From the NCBI GenBank assembly GCA_003154115.1, contig PMCF01000293.1, forward strand, positions 7,994 through 61,326: a stretch of 53,333 nt of DNA, in the 5' to 3' direction. A program made the position numbers and the translations under genes. The stretch is from Anaerolineae bacterium. GTDB lineage: Bacteria > Chloroflexota > Anaerolineae > Fen-1058. Of this stretch, positions 1-53,333 are shown one piece after another. Under the pieces are notes generated by a model. It made no database searches, was not told the origin of the DNA, and worked only from the letters and a program-made list of their open reading frames with translations. Every line of letters begins with the position of its first letter. Position 1 is the stretch's first letter.

Positions 1-222
1 CTGGCGATTTACGGCTACCACTTCCGACTGGTTTATGAGCGGCACGTCCAGAAAGACAGCGTATAAGGCCCAACCATGCGACATCTACTGGAAGCCATCC
101 CTGCCGACAAACGCACCTATCAACCGACGCCGCAACATCGCGCCGTGTATGATCATCGGTATGAAGTGTTCGTGGAGATTTACTGCCAGATGAAGGGCGT
201 GTATCGCAGATTGAACCAGTAG
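1..222 (+). pseudogene. Remnant resembling the C-terminus of an FGGY sugar kinase
   Basis: One frame runs from the window edge but is stopped by TAA at 64-66. It reopens at an ATG at 76 and ends with TAG at 220-222, giving 48 residues. That piece reads YQPTP..RAVYD.RYEVF.EIY and resembles the extreme C-terminus of FGGY carbohydrate kinases (xylulokinase type: Y-x-P near the end, then YxxRxExFxxIY). No ATP-binding or sugar-binding segment is visible, so it cannot be a functional kinase. It may be the end of a broken gene whose body lies outside the window. The in-frame stop at 64 argues for decay or for two unrelated pieces. The family call rests on one short motif. Confidence 0.3.
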
Positions 223-254
223 CTCACCGAACGATTCCACGCAAGGTCGTGGTG

Positions 255-422
255 ATGCCGCTGTTGGATGACAGCGCGCCGGAAGCGGCGATGAAGATGC
301 GGGCTTTATCCACCGAGTGGGCGGATGTGCGCCTGGCGAATATTCTGTTGAAGCGAAGCGCTAAGGTGGGTGTGCCCACGAGCGAAGGCATGCTGAAGCG
401 AGGAACCCGATCGGTTAGCTAA
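255..422 (+). other. Short unassigned open frame ending in a terminator
   Basis: A frame open from about position 165 (ATG at 255, two GTG codons just before) encodes MPLLDDSAPEAAMKMRAL and continues to a TAA at 420-422. I do not recognise it. No clear ribosome binding site precedes it. It directly follows the FGGY-like remnant in another frame, so it may be a frameshifted fossil rather than a gene. Its stop codon lies inside the loop of the terminator hairpin, which suggests the region was once the 3' end of a transcribed unit. Confidence 0.2.
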
Positions 423-438
423 ACCCGATCGGGTTTTT
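404..438 (+). terminator. Intrinsic terminator
   Basis: An 11-bp perfect stem (AACCCGATCGG at 404-414 with CCGATCGGGTT at 425-435) with a 10-nt loop is followed by a T-rich run (TTTTTATTT). It separates the remnants at the window edge from the RCC1 gene. Confidence 0.8.
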
Positions 439-527
439 ATTTGGCGCTTGACTTGCGGGTGAATTGCGTTGTATGCTATTTCAACGATCGAGCATGTTTC
501 TACAGCGTTCCCAGCGGGAGGTGGCTC

Positions 528-2084
528 ATGTACATCATTCGTCGTCTGCTGGCCCTGTCTCTTATTCTGGTTGTGACGGTCTCCGCGCAAACGGCCACAC
601 TCCAGCCCGTCCAGACTGACTCAGACCATGTCGCGGCTGCCTCTTCGGCGGCAAGTGTGATTGACCTCTGGGGTGGTGCGGTCGAATCCATCGCGCTAAT
701 GTCCAATGGCAGCGTTTGGACGTGGGGCTGGAATGACTATGGCATTCTGGGCAATGGTCACGGTTTGACCATGTTTGATCCCAGTACACTGTACGATAGC
801 GTGTATCCTATTCAAGTGCTGGGGCCGGGCGGGGTCGACCACTTGAGTTCGATTAAGGCGATAGCCGGCGGTGAACGTCACAACGTCGCACTGGATTATA
901 ACGGAGAGGTCTGGACCTGGGGATGGAATTATTTCGGCCAGCTGGGGATGGGGACCTACTGCACAGGCATGAATAATCCAGATTGCATGGGCACGACTCC
1001 GGTTAAGATTCCCAGTTTTGCTAACGTCAAAGCCATTGCCTCGCGAGGCTATCACACCCTGGCACTTAAAAATGATGATACGGTGTGGGCGTGGGGCTAT
1101 AACGCTAATGGCCGGTTAGGAGATGGCACCAATACCGACCAGCACAGCCCGATGCAGGTCGTTGGCTTGACGGGGCATGGAGGCGTCACCGCCCTGAGCA
1201 GCGGCGGAGACGTGAATGTAGCCCTAATGGCAGATCATACCCTCATGGCCTGGGGGCGCAATTATTGGGGCGAAATAGGTAATGGCACGGTGGATACGAG
1301 CGATGTCGGACAATGGACGCCGGTCCCGGTGACTACCACCACCGGCTTGACCGACGTCGTACAGGTGGCCACCGGTTGGTCACACGTTGTGGCGCTGGCG
1401 GCTGACAGAACCGTCTGGACCTGGGGGAAAAATAGCGGGGGAGAATTGGGGAATGGAACAACGATCAGCAGCAGCGTGCCCATCCAGGTGAGCGGGTTGA
1501 GTAACGTCATCGGTGTGTCGGCTGGTGACGGTTCAACCGTCGTGCTGAAAGGTGACGGCACCGTCTGGGCCTGGGGGCTTATTCGGCATGGGGATGGAAC
1601 CGACTACTCTTACGGCCCGACCCCCGTTCAAGTCGCCGGCATAGATCATGTGACGCTGGTTCGCGCTCGAGACTGGCATGTCCTTGCGCTCAAATCAGAT
1701 GACACGGTTTGGGCCTGGGGATCGAATCAACGGGGTGAGTGTGGAAATGGCACGGTGGGAGGCAATACGGATACGCCCGTGCAGGTGATTTTCCCATCTT
1801 CCTCCACACCCGGCATCACCAGCGCGTCGATCGTCACCGGCACACTGGGTGTGCCATTCAGTTATACCGTCACGGCCACCGGCACACTGCCCATCACGTT
1901 GACGGCGACGAACTTGCCCGCCTGGGCTGTATTTAACAGTCCCGTCATCAGCGGCACACCAGATGTGACTGGCACGTACCCCATCACACTGACGGCGGTG
2001 AACAGCGAAGGGAGCGACCAGAAGACGCTAACTGTTTTTATCGGTCAGGTCTTCACCGGGTATCTGCCTGTCGTTATCCGCTGA
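528..2084 (+). CDS. Secreted RCC1-repeat beta-propeller protein with C-terminal Ig-like domain
   Basis: This 518-residue protein has an N-terminal signal peptide (MYIIRRLLALSLILVVTVSA). It then carries about seven RCC1-type repeats with the recurring core VW(T/A)WGxNxxGxLGNGT (for example at 715-760, 910-950, 1080-1130, 1415-1455, 1705-1750). RCC1 repeats fold as a seven-bladed propeller, and bacterial secreted versions are usually surface or adhesion proteins. Residues from about 430 on are Thr/Val-rich and resemble a putative Ig domain (He_PIG type: ITSASIVTGTLGVPFSYTVT). The last residues are YLPVVIR, a tail like those I associate with secreted Chloroflexota proteins. The start at 528 is preferred over the in-frame codon at 441 because GGGAGG lies just upstream and the signal peptide begins there. 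The ligand is unknown. Confidence 0.85.
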   Translation: MYIIRRLLALSLILVVTVSAQTATLQPVQTDSDHVAAASSAASVIDLWGGAVESIALMSNGSVWTWGWNDYGILGNGHGLTMFDPSTLYDSVYPIQVLGPGGVDHLSSIKAIAGGERHNVALDYNGEVWTWGWNYFGQLGMGTYCTGMNNPDCMGTTPVKIPSFANVKAIASRGYHTLALKNDDTVWAWGYNANGRLGDGTNTDQHSPMQVVGLTGHGGVTALSSGGDVNVALMADHTLMAWGRNYWGEIGNGTVDTSDVGQWTPVPVTTTTGLTDVVQVATGWSHVVALAADRTVWTWGKNSGGELGNGTTISSSVPIQVSGLSNVIGVSAGDGSTVVLKGDGTVWAWGLIRHGDGTDYSYGPTPVQVAGIDHVTLVRARDWHVLALKSDDTVWAWGSNQRGECGNGTVGGNTDTPVQVIFPSSSTPGITSASIVTGTLGVPFSYTVTATGTLPITLTATNLPAWAVFNSPVISGTPDVTGTYPITLTAVNSEGSDQKTLTVFIGQVFTGYLPVVIR

Positions 2085-2144
2085 GGGGTATACTGAGTGA
2101 CATGGTGGGGATGCTTGAACATCCTGCCAGCAAGGAGTCTGCAC

Positions 2145-2522
2145 GTGACTAAACCATCCAGAAAAATATCTCCGCCGGACGACAGCGAAAAACTCGCCGC
2201 GCAGATCATCGAGATGATGATGACGTATGGTCAGGCGCAGTTCGGCGACGCAGTAAAATCTTACTGGGTCTATACCGATGATCTGTGCCCCGGCTGCCGG
2301 AAGCGCCCAATTGACGCTATCATATTCAAAGGCAAAGAGGGGCTGGCGATGAATAGTTTCATCTATCGCGAGCGCGGGGTGTTGATTGGTTATCTGCTGT
2401 GCGGCCAGTGCGCGAAAGGCATCTACGAAGCCACGCCCCGCTCCGACGATGAACTGCATCAAAACATCGAGCGCAACTTGATCGCGGCCTACCAGCGCTA
2501 TCTGGCTTCCTTGAATGCGTGA
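2145..2522 (+). CDS. Small cysteine-motif protein, function unknown
   Basis: About 125 residues, cytoplasmic by composition. It contains CPGCRKRP near residue 47 and CGQC near residue 86, two CxxC pairs that would suit one zinc site. Between them is a hydrophobic strand-rich stretch (MNSFIYRERGVLIGYLLCGQC). The GTG at 2145 is chosen because AAGGAG sits about eight bases upstream. An ATG at 2097 is in frame but has no ribosome site and adds an unlikely N-terminus. It lies 60 bp after the RCC1 gene and 62 bp before the DUF3024-like gene, so the small genes here may be co-transcribed. I cannot name a family. Confidence 0.6.
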   Translation: MTKPSRKISPPDDSEKLAAQIIEMMMTYGQAQFGDAVKSYWVYTDDLCPGCRKRPIDAIIFKGKEGLAMNSFIYRERGVLIGYLLCGQCAKGIYEATPRSDDELHQNIERNLIAAYQRYLASLNA

Positions 2523-2584
2523 ACCGTTCTCGCCCATCAACAACAGGGCGTGGTTTGTTAAGATTAGATCAGGAGGTGAACGGC

Positions 2585-3001
2585 ATGACCAAGAAACAAA
2601 TGAGTTGGGTCTACAGCCCAGCGAAAGCAGCCAAACCGAAAATATCGGCGAGCGTCAAAACCACGGTGGAGCAGCAAGCTCAGGCTCTCATCGATACCGT
2701 GCTCAAGCCGAAGCACATTCAGCCCCCGCCGCCAGACGCTCAGTTCAACTACATCGTTGACATTACCACCAAGTGGCATGGCCGCTATTTCTACTTCAGC
2801 GCGAAATATGCCTGCCCTGGCCCGCATGCGATAGCGCCATTCTTTGAAGACAAATTTGCCCGGCTGGAATGCCTCGACGGGCATGACCGCTTCAATCTCG
2901 CTTATAAGCGCTATACGGAAGAATGGATTGTGATTTATACAGACCTGTCACTCGCCCAATGTTTGAGCGCGATTAAGGACGATCCGTCGTTTCAGCCGTG
3001 A
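2585..3001 (+). CDS. DUF3024-like protein
   Basis: 138 residues. The second half (KWHGRYFYFSAKYACP, FARLECLDGHDRFNLAYKRY, EEWIVIYTDLSLAQCLSAI) follows the pattern of DUF3024 proteins: an aromatic strand, an FARLE segment, DRFxLAYxR, then W and a final helix. Function is unknown in the family. The start at 2585 is well supported by AGGAGGTGA at 2571-2579, and the longer in-frame ORF from 2519 overlaps the upstream gene. The N-terminal 50 residues are Lys/Pro-rich and probably disordered. Confidence 0.6.
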   Translation: MTKKQMSWVYSPAKAAKPKISASVKTTVEQQAQALIDTVLKPKHIQPPPPDAQFNYIVDITTKWHGRYFYFSAKYACPGPHAIAPFFEDKFARLECLDGHDRFNLAYKRYTEEWIVIYTDLSLAQCLSAIKDDPSFQP

Positions 3002-3037
3002 TCGCCGGGCGTGAATGCCAGGCCCCTACTTGATACT

Positions 3038-3295
3038 ATGGCTAAACTCAAACTCGATTTACACGACATCTACAATCGCGGCGGGGAGATCGACGCCGAA
3101 CTCAATCGCATTGTGCAAGAGGCCATCGACAAGAAGATTGAGCTGGTCGAGATTATTCCCGGCAAGGGCAGCGGGCAGCTCAAGAAGAAAGTCCTGCGCT
3201 TCTTGAATCAGGGGCACATCCGCCCGCTGTATCATCGCATCGAAAAAGACGACAAGAACTTCGGCCGCATCTTCATCCACTTCAAGTTCAAATAA
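3038..3295 (+). CDS. Smr-domain protein
   Basis: 85 residues that are essentially a single Smr (small MutS-related) domain. LDLHDIYNRGGEIDAELN carries the LDLH motif, then EIIPGKGSGQLKKKVLRFLN carries the HGxG-like glycine loop (here PGKGSG), and the end is FGRIFIHFK. Smr domains bind or nick nucleic acid and in stand-alone form are linked to ribosome rescue or DNA recombination; which applies here cannot be read from sequence. The ATG at 3038 gives the usual short N-terminus. A GTG at 3011 in frame is an alternative, and neither has a strong ribosome site. Confidence 0.75.
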   Translation: MAKLKLDLHDIYNRGGEIDAELNRIVQEAIDKKIELVEIIPGKGSGQLKKKVLRFLNQGHIRPLYHRIEKDDKNFGRIFIHFKFK

Positions 3296-3442
3296 CAAAG
3301 TGCCGTCGGCGGGTTAGATCGAGTGCATTGACCCGGAAGATGCTTGGTTATATACTAACTTCATCAATGCTGGTATTCCGTACCCATGCGGTGCACGAAG
3401 TCCCCATCTCTTGGGGGAGTGCTCCCGTAACATATGGATGGG

Positions 3443-3473
3443 GTGAGTATACGGAATTTTTCCGTATACTCAC
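3443..3473. repeat. Perfect 14-bp inverted repeat (hairpin)
   Basis: GTGAGTATACGGAA (3443-3456) and its exact complement (3460-3473) are separated by 3 nt. The hairpin lies in the 225-bp gap between the Smr gene and the TPR-like gene. The right arm is not followed by a T-run, so it is not a typical terminator. It could be an operator for a dimeric regulator or a transcript-end structure. Confidence 0.7.
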
Positions 3474-3520
3474 TTGTTGAGCGGCTAATTTGAGCAACAA
3501 TCAACCAGAAAGAATCCAAA

Positions 3521-4267
3521 ATGTCGCTAAAGGTTGGAAAATATCATTTTGATTTTAGACATGGCTGGTTGTATATCAATGTGGAAGTTTCTCGTAAAGA
3601 GACAGATGCCCTTATCGCGGAACATCTTCAAACGCTCGAAAAGAATCCAGATGATACTGCCACAAGATTTATTCTAGGGAATATCTTGCGAATGCAAGGC
3701 CAGATCAACAAAGCCCGTCTGGAATATGAAAGAGTTGCACAAACTAAAGATTCTGACTGGTCATCAACGGCGATACAAATACTTGCCCAAATTGAAGAAA
3801 AGCCAGATAGTCCCCCTCCCATCACAACGAAATACTTTTATCATATACAAATCATACCCAGCCCTGCTCGGACTTGGCGGCACCTGAGACTTGGGATTAA
3901 ACGGCGTTTGAAACGGCACAAATTCATTACTTCAAACCTTCCGAAGGCTGATTTTATAGATTCCAACGAAGACAAGCAAAACCTCTATTACTTGAAGTGT
4001 GAGGACGTATTGTTGGGTCTACTAAAATTGGATCAACTTGATTTCCCCTGGGTGTACTGTCGTTTTCAACCCACCCCAGCCTTTGAAAACGTAAAAACTC
4101 GGTTTGAGGAAGAGAGAAATATTGCAGGTGCAGGTCTAAAAAGATGGGAGGTATGGTACGATAACAACATTAGAATTCTAGATCTGCGTTTGATTGATGC
4201 AGCAAGTGATCGAGAGATTAAGTGCTCTATTCTGCATATACAAAACGGCAAAGCTTGGTTCCGTTAA
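3521..4267 (+). CDS. Hypothetical protein with TPR-like N-terminus
   Basis: 248 residues. Residues 28-75 (ALIAEHLQTLEKNPDDTATRFILGNILRMQGQINKARLEYERV) fit one to two tetratricopeptide helical hairpins. A basic stretch (RRLKRHK) follows near residue 130. The C-terminal half is a mixed alpha/beta region ending in strands (RILDLRLIDAASDREIKCSIL) with no motif I know. The gene is clearly more A+T-rich than its neighbours and stands alone between gaps, which suggests recent acquisition. No function is assigned. Confidence 0.6.
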   Translation: MSLKVGKYHFDFRHGWLYINVEVSRKETDALIAEHLQTLEKNPDDTATRFILGNILRMQGQINKARLEYERVAQTKDSDWSSTAIQILAQIEEKPDSPPPITTKYFYHIQIIPSPARTWRHLRLGIKRRLKRHKFITSNLPKADFIDSNEDKQNLYYLKCEDVLLGLLKLDQLDFPWVYCRFQPTPAFENVKTRFEEERNIAGAGLKRWEVWYDNNIRILDLRLIDAASDREIKCSILHIQNGKAWFR

Positions 4268-4444
4268 GAACCGCCCAACCCGGCGTGCAGCCGCCACCAA
4301 GACCTCACAGGTTTTGCGTGATGATCAGGCGCAGGCTGACCACCACTCGAACAGGTTAGTCAGCGTAGCCTGGCCTGCCCAGGGTATCCAGGGCAACTAT
4401 TTGTCGAGTAGAATTAGCTGCATGAAGATCTCACTGGAGGCACC

Positions 4445-5173
4445 ATGAATACCACGCAGCCCGGAGTATTGAATATTCGCGCCAAAACCAGCGCTGTCGT
4501 CGATCATCACAACGACGATGCGCTTCCCGGCAAGCCGTTGTATCTGCTGATCCCCGGCGGGTTGATCGCCTTGGCCGCAATTGGCTTGATCATCTACATT
4601 GCCTACACCACCTGGTACAAAGGCACTATGCCCGCCAGTCAAGGCGTTGGGCTGATCGCACTGCTGGCGCCGTTCTACATCGGCGGCGTGTTCTTGTTCA
4701 GTTACGGTTACGAACTCTACGACATGAAGAAGACGCTGAAACTCACGGCCATCGTCGTCTTCGTGACCGTCTCTTTCGTCGTGATCATCGCGGTGCTCTT
4801 TGCGCTGGCCAGCCTTGGCCTGGAAGACAAAGGGAGTGGCAGCAAAAGCAGTTCCTCCTCATCGAGCAGTGGTGGCAAATCGGCCGTGGCCTCGCCGTCG
4901 ATTAGTTCCGGCAGCACTGTCTACAGCCACGATGGCGGAACGGGTGATTTGGCCGCCGCCGTGCTGCTCAGCAACATGGGTTCGACACACACCGTAACGC
5001 ACGAGGTCATCCACGAAGTGCCGGTCGCTCCGCCGCCGCCTCAACCCATCACTTGCCCGTTCTGCGGTAAATCCTACCTCCCTGCCGAAAACAAATTCAC
5101 TTGCCCCGGCTGCGGGGCGGCCACGCCGAAAGACCTGTTGCCTCAAGACCAGACCGAGATACGAAAGGACTGA
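4445..5173 (+). CDS. Membrane protein with C-terminal zinc ribbon
   Basis: 242 residues. Three hydrophobic helices are visible at about 32-56, 66-88 and 98-122. They are followed by a Ser/Gly-rich linker (KGSGSKSSSSSSSSGGK) and a proline hinge (VPVAPPPPQP). The end is a treble-cleft type zinc ribbon, CPFCGK...CPGCGA (residues about 203-225). The layout suggests a membrane anchor that displays a small metal-bound domain on a flexible arm, probably in the cytoplasm; the partner is unknown. GGAGG five bases upstream supports the start. Confidence 0.7.
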   Translation: MNTTQPGVLNIRAKTSAVVDHHNDDALPGKPLYLLIPGGLIALAAIGLIIYIAYTTWYKGTMPASQGVGLIALLAPFYIGGVFLFSYGYELYDMKKTLKLTAIVVFVTVSFVVIIAVLFALASLGLEDKGSGSKSSSSSSSSGGKSAVASPSISSGSTVYSHDGGTGDLAAAVLLSNMGSTHTVTHEVIHEVPVAPPPPQPITCPFCGKSYLPAENKFTCPGCGAATPKDLLPQDQTEIRKD

Positions 5174-5487
5174 TCGAACTGAATCTACTTCGCCTGCTAC
5201 GGACTACCTTAACATCCTGCTCGATCCATAAGATACTACAGTGACAATCATGATACCTATCGCCTCCGGTGGTTCGCTAGACGAACCTGCTGTCAACTTC
5301 TTCGAAAGAGGTCAGGCTTCCACATTTGTTATTGAGTCAATTCGGCTAAAATAATGAGCGGCGAAAACATCGCCCACGAGCCATGCTCTTTGGGCAGCGG
5401 GATACTTCGTAACGATCGAGATGACTTGTCGTCGCGCATCTGCAACTCGCTCAGCTGAATTTGATCGGGCTGCGAGAAGGTCCGATC
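5174..5487. other. Gene-free stretch
   Basis: I see no credible gene here. The short reverse-strand frame at 5312-5548 overlaps the zinc-ribbon gene in another frame and has random composition. No strong hairpin or promoter stands out. Confidence 0.5.
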
Positions 5488-5634
5488 TCACAGGCCCACG
5501 CAGTCTAGCGGCAGCGCATGCTGGAACGCCTGTCCGCAAGCATGGCACTGTGCCGAGACGTCATAGCACCACACTTCGACTTCCGGTTCGCCGCAATGAG
5601 GACACGTCACGTAATCTGGAAATGGATGTTGCAT
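5488..5634 (-). CDS. 48-residue zinc-ribbon protein
   Basis: A short reverse-strand frame starts at ATG 5634 and ends at TGA 5488. It encodes MQHPFPDYVTCPHCGEPEVE, then WCYDVSAQCHACGQAFQHAL, ending DCVGL. Two CxxC-G knuckles (CPHCG and CHACG, 16 residues apart) make a classic small zinc ribbon, which is strong evidence that this short frame is real. Ribosome-site support is weak (GGTAG). It is divergent from the upstream membrane zinc-ribbon gene and could bind nucleic acid or act as a metal-binding adaptor. It would be missed by a length cutoff of 60 residues. Confidence 0.6.
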   Translation of the reverse strand: MQHPFPDYVTCPHCGEPEVEVWCYDVSAQCHACGQAFQHALPLDCVGL

Positions 5635-5723
5635 GTCGCTACCCAGCACAGGCCCGCTCCCAACATTAGGCTAAGTCTAATCGGTTCCGGCTGTATGCCG
5701 TATGATCTGGATCATATGGCGCG

Positions 5724-5765
5724 GGAAAATAAAAACGGACCGCCTCAGCAGGCCGCCCGTTTATA
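5724..5765 (-). terminator. Intrinsic terminator of the DUF4342 gene
   Basis: Read on the minus strand, a G+C-rich interrupted stem (AAACGG/CCGTTT outer, GCC/GGC inner) is followed by TTTTTATTTT. It lies 19 bp beyond the DUF4342 stop codon. Confidence 0.65.
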
Positions 5766-5783
5766 AATGGATGCGTTTCGATT

Positions 5784-6092
5784 TTACGCGTCGGTTCGCT
5801 CGATAACGATCGTCATCTTGGCCACCAAAGCGGCGGCTGCGCCGATGGCCGCCCACACAGGCAGCAGAACCACCCCGACTACGCCGATGGTGATCGGTAT
5901 TTCCAGTAACGTCTTGCCGGATTCATCCTTCAATACAACGCGGCGGATGTTGCCTTCATGCAGCAATTTCTTGACGAAATCCAACACTTGACCGCCCGTG
6001 ACACTGAACTCTTCAGTGTGCGACTTTTGATCTTGCGGCGGAGTGTCGGTCTGTGGTGCTTCGCTTTGAGGCGGGGTTTGTTCGTCGGTCAT
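5784..6092 (-). CDS. DUF4342 domain protein
   Basis: 102 residues. A disordered Pro/Gln/Thr-rich N-terminus (about 25 residues) is followed by the DUF4342 core: EEFSVTGGQVLDFVKKLLHEGNI, VVLKDESGKTLLEIPITIGVVG, then a hydrophobic helix and a basic end. The first part resembles a UBA-like three-helix fold and the second a membrane-associating segment. The family has no settled function. AAAGGAG eight bases upstream of ATG 6092 supports the start, and a terminator follows the stop, so this is a single-gene transcript. Confidence 0.85.
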   Translation of the reverse strand: MTDEQTPPQSEAPQTDTPPQDQKSHTEEFSVTGGQVLDFVKKLLHEGNIRRVVLKDESGKTLLEIPITIGVVGVVLLPVWAAIGAAAALVAKMTIVIERTDA

Positions 6093-6644
6093 GATCGGCT
6101 CCTTTTAGGTGGAATGAACACAGTTAGGACTTACACAGTTGAAGATGTTTCGCCGCAGTCGGACTGCGGCGTCGGCAGGGCAACTGCCCCGGAACTGCAC
6201 AACTCCTCATAGTATAGCGTGAAAGAAAGCGCGGGGCAACTGCCCCACGTATGATAGAATGGGAACACCTTGAAACCAGGCGGCGTCTTATCTTGAGTGC
6301 GGCCTCTCCTGCGTGCGGTGCACTCAAGTGCTTGAGCTCAATGACCAGTACGCCGTATGATGCATAACAATGAGTATAACGCAAAAGTGTAGGTGACATT
6401 AACTGCGACGCTCCCGCTGGATGGACACATCCAGCGCTGACGGCGGATGTATCCACGCGCAGCGGACCGCGAGCATGCCCAACAGTTTTGCGTTATACCC
6501 TCATGACAATTCGTAATCCTAGTGATTATTCACATCGTTTGTTTTGCTCTCAGTCCGTGTCCGCGCAGATGCGGACGCCCGCAAAGACGCGGGCTGGGAG
6601 CACTTGTAATTAATCACAGGCGATCCATTCGGGAGTGCGTCTGG
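6093..6644. other. Intergenic region with hairpins and a MITE-like element
   Basis: No gene is seen in this 550-bp gap. It holds a 10-bp perfect hairpin at 6151-6171 (CGCCGCAGTC), two short hairpins with the core GGGCAACTGCCC (about 6177 and 6232), and the MITE-like element at 6374-6498. The open frame upstream of the next gene (6522-6644) has no coding character. Confidence 0.6.
6374..6498. mobile_element. MITE-like element, family A copy 1
   Basis: 125 bp bounded by terminal inverted repeats: GTATAACGCAAAAGTGTAGG at 6374-6393 and the complement of GTATAACGCAAAACTGTTGG at 6479-6498 (18 of 20 match). An internal hairpin has arms CTGGATG/CATCCAG. A second copy with the same ends lies at 21368-21473. 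There is no coding capacity, so movement would need a transposase supplied elsewhere. Confidence 0.7.
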
Positions 6645-9047
6645 ATGAAAATTCGATTCTGCTCCGTCTTCCTTGTTCTTACCCTGCTGCTCACCTCTGC
6701 TGTGGCGCTGGCGCAAACGCCGATCACGCTCGCGGTCGAGGCCGGCCTGGACGGCTACTACAAAGTGGGGCAGTGGCTGCCGGTGCGTGTCCTGATCGAA
6801 AACAACGGGCCTAGCCTCGACGGTCGGGTGGAGATCACTTTGCCCCGCGCCGAAGAAGGGAAGGTAGTGAACGCTTATCCCGTCAGCCTGCCCACCCAGT
6901 CGCGCAAAGAAATCACCCTCTATCTCTATCCCGAAACGTACGTCGCCAGCCTCGACGTCGCGTTGCTCGATACGACCGGGCAAGTGATTACGAAGCACAG
7001 TGTGCCGCTCAAGTCGGTGGGCGACAACGATCGGCTGTTTGGCATCATCGCCGATCAGCCCTCGGCCTACAACGTCTTGAGCGAACTCGATCCATCCAAC
7101 GGCGTAGCGGACGTGGCGCAGCTAACGCTGCACGCCCTGCCCGATCGATCCGTCGCCCTCGACAGCCTGAACACGCTCATCATCTCCAATGTGGACACCG
7201 GCGCATTGACCGAGGCGCAGCGCGCCGCCTTGTCGGCCTGGGTGGCCAACGGCGGGCGCTTGATCGTCACCGGCGGACCGGGCTGGCAGAAAACCAGCGC
7301 CGGACTGCGCGATCTGCTGCCTCTGTCTCCCGCCAGCGCGATCCTGCTAGAAGACTTGAGCGCACTGAAAACCTACGCCGGCAGCGCCACCAGTCCGGGC
7401 AGCGCCGTCATTGCCACTGGCGCCTTGACCCCGGACGCGCAAGTCATCCTGAAGCAAGCGGAGACGCCGTTGATCACACGCCGCCAGCACGGCCTGGGTG
7501 AAGTCGTTTTTCTGGGCTTCGATCCGGCGGACTTGCAGCAAGTCGTGGTTGCCAGTTCCGCGGCGGGGAGTTCACAGTCCTGGGATGGGTTCCTGGAAAT
7601 CTATCGACAGCTCACGCAGCCTTTGCCCGACAAGCCTGGCTGGGGTTATGGCGTGCAAGATTGGTACACAGCCGCGAGCGCCGCTTCCAATATTCCCAAT
7701 CTGAACTTGCCGCCGGTTTCGTTGATTTGCGGATTCCTGGGGTTGTACATGGTCGCGATCGGGCCGATCAACTATCTCGTCGTGCGCAAACTGAAACGCC
7801 GTGAGTTGGCCTGGATCAGCGTGCCCCTGTTGACGATCGGGTTCACGGCGGCGGCTTTTCTGGCAGGCAATTTATTACGCGGCAATCAACCGGTGCTCAA
7901 TCGACTATCCCTGGTGCAAGTCTGGCCTTCGGCCAATCAAGCCCGCCTGACGGGTATCGTCGGCTTGTATGCGCCCCAGCGCGCCATGTATGAAGTGAAG
8001 GCCGATCAGGGTCTGCTGCTTCATCCGACGACCGATTCCACCCCTTATCAATCGACCGGTGATACTTCCGATTGGACCCTGAGCAGCGATGGCACGGCCG
8101 CACGGGCGCGTGTCTTGATGGACGTCTCGGAGGTGAAGACGCTGGGCGCGGAGGGTGAAATGCCTGCGCCGCAGTTTACGCCCGCGATACAGCTGGTGGT
8201 GGATAATGCGGGCGCTAGAGCTACCGGCTCAGTGACAAATCATAGCGACCTGGTTTTGCAGGACGCCGTGCTGCTGGGGCCGGGGTTGGTCCACCAGGTG
8301 GGCACGGTCGGGCCGGGGGAAAGTGTGCCGGTTGATTTCAGACTGGATCGGGCCACCCGATCCACCCAGGCGCCCAAACAGATATCGTACTACTATAAAG
8401 ACCCAACGCTTGGGGATATTGCGGGACCCTACTATGGGAGTAGTGGCGACGCCACTTATATGCGCCGTTACGAAATGCTCAGCTCGTTACTGCCGTCTGG
8501 CGTCAGCGCGCCCATTCGCAGCGGACGCGGCAGTGGTCTATATCTAGTAGGCTGGAGCGATCGATCGCCGTTGAAAGTCGAAGTCGAAGGCACACCATTT
8601 GGAGCCTTTGATACCGCCCTATACATTATCGATCTGAATCCAACGCTCCAAATCATGTCCGGTACACTGACGCTGCCGCCGGGTGCTTTTACCTGGCAGG
8701 TCGACAATACCAATGGCCCCGCTATCGAACCCTATGATAGCCAGGCTTACCCCGGCAGCTACGTCTTTCAGTTCAACCTGGCGCGGCCGATTAGCTACAC
8801 CACAATCAAGAACTTAACCTTGCATCTCAACACGAACAACAGTAATTCCAGTGGCATCACTTTCGCCGTGTGGGACTATCGGGCCAACAATTGGACGCCC
8901 TTGCCCAACACCCAAGATGGAGACAATGCCGTTCCGAATCCACCAGATCATGTTGGCCCTGGCAGTGAAATCCGCTTGAAGATCGATGTGTCATCGGGCG
9001 GCCCGGTTCAACTCAATCGCGCCGACTTCACCCTGACGGTGCAATAG
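6645..9047 (+). CDS. Exported membrane-anchored protein with GATase-like domain, vWA-cluster member
   Basis: 800 residues. The signal peptide is MKIRFCSVFLVLTLLLTSAVALA. A beta-rich domain follows (VGQWLPVRVLIENNG..), then a Rossmann-like part from about 160 to 330 (LFGIIADQPSAYNVL, LIISNVD, GGRLIVTGGPGWQ) resembling class I glutamine-amidotransferase-fold domains found in proteins next to MoxR/vWA genes. Two membrane helices lie near residues 365-420 (VSLICGFLGLYMVAIGPI; ISVPLLTIGFTAAAFLAG). The remainder, about 380 residues, is probably periplasmic or external and beta-rich. The start at 6645 is chosen for the signal peptide. It heads a same-strand cluster and probably forms part of a membrane complex with the following ABC transporter; no enzymatic residues are evident. 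Confidence 0.7.
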   Translation: MKIRFCSVFLVLTLLLTSAVALAQTPITLAVEAGLDGYYKVGQWLPVRVLIENNGPSLDGRVEITLPRAEEGKVVNAYPVSLPTQSRKEITLYLYPETYVASLDVALLDTTGQVITKHSVPLKSVGDNDRLFGIIADQPSAYNVLSELDPSNGVADVAQLTLHALPDRSVALDSLNTLIISNVDTGALTEAQRAALSAWVANGGRLIVTGGPGWQKTSAGLRDLLPLSPASAILLEDLSALKTYAGSATSPGSAVIATGALTPDAQVILKQAETPLITRRQHGLGEVVFLGFDPADLQQVVVASSAAGSSQSWDGFLEIYRQLTQPLPDKPGWGYGVQDWYTAASAASNIPNLNLPPVSLICGFLGLYMVAIGPINYLVVRKLKRRELAWISVPLLTIGFTAAAFLAGNLLRGNQPVLNRLSLVQVWPSANQARLTGIVGLYAPQRAMYEVKADQGLLLHPTTDSTPYQSTGDTSDWTLSSDGTAARARVLMDVSEVKTLGAEGEMPAPQFTPAIQLVVDNAGARATGSVTNHSDLVLQDAVLLGPGLVHQVGTVGPGESVPVDFRLDRATRSTQAPKQISYYYKDPTLGDIAGPYYGSSGDATYMRRYEMLSSLLPSGVSAPIRSGRGSGLYLVGWSDRSPLKVEVEGTPFGAFDTALYIIDLNPTLQIMSGTLTLPPGAFTWQVDNTNGPAIEPYDSQAYPGSYVFQFNLARPISYTTIKNLTLHLNTNNSNSSGITFAVWDYRANNWTPLPNTQDGDNAVPNPPDHVGPGSEIRLKIDVSSGGPVQLNRADFTLTVQ

Positions 9048-9064
9048 CACCGTGCAATAGCACC
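9039..9064. repeat. Tandem 13-bp duplication at a stop codon
   Basis: GTGCAATAGCACC occurs twice head to tail (9039-9051, 9052-9064) with a further partial unit. Each unit contains the stop codon TAG and is itself palindromic (GGTGC/GCACC). It looks like slippage or recombination at the 3' end of the gene. Confidence 0.8.
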
Positions 9065-9088
9065 GTGCACTAACCGCGAGGCGTTTTC

Positions 9089-10045
9089 ATGTCGACCATT
9101 ATCGAGATCAAAGACCTGACCAAGAAGTACGGCAAACGCACCGCCGTCAATCACCTCAACCTCAACGTCAACGCGGGCGAAATCTTCGGCTTTGTAGGGC
9201 CTAACGGTGCGGGCAAGACCACGACCATGCGCATCTTAGCCACACTGCTGCGCGCGAACAGCGGCGAAGCCGTCATCGCCGGCCACTCGGTGAAGAAGTC
9301 GCCGCGCGGGGTGCGGGGCGCGATCGGGTACATGCCGGACGCCTTCGGCATCTATCACGATATGCGCGTGTGGGAGTATCTGGATTTCTTCGGCGCGTGC
9401 TATCAGCTGCGCGAAACCGAGCGCAAGCGCCTGGTGAACGATCTGTTGGAGTTGGTGGATATGACCCCACGCCGCGACGACATGGTCGATAAACTGTCGC
9501 GCGGGTTGCAGCAGCGGCTGGGCCTGGCCCGCACGTTGATTCACGATCCACAGGTGCTCATCCTCGACGAGCCTGCGTCGGGACTCGATCCGCGCGCGCG
9601 CGTGGAGATTCGTGAGCTGCTGGTCGAGCTGGCGCGCATGGGCAAGACGGTGTTCTTCTCCACGCACATTCTGGCCGACGTGGCCGAGATTTGCACGCGG
9701 GTTGGCATCATCGAAGGCGGACAGATCGTGGCGCTGGGCACGCTCGACGAATTGCAACGCGGCCTGGCGGCGCAGCGCGCGGTGCACATCGTGGTGCTCG
9801 ATCAAGCCGCTGCCGCCCAGGAATTTCTCAGCGCCCTGCCCGGGGTTAGCGGAGTAGAAACGCCGGCCGAGCAGACGCCGCAGACGCGCACGCGCCTGGA
9901 AGTCAAATTCACAGGCGATGACACGGCGTTGAGCGCCATGCTCACGGGCCTGGCCGCGCGCCACGTGCCCGTCGTGCATTTTAGCGAAGACAGCCAGAAT
10001 CTGGAAGACATCTTCATGCAGCTGACCAAGTCGTCGTTGGAGTAG
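9089..10045 (+). CDS. ABC-2 type transporter ATP-binding protein
   Basis: 318 residues. Walker A is GPNGAGKTT (about residue 37), the Q-loop region is IGYMPDAFG, the signature is LSRGLQQRLGLA, Walker B is VLILDEPASGLDP (about 155-167), and the H-loop is FFSTHIL. The signature has SRGLQ in place of LSGGQ, which is common in ABC-2 ATPases. The C-terminal 90 residues are an accessory domain ending SEDSQNLEDIFMQLT. It pairs with the permease 90 bp downstream and would power export or membrane remodelling. Substrate cannot be read from sequence; its place between vWA-cluster genes suggests a link to that complex. Confidence 0.93.
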   Translation: MSTIIEIKDLTKKYGKRTAVNHLNLNVNAGEIFGFVGPNGAGKTTTMRILATLLRANSGEAVIAGHSVKKSPRGVRGAIGYMPDAFGIYHDMRVWEYLDFFGACYQLRETERKRLVNDLLELVDMTPRRDDMVDKLSRGLQQRLGLARTLIHDPQVLILDEPASGLDPRARVEIRELLVELARMGKTVFFSTHILADVAEICTRVGIIEGGQIVALGTLDELQRGLAAQRAVHIVVLDQAAAAQEFLSALPGVSGVETPAEQTPQTRTRLEVKFTGDDTALSAMLTGLAARHVPVVHFSEDSQNLEDIFMQLTKSSLE

Positions 10046-10049
10046 ATCG

Positions 10050-10110
10050 GAGAACCCGGGTTTCTCCCTTTCAGGCGTAATGCAAGACAACCCGTAGAAA
10101 CCCGGTTTCT
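10050..10110. repeat. Two AGAAACCCGGTTTCT-type palindromes
   Basis: The palindrome GAGAACCCGGGTTTCTC (10050-10066) and a related AGAAACCCGGTTTCT (10096-10110) lie in the 89-bp gap between the ABC ATPase and permease genes. Similar palindromes are dispersed in many cyanobacterial and Chloroflexota genomes (recalled, not searched). Confidence 0.65.
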
Positions 10111-10134
10111 GTGACACTTGCTTGAGGAGCCAAT

Positions 10135-11085
10135 ATGTCAGTCGTTCCTGCTCAACCCACCGCGCCCCGCCGTTCCTTCGGCGAGTGGCTGCGCCGCAAT
10201 CCCATTACGCTGAAAGAAATGCGCGGACGCATGCGCGGCCGGCGCGCGTTTGTCGTCTTGACCTTGAACGCATTGCTGCTGGGCGGCTTTGTGGCGCTGC
10301 TCTATCTCTCGTATGCCACCAGTTCCAGTGTGTCCAGTTCGCCGCGCAATTTGCAAAGTTTGGGCAAAGCCATCTTCGCCGTCACGGTGGGCCTGCAACT
10401 GTTGATCACGTGCTTCACCTCATCGTCGGCGGCCGTAGGGGCTATTTCATCCGAACGGGAACGCCAGACCTTCGAACTGCTGCGCACGACGCTGCTCTCG
10501 GCCCGATCGCTGGTGCTGGGCAAGTTGTGGGCGGCGCTGTTGTTCAACCTGCTGTTGATCATGTCGGCTATTCCCGTCGCCAGTCTCAGCTTTCTATTCG
10601 GCGGCGTAACGTTCGAAGAAATCTTCATCGCTGGCGTCGTACTCATCGTCACCGCGATCGCCTTCAGTTCGATCGGCCTGTTCTTCTCCAGTCTCATGCG
10701 CCGCACCTCGCAGGCCACGGCGGTCTCCACCGTCGTCACGCTGGCCCTGGTGATCGGCGTGCCGATTGTGATGTTCATCATTCAGGGCCTCCTCTCGACC
10801 ATGGTGTATATGAACTCACAGAACGGCACACCTTCGGTCGACGCCGAAATCACCCGCAACGTCATGCTGTGGTTGATGATCTCGATCTCGCCGTCATCGG
10901 CCGGCGTCGCCACGCTGACGAATCTAGTGGACAGTCACTCAGCGCTCACGATGACATTCTCGCTGACCACCGGCGGGCCACTGGTCATGCCTTCGCCCTG
11001 GATCAGTTACAGTATCTTTTATTTGCTGTTTAGCATTGGGCTGATCTTGCTCAGCATCCGCGTCGTCAAACGTGTGGATAAATGA
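10135..11085 (+). CDS. ABC-2 type transporter permease
   Basis: 316 residues with an Arg-rich cytoplasmic N-terminus (RRNPITLKEMRGRMRGRRAF), which is typical of ABC-2 permeases. About six membrane helices follow (near 38-60, 85-105, 135-165, 170-195, 205-230 and 290-308). The SSERERQTFELLRTTLLSAR coupling-helix segment near residue 105 is characteristic of the family. It partners the ATP-binding protein just upstream, and a TGAGGAGCC ribosome site precedes the ATG. Confidence 0.9.
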   Translation: MSVVPAQPTAPRRSFGEWLRRNPITLKEMRGRMRGRRAFVVLTLNALLLGGFVALLYLSYATSSSVSSSPRNLQSLGKAIFAVTVGLQLLITCFTSSSAAVGAISSERERQTFELLRTTLLSARSLVLGKLWAALLFNLLLIMSAIPVASLSFLFGGVTFEEIFIAGVVLIVTAIAFSSIGLFFSSLMRRTSQATAVSTVVTLALVIGVPIVMFIIQGLLSTMVYMNSQNGTPSVDAEITRNVMLWLMISISPSSAGVATLTNLVDSHSALTMTFSLTTGGPLVMPSPWISYSIFYLLFSIGLILLSIRVVKRVDK

Positions 11086-11109
11086 AAGCGCGCCAGCGTC
11101 TTGATAATC

Positions 11110-12762
11110 ATGGCCGACACTTCTCTGACTGACCTCAATCACCAGCTCGATGGCTGGCTGCGGCGCTATCGCCTACAGCGCGCGGTGTGCTGGTCCGTGC
11201 GTGGCGCGGCGCTGGCCTTAGGGGCGGCGCTGGTCATCACACTGATCGCCATGCTGCGCGGCCTATTGCTGCAAAGCGAATTCATCGCGCTGGCGACCGG
11301 CTTGATGGTGATTGGGACGATCAGCGCCGCAGCAGCCGGGTATCTCTGGCGACCCGATCGGCTGGTGGCGGCCCGTTGGTTCGATCGACACTTTGGGCTG
11401 CGTGAGCGGGTCAGCACTGCATTGGAACTTGCACAGGCCGATCGATCTTCTGGGGACCTCGCGCAGCGCCAACTGCAAGACGCCGCCGCGATGGCTCAAC
11501 GCGTGAACGTAAACCAACAACTGCCGTTGAAGATCAAGCGCGTCGATTCCGTATTGACCGTCGGGTTACTGCTGGCCGTCATGTTAGTGGCCTGGCGTGG
11601 CGAGTCGTTCTTTCAGTTGGCCGCGCAGACGCGCGCCGTACAGCAAACCATCGCCGCCGAAGCCACCAAGGTCGAGGCGCTGCGTCAGCAGATCGCCACT
11701 GATCCGAATTTGACCGAAGCCCAGCGCCAGGAAATGTTGCAAGCGTTGCAAGAAACTCAGCAGCAATTGAAAGAGGCGCAGTCGTTGGAGCAGGCCACGG
11801 CGGTGTTGACGCGCGGCGAGAAAAAATTCGAGTCGTTGACGAATGCGCAGGCTGAAGCTCAAACCGAAGGGCTGCGCCAGGCCGGTCAGCGGTTGGCGCA
11901 AAACGAAGGCAGTCCGCTGCAAGCCTTGGGGAAAAATCTGGCCGAAGGTGATTTTCTGGCCGCCGCCGAAAACCTGCGCAACCTCGATCTGAGTCAGATG
12001 TCGGCTTCCGAAGCAGCAGCGTTGGCCGATCAATTGGAACAGGCCGCTGAGGCCCTGCAATCCAGCAATCCTGAATTGGCCCAGCAGCTGCGTGATGCCG
12101 CCGCTGCGGCGCGCAACGGTGATGCGCAAAAAGCGCAGCAGGCTTTGGATCAGGCCGCGCAAGCGATGACACAGGCCGCGCAACAAACCGCGCGATCGAA
12201 CGTGGCGCGCCAGGCAGCAGCACAGTTGAGTCAGGGTCGTCAACGCATGATCGCGGCCGGTCGCAGCGCTCAAGGTCAGACAGCACAAGGAAATCAAGCG
12301 GGCACGGGGAATCAATCGGGACAGGGCAACTCAACGCAGCCGGGTTCAAGCCAAAGTGGATCATCAACGCAAAGCAACCCAAACGGAGGGGCAGGATCAG
12401 GATCGGGCAAAGGCACGGGCAACAGCGGCGATGCGCAAGGACCCGAGGCCGGCGGCAAGCCGATCGATCAAAACAACGGCCCCGGCGATGGCGGCGAAGC
12501 TCCTTACGAACCGATCTATGCCCCACAGCGCTTAGGTGGCAGCGCGGGCGATATGGTGACACTGCCCGGCAGCGGCGACAATAGCGGAGATGTCACCGGC
12601 CAAAGCGGCATCAATCCCGGCAAAGAGTCACCGAGCCAAGTACCGTACTCGCAAGTGTTTGCCGAATACGCCAACGCCTATCGACAAGCCATCGACAGCG
12701 GACAAGTGCCGCCGCAGATGAAAGATTTGATCAGACAGTATTTCAGTTCATTGGAACCGTAG
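11110..12762 (+). CDS. Membrane-anchored coiled-coil protein of the vWA/MoxR cluster
   Basis: 550 residues. Two helices near 35-75 (GAALALGAALVITLIAML; FIALATGLMVIGTISAAAAG) and another near 155 anchor the N-terminus. Residues about 175-390 are Ala/Gln/Glu-rich with strong coiled-coil character (QQIATDPNLTEAQRQEMLQA; QQLKEAQSLEQATAVL). A Gly/Ser/Gln low-complexity linker (about 395-460) follows. The compact C-terminus ends VPPQMKDLIRQYFSSLEP, a tail I associate with similarly placed Chloroflexota proteins. It resembles DUF4175-type partners of MoxR/BatA modules. The start at ATG 11110 is preferred over TTG 11101. It probably provides a scaffold; there is no enzyme motif. Confidence 0.65.
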   Translation: MADTSLTDLNHQLDGWLRRYRLQRAVCWSVRGAALALGAALVITLIAMLRGLLLQSEFIALATGLMVIGTISAAAAGYLWRPDRLVAARWFDRHFGLRERVSTALELAQADRSSGDLAQRQLQDAAAMAQRVNVNQQLPLKIKRVDSVLTVGLLLAVMLVAWRGESFFQLAAQTRAVQQTIAAEATKVEALRQQIATDPNLTEAQRQEMLQALQETQQQLKEAQSLEQATAVLTRGEKKFESLTNAQAEAQTEGLRQAGQRLAQNEGSPLQALGKNLAEGDFLAAAENLRNLDLSQMSASEAAALADQLEQAAEALQSSNPELAQQLRDAAAAARNGDAQKAQQALDQAAQAMTQAAQQTARSNVARQAAAQLSQGRQRMIAAGRSAQGQTAQGNQAGTGNQSGQGNSTQPGSSQSGSSTQSNPNGGAGSGSGKGTGNSGDAQGPEAGGKPIDQNNGPGDGGEAPYEPIYAPQRLGGSAGDMVTLPGSGDNSGDVTGQSGINPGKESPSQVPYSQVFAEYANAYRQAIDSGQVPPQMKDLIRQYFSSLEP

Positions 12763-12823
12763 CGTGGTGCGTAGTGCGTGGTGCGTGAAGATGGTCTTCA
12801 CGCACCACGCACTACGCACCACG
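12763..12823. repeat. Perfect 29-bp inverted repeat built of GTGCGTG-type heptads
   Basis: Arms at 12763-12791 and 12795-12823 are exact complements with a 3-nt loop. Each arm is made of GCGTGGT/GCGTAGT/GCGTGGT units. The hairpin begins directly after the stop codon of the coiled-coil gene and ends 32 bp before the moxR start. No T-run follows, so it would not terminate transcription in the usual way. It could act as an RNA processing or stability element. Confidence 0.9.
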
Positions 12824-12855
12824 TTTCACTCATCACTCGTCACGAAAGGCCAGTC

Positions 12856-13839
12856 ATGACCCAACCTCTTTCCGTCGATCAATTCCGCGAACTCGCCACG
12901 AACATGGAAACCGAGATTGGCCGCGTCATCGTGGGACAACACGAGGTCGTGCGCGGCGTGTTGATCGGTATTTTGGCGGGTGGACACGTGCTGCTGGAAG
13001 GCGTGCCCGGCTTAGGCAAGACTATGTTGATCCGCACGCTGGCGCAAGTGTTGGATTTGAAATTCTCGCGCATTCAGTTCACACCCGATCTGATGCCCGC
13101 CGACATCGTGGGCACCGAAATCTTGATTGATCAAGACGGGCAGCGGGCCTTTCGCTTTCAAGCCGGGCCGGTGTTTGCCAATCTCGTGCTGGCCGATGAG
13201 ATCAATCGCGCCACGCCCAAGACGCAATCGGCGCTGCTGGAAGCGATGCAAGAACATTCCGTGACGGTGGCGCAGCAGACGTATCAACTGGAAGAACCGT
13301 TCTTCGTCATGGCGACGCAGAATCCGCTGGAGATGGAAGGCACATATCCCCTGCCCGAAGCGCAGCTCGATCGGTTCTTGTTCAAGATCAATGTCCCCTT
13401 CCCTTCGGCGACTGAACTGGTGGAGATTCTGGCGCGCACGACGGGCAAAGACACACCCGCCGCGCAGACTGCCGTCAGCGGAGCGGACATCGTGCGGATG
13501 CGCGATCTGGCGCGGCAGACGCCCATCGCTTCGCACGTGAGTGAATATGTCGCACGCCTGATCGTCGCCACGCATCCCGATAGCCCCGAGGCGACTTCGC
13601 TGGTGAAGCAATACGTGCGCTATGGATCATCGCCGCGCGGGGGGCAGGCCATCATTCTCGGCGCGAAGATCGTCGCATTGTTGGCTCACCGTTACAACGT
13701 CGCCTTCGAAGACACTCACGCCGTCGCCGCGTCGGCGCTGCGACATCGGTTAATCTTGAACTTTGAAGGATTGGCGGAAGGCATCAGCGCGGATCGTATT
13801 GTGGCAGAGTTATTGGAAAAACTACCGAATAACAAGTAA
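12856..13839 (+). CDS. MoxR-family AAA+ ATPase
   Basis: 327 residues of the AAA_3/MoxR type. Walker A is GVPGLGKT (about residue 54), Walker B with its extension is LVLADEINRATPKTQSALLEAMQE, sensor 1 is FFVMATQNPLEMEGTYPLPEAQLDRF, and the C-terminal lid contains YVRYGSSPRGGQAIILGAKI. MoxR ATPases act as chaperones that insert cofactors or assemble complexes together with vWA and DUF58 proteins, which are the next genes here. The start at ATG 12856 follows CGAAAGG. The in-frame codon at 12778 lies inside the hairpin and is rejected. Confidence 0.95.
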   Translation: MTQPLSVDQFRELATNMETEIGRVIVGQHEVVRGVLIGILAGGHVLLEGVPGLGKTMLIRTLAQVLDLKFSRIQFTPDLMPADIVGTEILIDQDGQRAFRFQAGPVFANLVLADEINRATPKTQSALLEAMQEHSVTVAQQTYQLEEPFFVMATQNPLEMEGTYPLPEAQLDRFLFKINVPFPSATELVEILARTTGKDTPAAQTAVSGADIVRMRDLARQTPIASHVSEYVARLIVATHPDSPEATSLVKQYVRYGSSPRGGQAIILGAKIVALLAHRYNVAFEDTHAVAASALRHRLILNFEGLAEGISADRIVAELLEKLPNNK

Positions 13840-13889
13840 TGAGTAACGAGTAACAGCACGACTGGCGTTCTTACGCATTACTCATTACT
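13835..13889. repeat. Heptad-repeat hairpin between moxR and the DUF58 gene
   Basis: AGTAATGAGTAACGAGTAA (13835-13853) faces TTACGCATTACTCATTACT (13871-13889); 17 of 19 positions pair, with a 17-nt loop. The left arm contains the moxR stop codon. The arms are GAGTAAC/GAGTAAT heptads like those at 39709-39746 and 40614-40661. Confidence 0.85.
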
Positions 13890-13900
13890 CATTGCCTATC

Positions 13901-14788
13901 ATGCTCTTTGATGAATCTTCTCTCCACAAACTTCAACAACTCACCCTCGTCACGACGCGCGTGCGAGCAGGTGCGCTGCGCGGCGAACGGCGTTCGCTCA
14001 AACGTGGCGCGGGGTTGGAGTTTGCCGACTTCCGTGATTACGTCCCCGGCGACGATCTGCGCCGCGTGGATTGGAACGTCTACGCGCGGCTCGATCGACC
14101 GTACATCAAGTTACGCGAGGAAGAAGAAGACCTGGCCGTTCACATTCTGGTCGATGCGTCCAAGTCGATGGATTGGGGCGAAGGCCCGCAGCACAAATTT
14201 GCGTTCGCGTTGCACCTGGCGGCGGGACTCGGCTCGATCGCGTTGGGCACGGGCGATCGCATTTCAGTTGTTATGCTGAGCGAAGCGAAGCATCTGTCTG
14301 CGTCGTCAGAAGTTTCACTCCGTGGTCAACAGTATCTGCTGCACTTGCTCAAATTCCTTGAAGCGCAGCAAGCGGCAGGCGCCACTAATCTGGATGCCGC
14401 CATGCACCGTTACCTCATCAAGCCGCGCCGTCCCGGCCTGGTGATCGTGATTTCAGATTTACTGTCGCCCCACGGTTATCAATCGACCCTGAAGATGTTG
14501 CAGCAACGCGGACATGAAGTGGCAATCGTGCACGTCATGTCGCCGGATGAAGTCGATCCGCCGTTGGCGGGCGATCTCAAATTAATTGATGTTGAAACGG
14601 GCACCGCGCAAGAAGTCAGTTTGGACAGTGGACTGCGCACTGCGTATCGCGAGCGGGTACAGGCGTGGCGCACTGAAGCGCAAGTCTTTTGCCGCGCGCG
14701 CGGCGTGCGCTATCTCGCCGTCGAAACCGATCGGGCGTGGGATGAAGTGGTGTTGTACGACATGCGCAAAGCGGGAATGGTCAAATAG
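13901..14788 (+). CDS. DUF58 / vWA-fold protein
   Basis: 295 residues. The DUF58 signature is seen as RGAGLEFADFRDYVPGDDLR followed by RVDWNVYARLDRPYIKLREE (residues about 36-75). A vWA-like MIDAS follows (ILVDASKSMDWGE), and later VIVISDLLSP gives the second metal-loop aspartate. DUF58 proteins are the standard partners of MoxR ATPases, and the gene follows moxR directly. Near residues 125-137 the protein reads VVMLSEAKHLSASS, whose DNA matches a common palindromic intergenic repeat, so a repeat may have entered the frame here. ATG 13901 is chosen over TTG 13892. Confidence 0.9.
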   Translation: MLFDESSLHKLQQLTLVTTRVRAGALRGERRSLKRGAGLEFADFRDYVPGDDLRRVDWNVYARLDRPYIKLREEEEDLAVHILVDASKSMDWGEGPQHKFAFALHLAAGLGSIALGTGDRISVVMLSEAKHLSASSEVSLRGQQYLLHLLKFLEAQQAAGATNLDAAMHRYLIKPRRPGLVIVISDLLSPHGYQSTLKMLQQRGHEVAIVHVMSPDEVDPPLAGDLKLIDVETGTAQEVSLDSGLRTAYRERVQAWRTEAQVFCRARGVRYLAVETDRAWDEVVLYDMRKAGMVK

Positions 14789-14825
14789 AACTCTGGCGAA
14801 CGCAAATGACGCAGATTGAAAGTTA

Positions 14826-14942
14826 CTGCTCAGCCGTCATGCCCGAGTGCTTCTGTCGGGCATCCAGATTCGTTGCGGGCACGGCTTCTGGATTCCCGCT
14901 TACAGCATGCGGGAATGACAACACCGCGCAACGGCTGAGCAG
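14826..14942. mobile_element. MITE-like element, family B copy 1
   Basis: 117 bp with terminal inverted repeats CTGCTCAGCCGT (14826-14837) and ACGGCTGAGCAG (14931-14942). Inside are two hairpins: ATGCCCGAG..TCGGGCAT and ATTCCCGC..GCGGGAAT. It sits between the DUF58 and vWA genes. Related copies are at 18320-18443 and 42991-43120. Confidence 0.75.
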
Positions 14943-15037
14943 ATACGGATTAACGCTGATATTTTGGGTATCTGCTTTTATCCGCGTTATCTGTGCGCTT
15001 CGCGTCTGCGTCCAAAAACAAGTTCGGCCACAATAAC

Positions 15038-16909
15038 ATGAACTTACTCGCCCCTGCCGCGCTAGCCTTAAGCGCACTGGCGATTCCCATCGTCATCTTC
15101 TACATGCTGAAGCTGCGCCGCCGCGAGGTGACCGTCTCGTCCACGCTGCTGTGGCAGATGGTGTTGCGCGATCGACAGGCCAACGCACCGTGGCAGCGCT
15201 TGCGTCGCAACCTCTTGCTGCTGCTGCAACTGTTGATCCTCGTTGCATTGATCCTCGCCCTCGCCCGACCGGCGATCAGCGTCCCCGCGCTCGCCGCGGG
15301 TTCGAGCGTGATTCTATTAGACGCATCGGCGTCGATGAATGCCACCGATGTGAATCCCTCGCGTTTTGAAGCGGCCCGCCGCGCGGCTCAATCATTGATC
15401 GATACGCTGCCTTCCGCCGCACCGGTGACCATCATCGTGGCGGGTCAACAGCCTCAAGTGATCGCTTCGGCAGAGACCGATCGATCGGCGTTGAAGAATG
15501 CGCTCGACAAAGCCCAACCCACCAACGGTACGACGGACTGGTCAGCCGCATTCGCGTTAGCAGCAGGCGCGCTCGGTCGCCAGAGCGATCAACCGACGAC
15601 GATGATCATCTCCGATGGCGGCCTGCCGGCGAATCTGCCGCCCCTCCCTGGCGAAGTACGCTACGTCCCGATCGGCCAATCCAGCGACAACGTGAGTGTC
15701 TCGGCCCTGTCACTGCGATCCACCAAGAACGGCGCAGAGTTATTCGCCAGCGTCGCCAATCACAGCGATACGGATCGATCGGTCATCCTCTCGTTTTACT
15801 CCAACGACGCACTGCTGCAAGCACAGCCGATCGATCTGAAAGCGGGCGAGACGCAGAATGTCATCCTGCCCGATTTGCCTCGCGCGGCGACGGTCTATCA
15901 GGCCAAACTCTCACGGCCCGATCAATCCACGCAGCCCCTCGATGCACTTTCGTTGGATGACACTGCTTTCGCCGTGAATAATCCGGCCGGTGCGCGGCGT
16001 GTGTTGGTCGTCTCGCAGGGCAACGTCTTTCTGGAACAACTGCTGGCCGCCATGCCCGACCTGCAAGCATTTCGCGCGATTCCGCAAAAAGATGGAACGG
16101 TGCAGCTGCCCACCGACGAATTCGATCTATACATCTTCGACGGCCTAGCGCCCAACGATCTACCCTTCAAGCCGACGTTGTTCATTAATCCGCAGCAGAA
16201 TTCGGTATTGCGCATCGATGGCGTCTTCAGCAACACGACCAACGCCCGCGTGATCGATTCGCCGCTGACGCGCGATGTGAATTGGAACAACGTACACGTG
16301 CGCCAGGCCAAACACATCACTCCACCGCAGTGGGCCAAGACGTTGATCGATTCCGAGGGCGGAGCGTTAGTCGTCGCGGGCGACACCGGTGTGCGGCGCG
16401 TGGGCGCGATCATGTTCGATCTGCACGATTCCGATCTGCCGCTGCAAGTGACCTTTCCGATCTTGCTGGTCAATCTGATCAACTATCTCGCTCCGGGCCG
16501 ATCGTTCAATGCACCCGATGGCGTGCGTCCCGGCGAGAGTTTGATCATCCGGCCGGACGCAGCCGTGAGCACGGTCGCCATCGCTTCGCCGTCCAATCAG
16601 GTGTACACGGTACGGCCCGCCGAAGGCACGGTCATCTTCAAAGACACCAGCGAGTTAGGCGCGTATGCCATCACGTCGATCAGCGGCGATCAGCAAACGG
16701 TCGATTACTTCGCCGTGAACCTGTTCGATCCAACTGAATCCAACATCCGCCCGGTGGAAGCGCTTCGGATCGGGCAAAGCCAGATTTCAGCGGCGCCGGC
16801 CACTGAGCAAGGTTGGCAGGAATGGTGGCCGTGGCTGGCGGCGCTGGCGCTGTTGATCCTGTTGATCGAGTGGTGGGTGTATCACGGGCGACGAAGAGTG
16901 AAAAGATAG
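15038..16909 (+). CDS. BatA-like membrane protein with vWA domain
   Basis: 623 residues. The N-terminus (MNLLAPAALALSALAIPIVI then FYMLKLRRREVTVSSTLLW) is the BatA N-terminal domain: one helix, the LKLRR turn, then WQRLRRNLLLLLQLLILVAL as the second helix. A vWA domain follows with MIDAS DASASMNATD (about residue 95) and later TTMIISDGGLP. The remaining 400 residues are extracytoplasmic and beta-rich, and a C-terminal helix (WPWLAALALLILLIEWW) with a basic tail re-enters the cytoplasm. It would act with the MoxR and DUF58 proteins upstream. The start at 15038 is chosen for the BatA start; an earlier in-frame codon is unsupported. Confidence 0.88.
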   Translation: MNLLAPAALALSALAIPIVIFYMLKLRRREVTVSSTLLWQMVLRDRQANAPWQRLRRNLLLLLQLLILVALILALARPAISVPALAAGSSVILLDASASMNATDVNPSRFEAARRAAQSLIDTLPSAAPVTIIVAGQQPQVIASAETDRSALKNALDKAQPTNGTTDWSAAFALAAGALGRQSDQPTTMIISDGGLPANLPPLPGEVRYVPIGQSSDNVSVSALSLRSTKNGAELFASVANHSDTDRSVILSFYSNDALLQAQPIDLKAGETQNVILPDLPRAATVYQAKLSRPDQSTQPLDALSLDDTAFAVNNPAGARRVLVVSQGNVFLEQLLAAMPDLQAFRAIPQKDGTVQLPTDEFDLYIFDGLAPNDLPFKPTLFINPQQNSVLRIDGVFSNTTNARVIDSPLTRDVNWNNVHVRQAKHITPPQWAKTLIDSEGGALVVAGDTGVRRVGAIMFDLHDSDLPLQVTFPILLVNLINYLAPGRSFNAPDGVRPGESLIIRPDAAVSTVAIASPSNQVYTVRPAEGTVIFKDTSELGAYAITSISGDQQTVDYFAVNLFDPTESNIRPVEALRIGQSQISAAPATEQGWQEWWPWLAALALLILLIEWWVYHGRRRVKR

Positions 16910-17023
16910 TGGTTGGTTGCTGTAGTTGGTAACTAATACACGAGTTTTTCCATGTCTTTGACTACTTGACATTGGTCACGCCACCTATTGGGCAACAATA
17001 TACTAATGGATCGTGAGGCGACA

Positions 17024-18229
17024 ATGCATATAATGAAAAGATTAATTTTGATGACTTGTTGCACGGGCGTGCTTGTGCTGACTGTAGCTGCCTGCATTGG
17101 GAATGCCAGAGTTCAACCTTCAGCTAACGACTTTCTGCTCACCGCAGAAGCTAAACTGCCTGCACCAACATTCACGGCAGGAGAACCCTTTAACTGTTGG
17201 ACTGTTCCCGCGCCAAAGACCGCCGCTCGCGACAACCACTCTAAGGGCAAATTGCTGCTTGTTTTTTCAGTCATCAGGGAAGACCTATTGAGTCTTTATC
17301 AATTTGATTTGGCCACCCAAAAATACTCCTTGCTGGCTAGTCCGATTGATGCTTTGCCTGAATCTCCAATCTCACCAGATGGCAACTATCTCGCCTATCA
17401 GCGCCGAACTGACCCTGTAGGTTTCATCGCGTATATTTACAGCTTTGCGGAATCGACCACTCGTCAGGTGCCTGTGCTTGTCGGAGAAAGTGGGGACTGG
17501 TCCCCCGACGGTCGTTGTCTGCTGATCTGGAGAGATCAAAATATTGCTTTTGCTTATCGATTAGTGGATGGGGCGTTGCAAAAAAGATCGTGGCCCACTG
17601 AAAGTGGTCAGCTGATCGGAGAATTTTCACCGAACGGGAAATGGCGGGCATGGAGCTGCGAGAAGTCGGTTTGTTTAATTGGCCCAGATGGACAACGGAT
17701 TGATGATAGTCTTCACTTGCCTATCGCAACTCAACCACGCAGTGGATACTATAATACAAGTTTCATATGGTGGTCGCCTGACAGCCATATGCTAGCAATC
17801 GTTTACCCCAAATATGACTGGCAATATCGGGACGGGCTGCGTCTCATTCATCTTGACGAGAATGGCGTATCTTCTCAGGATGTTGCAGCGCAAGGTCAGA
17901 AGAAGATCGATGACGTGCACTGGTCGCCTGACAGTAATGAACTGCTGATCATGTACTGGCCTGAAGAATCGCTCAATATTTTCAATTTAAGCACTGGTAA
18001 AGCAATCCCTTTATCTAGTCCCAATGGATATTCCAGCGCAGTTGGCTCGTCAGGCTGGTCACCAGATGGTAAACAAATTGTGTTTGTTGCTCAAGACAGG
18101 CATACGGCATACACCATGAATGTAGACGGGACTAACATTGCGCCCATTCCATCTCTACCGCCAGATGCTCCCGGTGCTGACGCGCTGGCGCCCGATTTCC
18201 GTATTGACCGCGTGCTCTGGGTGCCATGA
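17024..18229 (+). CDS. Lipoprotein with TolB/WD40-like beta-propeller
   Basis: 401 residues. The N-terminus MHIMKRLILMTCCTGVLVLT ends in the lipobox VAAC, so Cys 24 would be lipidated. The body has repeated propeller signatures: ISPDGNYLAYQRR, WSPDGRCLLIWRD, FSPNGKWRAWSC, WSPDSHMLAIVYP, WSPDSNELLIMYW, WSPDGKQIVFVAQ. These SPDG strands are typical of TolB-like six-bladed propellers used for protein binding. It is more A+T-rich than the flanking genes and breaks an otherwise continuous vWA cluster, so it may be an insertion. Two other propeller lipoproteins lie at 34899-36206 and 50465-52474. Confidence 0.8.
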   Translation: MHIMKRLILMTCCTGVLVLTVAACIGNARVQPSANDFLLTAEAKLPAPTFTAGEPFNCWTVPAPKTAARDNHSKGKLLLVFSVIREDLLSLYQFDLATQKYSLLASPIDALPESPISPDGNYLAYQRRTDPVGFIAYIYSFAESTTRQVPVLVGESGDWSPDGRCLLIWRDQNIAFAYRLVDGALQKRSWPTESGQLIGEFSPNGKWRAWSCEKSVCLIGPDGQRIDDSLHLPIATQPRSGYYNTSFIWWSPDSHMLAIVYPKYDWQYRDGLRLIHLDENGVSSQDVAAQGQKKIDDVHWSPDSNELLIMYWPEESLNIFNLSTGKAIPLSSPNGYSSAVGSSGWSPDGKQIVFVAQDRHTAYTMNVDGTNIAPIPSLPPDAPGADALAPDFRIDRVLWVP

Positions 18230-18319
18230 AGATCAGCAAGGTCGGGGGAGCAACGGTCATTTCCTGAACGATAACAGCAGTCTGTATCGCTGCCATCAAG
18301 CGAACCGAGCGATCATGTG

Positions 18320-18443
18320 CTAGTCACGTCATTTCCGCGTGCCTGCGAAGCGTGGCGGGAATCCAGTCTTTCAGTTAGCGCTAATTGCTAATTAGGGGCC
18401 TGGATGCCCGACAAAAGCACTCGGGCATGACGACTGAGCTGCT
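18320..18443. mobile_element. MITE-like element, family B copy 2
   Basis: A degraded copy of the 14826-14942 element. It contains GCGGGAATCCAG and CTGGATGCCCGA with its partner TCGGGCATGAC, and the ends CTAGTCACGTCA / TGACGACTGAG. It shares an internal GCGCTAATTG with copy 3. It lies in the 238-bp gap before the large vWA gene. Confidence 0.65.
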
Positions 18444-18467
18444 ATTACATTTTACGTTTCACACATC

Positions 18468-21326
18468 ATGCACTTCACGACACCACTTCTTCTACTCCTC
18501 CTCATCCTCCTGCCGATCTTCGTCTTGATCGGCAAGCCGGTGCGCGGATCGGCGCGGCGGCGCGAGATCATCGCGTTGGGGCTGCGGGTGATCATCGTGC
18601 TGTGTGTGATCCTCGCGCTGGCCGGGCTGGAGATCGCACGGCCCTCCGATCAATTAGCGGTCGTGTTTCTGATCGACGCCTCCGATTCGATGTCGGATGA
18701 AGCGAAAGGGCTGGCGACAGATTACGTGCGGCAAGCCCTGCGCAACATGGGGCCGGACGATCAAGCGGCCATCGTCGTGTTTGGCGGTGATGCGCTGGTG
18801 GAACGCACCATGTCGTCTTCACACGAACTCGCTGCGTTGACTTCGGTGCCCAACATGGGACAGACCAATCTGGCCGATGCGATTCGCCTGGGCTTGGCGT
18901 TGTATCCAGCGGGTGCGGCGCGGCGCATGGTCATCCTATCGGACGGCGCACAAACGATCGGGGATGCCGAAGAAGCCGCGCGCTTTGCGGCCGACAGCGG
19001 CGTGGAAATCAGCACGCTGCCCTTCGTGATGCAGCCCGGCGCCGAAGCCCTCATCACTTCCGTAGAAACGCCGGCGCGGTTGCGGCAAGGCGAACGCTTT
19101 GATTTGCGTGTCAGCATCGACTCAACGCAAGCCATGCCTGCACACCTGCAGGTGCTGGCGAATGGGCAAGTCGTACACAATGCCGATTATCGCCTCACCA
19201 AAGGCCATCAAACGATCAGCATTCCGTTGACGGCCGCTGAGCTTGGCTTCACGCGCTTCGTCGTACAGATCGTTCCACAGCAAGATCATGCGTATCAGAA
19301 CAACGAACTCGCCGCCATCGCGCAGGTGTTAGGCGAGCCGAAGATTCTGGTGGTAGCGCTGCCTGAAGGTACGCCTTTGCCCAACGGCGAGGCGCGCCCC
19401 GACGAAGCCGCAGCTCTTCTACGTGCGCTGCAAGCCGCCAACTTCAACGTGGAAACGGCGCGACCGGCGCAGTTGCCTTCGGATGTGGCAACGCTGGCCG
19501 ATTATGCTTCGGTGGTGCTGGTCGATGTGCCCGCGCGCGAATTATCGACACATCAGATGGAAGCGCTGCGCAGTTACGTGCGCGATCTGGGGGGCGGCCT
19601 CGTCACGATTGGCGGGCCGACCAGCTATGGTGTGGGCGGCTATTACAAAACCCCGCTCGAAGATGCGCTGCCTGTCGAGATGCAGATCAAAGACGAACAA
19701 CGCCGTCCGTCGTTGGGGCTGGTGTTCATCATCGATCATTCGGGCAGCATGGGCGAGTTGAGCGGCGGCGCGACGAAGTTGGAACTGGCGAAGGAAGCGG
19801 CGGCTCGATCGGTGGAACTGCTGATGCCCAACGATCGGGTGGGCGTGATCGCGTTCGACGATGTTGCCAACTGGGTCGTGCCCATGACGGAACTGTCCGA
19901 TCCGGCCGATGTGATCAATAAGATCGGCACAATTCGCGTCGGCGGCGGCACTGATATTTATGGCGGTGTGCTGGCGATGTCGAAAGTGCTGCCCGGTGAT
20001 CCGGCCAAAGTGAAGCACGTGATTCTACTTACCGATGGTGGCGCCGATCCCAAAGGCATTCCTGAATTGGTGCGAAAACTGCACGACGAAAATAACATCA
20101 CCCTGACGACCGTGGGAGTGGGCCGCGACGCCGCGCCGTTCTTGCCCAGTCTCGCGGAAATCGGTGGCGGGCGTTATCACTTCGCCAAAGATCCCGGATC
20201 GATTCCCAGCATCTTCACCGAAGAAACGACGCTGGCGACACGTTCGTACATCGAAGAAGGCGAGTTCTTTCCGAAGCAAGCCGCGCCCTCGCCATTGTTG
20301 AACGGCATCACGCAAGCGCCGCCGTTGTATGGCTATGTTGCAACATCGGCCAAAGACGCTGCGCAGACCATCCTCGTGTCTGCCAAAGATGATCCGGTGT
20401 TGGCCGCGTGGCAATATGGCCTGGGCAAAGCAGTGGCCTTCACGTCGGATGCCACGGGCCGCTGGGCGCGCGCTTGGGTCGATTGGGATCAGTTCCCGCA
20501 ATTCTGGGGACAGGTCGTGCGTTACACCATCGGTGATCCGAATGCGTCGGCGTTGAACGTGAGTGTGGATCAGCAGGGCGCTGCGGCCAAGGTGATCGTC
20601 GATGCGCGCGGCGCGAATGGCGACTACCTCAATGGCTACACGCTCAACGGCAACATCGTCAATCCCGATGGATCAGCTCAACCGATCGAGTTGCAACAGA
20701 CCGCGCCCGGCCGTTACGAAGGATCGTTCCAGCCGCGCGATCAAGGTGCGTATGTGATCGGCGTGGCAGGACAATCGCCCGGTGGTGAAGTGTTGAATGA
20801 GAAAGCGGGCTGGGTGTTATCGTATTCGCCCGAATATCGCAACCTCGAATCGGATCCAGATGCGCTGTATCGTTTGACGCTGGCGGCGAACGGACAGGTT
20901 GCGGCTAGCGATCCCGCCGAGGCCTTCGCGCATACCCGTAGTGCGCCGCTCGCCACGCGGCCGGTATGGCCGTGGTTGCTGCTGATCGCAGCGCTGTTGC
21001 TGCCGCTCGATGTGGGCGTGCGACGATTAGCTTTTGAGTGGCGTGATGTGCAAAAAGCGTGGCGATCGATCGAGACGAAGTGGCAAGCGAAGCGCGCGGC
21101 GCAAGCGGCCCTGCCCGCCCGATCGGAACGCATGACGACGTTGTTCGATGCGAAGCAGCGCACCCGCGTCGAGCGTGTGGAGCGAGCGGAACCGATCGAG
21201 CCGCCGCCAACCGATCGGGGAGAGATAAAGCCGCCTGCGCCTCAACCCGATCGATCCACCACAACCAAAAACTCCACCGCCACAACCTCGAGCTTGCTAG
21301 AAAAAAAGCGCGCCCGGCGCAAGTAG
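18468..21326 (+). CDS. Large membrane protein with two vWA domains
   Basis: 952 residues. Two N-terminal helices (LLLLLLILLPIFVLIG; IIALGLRVIIVLCVILALAG) precede a first vWA domain with MIDAS DASDSMSDEAKG (about residue 70) and MVILSDGAQT. A GATase-like segment follows near 290-400 (LVALPEGT; GGGLVTIGGPTSYG). A second vWA domain has an ideal MIDAS, DHSGSMGE (about 421), with VILLTDGGADP and GGGTDIYGG. A helix near 830 (PWLLLIAALLLPLDVG) leads to a basic, Pro-rich cytoplasmic tail. This is the architecture of large vWA/GATase proteins found with MoxR-DUF58 genes, and it closes the cluster here. Metal-dependent ligand binding on the outer face is likely; the ligand is unknown. Confidence 0.88.
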   Translation: MHFTTPLLLLLLILLPIFVLIGKPVRGSARRREIIALGLRVIIVLCVILALAGLEIARPSDQLAVVFLIDASDSMSDEAKGLATDYVRQALRNMGPDDQAAIVVFGGDALVERTMSSSHELAALTSVPNMGQTNLADAIRLGLALYPAGAARRMVILSDGAQTIGDAEEAARFAADSGVEISTLPFVMQPGAEALITSVETPARLRQGERFDLRVSIDSTQAMPAHLQVLANGQVVHNADYRLTKGHQTISIPLTAAELGFTRFVVQIVPQQDHAYQNNELAAIAQVLGEPKILVVALPEGTPLPNGEARPDEAAALLRALQAANFNVETARPAQLPSDVATLADYASVVLVDVPARELSTHQMEALRSYVRDLGGGLVTIGGPTSYGVGGYYKTPLEDALPVEMQIKDEQRRPSLGLVFIIDHSGSMGELSGGATKLELAKEAAARSVELLMPNDRVGVIAFDDVANWVVPMTELSDPADVINKIGTIRVGGGTDIYGGVLAMSKVLPGDPAKVKHVILLTDGGADPKGIPELVRKLHDENNITLTTVGVGRDAAPFLPSLAEIGGGRYHFAKDPGSIPSIFTEETTLATRSYIEEGEFFPKQAAPSPLLNGITQAPPLYGYVATSAKDAAQTILVSAKDDPVLAAWQYGLGKAVAFTSDATGRWARAWVDWDQFPQFWGQVVRYTIGDPNASALNVSVDQQGAAAKVIVDARGANGDYLNGYTLNGNIVNPDGSAQPIELQQTAPGRYEGSFQPRDQGAYVIGVAGQSPGGEVLNEKAGWVLSYSPEYRNLESDPDALYRLTLAANGQVAASDPAEAFAHTRSAPLATRPVWPWLLLIAALLLPLDVGVRRLAFEWRDVQKAWRSIETKWQAKRAAQAALPARSERMTTLFDAKQRTRVERVERAEPIEPPPTDRGEIKPPAPQPDRSTTTKNSTATTSSLLEKKRARRK

Positions 21327-21367
21327 TTCGGCTGCCTGAGCCGGGTTCTGTCCACGCAAATCCCTGG

Positions 21368-21473
21368 GTATAACACAAAACTGTTGGGTGGGCTACCGCC
21401 CGGCCACGCTCCTGCTGGATGTGCCATCCAGCAGGAGCGTATCCCACAAGTCACCAACACTTTTGCGTTATAC
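21368..21473. mobile_element. MITE-like element, family A copy 2
   Basis: 106 bp with ends GTATAACACAAAACTGTTGG (21368-21387) and CCAACACTTTTGCGTTATAC (21454-21473), 18 of 20 pairing. An internal 14-bp perfect hairpin (CGCTCCTGCTGGAT, 21407-21439) has a 5-nt loop. The ends match the element at 6374-6498. It occupies the gap between the vWA gene and the sensor gene. Confidence 0.8.
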
Positions 21474-21620
21474 TCAAATCCCCGTGCCCTGTTGCCACAG
21501 TAGCGATTTAATCTTACAATAAGTACATCATCGCGTGCACAGCTTTTTCAAAATATCGAGCAACGCCAGCGCTAATCCTCTTATCGGCCTGAGCCAACGC
21601 GATCGATGTCAAGGAGTATC

Positions 21621-23159
21621 ATGCCGGACAAACCCCAGCAATCAGCGCGCGAAGTCACTTATCAGGAACCTCCGATGTCCAAACCGGATGCTGCCGACAA
21701 GGTGTTCGTCGCCGATGCTGTCGCAGACCTCCAGCGTGAAGTCGCGCACTTGCGTACTGCGGTTGACGTGTTGCAACGCCAGAACGCTGAGCTCGTTTCG
21801 ATCCGGCAGGCGTTTGAAGTGGAACGCCGCCGCTATCGCGAGATGTTTGAGTCGGCGCCCGATGGTTACGTGTTGACGAATCTGAGTGGCAACATCCGCG
21901 AAGCGAATCGCGTGGCCGCGGCCCTGTTGGGCGTGCGCCCGGATTTTCTGATGGGCAAAGCGCTGCTGGGCTTTATGGATGAAGAAGCGCGCTCTGAACT
22001 GGAAACCACACTGGCCCGCTGGCGCAACACTGAGGGTTCGCCGGCCAGGGAGCTGCCTCCCATCGTGCGCGGTTCGATCCAGCTGCGAGTCTACAAGGGC
22101 GCCTTCTTTCCTGCCGAGTACGCCATCAGCCCGCTGCGCGATGAGCACGATCACATCATCGGGCTGCGCTGGATGCTGCGCGATCTATCGGAAAGCACCC
22201 GCACCGCACAGGCTTTGCGTGAACGCGACTATCACTACCGCACGCTGTTCGACAACGCCGGTGACGCGATCCTCATTCACAACCTGACGGGCCGCTACCT
22301 GGACGTCAACCGCATGGCATGCGAGATCCTGGGTTATACCCGCGAAGAGCTGCTGCACATGACGCCGGCGGATGTCAACGCGCCCGAGGTTAGCGAGCAG
22401 TTTCCGGCTTTCATTGCGAAATTGCGACAAGGGGATCCCGTCTTCTTTGAAACAGTGGTTGTCCGCCGCGACGGTACGACGTTTCCGGCTGAATTGAATA
22501 GCCGCATGATTGAGTATGCGGGCGGTCCGGCCGTGCTCAGCATCGCCCGCGACATCACCGAGCGAAAACGGGCCGAGGACGCCCTGACGCGGCGAGCGGC
22601 GCAGCTCGCGCTGCTCAGCGATGTGGGCCGCCAGATAGCCGCGATTCTGGGCTTGGAGCAAGTGTTAGATCGGGCGGCACAACTGGTACATGGTAACTTT
22701 GGCTATCATCACGTCTCGCTCTTTGTGATGGATGGCGAGCGCAAGGAATTGATCATGAAGGCCATCGCCGGCGATTTCGTGAGTCTGTTTCCGATCAACC
22801 ATCGCGTCCCATTAGGTCAGGGCATGGTGGGCTGGGTGGCCGAACACGGCGAGCGGCTATTAGCCAATGATGCTGCCAACGAACCGCACTACATCAATTT
22901 CTACCCCGATCTGATCACGACGCGCTCAGAGCTCAGTGTACCCATCCGCATCGGTGATCGAACGATGGGCGTGCTGGACGTGCAGAGTCCTGAAGCAAAT
23001 GCCTTTGACGAGAATGACGTCAAAGTGATGGAGGCGCTGGCCGATCAGATCGCGGTAGCGATGGCGAATGCGCAGTTGTATCAAGAGGCCCAGGAAGCCC
23101 GCCGGGTGACGGGCAAATTGAATCCCGCCGTTGTGTCAGGCGTTAAGCCGCAGCCCTGA
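21621..23159 (+). CDS. PAS-PAS-GAF sensory protein lacking an output domain
   Basis: 512 residues. A short coiled coil (VADLQREVAHLRTAVDVLQR) precedes PAS 1 (FESAPDGYVLTNLSGNIREA), PAS 2 (LFDNAGDAILIHNLTGRYLD, with the PAC tail SIARDITERKRAE) and a GAF domain (QLALLSDVGRQIAAILGLEQ .. VMEALADQIAVAMANAQLYQ). After the GAF domain only about 25 residues remain. No HisKA, HATPase, GGDEF or other output domain is present, although in this family a kinase usually follows QLYQEAQE. The 3' end overlaps the convergent permease gene by 17 bp, so the kinase may have been lost. AAGGAG just upstream of ATG 21621 supports the start. Confidence 0.85.
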   Translation: MPDKPQQSAREVTYQEPPMSKPDAADKVFVADAVADLQREVAHLRTAVDVLQRQNAELVSIRQAFEVERRRYREMFESAPDGYVLTNLSGNIREANRVAAALLGVRPDFLMGKALLGFMDEEARSELETTLARWRNTEGSPARELPPIVRGSIQLRVYKGAFFPAEYAISPLRDEHDHIIGLRWMLRDLSESTRTAQALRERDYHYRTLFDNAGDAILIHNLTGRYLDVNRMACEILGYTREELLHMTPADVNAPEVSEQFPAFIAKLRQGDPVFFETVVVRRDGTTFPAELNSRMIEYAGGPAVLSIARDITERKRAEDALTRRAAQLALLSDVGRQIAAILGLEQVLDRAAQLVHGNFGYHHVSLFVMDGERKELIMKAIAGDFVSLFPINHRVPLGQGMVGWVAEHGERLLANDAANEPHYINFYPDLITTRSELSVPIRIGDRTMGVLDVQSPEANAFDENDVKVMEALADQIAVAMANAQLYQEAQEARRVTGKLNPAVVSGVKPQP

Positions 23160-24306
23160 GCTGCGTCCGTTGGAACAGCCACACCCCGATCGCAAAGTAT
23201 AACGCCGACAGCACGGTCAGCGCGATCAACTCATACGCCACATCGCTCAACCCCGCGCCTAGCACAAAGATCTTCTGCAAGGCGATCACCGCGTGCGACG
23301 TCGGCAGGATGTCGAACAATGCCACGCTCTGACTGCCGATGGTGAATAGCGTCAAACGCGGCACGGGAAACATCACGCCGGAGAAGAACATGAAGAAGGC
23401 CAGCGGGAAGTTGGCCAGCAAAAACGCCTGTGTCACCGTGCGCGAGAAGCACGCCACGATCAGTCCGACACCGATCACGGACAAACTCGCGATTGCGCCG
23501 ATCACGATCGCCGCCCACAACGGCCCTTGACTGTGAAAGCCCAACAGCAGCGCCACCAGCAGCGCCAGCAGCAACGCCGCGACCCCCACAATCATTTGCG
23601 TTAGCGTCACACCCCCTAAAAAATCGAGAGAGCGCATCCGCGTGATCTGCAAACGGCGCAGCGTGCCTGCCTCCACTTCGCGCGCCACCGCCATCGGCGC
23701 CGAGAAGACCAGCAAGATCACGGCGAAGATCAACAGCCCCGGCACGTAGTTTTCGAACTCCGTCCGCGCGCCGGAAGCGCCCAATGGTTCTTCCGTCACG
23801 TGAATCGGCATGGGCTGGCCTAACACGGTTTTGACGTACGCCTCGAACACGCTGTTCACCATCACCGCCGTCACGGCGTAGTAGGGTTGGGTCAGATCGC
23901 CGACATACGTCACGGTGGCCGCATTGGATGCTGCACCTGATTGCAATGCCTGTGAAAATTCCGGGGCGAGGATCAACAGCAGCTGCGCGCCGCGATTCTT
24001 GAGGCGCGCTTCACCTTCAGCCCGATCGGCCACCCGCTCGACGACGAGCATGGGACTGCCATCCGCATACGTCACTTTCTTCAACTCGGCCATCAATGCA
24101 TCGCCCGCGTTCCAGTGCTGTCCAGCGGCTTGCGGCACGCCGACATCTTGATTCAAGACCAGCACCGTATACGTCGTCGAACCGGTGGGAAAGAACAGGC
24201 GATAGAGCAGCACCACTAGCGGCGCGAAGATCAACACCAGACTCAGCGTCAGCGGATCGCGCCACTGCTCGCGCGCGCTCTTGCGAAAAACACTCCACAG
24301 TTTCAT
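23143..24306 (-). CDS. ABC-2 type transporter permease
   Basis: 387 residues. An N-terminal helix (LSLVLIFAPLVVLLYRLFF), a roughly 150-residue extracytoplasmic domain, then five helices including the ABC-2 core (FAVILLVFSAPMAVAREVEA, GTLRRLQITRMRSLDFLGG) define the exporter half-size permease family (ABC-2 membrane type 3, YhhJ/YbhR-like). ATG 24306 overlaps the stop of the ATPase gene by 4 bp (ATGA), which indicates translational coupling and fixes the start. The 3' end overlaps the PAS-GAF gene tail to tail. Likely a TetR-controlled drug or lipid exporter; the substrate is not deducible. Confidence 0.92.
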   Translation of the reverse strand: MKLWSVFRKSAREQWRDPLTLSLVLIFAPLVVLLYRLFFPTGSTTYTVLVLNQDVGVPQAAGQHWNAGDALMAELKKVTYADGSPMLVVERVADRAEGEARLKNRGAQLLLILAPEFSQALQSGAASNAATVTYVGDLTQPYYAVTAVMVNSVFEAYVKTVLGQPMPIHVTEEPLGASGARTEFENYVPGLLIFAVILLVFSAPMAVAREVEAGTLRRLQITRMRSLDFLGGVTLTQMIVGVAALLLALLVALLLGFHSQGPLWAAIVIGAIASLSVIGVGLIVACFSRTVTQAFLLANFPLAFFMFFSGVMFPVPRLTLFTIGSQSVALFDILPTSHAVIALQKIFVLGAGLSDVAYELIALTVLSALYFAIGVWLFQRTQLRAAA

Positions 24307-25256
24307 TCGCGCAACCTCCGCCCCGTCAGTTGAATGAACACATCTTCCAGCGAATTGGCCCGCAGCCGCACTTCTCCGCACTGCAAGTCAGACTTCGCCA
24401 ACACTTCCATGATCGGCGGCAGCAGGTTCACGACATTCAACGCGCGCACCGTCAAGGTGCCCTGGGCTACATCAAGTGAGACGCCAGACGTCAACTGCTT
24501 CAACTCCTCACACGCCTGTTGGACGCTGCCGCTCCCCGTCTGCCCGTTCAAGGTGATCTCCAGCACATCCCCCTCGCCCACGCTACGCTTTAACCCCTCC
24601 GGGGTATCCAGCACCAGCAGTTCGCCGTGATCGATGATGGCGATCCGATCGGCCACGCGTTCGGCTTCGTCCATGTTGTGCGTCGTCAGAATGATCGTCT
24701 TGTGTCGCGCCAACGAGCGAATGAACTCGCGCACCTTGATGCGGCTCTGCGGATCGAGCCCCGCCTCCGGTTCGTCCAGCACCACGATCGCGGGATCGTG
24801 CACCAGCGCCAGAATCAGGCTCAACCGGCGGCGCATACCGCCCGATAAGGTGCGCGCCTGTCGATCGCGCTTCTCGCTCAAGTCGAGTTGCTCCAACAAC
24901 TGTGTCCCGCGTTGTCGCGCCAGTGTGCCCGACAAGCCATACATTTCGCCGATGAATTGCAGCTGTTCGAGGCACGTCAAGCGTTCCCACACGACAATGT
25001 TCTGCGGGCACACGCCCACGCGGACCTGCACGTCGACTGCGCCACTCGTGACGGATTGACCGTGAATGAGGACACGGCCCGCATCGGGCTTGAGCAAGCC
25101 GCACAGCATGTTAATCGAGGTTGTTTTGCCCGCGCCGTTCGGCCCCAAAAAGCCGAAGACTTCGCCTTCGTCGACGGTCAGACTGAGGTTCTTCACGGCC
25201 ATGAGCGCGCCATAGCGCTTGGTCAGATTTTCAACTTGTAATACCACGGGGGACAT
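24303..25256 (-). CDS. ABC-2 type transporter ATP-binding protein
   Basis: 317 residues. Walker A is GPNGAGKTT (about 39-47), the Q-loop is VGVCPQNIVVWERL, the signature is LSGGMRRRLSL, Walker B is IVVLDEPEAGLDP, and the H-loop is LTTHNMDEAE. The DrrA-like C-terminal domain ends LEDVFIQLTGRRL. It is coupled to the permease by a 4-bp ATGA overlap and preceded by a TetR regulator 80 bp upstream on the same strand. The arrangement tetR-ATPase-permease is typical of autoregulated efflux systems. Confidence 0.95.
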   Translation of the reverse strand: MSPVVLQVENLTKRYGALMAVKNLSLTVDEGEVFGFLGPNGAGKTTSINMLCGLLKPDAGRVLIHGQSVTSGAVDVQVRVGVCPQNIVVWERLTCLEQLQFIGEMYGLSGTLARQRGTQLLEQLDLSEKRDRQARTLSGGMRRRLSLILALVHDPAIVVLDEPEAGLDPQSRIKVREFIRSLARHKTIILTTHNMDEAERVADRIAIIDHGELLVLDTPEGLKRSVGEGDVLEITLNGQTGSGSVQQACEELKQLTSGVSLDVAQGTLTVRALNVVNLLPPIMEVLAKSDLQCGEVRLRANSLEDVFIQLTGRRLRE

Positions 25257-25297
25257 GACACATCCTTCTCTTGATCAAGCAAGTCGAGCGCTAAGCG

Positions 25298-25346
25298 CAT
25301 CCTTCGACTCCCGCTTCGCCTGTGCTCAGCGTCCGCTCAGGATGCT
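25298..25346. repeat. Palindromic CCTTCGAC..GCTCAGG repeat overlapping the tetR stop codon
   Basis: A degenerate palindrome with outer arms GCATCCT/AGGATGC and inner TTCGACT..GCTCAGC elements. It overlaps the last codons and stop of tetR, so the C-terminal residues ANQAS come from the repeat. The same core (CCCTGAGCCTGTCGAAGGG) lies inside xseA at 33421-33439. Confidence 0.6.
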
Positions 25347-26062
25347 TGATTCGCTGTGCCGATCCCCCGCAGGATCAGCGCGACCAGCGCATCAGTCACC
25401 CGCTGGGCCGACACCTTTCGATCAGTCACTTGGAAATAATTGTTCAGATACGGCAACAACTGACTATCGCCGAGGGCGATCAGGGCGGCATTGACGGCGC
25501 GCGTGGTCGCTTCCAGATCGATGTCCGATCGGACTTCGCCGCGCTCGACAGCCCTGGCCAGCATATCGTGCACGATCGTGCGCATCGCCGTCCCGATCGG
25601 CTTCACCACCCGATCGGCTAGTTCCGGATCGCCGTGATAGGCTGCGCGCGCCAGAAATTGAATCATACCCATCTGCGTCTGGCTCCACTCGACACCGGTA
25701 TTCAAGTAAGCCGTCAAGCCCTCGGCCAGCGGCAGCTCCATCAACAACGGGCTGTACGTCTCGAACATGTCGGTCATGTAATGCACGCACAATTCGATGG
25801 CGAAGTTGAGCAGGCCCTCACGGCTGCCGAAGTATTGATACAACGATCCGATCGCCACTTCCGCCCGCTCGGCCACCTGTTTGATGTTGATGGCCGTTGG
25901 CCCTTTCTCGATCGCTTCGTCCAGAATCGCCGCCAGCACCGCTTGCTGCCGCTGCGGATCGAGCCGCCGGAATGTGCGCGTGACCAGCCCCTCCTGCTCA
26001 AACTCCAGGAGGCGTGCTGTGATCTGCTTCCATTCGGTCAAATCGATCGATTGTGAACTCAT
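25337..26062 (-). CDS. TetR-family transcriptional regulator
   Basis: 241 residues. The N-terminal helix-turn-helix region is clear: AVLAAILDEAIEKGPTAINI, then KQVAERAEVAIGSLYQYFGS (residues about 39-78), with the SLYQYF recognition-helix signature. The C-terminal ligand domain is helical (TetR_C type). It leads the ABC-2 exporter operon and most likely represses it and itself. A near-consensus promoter lies only 7 bp upstream of the ATG, so the message may be leaderless. Direct repeats of ATGAACC flank the -10 region and could be the operator. Confidence 0.93.
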   Translation of the reverse strand: MSSQSIDLTEWKQITARLLEFEQEGLVTRTFRRLDPQRQQAVLAAILDEAIEKGPTAINIKQVAERAEVAIGSLYQYFGSREGLLNFAIELCVHYMTDMFETYSPLLMELPLAEGLTAYLNTGVEWSQTQMGMIQFLARAAYHGDPELADRVVKPIGTAMRTIVHDMLARAVERGEVRSDIDLEATTRAVNAALIALGDSQLLPYLNNYFQVTDRKVSAQRVTDALVALILRGIGTANQAS

Positions 26063-26069
26063 GGTTCAT

Positions 26070-26097
26070 ATTCTATATAAAACGGTTCATTTGTCAA
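26070..26097 (-). promoter_or_regulatory. tetR promoter with candidate operator
   Basis: On the minus strand, TTGACA (26097-26092), a 16-bp spacer and TAGAAT (26075-26070) precede the tetR ATG by 7 bp. The expected transcription start is at or next to the A of the ATG. Two copies of ATGAACC bracket the A+T-rich centre (ATATAGAATAT) and are a candidate TetR binding site. Confidence 0.75.
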
Positions 26098-26208
26098 GCG
26101 TCAACAAGAGACGAGATGAAGAATCCTGCGCACACCTGGGCAGGGTATCAGGCCCAGGTGTGCGCAGGCATGATGCAGATCATGGGGTTGAGAAACAGAA
26201 CCGTTGAT

Positions 26209-26769
26209 TTAAGTCGCTGGATGATAGACTTGCACGCTGTTTTTGTTGACGATAACTACCGGCACCGTCTGCTCTGAAAAGACACTGCCGACTTTCAGGC
26301 AGGTGATGGTAGCGTCACTCACCGCCAGCATCGCCCCGGAAGAAGCGCCGAACAGAATCCGCATGTGCATATCGCCGGAGAGGCGGAACGTGGCGCGGAT
26401 CAAATAAGGTCCGGCGTAGATCACAGCGCGTTGACTGCCGGGCGGCATTTGCGCCACGGCCGATCGCGCGCTGGCCTCATCGCGCGGAATGAGCGCGACA
26501 ATCGCCGTTTTCGGTATGGTGATCTCCGGCAGAGTCTCGCTGGCCGACTGCCCTACGATAGCCCGCAGTTGAGCCTGGGTCAGAGTCAACGTGGGCTGTG
26601 TAGGAACATTCAGGCTGCCCACCAATGGCATATCCACCGGTTGAAGATAACCGCTGATGATGTAGTCCGTAGTCAAGACCTGCACAGCCCAACCGGAAGG
26701 GCGAGCAGGCTGCGCCGGAGCGGCGGCAGGTTTCTGCGGCGGAGTGGGTGAGGGCTTTTTACCAAACAT
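26209..26769 (-). CDS. Conserved-looking hypothetical protein
   Basis: 186 residues. The N-terminus is Pro/Ala-rich and disordered (KPSPTPPQKPAAAPAQPARP). The remainder is beta-rich with regular hydrophobic strands (GWAVQVLTTDYIISGYLQPV; KTAIVALIPRD; AVIYAGPYLIRATFRL; VPVVIVNKNSVQVY). There is no signal peptide or membrane helix. I do not recognise the family. It lies 51 bp downstream of the HisKA-like gene on the same strand, and the two are probably co-transcribed, so a role near that signalling protein is possible. Confidence 0.55.
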   Translation of the reverse strand: MFGKKPSPTPPQKPAAAPAQPARPSGWAVQVLTTDYIISGYLQPVDMPLVGSLNVPTQPTLTLTQAQLRAIVGQSASETLPEITIPKTAIVALIPRDEASARSAVAQMPPGSQRAVIYAGPYLIRATFRLSGDMHMRILFGASSGAMLAVSDATITCLKVGSVFSEQTVPVVIVNKNSVQVYHPAT

Positions 26770-26820
26770 GACGTTGATCTCCTAAAAAAGCAAATGTAGA
26801 CGTTGATGATGTGGCTTGAT

Positions 26821-27486
26821 CTACTGCTTCGGCAGAGCAAACTTAATCGACGCGCCATCATCAGTTTCTTCGGCCGATCGGATTTCGCCCCGCTGTAGTT
26901 CGATGAACGCGCGATTGATATAGCCTTGCATGTCCAGATCGAGTTGAGAGAAGGGCTGCACTTTTGTCCCGGTGCTGGTCACGCTGAAGACAAACCAGTC
27001 CTCTTCTTCTTCGATTGTCAGCGTGACTTTGGCCCGGGGATCGACGTATTGCGCCACATACAGAATGAAGCCGGACAGAATTTGGCGCAACAGCGCCTCA
27101 TCGGCGTAGAGGTGCGACGCCGAAGTTAAAATCTGGATCTCGGTTTGAAGCGTTGTAGCGGGGTGAAATTTCCGCCAGTGCGCGAGGCTTTGTTCCACCA
27201 CCGAGAGGATGTCGAGATCCTCGGGGCTCGCTTCTTTCTCGTGCCGGTTGAGCCGCGCGATGTCGATCAAGCCATTCAGCGTCCAGAGCGCGCGCTGACC
27301 GCTGCGATAGATCGTCCCGAGATCTTCCTTTTGCATTTCCGCAGTGTAGGCCGCACTGCCGCCGCCGAGAAGTATTTTGCTGAAGCCCATCACATGGTTG
27401 AACGGCGTGCGCAGATCGTGGGCCTCATCCGAGATGAATTGATTGAGATCGAGGTGCGCGGGAAGTTCAAGTTTGATGTTAGCCAT
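26821..27486 (-). CDS. HisKA-domain protein with degenerate ATPase domain
   Basis: 221 residues. The dimerisation/phosphoacceptor box is present near the N-terminus: DEAHDLRTPFNHVMGFSKIL with His 23. The ATPase half (from about residue 110) keeps the fold outline (LYADEALLRQILSGF) but lacks the N-box asparagine, and the G1 loop DxGxG is replaced by STGTKV. A G2 loop is not visible. It is therefore unlikely to bind ATP normally. It could be a phosphotransfer protein (Spo0B-like), or its histidine could be phosphorylated by another kinase. No sensor domain or membrane segment is present. Confidence 0.75.
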   Translation of the reverse strand: MANIKLELPAHLDLNQFISDEAHDLRTPFNHVMGFSKILLGGGSAAYTAEMQKEDLGTIYRSGQRALWTLNGLIDIARLNRHEKEASPEDLDILSVVEQSLAHWRKFHPATTLQTEIQILTSASHLYADEALLRQILSGFILYVAQYVDPRAKVTLTIEEEEDWFVFSVTSTGTKVQPFSQLDLDMQGYINRAFIELQRGEIRSAEETDDGASIKFALPKQ

Positions 27487-27592
27487 GCGTCAGCCTCGCA
27501 GGTTGTGGGCGGCCATTTAAGGTGTGGCCCAATCGGGATGGATGCCTACTCTATTGTATGCTTAACGATGACAACAGGCAAATCCTGCCACA

Positions 27593-27634
27593 CCAAACAA
27601 AACCGCCCGGCGTGTCGGTGTGACGGTCGGGCGG
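27593..27634 (-). terminator. Intrinsic terminator of the HSDR_N-like gene
   Basis: Read on the minus strand, the stem CCGCCCG/CGGGCGG (27634-27628 and 27609-27603) is followed at once by TTTTGTTT. An outer stem CAAATCCT/AGGATTTG (27579-27586, 27637-27644) encloses it. It lies about 75 bp past the stop codon at 27708. Confidence 0.75.
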
Positions 27635-27707
27635 GTAGGATTTGTGGCGTCAGGTTACATGACAGCCAACTGCCTGCGGATTTCGGACAGTTGAGGGGTA
27701 GATAACA

Positions 27708-28541
27708 TTACGCTTGGGCAGGTGGTGTTGGGGCCGGTGGTGTTGGGACTGGCACCTCAGCAACTGGTACATCCTCACTTGCAGCGGTGTCTTTGGCCTT
27801 TCGTATTGCTCGATTTGTCACCTTGATTATTCTGCGCCGTGCTTCATCGGCCTTGTCGCCTTCTAATACCTCACGCTTTACTACCTCTTGCGCAAGCACC
27901 TTGCTAATTTGATGGATGTCAATCTTCACATCGGGGGAAATACGTCGCAGTTCCCGTCGAATTACATCTAAGACAGGCTCGGTTAGCAGCATTGCCCCAA
28001 TGAAGTAGCGGCTTAGGGCTTGCCTTTGCGCGTGATATTCGCCAAGTACAGACTTCCCAAAGCCTTCTTTGGTCAATAGGTAGAGTGTTTCAATGTCGTC
28101 GGTGCTTTTTGCATTGAGGCCCAAGAAATCAAACTCAAACACCAATTCTTGCCCTATGGGTTGTCCGAAAGTGACCTTATATACATGCCAATTATCGCCG
28201 TTGGTAAGTGCGACCCATTCAAGTCCCTGATTCGCCGCATAATCGACAGCCTGTTTTGTGTGAGCGTCCTTCAATTCCAGACCGATGGCTTTCACCTCAA
28301 TAAGCATCTGAAATGCCCCATCAAGTCCGATCGCCAGATCAACAACGGTTCCGCGTATAGCAAACTCAGAAGTTATCTCGGAGTATTTTTCATAGCCAAA
28401 CACATCCGCTAGTAAGTCTTTGATAATCGTTACAGTATCCGATTCATTGACATCGCGTGTTTTTGCCGCCGCTAGAATGGGTTGATATTTCTTGATACCT
28501 GCGACAAGTCGATCTTTGACTTTGTTGGAAATGGCCGCCAT
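27708..28541 (-). CDS. Lone type I restriction R-subunit N-terminal (PD-(D/E)XK) domain protein
   Basis: 277 residues. The core (DTVTIIKDLLADVFGYEKYS .. RGTVVDLAIGLDGAFQMLIE then VKAIG) matches HSDR_N-type nuclease folds: VDLAI supplies the D, and IEVK supplies the E-x-K. A conserved QAVDYAANQGLEWVALTNGD segment follows. The C-terminal third is helical and ends with a Pro/Val-rich tail (VPVAEVPVPTPPAPTPPAQA). No helicase, methylase or specificity gene is adjacent, so this is not a type I system. Such single-domain proteins are common; they may be nucleases or non-catalytic relatives. GGAGG precedes the ATG, and a terminator follows the gene. Confidence 0.75.
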   Translation of the reverse strand: MAAISNKVKDRLVAGIKKYQPILAAAKTRDVNESDTVTIIKDLLADVFGYEKYSEITSEFAIRGTVVDLAIGLDGAFQMLIEVKAIGLELKDAHTKQAVDYAANQGLEWVALTNGDNWHVYKVTFGQPIGQELVFEFDFLGLNAKSTDDIETLYLLTKEGFGKSVLGEYHAQRQALSRYFIGAMLLTEPVLDVIRRELRRISPDVKIDIHQISKVLAQEVVKREVLEGDKADEARRRIIKVTNRAIRKAKDTAASEDVPVAEVPVPTPPAPTPPAQA

Positions 28542-28875
28542 TGTGTAACCTCCATGTGAGATATAGGCAATAGGTTAGAATGAATCACATCAAGATGCAA
28601 ATACGCCACGGCCCGCGTGTTGGCAGGGTTGGTGTCAAGTTGCTATCACCACCACATCATGGCGAGTTGTGCCCTAATGTCGTTAACTTCCCGTGCTTCG
28701 CCCCCTACGCCTTGCTGTCATAGTATAAGGGTGAAGAAAGGGAAATGAGGCTGTCAGATCAATGCAGACTTGAGTCACCAGCCGACGCCAGCCGTCAAAT
28801 AATGAAGATCACTCACATAGCCGACCGAGAGTGTCGGCGCGCGCTATAAGTTGGGCGCGGGCAGGATTCAATAAC
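28542..28875. other. Gene-free stretch
   Basis: This 334-bp gap holds no supported gene. It should contain the promoter of the HSDR_N-like gene (TATATC about 25 bp upstream of its start on the minus strand), but no good -35 element is in register. Confidence 0.5.
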
Positions 28876-29739
28876 CTATATCCTAACCCTTATCACGTCA
28901 TAGGCCGCTGCTTTTTTGCAGGACGTTATCTCAGATTGAATTTTCTGAATTGCTGCTTCTGTGTTTTTTACTTTGCCACCAACAAATAGACCTTTTTCAG
29001 TCTTGAGTTTCACTAGAGTGGATTGCAATTTGCCTAGTTCGGCATGAAGCTGAGGTAGCCTTTCTTCTGCCGATTTCTTGGCTTGCAGAGACGCCAAGGT
29101 GTTCAACTGTGATTGCACATCGCTTCCCCACTTCATACCTAGAAGCGCACTTGCTCTTACCATCAGTTCAACACTCTTAAGGGCTTGAAGATTGTCTGGC
29201 ACACATTTTAAGGCTTTCAAGTTGTAATCCATTGACTGGAGAGTATATTTACTTCCATTCAGACCTTGACTTAGCATGCCAGCGGAACGCTGGGCATTTT
29301 GAGCCGCCAAAACTAGATACCGTTTGGATTGCTCTTGAGTAAGGTTATCATACGTCATGGTAACTCTTTCGTCATTTGGTGCTATGTGTGCCGCTTTTCT
29401 TAGATACTCGACCGCTTCTTCATAGCGATCATCTGCCTCTGTGCTTGAATTGCATACAGCAATCGCCTTGGCAATCCAAGAGTCCATGTCATTCGGATCA
29501 ATCTGTAGAATACTGTTGCAATACTCTACGGATTCTTTATAGTTTTTCGCCTTCATCGCCACTTCGCGCAATTCGCGGTAACGCAATAAATCCTGATGTT
29601 CACGCGCTGCGTCAGTGGACTTGAGGAGAATCTTTGCCCCACAAAACATGCAATGAGCGACACCTATGTTATTAGGTAATTCAAGTTGTCCACCACATGA
29701 TGGGCAATTTAATCTAGTCGATAATTGATCCTGAGGCAT
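28876..29739 (-). CDS. Zinc-ribbon and TPR protein
   Basis: 287 residues. The N-terminus is a zinc ribbon, CPSCGGQLELP...CMFCGAKIL (residues about 12-38). Tetratricopeptide helices follow (AMKAKNYKESVEYCNSILQI; DPNDMDSWIAKAIAVC; YEEAVEYLRKAAHIAPND). A helical and coiled-coil C-terminus (AEERLPQLHAELGKLQSTLV) completes it. This is a cytoplasmic protein-protein interaction scaffold by architecture; no enzyme motif is present. ATG 29739 is chosen because AAGGTG lies six bases upstream and the zinc ribbon starts there. The longer frame to 29862 is unsupported. The gene is A+T-richer than its neighbours. Confidence 0.65.
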   Translation of the reverse strand: MPQDQLSTRLNCPSCGGQLELPNNIGVAHCMFCGAKILLKSTDAAREHQDLLRYRELREVAMKAKNYKESVEYCNSILQIDPNDMDSWIAKAIAVCNSSTEADDRYEEAVEYLRKAAHIAPNDERVTMTYDNLTQEQSKRYLVLAAQNAQRSAGMLSQGLNGSKYTLQSMDYNLKALKCVPDNLQALKSVELMVRASALLGMKWGSDVQSQLNTLASLQAKKSAEERLPQLHAELGKLQSTLVKLKTEKGLFVGGKVKNTEAAIQKIQSEITSCKKAAAYDVIRVRI

Positions 29740-29940
29740 TTTTTCACCTTGAGTCCTAATGAACCAATCAGAGTCCGCCTGCGCGGTAGTCCGTTGCGAT
29801 ATCATCATTTGCCACGATATGATGATCGGCTCGTTGTCGGGTTTGTTTATCATGATACTCAACTCACGCGCTGGCGGCTGTCAGCACTGGGCTGATTGTG
29901 TTGTCAGTGTTTGGACTACATCCGTGGGCTCGCTGCACGC

Positions 29941-29980
29941 AAAAAACGCCCGTCCCTTGACCGGGGACGGGCGTTTTTCG
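29941..29980. terminator. Bidirectional intrinsic terminator
   Basis: A 15-bp perfect stem (AAAAACGCCCGTCCC, 29942-29956, with 29964-29978) and a 7-nt loop has A-run and T-run flanks on both strands. It can stop transcription in either direction. Confidence 0.9.
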
Positions 29981-30016
29981 TCTACTGTAAGCGTCGGTGT
30001 GAAGGTTTTTTCAGTA

Positions 30017-30220
30017 TCAGCGTAGCGTTTGCAGATAGGCGATCAAATCGGCCAAATCCTGCGGCGACATCTGGTTGCCCAATCCATCGGGCATCACCGA
30101 TTTGCCATTCGCCTGCGCGCCAACCTCTCCACCACCGATCCGCACATTACGCCTATCCTCAAACGCTGGCGCGTGGACTACACGTTCGCGTGTCAGAAGT
30201 AACCTGCCTGATTGAGCCAA
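30017..30220 (-). pseudogene. Remnant of a c-type cytochrome C-terminus
   Basis: Only the end of the frame has family character: NGKSVMPDGLGNQMSPQDLA then DLIAYLQTLR. This matches the last helix region of heme c domains in PQQ-type or membrane dehydrogenase fusions, with MPDGL supplying the Met ligand. The CxxCH heme site and the rest of the domain are absent. The upstream 35 residues are translated antisense of the opposing remnant. It is a truncated fossil, not a working cytochrome. Confidence 0.55.
30107..30202 (+). pseudogene. Remnant of a secreted beta-sandwich protein C-terminus
   Basis: On the plus strand, overlapping the cytochrome remnant, the frame reads IRLRANLSTTDPHITPILKR then WRVDYTF and a stop at 30200. 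The pattern LRANLSTTDPxxTPxLxxWxVxY is common at the end of choice-of-anchor or LamG-type domains. Nothing in frame upstream continues it. It appears to be a broken 3' end abutting another broken gene in opposite orientation. Confidence 0.4.
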
Positions 30221-30349
30221 GAGACTGCGATATCACTTTCAATCCCGCACCAATCTGCTCAAAGCAAATAGCATGAGGTCATCTGCGAAGCATGATGTTA
30301 CTCGTCACTCGCACATGCGGTGCAGTGCTCCCGTTACTCGTCACGATGG

Positions 30350-30355
30350 TATAAT
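30350..30355 (+). promoter_or_regulatory. -10 element of murJ (leaderless arrangement)
   Basis: A perfect TATAAT lies 8 bp before the GTG start of murJ. The -35 region is weak. Transcription would begin at or one to two bases from the start codon, and no ribosome site is present. Confidence 0.6.
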
Positions 30356-30363
30356 CCCCGCCC

Positions 30364-31944
30364 GTGACCACCACCACTTCTTCCAACCGCCAAATCGCGC
30401 GCGCCAGTGTCATCGTCATGGCGACGTTTCTCATTAGCCGCCTGCTGGGCCTGCTGCGCGATGTAGCTATCGGGGCGCAGTTCGGCACGTCGGGCAGTTA
30501 CGACGCCTACGTCGCCGCGTTCCGCATTCCCGATATCATCTACACCCTCATCGCGGGCGGCATTCTCGTCTCGGCCTTCGTGCCCACCTTCACTGACTAT
30601 CTCGCTAGAGATGATCGACCCGGGGCATGGCGCATGGCGAGCACGGTGATCAACTTGGTCACCCTCATCCTCATTGCCGCTGCCGTCATCGCCGTCTTGT
30701 TGGCAGGACCCATCGTGCGCTATCTGCTCGCGCCCGGGTTCAGCCCGGAAAAGCAGCAGCTCACCATCCAGTTGATGCAACTGATGCTCGTCCCGCCCAT
30801 CATCTTTGGCATCAGCGGCGTGGTGATGGGCATCCTGTATGCGCATCAAAGTTTCTGGCTGCCCGGCCTGGCCCCCTCGATGTATAACCTGGGCATCATC
30901 GCCGGAGCGCTGTTGTTAGCGCCTACACTGGGCGTGTTCGGATTGGCGATCGGGGCGATCATCGGCGCGCTGCTGCACTTGCTCGTGCAGATTCCCGGCC
31001 TGATCAAAGTCAAAGCGCGCTACACCGCCCGATTGGCGGTGCGCGACCCCGGCGTGCAAGAAGTGATGCGCCTGATGCTGCCCCGGTTATTCGGCGTGGC
31101 GGTGGTGCAGTTGAACTTCCTCGTCGAGACGAGTCTGGCCTCGCTGTTGAGCACGGGGGCTGTTTCGGCGCTAAATTATGCGTGGCGTGTGATGCTGACG
31201 CCGCAGGCGGTGGTGGCGCAATCGGTAGCGACCGCCGCTTTTCCCACGTTTGCCGATCAATACTCGCGCGGCCAGCTGCCACAACTCCGATCGTCTCTCG
31301 CGGCCACCATCCGCTCGATCTTGTTCATCGCCATTCCCGCTTCGATTGGCTTGCTGGTGCTGTGTAAACCGATTATTCAACTGGTGTTTCAACGCGGCCA
31401 ATTCACGGAAGAATCCACCGTGTTGGTCGCGGCGGCGTTGGGAGCGTATTCGTTGGGGTTGATCGGCCATTCGGGTGTGGAAATTCTGGTGCGGGCCTTC
31501 TATGCCCTGCATGATACGAAGACGCCGGTGCTGCTGGGCATTCTCTCACTCATCATCAACCTGATCATCAGCCTGTCATTGATCAACGTGCTCGGCGTGA
31601 CGGGGCTGGCGTTGGCGAATACCATCGCCGCCTTGGTCGAGATGGTGCTGCTCATCGTGATGATTCGCAAACGCTTGGGCGGCCTCGATGATCGACGCCT
31701 AGCGCTCAGCGCGCTGAAAACGACGATCGCAGCCGTCGTGATGGGAGTCGCCGTGTGGGGATTCCTGGGTGTGGCCGCTAATACGGGCGTTATCGTCCGC
31801 GCCTTCGGAGGGATAGCCATCGGTGTGGGCGCGTTCTTCGTCATCGCCTGGCTGCTGCGCAGTGAAGAATTACGCGGCGTGTTAGGGGTGGTAGGGCGAA
31901 GAATCGGCCCACGCACCACGCAACACGAAACACGTGATGCGTGA
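30364..31944 (+). CDS. murJ: Lipid II flippase MurJ
   Basis: 526 residues, the usual MurJ (MVF family) size, with about 14 membrane helices. The first segment, MATFLISRLLGLLRDVAIGA then QFGTSGSYDAYVAAFRIPD, is the family signature (the RxxGLLRD and DAYxxAFxIP motifs). PRLFGVAVVQLNFLVETSLA and RAFYALHDTKTPVLLGILSL are further conserved pieces. It moves lipid II across the inner membrane for peptidoglycan synthesis. GTG 30364 is the likely start. The stop codon abuts the convergent xseB stop exactly (TGATCA, 31942-31947). Confidence 0.94.
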   Translation: MTTTTSSNRQIARASVIVMATFLISRLLGLLRDVAIGAQFGTSGSYDAYVAAFRIPDIIYTLIAGGILVSAFVPTFTDYLARDDRPGAWRMASTVINLVTLILIAAAVIAVLLAGPIVRYLLAPGFSPEKQQLTIQLMQLMLVPPIIFGISGVVMGILYAHQSFWLPGLAPSMYNLGIIAGALLLAPTLGVFGLAIGAIIGALLHLLVQIPGLIKVKARYTARLAVRDPGVQEVMRLMLPRLFGVAVVQLNFLVETSLASLLSTGAVSALNYAWRVMLTPQAVVAQSVATAAFPTFADQYSRGQLPQLRSSLAATIRSILFIAIPASIGLLVLCKPIIQLVFQRGQFTEESTVLVAAALGAYSLGLIGHSGVEILVRAFYALHDTKTPVLLGILSLIINLIISLSLINVLGVTGLALANTIAALVEMVLLIVMIRKRLGGLDDRRLALSALKTTIAAVVMGVAVWGFLGVAANTGVIVRAFGGIAIGVGAFFVIAWLLRSEELRGVLGVVGRRIGPRTTQHETRDA

Positions 31945-32157
31945 TCAACTCGCTTCCACTTGCTGCACCTTCAACTCTGCTTCATCCAGCAGCTTGGCGC
32001 AGTACGCCGACAGTTCCTGTCCGCGCTCGTACAGCGCCAGCGATTCCTCCAAGGGCAGATCGCCGCGCTCCAATGTGCGGACGGATTCTTCCAGTTCGGC
32101 AAAGGCCTGTTCAAAAGTGAGTTCATCAATTGATGGTGGTTTAGTCTTTTTGGGCAT
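31945..32157 (-). CDS. xseB: Exodeoxyribonuclease VII small subunit
   Basis: 70 residues: LTFEQAFAELEESVRTLERG then DLPLEESLALYERGQELSAY. This is the diagnostic XseB two-helix motif, in which FExAxxELExIVxxLE is followed by LPLEESLxLYExG. It forms exonuclease VII with XseA. The start at 32157 (MPKKTK) is usual for the family; an ATG at 32169 is an alternative. Either start overlaps the end of the antitoxin gene. It is separated from xseA by the inserted toxin-antitoxin pair but reads on as the last gene of that operon. Confidence 0.92.
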   Translation of the reverse strand: MPKKTKPPSIDELTFEQAFAELEESVRTLERGDLPLEESLALYERGQELSAYCAKLLDEAELKVQQVEAS

Positions 32158-32485
32158 GATCGGTTTCATCCGTGGCTGTTTCGCCGCTGGAATTAATCTG
32201 ATATTCAGCCGAATCTTCGCGTACCTGAGTCGCCATCAAAATCTGTTCTTTGACTTGCGTCAACGATAGCCCCCCGTGACGCACATAGTCCGCACGACGG
32301 GCCTCAATGAGCACAGCAAAACGCGGATCGTTTTCAAATGCTTCATCTTCCAAGTCAGCTTGATCGACGCTGGACAACCTCAACAGCCGGCCATCATCCA
32401 GTGTGATCAGCACAGGTTCGCTGGAAGCTAGATTTAAGTAGTCTGTCAAATGACGATTGAGTTCAGTTGTTGTAATGATTTTCAT
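32141..32485 (-). CDS. Phd/YefM-like antitoxin
   Basis: 114 residues. The N-terminal part, MKIITTTELNRHLTDYLNLA then EPVLITLDDGRLLRL, has the Phd/YefM DNA-binding fold pattern (a helix with TELxxxL, then a strand pair with the PVxIT turn). The C-terminus is longer than usual and acidic (DETDHAQKD), suited to wrap the toxin. It overlaps the toxin gene by 4 bp (ATGA), with the toxin gene first, which is the reversed order seen in RelE/HigB-type pairs. It lies inside the xseA-xseB operon. Confidence 0.8.
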   Translation of the reverse strand: MKIITTTELNRHLTDYLNLASSEPVLITLDDGRLLRLSSVDQADLEDEAFENDPRFAVLIEARRADYVRHGGLSLTQVKEQILMATQVREDSAEYQINSSGETATDETDHAQKD

Positions 32486-32787
32486 GGTTCTTCCTCACCG
32501 CCAAAAGAAGCCAACCAATCCAGAGAGCGTTCTTTCTCGACGATGCCGTAGACAATAACTTTCTGCGTATCTTCCGCTACGTCATAATACACTCTGACGT
32601 TGTCGACCCGCAAACGAAATGGCGGACGTGTTCCTGGTCGCAAACGCTTGAGGCGGCTTTTGCTGTGGCGCATTGGCTCTTGAGTCAAGTGTACCTCAAT
32701 CGCTTCGAGAATACGAACTTGATCTCCTTTGCGAAAGGATTTCAAGTCATCCCAAACACTTCGCGCAAATTCGACTGTATAAGCCAT
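32482..32787 (-). CDS. RelE/ParE-superfamily toxin
   Basis: 101 residues: YTVEFARSVWDDLKSFRKGD, then RLKRLRPGTRPPFRLRVDNV and RVYYDVAEDTQKVIVYGIVE. The order of elements (FARSVWDDLKSF helix, LRPG turn, RLRxxxxRVYYDV strands, VxVYGIxEKE end) is that of RelE/ParE toxins. Members cut ribosome-bound mRNA or poison gyrase; the Arg/Tyr content fits a RelE-like fold, but the target cannot be settled. It follows xseA by 15 bp and is translationally coupled to its antitoxin. Confidence 0.85.
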   Translation of the reverse strand: MAYTVEFARSVWDDLKSFRKGDQVRILEAIEVHLTQEPMRHSKSRLKRLRPGTRPPFRLRVDNVRVYYDVAEDTQKVIVYGIVEKERSLDWLASFGGEEEP

Positions 32788-32802
32788 GTGGGGTTGCTCT
32801 TA

Positions 32803-34044
32803 TTATGGCTGCGCCTTGGCGCTGAACTCGCCGTCACTCACACGAATCACCAATCGTTCATCCGCCGTCACCTGCGCCACACTGCGCACCACTTCGCCCG
32901 ATGATTCGATCCGCACCACGGCATAACCCCGCGCCAACACGTTGAGAGGATTGTACGCCGTCACCTGCGCGCTCAAACTCTTCGCTCGTTCACGGCGTAA
33001 TACAAGGCCGTGCAGCATGGCATCTTGCATCTTGCTACTTGCATCGTCCAAGCGCTGCCGGGCATTCGCCAACTTCACGCGCGGCGAGAGATGCGTTAAC
33101 GCCCGTTCGTTGAGCTGCACCCGCAGGCGAGATTGCCGAATCCGATCGGACAGGATCGCATCCAGCGTTGCGGCGTAATCGCTCAGCGTCGAACGGACTT
33201 CGTCCTGATCGGGCGTGATGAGTTCCGCCGCGGCACTGGGTGTGGGGGCGCGCAGATCGGCCACAAAATCGGCGATGGTGAAATCGACCTCGTGGCCCAC
33301 GCCCGAAATCGTCGGCACCGGCGAGCGAGCGATAGTACGCGCCACGCCTTCATCGTTGAAGCACCACAAATCCTCGATCGAGCCGCCGCCGCGCGCGATG
33401 ATGATCGCCTCGAGGCGCTGCCCTGAGCCTGTCGAAGGGTCGTCACGTCGATACAGCCGCTCCAATGCCGCGCTGATCTTCGGCGGAGCATCGTCGCCTT
33501 GCACGGGTGTGGGCGAGAGTACCACGCGCAGCAGCGGCCAGCGTCGTCGAATGATGTTGAGCATGTCCTGCAAGGCCGCGCCCGTGGGCGAGGTGACGAT
33601 ACCGATGGCATGCACCACCGTGGGCAGCGCGCGTTTTCGATCGGGTTCAAAGAGGCCCTCGGCCTGTAGTTGCGCCTTCAGGCGCTCAAACTGCTGATAG
33701 AGATCGCCCACGCCCGCCGTTTGAATCGCATCGACGTAGAGTTGATAGACACCCTGCGTTTCATACACGCTGATCTTGCCGTGCGCGAGGATGGCATCGC
33801 CTTCGTGCAGACGCCGCACGTTGGGCGTGACGGAGGTGCGCCACATGGCGCACTTGATGGCCGCGCCGCTGTCTTTGAGCGTGAAGTAGACGTGCCCGCT
33901 CGACGGGCGGCTGAGGTTGCTGATCTCGCCCTGCACCCAGATGTCCTGCAGGCGATAGTCCACCTCGAACATCTGGCGGATGTAGCGCGTCAGTTCGCTG
34001 ACGGTGATGGATTCCGGTTGCTGTGTGAAGAGGCTGTATTGCAT
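32803..34044 (-). CDS. xseA: Exodeoxyribonuclease VII large subunit
   Basis: 413 residues. The N-terminal OB fold (ITVSELTRYIRQMFEVDYRL, VQGEISNLSRPSSGHVYFTL, IKCAMWR) is followed by the catalytic region (VVHAIGIVTSPTGAALQDML, then AIIIARGGGSIEDLWCFNDE, PTISGVGHEVDFTIADFVAD, APTPSAAAELI). All family motifs are present. Just before the RGGGS motif it carries DDPSTGSGQRLE, encoded by a palindromic repeat (33421-33439) that has entered the frame as a surface loop. ATG 34044 has a promoter 6 bp upstream and no ribosome site, so it is probably leaderless. It removes single-stranded DNA ends together with XseB. Confidence 0.95.
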   Translation of the reverse strand: MQYSLFTQQPESITVSELTRYIRQMFEVDYRLQDIWVQGEISNLSRPSSGHVYFTLKDSGAAIKCAMWRTSVTPNVRRLHEGDAILAHGKISVYETQGVYQLYVDAIQTAGVGDLYQQFERLKAQLQAEGLFEPDRKRALPTVVHAIGIVTSPTGAALQDMLNIIRRRWPLLRVVLSPTPVQGDDAPPKISAALERLYRRDDPSTGSGQRLEAIIIARGGGSIEDLWCFNDEGVARTIARSPVPTISGVGHEVDFTIADFVADLRAPTPSAAAELITPDQDEVRSTLSDYAATLDAILSDRIRQSRLRVQLNERALTHLSPRVKLANARQRLDDASSKMQDAMLHGLVLRRERAKSLSAQVTAYNPLNVLARGYAVVRIESSGEVVRSVAQVTADERLVIRVSDGEFSAKAQP

Positions 34045-34050
34045 GGGGAG

Positions 34051-34079
34051 ATTGTAGACCGATTCCGGGAGAGATGCAA
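34051..34079 (-). promoter_or_regulatory. xseA promoter (leaderless)
   Basis: On the minus strand, TTGCAT (34079-34074), a 17-bp spacer and TACAAT (34056-34051) end 6 bp before the xseA ATG. The transcription start would fall on the ATG. Confidence 0.7.
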
Positions 34080-34104
34080 CGCAGGCTGAACGGTCAAGTA
34101 TCAT

Positions 34105-34133
34105 TTGCGATGGGCTGGTGCGCGCAGTATAAT
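34105..34133 (+). promoter_or_regulatory. Promoter of the DUF433/PIN-like pair
   Basis: TTGCGA (34105-34110), a 17-bp spacer and a perfect TATAAT (34128-34133) lie 22 bp upstream of the DUF433 start. The promoter is divergent from the xseA promoter; the two -35 boxes are about 25 bp apart, so one bound antitoxin could affect both. Confidence 0.75.
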
Positions 34134-34155
34134 CCTTGTAGAAAGCGAGGCAAGC

Positions 34156-34470
34156 ATGAGCACCTACGTTAGAAAGCGGGATGGCGTTTACCGAATCGCA
34201 CGGACGCGCGTGGCGCTGGATTCAGTGATCTATGCGTTCCTGGACGGGCAATCGGCAGAAAGCATTGCGCAGTCTTTTCCAGCGTTGACGCTGGAGCAGG
34301 TCTATGGCGCCATTGCCTATTATCTGGCACAGCGCGATGACGTCGACGCCTATCTCAAGGTGCGCCAGGCTGAATTTGAGACGCAACGCCAGCAAGCACG
34401 GCAACGCGACCCCATGTTTTATCAGAAGTTGGCCGACGCTCGCGCTCACATGACGGTGCCAGCCAGATGA
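34156..34470 (+). CDS. DUF433 antitoxin-like protein
   Basis: 104 residues. GVYRIARTRVALDSVIYAFL then DGQSAESIAQSFPALTLEQV YGAIAYYLAQRDDVDAYL is the DUF433 pattern (a helix-turn-helix of the form SxExIAxxFPxLTLEQVxxAIAYYL). DUF433 proteins are the DNA-binding antitoxin partners of DUF5615 PIN-like proteins, which is what the next gene encodes. The stop overlaps that gene's start by 4 bp (ATGA). ATG 34156 fits the promoter and a weak GAGG ribosome site. Confidence 0.85.
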   Translation: MSTYVRKRDGVYRIARTRVALDSVIYAFLDGQSAESIAQSFPALTLEQVYGAIAYYLAQRDDVDAYLKVRQAEFETQRQQARQRDPMFYQKLADARAHMTVPAR

Positions 34471-34817
34471 AAGTCCGCTTTCAGGCTGACGCTGATCTGA
34501 ACCAGATTATTGTGTCGGCCGTCGTGCGCCGGGTGATGGAAATCGACTTTCGCACTGCCACTGCGGCGCGTCTGGCGGGCGTTCGTGATCCGGAAGTTCT
34601 CGCGCGAGCGGCGCGAGATGGCCGTTTGCTGGTGACACATGATCAATCCACGATGCCGCAACATTTCGCGGCTTTCATCGCCCAACAGGATTCTCCCGGC
34701 GTGCTCATTGTGCCGCGTCATCATCCTCTCAACCAGATCGTCAACGACATTATCCTGATCTGGACAGCGACTGAGGCTGAAGAGTGGTTAAATCGCATCG
34801 CTTATTTGCCGCTGTAA
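34467..34817 (+). CDS. DUF5615 PIN-like toxin
   Basis: 116 residues. It starts MKVRFQADADLNQIIVSAVV and continues VRDPEVLARAARDGRLLVTH then DQSTMPQHF. This is the DUF5615 PIN-like pattern: an early acidic residue in the ADADL strand, a helix with DxEVLARA, then the VTHDxxTM segment that completes the acidic metal site. Members are putative RNases. It is coupled to the DUF433 gene by ATGA overlap and forms the second toxin-antitoxin-like pair within 3 kb. Confidence 0.83.
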   Translation: MKVRFQADADLNQIIVSAVVRRVMEIDFRTATAARLAGVRDPEVLARAARDGRLLVTHDQSTMPQHFAAFIAQQDSPGVLIVPRHHPLNQIVNDIILIWTATEAEEWLNRIAYLPL

Positions 34818-34898
34818 TTGTCTCGACGTCACGAGCGAAACGATAATGCATTACAACACCGGATTGAGAATGGAACGAATTGTTGCTATCGCAATCCG

Positions 34899-36206
34899 TT
34901 ATTTTAGCCTTTTATCCCGTGTGATCTGGATTGCGCGTTGCTCTACTGGATTCAGCAAATACCAACCAAACAGGCTTTGATCAGCGCAGGCAATATGGAA
35001 TCTACCTATGGCCCATTGGCTGGAAATCCATATCGGGCCCGAAACTAGAAGCATATAATTCCCCATTGGCCCTGACGGAACTCCCGCAAAAGAATCCGGC
35101 GACAAAGCTTGCACCGATTTGAGATCGGGTGCTAATACCAAGAATTCAGCAACAGAGCTAGGCACACAACCGTCACCAAAGCCGTGCCCATGAACCGCAA
35201 GCAAACGCACATCGGCTGAAGGTAGTAGTTCATCATATCGAAAACCGCCAAGTCCTATCAGCTGCGTTGGGTTTTCTCCATTCGCATCCATAATCCAAAG
35301 ACTGGATTTATCCGTGAAGCGAACATCACCATGTTTATCCAGCAACGAGTAAATCACATGTTGACCATCCGGCAGCCAGACGAAACTGCCAACTGTCGTC
35401 ATGGACGGTAACGTTTCTGTTGGTACCAATGTATGTATGGTCAGCGCTTTGTCGATCCACGCCAGCCCACCACCCTCGGTAATATACGCTGCGCCTCCGC
35501 CCGGCCGATAACGCGGTGAGTATGCGCCACGGGTGAATTCGCGACGCGCCCGGCTATCTACTTCGATCTCAATCAAGGCATGTTCTACGCCCTCGCTAAA
35601 CAGCACCTTCTGGCTGTCGGCTGACCAATCAGGAATGCTGCGCGGCTGTTCGCTGTTAGTTAAATTCCACGCTCGCGTGCCATCAACGGTGATGACTCGC
35701 ACATTATAGTTGCCCTCATACACGCCGTTGCCTGCGCGTCGATTGAGTATTGGTACATTAGCCGAAGACGCTGCACGAAAAGCAATGCGCCGTCGATCGG
35801 GTGAGAGACGCGGATCGCGGTTCCACTCGGCAGTAGTCAATTGCCGATAGTATGTACCATCGATGCTCATCACCGCAATGTCGCCCACGGCCTGAGCTGG
35901 GCCACTCGTTTGCAGCACGATAAGCGTATCCGGCGCGGCACCCACGGTGGCCCAAAACTCCGGCGCAATCGTAGGCAAAGGTGGAGGTGTTGAAGTTGAA
36001 GTAGGCGAGGGGCGCGGCGTAGGCGTCGGCCTTGTGGCCGAAGGAGTCAGCGTGAACGTCGCCGGCTTCGTCGGGCGCTGCACGAGTCCAATATTGCCGG
36101 GATTCGGCGATTTCGTCGACTGCGCTGTCGGCGTCGCCGTCTCACAACCGGCAATCATCAGCACAACAAACAGTAAGATGCCATTGGCTATCCAACGTCG
36201 TATCAT
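34899..36206 (-). CDS. Lipoprotein with beta-propeller domain
   Basis: 435 residues. The N-terminus MIRRWIANGILLFVVLMIAG then C carries a lipobox (MIAGC), so it is a membrane-anchored lipoprotein. A long Thr/Pro-rich stalk follows (TPTPRPSPTSTSTPPPLPT). The body has TolB-like propeller strands (RDPRLSPDRRRIAFRA; PDWSADSQKVLFSEG; FVWLPDGQHVIYSL). A close relative in layout is the gene at 17024-18229. The third of four ATG codons is chosen because AAGGA lies six bases before it. It probably binds a protein or polysaccharide on the cell surface. Confidence 0.8.
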   Translation of the reverse strand: MIRRWIANGILLFVVLMIAGCETATPTAQSTKSPNPGNIGLVQRPTKPATFTLTPSATRPTPTPRPSPTSTSTPPPLPTIAPEFWATVGAAPDTLIVLQTSGPAQAVGDIAVMSIDGTYYRQLTTAEWNRDPRLSPDRRRIAFRAASSANVPILNRRAGNGVYEGNYNVRVITVDGTRAWNLTNSEQPRSIPDWSADSQKVLFSEGVEHALIEIEVDSRARREFTRGAYSPRYRPGGGAAYITEGGGLAWIDKALTIHTLVPTETLPSMTTVGSFVWLPDGQHVIYSLLDKHGDVRFTDKSSLWIMDANGENPTQLIGLGGFRYDELLPSADVRLLAVHGHGFGDGCVPSSVAEFLVLAPDLKSVQALSPDSFAGVPSGPMGNYMLLVSGPIWISSQWAIGRFHIACADQSLFGWYLLNPVEQRAIQITRDKRLK

Positions 36207-36247
36207 CATCATTCCTTGATCGATCATTTCAGTCAGCGCCCGGCGGG

Positions 36248-36293
36248 TCAAAACAAAACGGGGAAGAGACGACACCGCTATCTCTTCCCCGTT
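36248..36293 (-). terminator. Intrinsic terminator
   Basis: On the minus strand a 13-bp perfect stem (AACGGGGAAGAGA with TCTCTTCCCCGTT) and an 11-nt loop is followed by TTTTGTTTT. It ends the decayed DUF4349-like unit and lies just upstream of the lipoprotein gene. Confidence 0.85.
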
Positions 36294-36328
36294 GCACACT
36301 TTACCACAGCTAATGCGACTTGACCACC

Positions 36329-36650
36329 TTACTTGCTTTCGGTAGTCGAGGTCGGAACCGGCTTACCGGTCTTCTTCTTGCGCCACTTAAAGTACGCAAT
36401 CGCCGCCACGATGATGACCACCGGAATCGCGAACGGCAGCACGACGATGCCCAGCCAGATCAGCATGTCGCCCAGGCCCTGCAGCAAACCGCTCAACGCA
36501 TTCCCCGCGGATTCCACCGTCTTGCCCGGCTGCCAATAAACGGGAATGGGGGTGGGCGTCGGGGTGGAGGATCGGCATCGGCGGCCACGAACTCGGTGAC
36601 GAGTTGGTGCGCGGCGCGGGCCGCCGCCCCGCGGGCAAGTTAAAGGCGCT
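36329..36650 (-). pseudogene. Decayed C-terminus of a DUF4349-like membrane-anchored protein
   Basis: In one frame the minus strand reads TPTPTPIPVYWQPGKTVESA then GNALSGLLQGLGDMLIWLGI, with a final membrane helix VVLPFAIPVVIIVAAIAYFK and a KKKTG tail ending at 36329. This is the anchor end of DUF4349-type proteins (QPGKTVxxAxxxL then a TM helix). Upstream, another frame reads HQLVTEFVAADADP, so a frameshift separates the pieces, and the DUF4349 domain itself is missing. A terminator still follows. A short remaining gene of 62 residues starting at 36517 is possible. Confidence 0.5.
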
Positions 36651-36703
36651 GTGGTTCACTGGTGAACCGTGCCTGAAAAATCTACTGGCCAACTTCAGAG
36701 TCT

Positions 36704-37771
36704 TTAATGAGATAGGAGAGCAGCGTGTTGGTTCTGGTTATGCCGTCGGCGCATGACATTCAACACGCGCGGCATGACTTGCGTGTACAACCCGTAGCCC
36801 GAGCGCGACACCACAAAATCGTACGCGCCGACATGCGGTGCGAATTCCGCGCCCAGCCCTTCTTTGAATTTATACACGCCCCACATCGAATCACTCTCGT
36901 TCAATTCATCCGGCGCGCCCCACAGATCGTAAACGACGCAGCCGCGCGCCTTGGCCCAGCGCATGGCCTCCCACTGCAAGAGGTGATTGGGCATCTTGTC
37001 GCGGTGCGCGTTGCGCGACATGCCGTACATATACCACGCGCGATCGGCAAAGCGAAACACGATGAGGCTCGCTACCGCTTCCTGATCGACCTCGGCGATG
37101 AGGGGGTGAGCTAAATCCGATCGGATGAAGCTGCCCCACGCGTCGCGATAATAGTCGAGCGGGCGGATGATGAAGCCGTCGCGTTGCGCGGTCTCGGCAT
37201 ACATCGCATACAGGAGTTCGAGGTCGCCGAGATCACCCGATCGGATGGTGACGCCCTTCTTTTGGGCCAGCCGCACATTGTAACGCGTCTTGGGCTTCAT
37301 CGCCGCCAGCAGTTCTTCTTCGCTGCGCGTGAGATCGAGCAGCATGGTGTTGCGGAATTGAATCTGTTCGGCCGAATAGCGCCAGCCCCGATCGAGCAGC
37401 AGGGATCGATCGGCTTGGCTGAGATCCGGGTCGATCTTGATGAAGAGGGCTCGATCGCGGCGGGCCACCTGCACCAGCTCACCCAGGACCCGATCGACCA
37501 ACGTCCCGTTGGCGTAATCCAGCGCGGGGCCTTTAGGGACATAGAGGATGTTTAGCTTTAACGGCGAGAAGGTCCACCGCACTAACGTGCGCCGCAACAC
37601 GAGCGCGGCGGCGTTAACAGCACCGTTCTCTTCATTGATGAAATAGCGCGGCGACCAGCCCCAACGATTTTTGAACTGTCCCCACTCCCACGATTGCAGA
37701 ATGTGGCGGTAGGGCAGGGTGGCCAACGCGGTGTTCCAGTGAATTGGATCGGTAACAAGTTTCAAGGTCAT
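36704..37771 (-). CDS. FemAB-family aminoacyltransferase (peptidoglycan bridge formation type)
   Basis: 355 residues of two tandem GNAT-like folds. HILQSWEWGQFKNRWGWSPR is the typical Q(S/T)xEWGxFK start motif of FemX/FemAB proteins. LNILYVPKGPALDY, then FRNTMLLDLTRSEEELLAAM KPKTRYNVRLAQKKGV (the KxRYNxRxAxKxGV motif) and ARGCVVYDLWGAPDE (YDxxGxP) complete the family set. Members add amino acids from aminoacyl-tRNA to lipid II stem peptides. With murJ 5 kb away this supports an active peptidoglycan pathway. ATG 37771 is preferred over TTG 37783. Confidence 0.9.
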   Translation of the reverse strand: MTLKLVTDPIHWNTALATLPYRHILQSWEWGQFKNRWGWSPRYFINEENGAVNAAALVLRRTLVRWTFSPLKLNILYVPKGPALDYANGTLVDRVLGELVQVARRDRALFIKIDPDLSQADRSLLLDRGWRYSAEQIQFRNTMLLDLTRSEEELLAAMKPKTRYNVRLAQKKGVTIRSGDLGDLELLYAMYAETAQRDGFIIRPLDYYRDAWGSFIRSDLAHPLIAEVDQEAVASLIVFRFADRAWYMYGMSRNAHRDKMPNHLLQWEAMRWAKARGCVVYDLWGAPDELNESDSMWGVYKFKEGLGAEFAPHVGAYDFVVSRSGYGLYTQVMPRVLNVMRRRHNQNQHAALLSH

Positions 37772-37882
37772 GATATTGGGCAAATCTCACAAGCCGAACG
37801 AGTTTTTACATTGCGCCGCTTATTACTTGGTGGTAGAATTTTTCTCAACCAAGCACACAGCGTTAATTTTTCTGATGAATCT

Positions 37883-37911
37883 TTGTGTTTCAGTTCGGTG
37901 TGTGTTATTAT
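37883..37911 (+). promoter_or_regulatory. Putative promoter of the nuo operon
   Basis: TTGTGT (37883-37888), a 17-bp spacer and TATTAT (37906-37911) lie about 70 bp upstream of nuoA. The call is by eye; both boxes are imperfect. Confidence 0.45.
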
Positions 37912-37983
37912 ACCTCCGCACTTGCGAGTATCTTCACCTGTAAATCTAGCCAGTTTGATATCAGTCAGGGAGGTCATCCTGCT

Positions 37984-38340
37984 ATGGATGGATGGGCGTT
38001 TGTCGGCATTTTTGTCGTCGTAGGCGCAGCGTTACTATCGGTGCCACTGATCCTCGCGGCACTGTTGGCCCCCAGAAAACCCAATCCGATCAAGTCGGAA
38101 ACATATGAGTGCGGGATCGAGACGTATGGCGATACGCGGGTGCAGTTCAAGGCCCAGTACTACGTCTACGCGCTGATGTTTGCGATCTTCGATATTGAAA
38201 CGATCTTCTTGTTGCCGTGGGCGATCGCGTACCAGGGCTTCCGCACCATTTTCCCGCTGTTGGAAATGATTGTGTTCATCCTGATCCTGGTGGGCGGTCT
38301 AGCGTATGCCTGGCGCAAGGGAGCCCTTGAATGGCTCTAA
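37984..38340 (+). CDS. nuoA: NADH-quinone oxidoreductase subunit A
   Basis: 118 residues with three membrane helices. The conserved loop KPNPIKSETYECGIETYGDT RVQFKAQYYVYALMFAIFDI ET is diagnostic for NuoA (YECG, then the FDIET acidic cluster). GGGAGGTC nine bases upstream supports ATG 37984. It lies at the membrane-peripheral arm joint near the quinone channel. Its usual neighbours nuoB, nuoC and nuoD are absent; nuoH follows directly. Confidence 0.96.
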   Translation: MDGWAFVGIFVVVGAALLSVPLILAALLAPRKPNPIKSETYECGIETYGDTRVQFKAQYYVYALMFAIFDIETIFLLPWAIAYQGFRTIFPLLEMIVFILILVGGLAYAWRKGALEWL

Positions 38341-38412
38341 ACCTCGGGCAGTAAGCCCAACAAGCCCCGTACCCGGAATTTGGGTCGGGGCCTTTGTTGT
38401 GGGGGAATGAGT

Positions 38413-39699
38413 ATGCCACAGATACCGGGTAACGATATTCTCATTGCATTGGCCACCTGGCTGCGCCAGTGGTTGCTGACGATCGGCCTCGATCCGGCGT
38501 CCATCGATATCCTCATGGCGGTGATTCGCGCGTTGCTGTTAGGCACGCTGGCGCTGCTGGTCTTCATGTTGATCACCTGGCTGGAGCGCAAGGTCGTGGC
38601 GCGCATCCAAGACCGCATTGGCCCCAATCTGGCCGGACCGTGGGGCCTGCTGCAGCCGATCGCCGACGGCATCAAGGCGATTACGAAGGAAGATACCACA
38701 CCCGACGGCGCAGATGTGACGATCTTCAATGCGTCGCCCATCGTGGCCGGGGTGGCCGCTTTGCTGGTGTATGCCGTCATCCCATTTGGTCCCAATCCCG
38801 GCGGCGATTGTGCCGGCACGCCGTGCGGGCCACTAACCGGCACCGATATGAGCATCGGGTTGTTCTACATCTTGGCGGTCGGCGCGGTGTCGCTGATCGC
38901 CGTTTTGATGGCGGGCTGGAGCAGTAACAACAAGTATGCACTGCTGGGCTCGTTCCGCGCGGTGGCCGAGTTGCTGTCCTATGAGGTGCCGCAGGTGTTG
39001 AGCATCACGGCGATGGTCATGATCGCCGGCACGATGAACATGACGCGCCTAGTGGAAGTGCAAAGCGTGCCGTTCATCTTCCCGCTGTTCGTCACGGCGC
39101 TAGTGTTCTTCATCAGCGGTATCGCGGAGTCGGGCCGTTCGCCGTTCGACCTAGTGGAAGCCGAATCGGAAATTGTGGCCGGATATCACATCGAGTATTC
39201 GGGCATGAAGTTCTCGCTGTTCTTCCTGGGCGAGTTCGTGCATGCCTTTGCGGTGTGCGCGGTAGTAACCACCGTTTTTCTTAATGGTTGGGTGGGGCCC
39301 TTCTCCTTTGTGCCGCCATGGATCTGGTTCTTCATCAAGTCATTTGCGGTGTTCTTTGTCATGATGTGGATCAAGTTCACCATGCCGCGCTTCCGCATCG
39401 ATCAGCTGATGGCCTTTAACTGGAAGTTCCTGGTGCCCGTGTCCCTGGTGAATCTGCTGGTGCTGGCCGTGCTCGACACGGTGTTGCGGATGATGGGTCT
39501 GGGACGCGCGGCGAATCCCTGGGTGTGGGGACTGATTTTGTTCGCGGCCAACCTGTTGATGTTGTTCATCGCGCTGTGGGCGCTGGGCCGCGCGGCCCGC
39601 CGGACGCGGTCGACGGAACGGCGCATTGTGGCGCGCATGGACGACGTGACGCCGGCCGCGCCGGTTACGGCGGCGAGTGCGCCGGCGGCGGGTAACTAA
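38413..39699 (+). CDS. nuoH: NADH-quinone oxidoreductase subunit H
   Basis: 428 residues, longer than E. coli NuoH (325) owing to a charged C-terminal tail (about 45 residues) and an internal extension (PNPGGDCAGTPCGPLTG). The family motifs are intact: ERKVVARIQDRIGPNLAGPW GLLQPIADGIKAITKED, ESGRSPFDLVEAESEIVAGY and IEYSGMKFSLFFLGEF. These form the quinone-channel base and the acidic E-channel. ATG 38413 has GGGGG about seven bases upstream; ATG 38407 is the alternative. It directly follows nuoA with a 72-bp gap. Confidence 0.96.
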   Translation: MPQIPGNDILIALATWLRQWLLTIGLDPASIDILMAVIRALLLGTLALLVFMLITWLERKVVARIQDRIGPNLAGPWGLLQPIADGIKAITKEDTTPDGADVTIFNASPIVAGVAALLVYAVIPFGPNPGGDCAGTPCGPLTGTDMSIGLFYILAVGAVSLIAVLMAGWSSNNKYALLGSFRAVAELLSYEVPQVLSITAMVMIAGTMNMTRLVEVQSVPFIFPLFVTALVFFISGIAESGRSPFDLVEAESEIVAGYHIEYSGMKFSLFFLGEFVHAFAVCAVVTTVFLNGWVGPFSFVPPWIWFFIKSFAVFFVMMWIKFTMPRFRIDQLMAFNWKFLVPVSLVNLLVLAVLDTVLRMMGLGRAANPWVWGLILFAANLLMLFIALWALGRAARRTRSTERRIVARMDDVTPAAPVTAASAPAAGN

Positions 39700-39708
39700 C
39701 GAGTAACC

Positions 39709-39746
39709 AGTAACGAGTAACGATAGATTACTTATTACTCGTTACT
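39709..39746. repeat. Heptad-repeat hairpin between nuoH and nuoJ
   Basis: AGTAACGAGTAA (39709-39720) pairs perfectly with TTACTCGTTACT (39735-39746) around a 14-nt loop. It fills most of the 65-bp gap between nuoH and nuoJ, and the flanks carry further GAGTAAC-like units. Confidence 0.85.
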
Positions 39747-39764
39747 CATTACAGTTGATGAGTA

Positions 39765-40295
39765 ATGACTATGACTTTGACACACATCATCTTCATCGTG
39801 TTTGCGGCCATCACGTTGCTGAGCGCTTTGTTTTGCGTGACGACGCGCAATATGTTCCACGCGGCGTTGTATCTGGTGATCAGCCTGTTCGGCGTGGCGG
39901 CGACGTTCGCCATGCTGGACGCGAGTTTCCTTGCGGCGGCGCAGCTGATCGTGTATGTGGGCGCGGTGGCGATTCTGATCATCTTCGCCGTGATGTTGAC
40001 GCGCGGCGGCGCTGGTTCGCTGCCGGCCAAGCAGCAGTTCAACACGCAAGCCGGGTTGGCCGCCGTGGTCACGGTGGTGACGTTGTTCATCCTGCTGCGT
40101 GTGGTGCCGTTCTTCAATTATCCAGTTCAAGTTGCCGCTGTGCCGATCGATATTGTCGAGCAGCTCGGGCAGGCGCTCGTCGGCGATTTTGTGCTGCCGT
40201 TTGAGGTGGCCTCGGTGCTGCTGCTGGCCGCCTTGATTGGCGCGATTTACATCGCGCGCGAACGCCGCAAGGGCGAAGAAGTGGAGGAGGGCTAA
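39765..40295 (+). CDS. nuoJ: NADH-quinone oxidoreductase subunit J
   Basis: 176 residues and five membrane helices. TRNMFHAALYLVISLFGVAA, then FAMLDASFLAAAQLIVYVGA and VAILIIFAVML form the NuoJ core, including the LIVYVGA(V/I)xIL motif that contains the pi-bulge helix. It ends EVASVLLLAALIGAIYIARE and a charged tail. The C-terminus contains the ribosome site of nuoK (GGAGGAGGG), so the two are coupled. nuoI, which normally lies between H and J, is absent. Confidence 0.96.
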   Translation: MTMTLTHIIFIVFAAITLLSALFCVTTRNMFHAALYLVISLFGVAATFAMLDASFLAAAQLIVYVGAVAILIIFAVMLTRGGAGSLPAKQQFNTQAGLAAVVTVVTLFILLRVVPFFNYPVQVAAVPIDIVEQLGQALVGDFVLPFEVASVLLLAALIGAIYIARERRKGEEVEEG

Positions 40296-40300
40296 GCGGT

Positions 40301-40612
40301 ATGGCTATTCCCCTGAGCTGGTATCTCATCGTGGCCGCCGTGCTGTTTTGCATCGGCATTTACGGGGTGTTGGCCCGGCGCAATGCGGTGGGGATTTTGA
40401 TGGGCGTGGAGTTGATGCTGAACGCGGTCAATATCAATCTGGTGGCGTTCTGGCGCTATCTCAATCCGACAGACGTGAGCGGGCAAGCCTTTGCGCTGTT
40501 CGTGCTGGTGGTGGCCGCCGCCGAAGCTGTGGTCGGCCTGGCGTTGATCATCAGCGTGTATCGCAATCGCGGCGACATCGACGCCGAGAATATCAATCTG
40601 TTGAAGCAGTAA
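40301..40612 (+). CDS. nuoK: NADH-quinone oxidoreductase subunit K
   Basis: 103 residues and three membrane helices. GVLARRNAVGILMGVELMLN AVNINLVAF contains the conserved Glu of the second helix (MGVELMLN), and ALFVLVVAAAEAVVGLALII carries the third-helix Glu (AAAEA), both part of the proton path. It is the MrpC-like subunit of complex I. It starts 5 bp after nuoJ, using a ribosome site inside nuoJ. Confidence 0.97.
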   Translation: MAIPLSWYLIVAAVLFCIGIYGVLARRNAVGILMGVELMLNAVNINLVAFWRYLNPTDVSGQAFALFVLVVAAAEAVVGLALIISVYRNRGDIDAENINLLKQ

Positions 40613-40613
40613 T

Positions 40614-40661
40614 TTACTCGTTACTCGTGAAAAGGTTCGTTTGGCAACGAGTAATGAGTAA
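40614..40661. repeat. Heptad-repeat hairpin between nuoK and nuoL
   Basis: TTACTCGTTACTCGT (40614-40628) pairs with ACGAGTAATGAGTAA (40647-40661) at 14 of 15 positions, followed by further CAGTAACGAGTAA. It occupies the gap between nuoK and nuoL. No T-run follows. Confidence 0.85.
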
Positions 40662-40687
40662 TCAGTAACGAGTAAGGGTATTCATTT

Positions 40688-42940
40688 ATGGATCAACAAA
40701 CCCTTGTCTACCTAATCTGGGCGATTCCGCTGCTGCCGTTGACCGCGTTCTTCTTGATCATGCTGTTCACGCGCGGGCACGATCGGTTGAGCCACACCGT
40801 CGCGATCGGGGCGATGGCCCTCTCCTTCATCCTGGCGCAGATCGTCTTCTGGAACGTGATCGGCAACGGCGAAGAGCTGGCCGCCCACCCGATCATCATG
40901 TCGATCCCGTGGCTGCCAGGCCCGAATCCGCTGAACATGGGCGTGCTGGTCGATCCGTTGACGGCCGTCATGTTGTTCATGGTGCCGCTGGCCTGTTTGA
41001 TGATCTTCATCTACAGCGTGGGCTACAGCAACTTCAACAAGCAGCACGACGCGCACGATCAACCGGGCTTTCCGCCGCATAAGGGCCGCGAGCCGATGTA
41101 CTCGCGTTTCTTTGCCTTCCTGTGCCTGTTTGCGGGTGCGATGTTGACGTTGGTGGTCGCCGACAACCTGTTGCTGTTGTTCATCGGCTGGGAAATCATG
41201 GGCCTGTGCTCGTACCTGCTGATCGGGTTCTGGTACGCCCGCACGTATCCTGATCCCAACAAGATTACGCCGCGTCAGGCTGCGGTGAAGGCCTTCATGA
41301 CCACGCGTGTGGCCGATGTTTTCATGCTGCTCGGCATTGCGTTCTTATATACAGCCACCGGCACGTTGTCGTTCCAGCAGATCTTTACCGAGGAAACGAC
41401 GCGTGTGTTGGGCACGGTGATGTTCCTAGGTTTCCCCGTGGCCGCCGTCATTTACATGTTGTTGTTTATCGGCACCATCGGCAAGAGCGCGCAGTTCCCG
41501 CTGCACACCTGGCTGCCCGATGCGATGGAAGGCCCCACGCCCGTCTCGGCTATGATCCATGCGGCCGCGATGGTCAGCGCCGGTGTGTACATGATCATCC
41601 GCATGTTCCCGATTTTAGCGGGCACCGCGCCGCACGGCGAGTTGGTCACCTTCACCCCGATGATTTTGATCGGCACCTTTACGGCCCTCTTCGCCGCCAC
41701 GATTGCTTTTACGCAGCGTGACGTGAAGAAAGTGCTGGCCTACTCGACGATCTCGCAGTTGGGCTTTATGGTCTCAGCGTTGGGTATGGGCGCGTGGGTC
41801 GCGGCGCTCTTCCATCTGATCACCCATGCGTTCTTCAAAGCCCTGCTGTTCATGGGCTCCGGCTCGATCATCCATGGTGTGGAACATGGCATGCACGCGA
41901 TAGCGCACGACGATCATGCTGCGGTCCCGGTCCATGTCGAAGCCGCGCCTGACGATCATGGCCACGCTGACGCCGATCCGCAGGAGCCTGATCTCGATCC
42001 GCAGGATATGTTCAACATGGGCGGCCTGCGCAAGAAGATGCCGTGGACCGCATTGACGTTTGTGATCGGCGGTTTGTCACTGGCGGGCGTTCCCATTTTT
42101 GCCGGTTTCTGGTCGAAAGACGAAATCTTGGGACATGCTTTCAACTATCCGCAGTTCCAGATCGTCTTCTGGGTACTGGTATTCACCGCTTTCCTAACGG
42201 CGTTCTACACCATGCGCCAGATCAGCCTGACGTTCCTGGGCAAGCCGCGCACGGAGGCCGCCGGGCACGCGCACGAATCGCACTGGACGATGCTGCTGCC
42301 GTTGATCATCCTGGCCGTCCTGGCCATTGCAGCGGGATGGGTCGGCATTAAGAGCGATGTCCCCGGGGCAGGTTTGATCAATGGCCCGTTTGCTCAACCT
42401 GGCTCGCCGTTTGAGCGTTTTGTCGAGCCGGCCATTGCCAGTGTCGTCGAGCTGGAGAAGCTGCCGTTTGTTCTTGCGCCCATGCTAATCGCTATCACGG
42501 GATCGCTTGTGGGGTTGTTCCTGGGCTGGTGGGTATATGGCCGCAAGCCGTTGACGGCGGGACAGCCTGATCCGTTGGAAGCAAAGATGGGTTGGGTGTA
42601 TACGCTATTCAAGAACAAGTATTACCTCGACGAGATTTACAACTATGTCTTCGTTCGGCCGGCGCAGCGCGTTGCGGTGTGGATGGGCGATGTGTTCGAT
42701 CGCAAGGGCCTTGACGGGGTGCTGCATGGCATCGCGCGTGGTGCGATGAGCCTGGCGTTGGCCTTCCGCAGTTTTGACACCAAGGTGGTCAACGGCGGCG
42801 CCGACGGGCTGGCGGGTGGTGTTAAGTCGTTGGGACACTGGCTGCGTGATATTCAGACCGGCCGCGTACAGAATTATCTGTTGCTGGCGCTGGTGAGTGC
42901 AGTGTTGTTGATTGCGTTGTACATTACGCTGTTTTCGTGA
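40688..42940 (+). CDS. nuoL: NADH-quinone oxidoreductase subunit L
   Basis: 750 residues, larger than E. coli NuoL (613). The antiporter core is intact: LFIGWEIMGLCSYLLIGFWY (the E of GWExxGLCSYLLI), KSAQFPLHTWLPDAMEGPTP VSAMIHAAAMVSAGVY, and KKVLAYSTISQLGFMVSALG. An insert of about 35 His/Asp/Pro-rich residues (HDDHAAVPVHVEAAPDDHGH onward, about residues 406-440) precedes the MGGLRKKMP loop. The long C-terminus holds the lateral helix region (NKYYLDEIYNYVFVRPAQRV) and ends in one more TM helix. It is the distal proton-pumping subunit; the lateral helix spans neighbouring NuoM/N. Confidence 0.97.
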   Translation: MDQQTLVYLIWAIPLLPLTAFFLIMLFTRGHDRLSHTVAIGAMALSFILAQIVFWNVIGNGEELAAHPIIMSIPWLPGPNPLNMGVLVDPLTAVMLFMVPLACLMIFIYSVGYSNFNKQHDAHDQPGFPPHKGREPMYSRFFAFLCLFAGAMLTLVVADNLLLLFIGWEIMGLCSYLLIGFWYARTYPDPNKITPRQAAVKAFMTTRVADVFMLLGIAFLYTATGTLSFQQIFTEETTRVLGTVMFLGFPVAAVIYMLLFIGTIGKSAQFPLHTWLPDAMEGPTPVSAMIHAAAMVSAGVYMIIRMFPILAGTAPHGELVTFTPMILIGTFTALFAATIAFTQRDVKKVLAYSTISQLGFMVSALGMGAWVAALFHLITHAFFKALLFMGSGSIIHGVEHGMHAIAHDDHAAVPVHVEAAPDDHGHADADPQEPDLDPQDMFNMGGLRKKMPWTALTFVIGGLSLAGVPIFAGFWSKDEILGHAFNYPQFQIVFWVLVFTAFLTAFYTMRQISLTFLGKPRTEAAGHAHESHWTMLLPLIILAVLAIAAGWVGIKSDVPGAGLINGPFAQPGSPFERFVEPAIASVVELEKLPFVLAPMLIAITGSLVGLFLGWWVYGRKPLTAGQPDPLEAKMGWVYTLFKNKYYLDEIYNYVFVRPAQRVAVWMGDVFDRKGLDGVLHGIARGAMSLALAFRSFDTKVVNGGADGLAGGVKSLGHWLRDIQTGRVQNYLLLALVSAVLLIALYITLFS

Positions 42941-42990
42941 TACGTAATGCGTAACGCGTAAGTGGTGTTGTTACGGTTCACGTTTTGTAA

Positions 42991-43120
42991 CTACTCAGCC
43001 GTCGCGCGACGCTGTCATTCCCGCATGCTTCCAGCGGGAATCCAGTAGTCCGACCTGCGCTAATTGCCAATCGTCAGTCTGGATGCCCGATAGAAGCACT
43101 CGGGCATGACGGCTGAGCAG
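42991..43120. mobile_element. MITE-like element, family B copy 3
   Basis: 130 bp with ends CTACTCAGCCGT (42991-43002) and ACGGCTGAGCAG (43109-43120). It contains hairpins ATTCCCGC..GCGGGAAT and ATGCCCGA..TCGGGCAT. It is in the opposite orientation to copy 1 and lies inside the nuo operon between nuoL and nuoM without breaking a gene. Confidence 0.78.
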
Positions 43121-43156
43121 TAACCACGTTTTACGCTTTGCGCGTAAGGATTCGAT

Positions 43157-44707
43157 ATGGATTCAAATCAATTAGTCCTCCTGCTGATTCTCTTCTCGCC
43201 GTTGATCGCCAGCATACTGGTCTTGATTATCGGGAAGCTGGGCGGTAGCGGGGCGGCCAAGTGGAGCGCACTGATCTTCAGCCTGGCACCGCTGGCGCTG
43301 ACGATCTATCTGTGGATCGCCTATCAAAGCGCGCCCGCCAATGCCGACGGATTCAAGTTCGTTTTTTCTTATCCCTGGCTGCCGCAGATCAACAGCAACT
43401 TCACCATCGGCGTCGATGGGATTAGCATGGCGATGATCTTACTCACGGCCATCCTCGCGCCGCTGGGCATCCTCATCTCGTTCAAGATCACCGATCGGCT
43501 GTCGTTGTTCCTGGCCTTGTTCCTGGGGCTGGAAACCGGATTGTTCGGCGTGTTCATGTCGCTGGACCTGGTGTTCTTCTTCATCTTCTGGGAAATCGGC
43601 CTCGTCCCGATGTACTTCCTGATCAATCAATGGGGCAGCGCCAATCGGGAATATGCTTCGCTCAAATTCTTCATCTATACGATGGCCGGCTCGATCGGGC
43701 TGCTGCTCTCCATTCAGCTGATCTGGTCGGCGTTGGGTACCTACAGCATTCCCGCCATCGCCGCGCAGTGGCCGACATTTAACGGCCCGTTCCTGATTCC
43801 GGCAGAGACGGTGAAGAACATCACCTTCTGGTTGTTCGTCATTGCCTTCGCGATTAAAGTGCCAGTGTGGCCGTTCCATACGTGGCTGCCCGATGCGCAC
43901 ACCGAAGCGCCCACCGCCGGTTCGATGATCCTCGCGGGCGTGCTGTTGAAATTAGGTGCGTACGGATTCCTGCGGCTGGTGCTGCCGTTCTTTCCTGCTC
44001 AAGCCGCGCACTTCGCGCCGATCCTGGCGGTGTTGGCGCTGGCCGGGATTGTGTTCACGGCTTTTGCCGCTTACGGTCAGAACGATTTCAAACGGTTGGT
44101 CGCGTATTCCTCGGTCAGCCATATTGGCTTTGTGTTGATGGGGGTCGCCGTGGCTGCGGCGGCCGTAGGCAATCCAGAGTACAAGCAGTACGGCATCAGC
44201 GCCGTGAATGGCGCGGTGCTGCAAATGTTCGCGCACGGCTTATCGGCGGCCGCGATGTTCGCGCTGGTCGGCGTGGTCTACGAGCGGGCGCACACGCGCG
44301 ATCTCAATCAGCTGGGCGGCCTGTGGAAAGTGATGCCCATCTACGGCGGCATCTTGGTCTTCAGTGCGATGGCCAATCTGGGATTGCCCGGATTGGCCGG
44401 TTTCCCCGCAGAATTTCAAGTGGTCAGCGGCGCGTGGCCGGTCTTCACCTTCATCACCGTATTGAGCATGATCGGGTTGTTGATGACTGGCGCGTATGTG
44501 TTGAAGGCGATTCAGAAAGTGCTGCATGGCCCGGTCAATCGCGAACTGCTACATCACGCCGTGATGACCGACATCAGCCGGCGTGAGATCATCGCGCTGG
44601 CGCCGCTGCTGGTGTTGATGCTGGCCGTGGGCGTGTATCCCATGTGGCTGATGGGTGCCATTAACGAATCTGTCACTTTCGCGTTGACGAAGCTCATCGG
44701 CGGTTAA
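43157..44707 (+). CDS. nuoM: NADH-quinone oxidoreductase subunit M (first copy)
   Basis: 516 residues and about 14 helices. The motifs FFIFWEIGLVPMYFLINQWG (helix 5 Glu), KVPVWPFHTWLPDAHTEAPT AGSMILAGVLLKLGAYGFLR (helix 7/8 Lys region) and KRLVAYSSVSHIGFVLMGVA identify NuoM. It is followed by a second, distinct nuoM. This copy has the canonical HTWLPDAHTEAPT sequence. AAGGA upstream of ATG 43157 supports the start. Confidence 0.95.
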   Translation: MDSNQLVLLLILFSPLIASILVLIIGKLGGSGAAKWSALIFSLAPLALTIYLWIAYQSAPANADGFKFVFSYPWLPQINSNFTIGVDGISMAMILLTAILAPLGILISFKITDRLSLFLALFLGLETGLFGVFMSLDLVFFFIFWEIGLVPMYFLINQWGSANREYASLKFFIYTMAGSIGLLLSIQLIWSALGTYSIPAIAAQWPTFNGPFLIPAETVKNITFWLFVIAFAIKVPVWPFHTWLPDAHTEAPTAGSMILAGVLLKLGAYGFLRLVLPFFPAQAAHFAPILAVLALAGIVFTAFAAYGQNDFKRLVAYSSVSHIGFVLMGVAVAAAAVGNPEYKQYGISAVNGAVLQMFAHGLSAAAMFALVGVVYERAHTRDLNQLGGLWKVMPIYGGILVFSAMANLGLPGLAGFPAEFQVVSGAWPVFTFITVLSMIGLLMTGAYVLKAIQKVLHGPVNRELLHHAVMTDISRREIIALAPLLVLMLAVGVYPMWLMGAINESVTFALTKLIGG

Positions 44708-44734
44708 GCGCGTAGTGCATTTGAGGCCTGAACT

Positions 44735-46282
44735 ATGAACTTCGACTTTAGACAGATTGTCTTGACGCTCATCACCTTTGCGCCGATTGTAGCGGCGGTC
44801 ATTATTTTTTTGACGCCGAAAGAGCGCACTCTGGCCGTGCGAGTCACCGCGCTGACCGCGACGAGTATTTCGCTGGTGCTGGCGATCGCCGTGTTCGTGT
44901 TGTACGACCGATCGGCGGCGGCCGTAGACCCCTTGGCCCAATATCAATTTCAGGCGCTGGCACCGTGGGTGCCCTCCTTGGGCATCAGTTATCACGTCGG
45001 CGTGGACGGCATCGGCCTGGTGATGGTGCTGCTGACGGGTGTCGTCGGCGTGATGGGCGTGATTATTTCGTGGAACATCAAAGATCGCCCGCGTGAATTC
45101 TTCGCCTTCTTCATGCTGCTGGTGGCGGGCGTGTTCGGGGTGTTCACTTCGCTGGACTTGTTCCTGCTGGTCTTCTTCTACGAACTGTCGATCTTCCCGA
45201 TGTACATTTTGATCGCTACCTGGGGCTCGACGCGCAAAGAATATGCGGCGATGAAGCTGACATTGTATTTGCTGATTGGATCGATCGTGGCGCTAATCGG
45301 TATCCTGGCGGTCTACTTCTCGGCTGATTCGATCGCGATGGGCTTGCAGCCGGGTCAGCACACGTTCGATCTGCTGCTGCTGCAAAAGGGCAACATTCCG
45401 ATCGATGTGCAGCGCATCTGGTTCCTGCCGATCTTTATCGGGTTTGGCGTGCTGGCCGGTATCTGGCCGTTCCACAACTGGTCACCCGATGGTCACGTGG
45501 CGGCCCCTACGGCTGTCTCGATGATCCACGCGGGTGTGCTGATGAAGCTCGGTGCGTTCGCGGCGATCATTGCCATGCGCCTGCTGCCTCAGGCGGCGAA
45601 GGAACAAATGCCCCTTGTGATTCTGCTGGTGACCGTCAACGTGGTGTATGGCGCGGCCATCGCGATGGTGCAGAAAGATTTCAAGTACGTCATCGGTTTC
45701 TCGTCGGTCAGTCACATGGGACTGGTGACGATGGGCTTCGCCACGATGAATCAAGTCGGCATGAATGGCGCGGTGCTGCAAATGTGGAGCCACGGCATCA
45801 TGACGGCCTGCTTCTTCTCCGTGGTCGGGTTGATCTACGATCGGGCCCATACCCGCCAGATCAACGAATTGAGCGGTTGGTCCAAGTATTTCCCGCTGGC
45901 GACTGTGGCCTTCATCATCGGCGGCCTGGTCAGCATGGGCATGCCCGGCTTGAGCGGCTTCGTGGCTGAACTTCAAATCTTCATGGGGCTCTGGACCGGG
46001 CCGTTCTTCGGGCAAATCTGGTATTACCCCCTCATCGCTATTCTAGCCATCTGGGGTGTGATTCTGACGGCGACCTATGTGCTGCGCATTACGCAGCAGG
46101 TGTTCTTTGGTGAATGGGATCCGCACAAGTGGCACGATCTGCGCCCGTCGAATTTCGGCGACAAACTGGTGTTGATCACATTCTCGGCGCTGATGATCAT
46201 CGTAGGTATCATGCCCTCGATCTTGATGAATACGATTCAACTCGGCACCGCGCCGCTGTTGAAGCTGTTGCAGGGAGGCTAA
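44735..46282 (+). CDS. nuoM: NADH-quinone oxidoreductase subunit M (second copy)
   Basis: 515 residues, a second NuoM-type antiporter subunit. The Glu motif is LLVFFYELSIFPMYILIATW GS, and the helix 7/8 region reads GIWPFHNWSPDGHVAAPTAV SMIHAGVLMKLGAFAAI, differing from the first copy (HNWSPDGHVAAPT instead of HTWLPDAHTEAPT). KYVIGFSSVSHMGLVTMGFA follows. The copies are similar in length but clearly diverged, so this is an old duplication with possibly separate roles. Its 3' end contains the nuoN ribosome site (AGGGAGG). Confidence 0.95.
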   Translation: MNFDFRQIVLTLITFAPIVAAVIIFLTPKERTLAVRVTALTATSISLVLAIAVFVLYDRSAAAVDPLAQYQFQALAPWVPSLGISYHVGVDGIGLVMVLLTGVVGVMGVIISWNIKDRPREFFAFFMLLVAGVFGVFTSLDLFLLVFFYELSIFPMYILIATWGSTRKEYAAMKLTLYLLIGSIVALIGILAVYFSADSIAMGLQPGQHTFDLLLLQKGNIPIDVQRIWFLPIFIGFGVLAGIWPFHNWSPDGHVAAPTAVSMIHAGVLMKLGAFAAIIAMRLLPQAAKEQMPLVILLVTVNVVYGAAIAMVQKDFKYVIGFSSVSHMGLVTMGFATMNQVGMNGAVLQMWSHGIMTACFFSVVGLIYDRAHTRQINELSGWSKYFPLATVAFIIGGLVSMGMPGLSGFVAELQIFMGLWTGPFFGQIWYYPLIAILAIWGVILTATYVLRITQQVFFGEWDPHKWHDLRPSNFGDKLVLITFSALMIIVGIMPSILMNTIQLGTAPLLKLLQGG

Positions 46283-46288
46283 CCCCAC

Positions 46289-47776
46289 ATGACTGGTGAA
46301 CAACTCTTATACGGCCTGTGGGCCATTTTCCCTGAAGTGGTCTTGCTGCTGGTGGGCCTCCTCGTCATCTCGATCGATTTGATCCGGCGCCGCCGCGCCA
46401 ACGCGCGCCTGTTCGGCTATCTGACGATCGGCGGCGCGACGCTGGCTCTGGTGGTGGTGGGCTATCAGATGATCAACGGCCTGCCTGAGCCGTATGCCTT
46501 TTCGGGCATGGTGCGCCTCGATATGTTCTCGCAGATGTTCAACGTGCTGTTCCTCATCGCGTTGATTCTGGCCGTCTTCATCTCGCTGGACGTGAAGGGC
46601 CTGAAGACCAACGGTGAATTCTATGGCCTGATGATCTTCAGCACGGTGGGCATGGGCTTCATGGCCCTGGCCAACAACATCGTCATGTTGTATGTGGGTC
46701 TGGAAACGACGAGTATTGTGCTGTACATGCTGGCGGGCTTCATTCGCGAATCGCGCGTCTCGACCGAGGCCGGCATCAAGTATTTCCTGTTCGGCGCGTT
46801 CACGTCCACGGTTTTGCTGTACGGCCTGAGCTTGCTGTTCGGCTTTACGGGCGGCAAGACCAATTACGGCGAGATTATGCTGGCCGTACAGCATTTGGCG
46901 GCGGGCCAGGAAACGCTGCCGTTGATGGTGGTGCTGGTTTTGATCACGGTCGGGTTTGGTTTCAAAGTGGCGGCGGTGCCGTTCCACATGTGGACGCCGG
47001 ATGTGTACGAAGGCGCGCCCACGCCGATTACGGCCTTCATCTCGGTGGCGTCGAAGGCGGCGGGCTTTGCCGTGTTCATCCGCTTTTTCCTGATCGTCTT
47101 GGGGCCGCTGCAAGAGCAGTGGATTGGTCTCGTCGCCATTTTGGCGGCGGTGACGATGACGCTGGGCAATCTGGTGGCGCTGCAGCAGCGCAACTTCAAG
47201 CGTATGCTGGCCTACTCGTCCATCGCGCAAGCGGGCTATATCTTGATTGGCGTGGCCGCCGTCGGAGAGTTGGGCACGGCCGCCGTGTTGTTTTATCTGA
47301 GCGCTTACGTGCTGACGAATATCACGGCGTTTGCCGTGGCCGAAATCGCGACGAATGCCACCGGCAGCGAATTGATCAAGGATATGGCTGGGCTTAGCCG
47401 GCGCGCTCCCGGCATCGCCTTTGCCCTGTTGGCGGCGATGCTGTCACTGGCGGGCGTGCCGCCGCTGGCCGGTTTCTTTGCCAAGTTCTATATTTTTCAG
47501 GCCGCGATCGGCTATACCAATCCGCTGGGTCAGCATGCGCTGATCTGGCTGGCCATTGTGGGTGTGTTGAACAGCATCGTGGCGCTGTACTACTACCTGG
47601 TGGTCTTGAAGGTGGCGTATGTCGATCGGGCGGAGGGCGAAGATGTCCCGCTCCACACTAGCGGCGGGTTCAAGTTCGCGCTGTTCGTCACGGTGGCCGG
47701 TATGCTGATCATGGGGGTGTTCGCCACACCCGTGTATAACCTGTCCACGCTGGCCGCGCAGGTGTTCACGCACTGA
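46289..47776 (+). CDS. nuoN: NADH-quinone oxidoreductase subunit N
   Basis: 495 residues and about 14 helices. MLYVGLETTSIVLYMLAGFI (helix 5 Glu), KVAAVPFHMWTPDVYEGAPT PITAFISVASKAAGFAVFIR and KRMLAYSSIAQAGYILIGVA are NuoN signatures (FHMWTPDVYEGAPTP is diagnostic). The gene begins 6 bp after the second nuoM and ends the nuo operon. No clear terminator follows; the atp promoter lies in the gap. Confidence 0.97.
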   Translation: MTGEQLLYGLWAIFPEVVLLLVGLLVISIDLIRRRRANARLFGYLTIGGATLALVVVGYQMINGLPEPYAFSGMVRLDMFSQMFNVLFLIALILAVFISLDVKGLKTNGEFYGLMIFSTVGMGFMALANNIVMLYVGLETTSIVLYMLAGFIRESRVSTEAGIKYFLFGAFTSTVLLYGLSLLFGFTGGKTNYGEIMLAVQHLAAGQETLPLMVVLVLITVGFGFKVAAVPFHMWTPDVYEGAPTPITAFISVASKAAGFAVFIRFFLIVLGPLQEQWIGLVAILAAVTMTLGNLVALQQRNFKRMLAYSSIAQAGYILIGVAAVGELGTAAVLFYLSAYVLTNITAFAVAEIATNATGSELIKDMAGLSRRAPGIAFALLAAMLSLAGVPPLAGFFAKFYIFQAAIGYTNPLGQHALIWLAIVGVLNSIVALYYYLVVLKVAYVDRAEGEDVPLHTSGGFKFALFVTVAGMLIMGVFATPVYNLSTLAAQVFTH

Positions 47777-47802
47777 TTCTGCGGTTCGTGCGAATTTTTA
47801 CA

Positions 47803-47867
47803 TTGACGAATCAAATTCCGTGTGCTAAGATAAATGCAGCGCGCGCCCCCCTAACCAACGGGCGCGC
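47803..47867 (+). promoter_or_regulatory. atp operon promoter and leader hairpin
   Basis: TTGACG (47803-47808), a 17-bp spacer and TAAGAT (47826-47831) form a good promoter. A hairpin with arms GCGCGCCC/GGGCGCGC (47841-47848, 47860-47867) lies in the short leader, 12 bp before the first ATG. No T-run follows it. Confidence 0.7.
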
Positions 47868-47879
47868 AAGTGTTGTCCA

Positions 47880-48191
47880 ATGAGTGAGAATAAACCATCG
47901 CCGCCAACCTCCACAGAAGTGGTCTCCAAGACCCTGGCTCAAGGCAGTTTGATCGGGGTGCAGGCTGGTTGCGTAAGTGTCATCGTGGTGATTGCCGCGC
48001 TGGTGGCGGGGATGTTGCTCGATCGGGTCATCGGTACCCAGTACATTTTTACGCTCGGTTTGCTATTGCTGAGCATCCCGGTTAGCCTTGGGGCGATGGT
48101 GTACAGTGTGTTGCGCAGCACGCAAGCGCTGCGCTCGCAACCCGCAGCTCAGTCAACCAAGAAGGAGGACAGTCTTGAAAAGACCCATTAA
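47880..48191 (+). CDS. AtpZ/AtpI-like small membrane subunit of F0
   Basis: 103 residues with two membrane helices (CVSVIVVIAALVAGMLLDRV; YIFTLGLLLLSIPVSLGAMV) joined by the short DRVIGTQY loop, the pattern of AtpZ/AtpI-type proteins that precede atpB. They assist c-ring assembly or Mg transport. Its 3' end overlaps the atpB start by 17 bp and contains the atpB ribosome site (AAGGAGGAC). Confidence 0.8.
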   Translation: MSENKPSPPTSTEVVSKTLAQGSLIGVQAGCVSVIVVIAALVAGMLLDRVIGTQYIFTLGLLLLSIPVSLGAMVYSVLRSTQALRSQPAAQSTKKEDSLEKTH

Positions 48192-49185
48192 GTGGCTCAT
48201 CTTTATCGGGCTAATCGTGTTTTCCTGCGCGTGGATGGGCAGCCCTCTGATCAACTTCGGCAAGTTTCCGGTCATTAAGCTTCCGTCGGAAACGGTCTTC
48301 TCGATCGGGCCGTTGACGGTGACGAACACGCTCATCACGACGGTGATTGCCGACATCGCGCTGCTCACGTTTGCGTTCGTGGCAACCCGCAAGATTCGGC
48401 GCGGTTCACCGGATGCCGAAGTGCCGCGCGGAGCGCAAAACATCTTTGAATTGCTGATCGACATGCTGTACAGTCTCAGCAAGAGCGTGGCCGGTTCCAA
48501 GGCGATGAAGGTCTTCCCGTGGATGGCGACCATTTTCTTGTTCGTCCTGTTTGCGAACTGGACTGAGCTGTTCCCTGGTATTGATAGCATCGGCCTGATC
48601 GAGCGGGCGCATGAAGGAACAGGTTACCCTAAGCAGGAGATCGTCCCCGGCTTCCTGTATACAATTGATCAAGGACAGGGTAAGGAGATCACCATTCCTG
48701 CTACTGCCAGTCAATCGACTGAGTCTAGCGCCGGGCAGCCCGAAGCCTATCAAGTATTGCCTTTCTTCCGTACTCCAACCAGCGACATTAACACGACCTT
48801 GGCTTTGGCCCTGATTACCATGTTCATGGTGCAAGTCTTTGGTGTGCGCGCACTGGGCGGTCACTACTTCTATAAGTTCGTGAACATTCCCGAATTGAAG
48901 CGCGGCGGTCTGGGCTACATGATGTTCATCGTCGGTTTCCTGGAGTTGATTTCAGAAGTCGCCCGCATTCTCTCGTTTACCTTCCGTCTTTTGGGCAATA
49001 TCTTTGCGGGCGGCGTGCTGTTGTTGGTGATGGCCTACATCGTGCCGTTCTTCGTCCCTATACCGTTCCTGGGCTTGGAGTTATTCGTGGGCTTCATCCA
49101 GGCGCTGGTGTTTGCCATGCTGGCCCTGGTCTTCATGAATATGGCCATGCAAGGTCACGGCGATCACGAAGCGGAACATCACTAG
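48175..49185 (+). CDS. atpB: ATP synthase F0 subunit a
   Basis: 336 residues. TTG 48175 is the likely start: AAGGAGGAC lies directly upstream and the next residues (KRPIKWLIFIGLIVFS) begin the protein. The essential arginine helix is ILSFTFRLLGNIFAGGVLLL, and the final helix FVGFIQALVFAMLALVFMNM carries the conserved Gln. The loop between helices 2 and 3 is enlarged (about 60 residues, with DQGQGKEITIPATASQ). The C-terminus is His-rich (GHGDHEAEHH). It forms the proton half-channels against the c-ring. Confidence 0.95.
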   Translation: MKRPIKWLIFIGLIVFSCAWMGSPLINFGKFPVIKLPSETVFSIGPLTVTNTLITTVIADIALLTFAFVATRKIRRGSPDAEVPRGAQNIFELLIDMLYSLSKSVAGSKAMKVFPWMATIFLFVLFANWTELFPGIDSIGLIERAHEGTGYPKQEIVPGFLYTIDQGQGKEITIPATASQSTESSAGQPEAYQVLPFFRTPTSDINTTLALALITMFMVQVFGVRALGGHYFYKFVNIPELKRGGLGYMMFIVGFLELISEVARILSFTFRLLGNIFAGGVLLLVMAYIVPFFVPIPFLGLELFVGFIQALVFAMLALVFMNMAMQGHGDHEAEHH

Positions 49186-49276
49186 AATCGGATTTCGACG
49201 TCGGCGCTGGCAGCCAAGGGCTGACGGTGAGCAATCAACTTAAATTCTCATGACCCCTTGAGGAGGATGGCAAACA

Positions 49277-49519
49277 ATGGAACAGGCTCTTGTTAACGCG
49301 ATTCGATATTTGGGTGCGGGTTTGGCGATCGGTCTGGGTGCGATCGGGCCGGGCATCGGCATCGGCATTCTGATGCAGGGCGCACTGCAGGCCATGGGCC
49401 GCAACCCCGATGCGTCGTCCAACATCCAGACGAACATGATCCTGGGTGTGGCCTTTGCCGAAGCGATCGCGATTTACGCGCTCGTCGTCGCGCTGATCCT
49501 GATGTTCGTCGTCAAATAA
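49277..49519 (+). CDS. atpE: ATP synthase F0 subunit c
   Basis: 80 residues, two helices with the polar loop GRNPD. GLGAIGPGIGIGILMQGALQ is helix 1, and VAFAEAIAIYALVVALILMF carries the ion-binding Glu 62 in helix 2. The helix 1 position that is Gln in sodium-binding c subunits is Ile here, and Glu 62 is followed by Ala rather than Ser, so a proton is the expected coupling ion. GGAGG lies about ten bases upstream of the ATG. Confidence 0.97.
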   Translation: MEQALVNAIRYLGAGLAIGLGAIGPGIGIGILMQGALQAMGRNPDASSNIQTNMILGVAFAEAIAIYALVVALILMFVVK

Positions 49520-49532
49520 AGGGAGGTGACGT

Positions 49533-50264
49533 GTGGAAGGGTTAGGCATTAACCTCACGCTGCTCGTCGCTCAGATCTTCAACTTCTTCATTTTGTTTTT
49601 GATCCTGAGCGCGGTAGCGTATAAACCGATGGTGAAGTTCCTCGACGGCCGGCGCGAGAAGATCGCGAAGGGGCTGGAGGATGCGCGCAAGGCCGAAGAG
49701 CGTCTGGCGAATATCGAGAAGGACTATCAGATGCGCATGGATGCGGCCCGCGCCGATGCGCAGAAGATGGTGGCCGATCTGACCGCCAATGCCGAGAAGA
49801 ACGCCGGGGCGATCGTGGCGAAGGCCAACGAAGACGCGGCGAAGATCAAGGCGACGGGGCAGGAAGAGGCCGAGACCGAGCGCAACAAGGCCCTGGCCGA
49901 TCTGCGTTCGCAGGTGGTCGCGCTGTCGATGGCCGCCGCGAACAAGCTGATCGGCGCGTCGATGGACGAAAAGCGCCAGCGAGCTTTGGTGGACGAGTTC
50001 TTCAGCGGCGTGAAGGCGGGCAAGGTCGTTTTGCTCGAACCGGGCGTCGGCGGGGCTGGCAAAGCCGAAGTGACCTCGGCGCTGCCGTTATCGGCTGATG
50101 AGCAATCGGCCATTAAGAGTGACCTGACCGGACGCGGCGCGAGTGAAGTGGCTTTCAAGGTCGATCCCAAGATTTTGGGCGGTTTGGTGGTGCGCGTGGG
50201 TGATCGCGTCGTAGATGCCTCCGTATCAGGTCAACTGGAGTCGCTCAAACAAAGCCTGGGCTAG
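49533..50264 (+). CDS. atpF: ATP synthase subunit b fused to the C-terminal part of delta
   Basis: 243 residues, against about 160 for a standard b subunit. Residues 8-30 form the membrane helix, then a long charged helix follows (KFLDGRREKIAKGLEDARKA; DYQMRMDAARADAQKMVADL; to about residue 150). From residue 178 the sequence is AEVTSALPLSADEQSAIKSD LTGRGASEVAFKVDPKILGG and then LVVRVGDRVVDASVSGQLES, the unmistakable end of the delta/OSCP subunit. The N-terminal six-helix bundle of delta is missing. The gene begins with GTG after GGGAGGTGAC and ends the operon; no separate atpH, A, G, D or C follows. Confidence 0.92.
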   Translation: MEGLGINLTLLVAQIFNFFILFLILSAVAYKPMVKFLDGRREKIAKGLEDARKAEERLANIEKDYQMRMDAARADAQKMVADLTANAEKNAGAIVAKANEDAAKIKATGQEEAETERNKALADLRSQVVALSMAAANKLIGASMDEKRQRALVDEFFSGVKAGKVVLLEPGVGGAGKAEVTSALPLSADEQSAIKSDLTGRGASEVAFKVDPKILGGLVVRVGDRVVDASVSGQLESLKQSLG

Positions 50265-50294
50265 TTGTTGGCTGGTGGTGGTTAGTTGCTGGTT

Positions 50295-50332
50295 AAACGC
50301 CGGGATCGGTAATGGTCTCGGCGTTTTGTTTT
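50295..50332 (+). terminator. Terminator of the atp operon
   Basis: AAACGCCG (50295-50302) pairs with CGGCGTTT (50319-50326), and TTTTGTTTTG follows. It lies 31 bp after the b-delta gene, confirming that the operon stops here. Confidence 0.8.
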
Positions 50333-50464
50333 GATAGGTTGCGTGGGATAAACGTAGTGCAGTTGATGGATGGGCGTTGAGATGAGATAGCACCTCTGTG
50401 GTATATTCGAAGCGCGGCAATGGAGTTTTACTGTCGCTAACATGAACGGAGGCAAGGTAAAGCA

Positions 50465-52474
50465 ATGCCTATCCGAAGCGGATTTCTGATATTCACCAGC
50501 CTGATGTTTATCGCGTGTGAAACTCCACGCCCCATTGGTACACCTTTGCCAACCGCGACAGTTGTCCTCACAACAACGACCGTTGTATCAACGGTGATGA
50601 TACAGCCTGTTCGAACGGATACGTCAGCCCCCACGCGTTCCACCGCAGCCCTCTCAACACCAACGATAGTTTGGCCTACTCCGGTTCCATCTGCAACTCC
50701 ACATACGCCTGGCGTGCCGAGTGGAGTTCCTGTGCCTCAACCCGCTGAGCCGATTACGCCTGAGAATGTTACGCGTGTTGCAGAATTGGCTCGCTGGGGA
50801 AAGGGTAGGATTTCAAAAGTCGCCTATTCGGAAGACGGCAAAACATTGATCGTGACATCTTCTGTTGGAACCTACTTATACGATACGCTTTCTCTGAAAG
50901 AGATTGGTTCATCTCACGACTCGGATGCGACTCCGGTGAAGACGCTCTCGCAGGAATGCAATACAATAGCAAACAACAAGGAAAAGGTCATTGCTTGTTC
51001 GTCTGATAATCAGACAGCCGTTGTTGGAGAACAAGGATCTTTAAGGCTAATCTCAGTTGTTGGAAAGGTGCTGAAACAAGTCGAGTTCCCCGAAGATCGT
51101 CAATGGGAGGTCGCTCAGAAAATCATCTTCACTCCTCAACTGGTGGTCGCCCTCAGCGTCGAGAACGGCACGATTTTTATCTGGCACTTGAATGATGACG
51201 CTTTGATTGTTGTTCCAGGGTTTGGATGGGGGAATCTCGCTATATCGCCAGATGGTAAGCGCATTGCTGCTGGATACGACGACGGCTGGGTGCGTCTCTA
51301 TGATACACGCGATGGAAAACTGCTCCGCACGTTGAAAGGCCATGACGTTGGCGAGGCCTGGGCTGTGTTCTCGCCGGACAACACTACACTCGTCACCGCC
51401 TCCCAGGATGGCGTCATTCGTTTGTGGCGAGCAAGTGATGGGGAATTTTTGCAGTCGCTGCCCGGCCACGCCAATCCTGCGCCAGTTGCTCCTGTTGTAT
51501 TTAACCAAGAAGTGTTAGTCTCGGCCAGTGAGCGTACCATTCAGATTCGACGAATGTCGGATGGCGGCATCACGCATTTGTTTGAAGTTCCAGCAAATGG
51601 CAATCCACGAACAAATTTCGAAGGGCCAGTTGGCAGGGTAACCACCCTAGCTCTATCACTTGATGGTAGCACATTTGCGGCTGGGACGGATGATGGCTTG
51701 ATTCGTCTATGGAAAGCTGCTGATGCCTCGTTCATCAAGACGATCGATAATCATTGTCCAACATGGGATCGCTTGTACTTCTCGCAGGATAGGAAGAAAA
51801 TAACAACTTGGGGTTACTCGTTGGGGTGCAGCACAGTGAGCTTATTGCAAACCGGCAGTGGATTGCCGCTGTTCACGGATGATGGAACCGAGCTGGCAGT
51901 ATCCCTGGATGGCAGCAAAATCGCCTATTCAAAAAAAGGTATCAACGTCCGGGATGGTATGGATGGAAAGCCGTTAGCTTCATTTGATTCTGGTCGATGG
52001 TCTGGGGCGAAAGGCCTGGTTTTTGCGCCAGATAATCAGACTCTTTTGACGATTAGTACAAGCGGCTTCACAGACTTATGGCAGGCTGACAGCGGTAAAC
52101 ATCTTGGCACGCTTGAACCTAATCTATCCGGGGTTCACGGAGTAGCATTTTCATCGGATGGGCAGCTCATGGCCGCCATCTCATCGGTCGGGCAGATTGG
52201 ACTCTGGCGAACATCCGATTGGACTCGACTCAACCTGTTTAAGGACTACATCCCCAACGAATCATCTCTGATTTTCTCACCCGATGGACGGCTTGTGATC
52301 ACGGCTTCTGGAGCTGGTATGATGCGTTTCTGGCGAGTGGTAGATGGTACTCTGCTGCATGCCATTCAGGGTGTCGAGGCTAATCAACTGGCCTTTGTGC
52401 GAAATGATCTATTGATGACCGCGGGATTTGATGGCACAATACGCCTGTGGGGTATTTCATCCCGTACAAAATGA
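50465..52474 (+). CDS. WD40-repeat lipoprotein
   Basis: 669 residues. A short signal sequence (MPIRSGFLIFTSLMFIAC) carries a lipobox ending in Cys 18, then a Thr/Pro/Val-rich stalk. About ten WD40-like blades follow, with repeated SPDGKRIAAGYDDGWVRLYD, SPDNTTLVTASQDGVIRLWR, SLDGSTFAAGTDDGLIRLWK and SPDGRLVITASGAGMMRFWR. The C-terminal blade ends TAGFDGTIRLWG. It is an outer-face scaffold, likely binding proteins; no enzyme motif is present. A promoter-like TATATT lies near 50401. Codon use is A+T-richer than the atp genes, as in the other propeller lipoproteins here. Confidence 0.87.
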   Translation: MPIRSGFLIFTSLMFIACETPRPIGTPLPTATVVLTTTTVVSTVMIQPVRTDTSAPTRSTAALSTPTIVWPTPVPSATPHTPGVPSGVPVPQPAEPITPENVTRVAELARWGKGRISKVAYSEDGKTLIVTSSVGTYLYDTLSLKEIGSSHDSDATPVKTLSQECNTIANNKEKVIACSSDNQTAVVGEQGSLRLISVVGKVLKQVEFPEDRQWEVAQKIIFTPQLVVALSVENGTIFIWHLNDDALIVVPGFGWGNLAISPDGKRIAAGYDDGWVRLYDTRDGKLLRTLKGHDVGEAWAVFSPDNTTLVTASQDGVIRLWRASDGEFLQSLPGHANPAPVAPVVFNQEVLVSASERTIQIRRMSDGGITHLFEVPANGNPRTNFEGPVGRVTTLALSLDGSTFAAGTDDGLIRLWKAADASFIKTIDNHCPTWDRLYFSQDRKKITTWGYSLGCSTVSLLQTGSGLPLFTDDGTELAVSLDGSKIAYSKKGINVRDGMDGKPLASFDSGRWSGAKGLVFAPDNQTLLTISTSGFTDLWQADSGKHLGTLEPNLSGVHGVAFSSDGQLMAAISSVGQIGLWRTSDWTRLNLFKDYIPNESSLIFSPDGRLVITASGAGMMRFWRVVDGTLLHAIQGVEANQLAFVRNDLLMTAGFDGTIRLWGISSRTK

Positions 52475-52484
52475 GGGAAGCGCC

Positions 52485-52931
52485 ATGATCGTTCGTCGCA
52501 TCAGTTTAGCCGATCAAGCCGAATGGCTGCGGTTGCGGCTCGCCTTGTGGCCGCCTGCTTCGGCAGCTGAACATCGCGCCGAAATGGCCGAGCAGTTGGC
52601 CGACGAGAACTTGTTCGCGGTCTTCGTGGCCGAGCGGGGCAACGGACAACTCAGTGGTTTTCTGGAGGCTTCGCTGCGCCGCTATGCCGATGGTTGCAGC
52701 ACCAGCCCGGTGGGTTACATCGAAGGTTGGTATGTGGACGACGAGGTGCGGCGGCAAGGAGTGGGTGGACAACTTGTGAAAGCAGCCGAGCACTGGGCGC
52801 TCGCCCGAGGCTGCCAGGAGATGGCCTCGGATTGCGAGATCGATAACGAGGTGAGTCTCAAAGTGCATCTGGCCGTCGGCTATGCAGAAGTCGAGCGCTT
52901 GATTCATTTTCAAAAATCTTTGTTGCCCTGA
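52485..52931 (+). CDS. GNAT acetyltransferase, aminoglycoside 6'-N-acetyltransferase-like
   Basis: 148 residues with a GNAT fold. VGYIEGWYVDDEVRRQGVGG QLVKAAEHWA contains the acetyl-CoA P-loop (RRQGVG), and the end EMASDCEIDNEVSLKVHLAV GYAEVERLIHFQKSL matches chromosomal AAC(6') enzymes closely (the ASDxExDNxxSxxxHxxxGFxEVExxIHFxKxL pattern). In known members the product acetylates the 6'-amino group of aminoglycosides. Whether this chromosomal copy does so, or acts on another amine, is not known. It follows the WD40 lipoprotein by 10 bp; GAGGGAAG gives a ribosome site. Confidence 0.8.
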   Translation: MIVRRISLADQAEWLRLRLALWPPASAAEHRAEMAEQLADENLFAVFVAERGNGQLSGFLEASLRRYADGCSTSPVGYIEGWYVDDEVRRQGVGGQLVKAAEHWALARGCQEMASDCEIDNEVSLKVHLAVGYAEVERLIHFQKSLLP

Positions 52932-53034
52932 TATGGTTGGGTAGGCAAATTGTCAGGCGACTGCGGGGTGTTTGATATTATTCCGGCGCACACTCCCTGT
53001 ATAATGCGTTCATCTGATGGACAGGAGATGAATA

Positions 53035-53250
53035 ATGTACCGTGATAATCGACCGGGCTGTTTGATGGGGCTGTTGCAACTTTTTTTGCTGGATAAGTTG
53101 TTCAACTGGTTGCAGCGCAGTTTTGGCTTTGGGCGCGGAGGATTAATCGGGTGCGGCTGTGGGCCGCTGCTTTTGGTCATCTTTCTCTGTCTGGCGACGA
53201 TGATCATGTGCAATACCAACTGGCTCAAGCTGTTTGCGCCGGCCGGATAA
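53035..53250 (+). CDS. Small Cys/Gly-rich membrane protein
   Basis: 71 residues. PGCLMGLLQLFLLDKLFNWL is an amphipathic helix, followed by a Gly-rich turn with GCGCGP and one membrane helix (LLLVIFLCLATMIMC). TATAAT near 53001 and AGGAGATG upstream of the ATG support it as a separate transcript. Function is unknown. The three cysteines around GCGCG could bind metal. Confidence 0.55.
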   Translation: MYRDNRPGCLMGLLQLFLLDKLFNWLQRSFGFGRGGLIGCGCGPLLLVIFLCLATMIMCNTNWLKLFAPAG

Positions 53251-53290
53251 ACATGGTACTAGAGCAAATTCCAGTTTCATTTACGACTTT

Positions 53291-53333
53291 GCTCCTGCTG
53301 GATGGTTACATCCAGCAGCCCCAACGGCGGATG
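53291..53333. repeat. Partial family A-like repeat at the window edge
   Basis: GCTCCTGCTGGATGGTTACATCCAGCAG resembles the internal hairpin of the family A element at 21407-21439, and the following ACGGCGGATG matches the element at 6374-6498. The rest lies beyond the window. Confidence 0.5.

Follow-up and report, generated by a model that had tools for sequence, protein, structure and literature searches.

An Anaerolineae ATP synthase subunit b fused to the C-terminal domain of delta, with no delta N-terminal domain found in the genome

In a bacterium of the class Anaerolineae, subunit b of the F-type ATP synthase is fused to the C-terminal domain (CTD) of subunit delta/OSCP. The N-terminal domain (NTD) of delta accompanies it neither in the fused chain nor, according to our searches, elsewhere in the genome. 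With a probability of about 0.75, we interpret the protein as part of a functional stator that has no NTD and docks onto F1 through delta CTDs. The gene is located in a stretch of 53,333 nucleotides of contig PMCF01000293.1 (assembly GCA_003154115.1), here called the window.

In other enzymes, the delta CTD caps the b2 dimer and binds one alpha N-terminus. The NTD normally fills the central hollow atop alpha3beta3 and is the binding partner of the two remaining alpha N-termini. It is regarded as the standard grip of the stator on F1 and, since 2025, also as the feature that restricts F-type enzymes to a single stalk. Much of one bacterial class has no NTD in its apparent main ATP synthase, and living intermediates exist in the same phylum. 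These organisms provide natural material for studying the hold of the stator on F1 without an NTD, the number of stalks and the evolution of the H+/ATP ratio through stator number besides c-ring size.

The fusion gene and its domains

The window contains an F0 gene cluster of order nuo...-atpI-atpB-atpE-atpF, with the fusion gene in last position. The features are as follows.

46289..47776, + strand: nuoN-like complex I gene (PF00361), upstream of the F0 cluster
47880..48191, + strand: atpI-like gene (weak PF09527 match; position before atpB)
48175..49185, + strand: atpB, subunit a (PF00119); likely TTG start at 48175, longer frame from 48088
49277..49519, + strand: atpE, subunit c, 80 aa (PF00137)
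49533..50264, + strand: b-deltaCTD fusion gene (PF00430 and PF00213), kept in relatives
49533..50006, + strand: b domain, residues 1-158, membrane anchor and long stator helix
50007..50057, + strand: linker, residues 159-175, predicted disordered (pLDDT <50 throughout); length varies among relatives
50058..50264, + strand: delta/OSCP CTD, residues 176-243 (stop included)

The fusion ORF encodes 243 residues, from a GTG start at 49533 to a stop ending at 50264. It begins 13 bp past the atpE stop, and a ribosome-binding-like GGGAGGTGA is present upstream. The Pfam profile of subunit b (PF00430) matches residues 11-140 with an E-value of 4.5e-27, and the b-only model PRK14473 aligns with residues 1-156. 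Thus, b is complete and the delta CTD has been added after it. The delta/OSCP profile (PF00213) matches residues 177-242 (E 1.7e-17), covering only profile positions 104-172 of 172. A first, sequence-only reading of this DNA had described a b subunit extended by the C-terminal part of delta alone, with the NTD missing from the chain, and the profile scan that it suggested agrees on both points. It had placed the extension at residue 178, with a length of about 66 residues; the delta identity stands, but the start has to be moved to about residue 176, giving 67-68 residues. As also stated there, no atpH follows: the next gene, at window positions 50465-52474, encodes a WD40-repeat protein. It may carry a lipoprotein signal, and part of it is rich in Thr and Pro.

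AlphaFold2 predicts a single helix at residues 8-161, then the disordered linker, then the CTD. The order of elements in the CTD model, strand-helix-strand-strand-strand-helix, is that expected for a delta CTD; pLDDT values are low there (about 50-70), so that only the fold class was retained from the model. The CTD matches delta/OSCP chains of the PDB by both sequence and fold, including those of Chloroflexus, Bacillus PS3, E. coli and the mycobacterial b-delta protein. Overall, the window protein has the N-terminal anchor and long helical domain of F-type subunit b (PF00430) and the CTD of delta/OSCP (PF00213). The six-helix delta NTD is absent from the ORF according to Pfam and was not found in the genome by the profile searches described below.

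The sequence of atpE does not show the S-T pair of the Na+ type past the essential Glu, so that the c subunit is probably H+-coupled.

Search for a separate delta NTD

The source assembly (7.7 Mb) is 96% complete and fragmented, with 8.5% contamination. In the whole assembly, the window ORF is the sole significant match to PF00213 and the sole real match to PF00430; in particular, no separate, complete atpH was found. The window protein is the stator subunit of the only F-type ATP synthase of this organism. The alpha, gamma, beta and epsilon genes are found as a set on another contig, C21, where the alpha, beta and epsilon frames are broken because of runs of N. Alpha and gamma are intact in G001, an assembly from the same genus.

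A profile was built from 22 Anaerolineae delta NTDs. Against the source genome it gave no significant match, the best one (E 0.03, 17 bits) being within an 827-aa frame. No significant match was obtained either when the search was carried out over 28 genomes with the fusion (the source and 27 others) and six genomes with a CTD-only, "mini" delta. The same profile recognized the delta of all five canonical control genomes, with E-values of 1e-28 to 6e-35. Two of the fused genomes, G013 and G183, are single contigs, and no NTD was found there either. The sequence-only reading had offered two alternatives, an NTD encoded elsewhere or a different contact between stator and F1. The searches in the 28 fused genomes lead us to reject a free delta NTD elsewhere. 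A different stator-F1 contact is therefore the likelier of the two, the contact itself being one that we infer.

Distribution of the fusion and forms of delta

The same fusion protein, with 43-53% identity, is present in four named public records: Anaerolinea sp. D180_metabat.33, Anaerolineae bacterium ACE_NR_CHLO5, Chloroflexi bacterium OLB15 and Anaerolineae bacterium CFX9. Of 247 genomes of the class, 235 gave a PF00213 match. In 92 of these 235 the E-value is below 1e-22, mostly with a near-full profile, and in the rest the match is weaker and mostly restricted to the CTD; these E-value classes are no strict count of architectures, as the weaker remainder also contains N-ATPase b subunits and short separate deltas. 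The loci take several forms.

Form A: canonical order a-c-b-delta-alpha-gamma-beta
Form B: separate gene for a CTD-only delta of 83-135 aa, directly 3' of b (families f27, f33, f34 and f37; outside the class, f60)
Form C: b-deltaCTD fusion, with the F0 genes apart from the F1 genes
Form D: N-ATPase operons, with a b of about 260 aa made of PF00430 and the PF00213 CTD

The fusion is not peculiar to the source genome: it is common to many Anaerolineae families, and its layout is also that of N-ATPase b. Fused loci were found in families f1, f4, f5, f9, f10, f19, f25, f31, f32 and f43 to f52. In form B, several delta start codons overlap the stop codon of b (L056, L062, L157). Chloroflexia-like families have a reduced delta, of 118 aa in f71 and 157 aa in f61. 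Ahead of its CTD, the f71 protein (L149, L150) seems to retain just the first and the last of the NTD helices. Loss of the NTD may have followed a stepwise route, from a reduced delta to a free CTD-only delta and then to the b-deltaCTD fusion.

An alpha gene immediately following the delta-CTD gene is seen in none of the 29 fused loci, versus all 43 canonical loci with enough flanking sequence; since the fusion and the splitting of the operon go back to few events, these counts are not independent. Two of seven mini loci were scored as having alpha "not next" solely because the automatic start of the alpha ORF overlaps delta. One genome, G068, has two F0 clusters with b-deltaCTD (L058, L059), reflecting duplication or contamination.

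Ancestry and selection

A tree was built from 84 alpha sequences. The N-ATPase alphas form a separate clade in it (support 100/100), and the alpha of the window genome is outside this clade. Twenty-four of 25 fused genomes belong to one clade (100/99), together with one mini-delta genome. The remaining one, from f5, is grouped with f37, a mini-delta family. Because f5 branches away from the main clade, the best tree implies two or more origins of the fusion. A single origin of the fusion (AU p 0.31) and a single origin of NTD loss within the fused and mini genomes (p 0.29) are not rejected, so that we do not claim multiple origins as shown.

On average, the window b domain is 35% identical to canonical Chloroflexota b versus 21% to N-ATPase b. 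Mean identity of the CTD is 43% to canonical Chloroflexota delta CTDs versus 34% to the CTD of N-ATPase b. Since both parts are nearer to the canonical proteins and alpha branches outside the N-ATPase clade, the b-deltaCTD layout was probably reached independently of N-ATPases.

The C-terminal extension is conserved far beyond chance. It is kept in all close relatives, and comparison of the window gene with its nearest relative gives dN/dS values of 0.12 for b and 0.05 for the CTD (simple counting, with synonymous sites of the CTD near saturation). These values point to strong purifying selection on the delta part of the fusion. In relatives, the CTD retains the delta signature V-D-P...GG...GD...D. 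The N-terminal helix of alpha in fused lineages has the same hydrophobic spacing as in canonical ones, and its mean pairwise identity is 0.39 in fused versus 0.40 in canonical lineages. Taken together, selection on the CTD and conservation of the alpha helix suggest that the joint has kept its CTD side, towards both b and alpha, and lost its NTD side.

Comparison with known stators

N-ATPase b (TIGR03321) resembles the window protein in having b followed by a delta-CTD-like domain, with no separate delta gene (PMC5706428, PMC4154653). N-ATPases have been described as lacking delta and having a longer b that resembles the A-type E subunit (PMC5706428). They differ from the window enzyme in that their alpha subunits form a clade of their own, they are usually an extra enzyme and their b has low identity to the window protein. 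The operons also differ, with beta-epsilon-(Q,R)-a-c-b-alpha-gamma in N-ATPases and, here, I-a-c-b on one contig and alpha-gamma-beta-epsilon on another. N-ATPase operons are frequent in Anaerolineae (L166, L170, L173, L174, L183, L188, L191, L192). N-ATPase b is the sole match to PF00213 in some genomes, even though descriptions of N-ATPases present them as additional to a main enzyme.

Mycobacterial b-delta (7jg5, 7njk etc.) also has b and delta in one chain, and its CTD matches that of the window protein by sequence and fold. However, it is 445 residues long, retains the delta NTD (PRK13428) and works with a second b, whereas the window protein has 243 residues, no NTD and a single b gene; the sequence-only reading was right to set the two apart. 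In delta-deltaN-alpha proteins, engineered in Bacillus PS3 (9jc1) or present as a fusion in Acidaminococcus fermentans, the NTD is gone and the CTD kept, as here, but the CTD is carried by alpha and not by b.

Chloroflexus aurantiacus belongs to the same phylum and has a shortened delta of 157 aa (9itj series). Among PDB chains, its b subunit matches the window b best. Unlike the window genome, it has a separate delta gene with a reduced NTD region, within a contiguous operon (L151, L152). Chain counts in the 9itj series are 6 gamma in 6 entries, 12 delta in 6, 36 a in 18 and 72 b in 18, which gives each gamma two delta, two a and four b. In 9itk, two delta chains are present over about 70 residues only, the length of a CTD. 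A 2025 paper reportedly describes the ATP synthase of Chloroflexus aurantiacus with a pair of peripheral stalks.

The E subunit of A/V-type enzymes and flagellar FliH share with the window protein a long helix ending in a small, head-binding C-terminal domain, and both are among its weak fold matches. E forms a heterodimer with G, and we claim no membership on such a weak structural similarity. Thermoflexus was reported to have no prototypical delta, a situation described as typical for certain other Chloroflexota (PMC8129789), and Dictyoglomi to have no delta (PMC4154653). A literature search, which covered few subscription papers, retrieved no account of main Chloroflexota ATP synthases with a b-deltaCTD fusion and no link of such a fusion to stalk number.

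Proposed docking on F1 and number of stalks

As the N-terminal helix of alpha is retained, the stator most likely docks through the delta CTDs alone. Each b-deltaCTD chain comprises the b anchor and long helix, a short linker and the delta CTD. Because there is a single b gene, each b2 stalk would carry two CTDs. At the stalk tip, the retained alpha N-terminal helices would dock straight onto the CTDs, and the NTD would be lost from the crown, leaving the threefold axis without it. With this block gone, more than one b2 stalk could attach, each with its own subunit a. We infer the CTD-alpha contact, the presence of two CTDs per stalk and the stalk number.

In Bacillus PS3, one alpha N-terminus touches the delta CTD and two touch the NTD on the pseudo-threefold axis. 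The engineered delta-deltaN-alpha form of this enzyme has up to three stalks and up to three a subunits, with an H+/ATP ratio of 5.8, and natural multi-stalk enzymes were predicted from the Acidaminococcus fermentans fusion (PMC12229609). According to the same study, a multi-stalk enzyme should have no intact delta NTD on the axis, and no delta NTD was found in the window genome. Fused-type Anaerolineae enzymes may therefore be natural multi-stalk ATP synthases, with two or three b-deltaCTD stalks, an a subunit for each and a crown without NTD; this is a tentative proposal, to which we give not quite even odds. If true, the H+/ATP ratio would be higher, suited to a low proton motive force. Several points count against this picture of docking and stalk number. 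There is no simple way to pair the two CTDs of a b2 stalk with three alpha N-termini. Since a reduced NTD region is retained in Chloroflexus, its two-stalk form is no proof for an enzyme without NTD. The engineered Bacillus enzyme needed its CTD on alpha, whereas the window CTD is on b and its joint with alpha is non-covalent; the authors of that work worried that a truncated delta alone would not hold on alpha3beta3 (PMC12229609).

The main alternative is a single b2 stalk with one a subunit, in which the b homodimer uses its second CTD to fill or cover the site left by the NTD and to engage a second alpha N-terminus. It keeps the usual stoichiometry and accounts for the retained alpha helix and for the two CTDs that one b gene implies. 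However, the fold of the CTD has no relation to that of the six-helix NTD, nothing obvious would stop further stalks at a free axis, and multi-stalk assembly was seen once the NTD was removed (PMC12229609). We regard this arrangement as possible, at odds distinctly below even. The place of the NTD on the crown could also be taken by a protein from another locus that is unrelated or has diverged strongly, since profile searches are blind to such a protein and the alpha helix is retained even though its main known partner is gone. This seems unlikely, given the lack of a significant NTD match in the 28 fused genomes and of any small conserved gene beside the F1 or F0 clusters. Near F1 no conserved companion gene was found, the neighbours being mreB (after F1), a peptidase, a glycosyltransferase and unrelated genes.

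Two other explanations concern the gene itself. Its b could come from, or be part of, an N-ATPase, which also has a long b and no delta. The N-ATPase model TIGR03321 (alternate F1F0 b) does align with residues 11-241, and Anaerolineae N-ATPase b combines PF00430 with PF00213 102-171. But the TIGR03321 score is 77.9 bits for a cut-off of 224.7, and gene order and the c subunit differ. Together with the position of alpha outside the N-ATPase clade and the lower identities of b and CTD reported above, this makes an N-ATPase origin very improbable, and we reject it. A sequencing or assembly artefact, in the form of a frameshift or deletion, might have joined ordinary b and delta genes, an idea that gains some ground from a fragmented and partly contaminated assembly. 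It is hardly credible, as independent assemblies, among them the single contigs of G013 and G183, have unbroken ORFs with this layout, again with no NTD. The artefact is rejected on this conservation, which also removes the frameshift that the sequence-only reading had named as a possible objection. The NTD-less stator docking through its delta CTDs is the reading that we retain.

Other features of the F1 operons

On C21, about 1.86 kb separate atpG from atpD (L014:6788-8645), versus about 80 bp in G001. This interval contains a PIN-domain gene and a Phd/YefM-like gene, likely a toxin-antitoxin pair inside the F1 operon. In family f4, a PMT-like glycosyltransferase gene is located between atpG and atpD (L138:7177-9021; also L139, L140). 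The gene mreB directly follows atpC in most fused-type F1 operons (L014:3836-4846, L125-L142). Finally, many fused lineages (f4, f9, f10, f25, f31, f47) have an insertion of 35-45 residues in alpha, just before GGSLTALP, which is absent in f1, f5 and f46; the pattern was seen in alpha genes L096, L097, L099, L100 and L102-L116.
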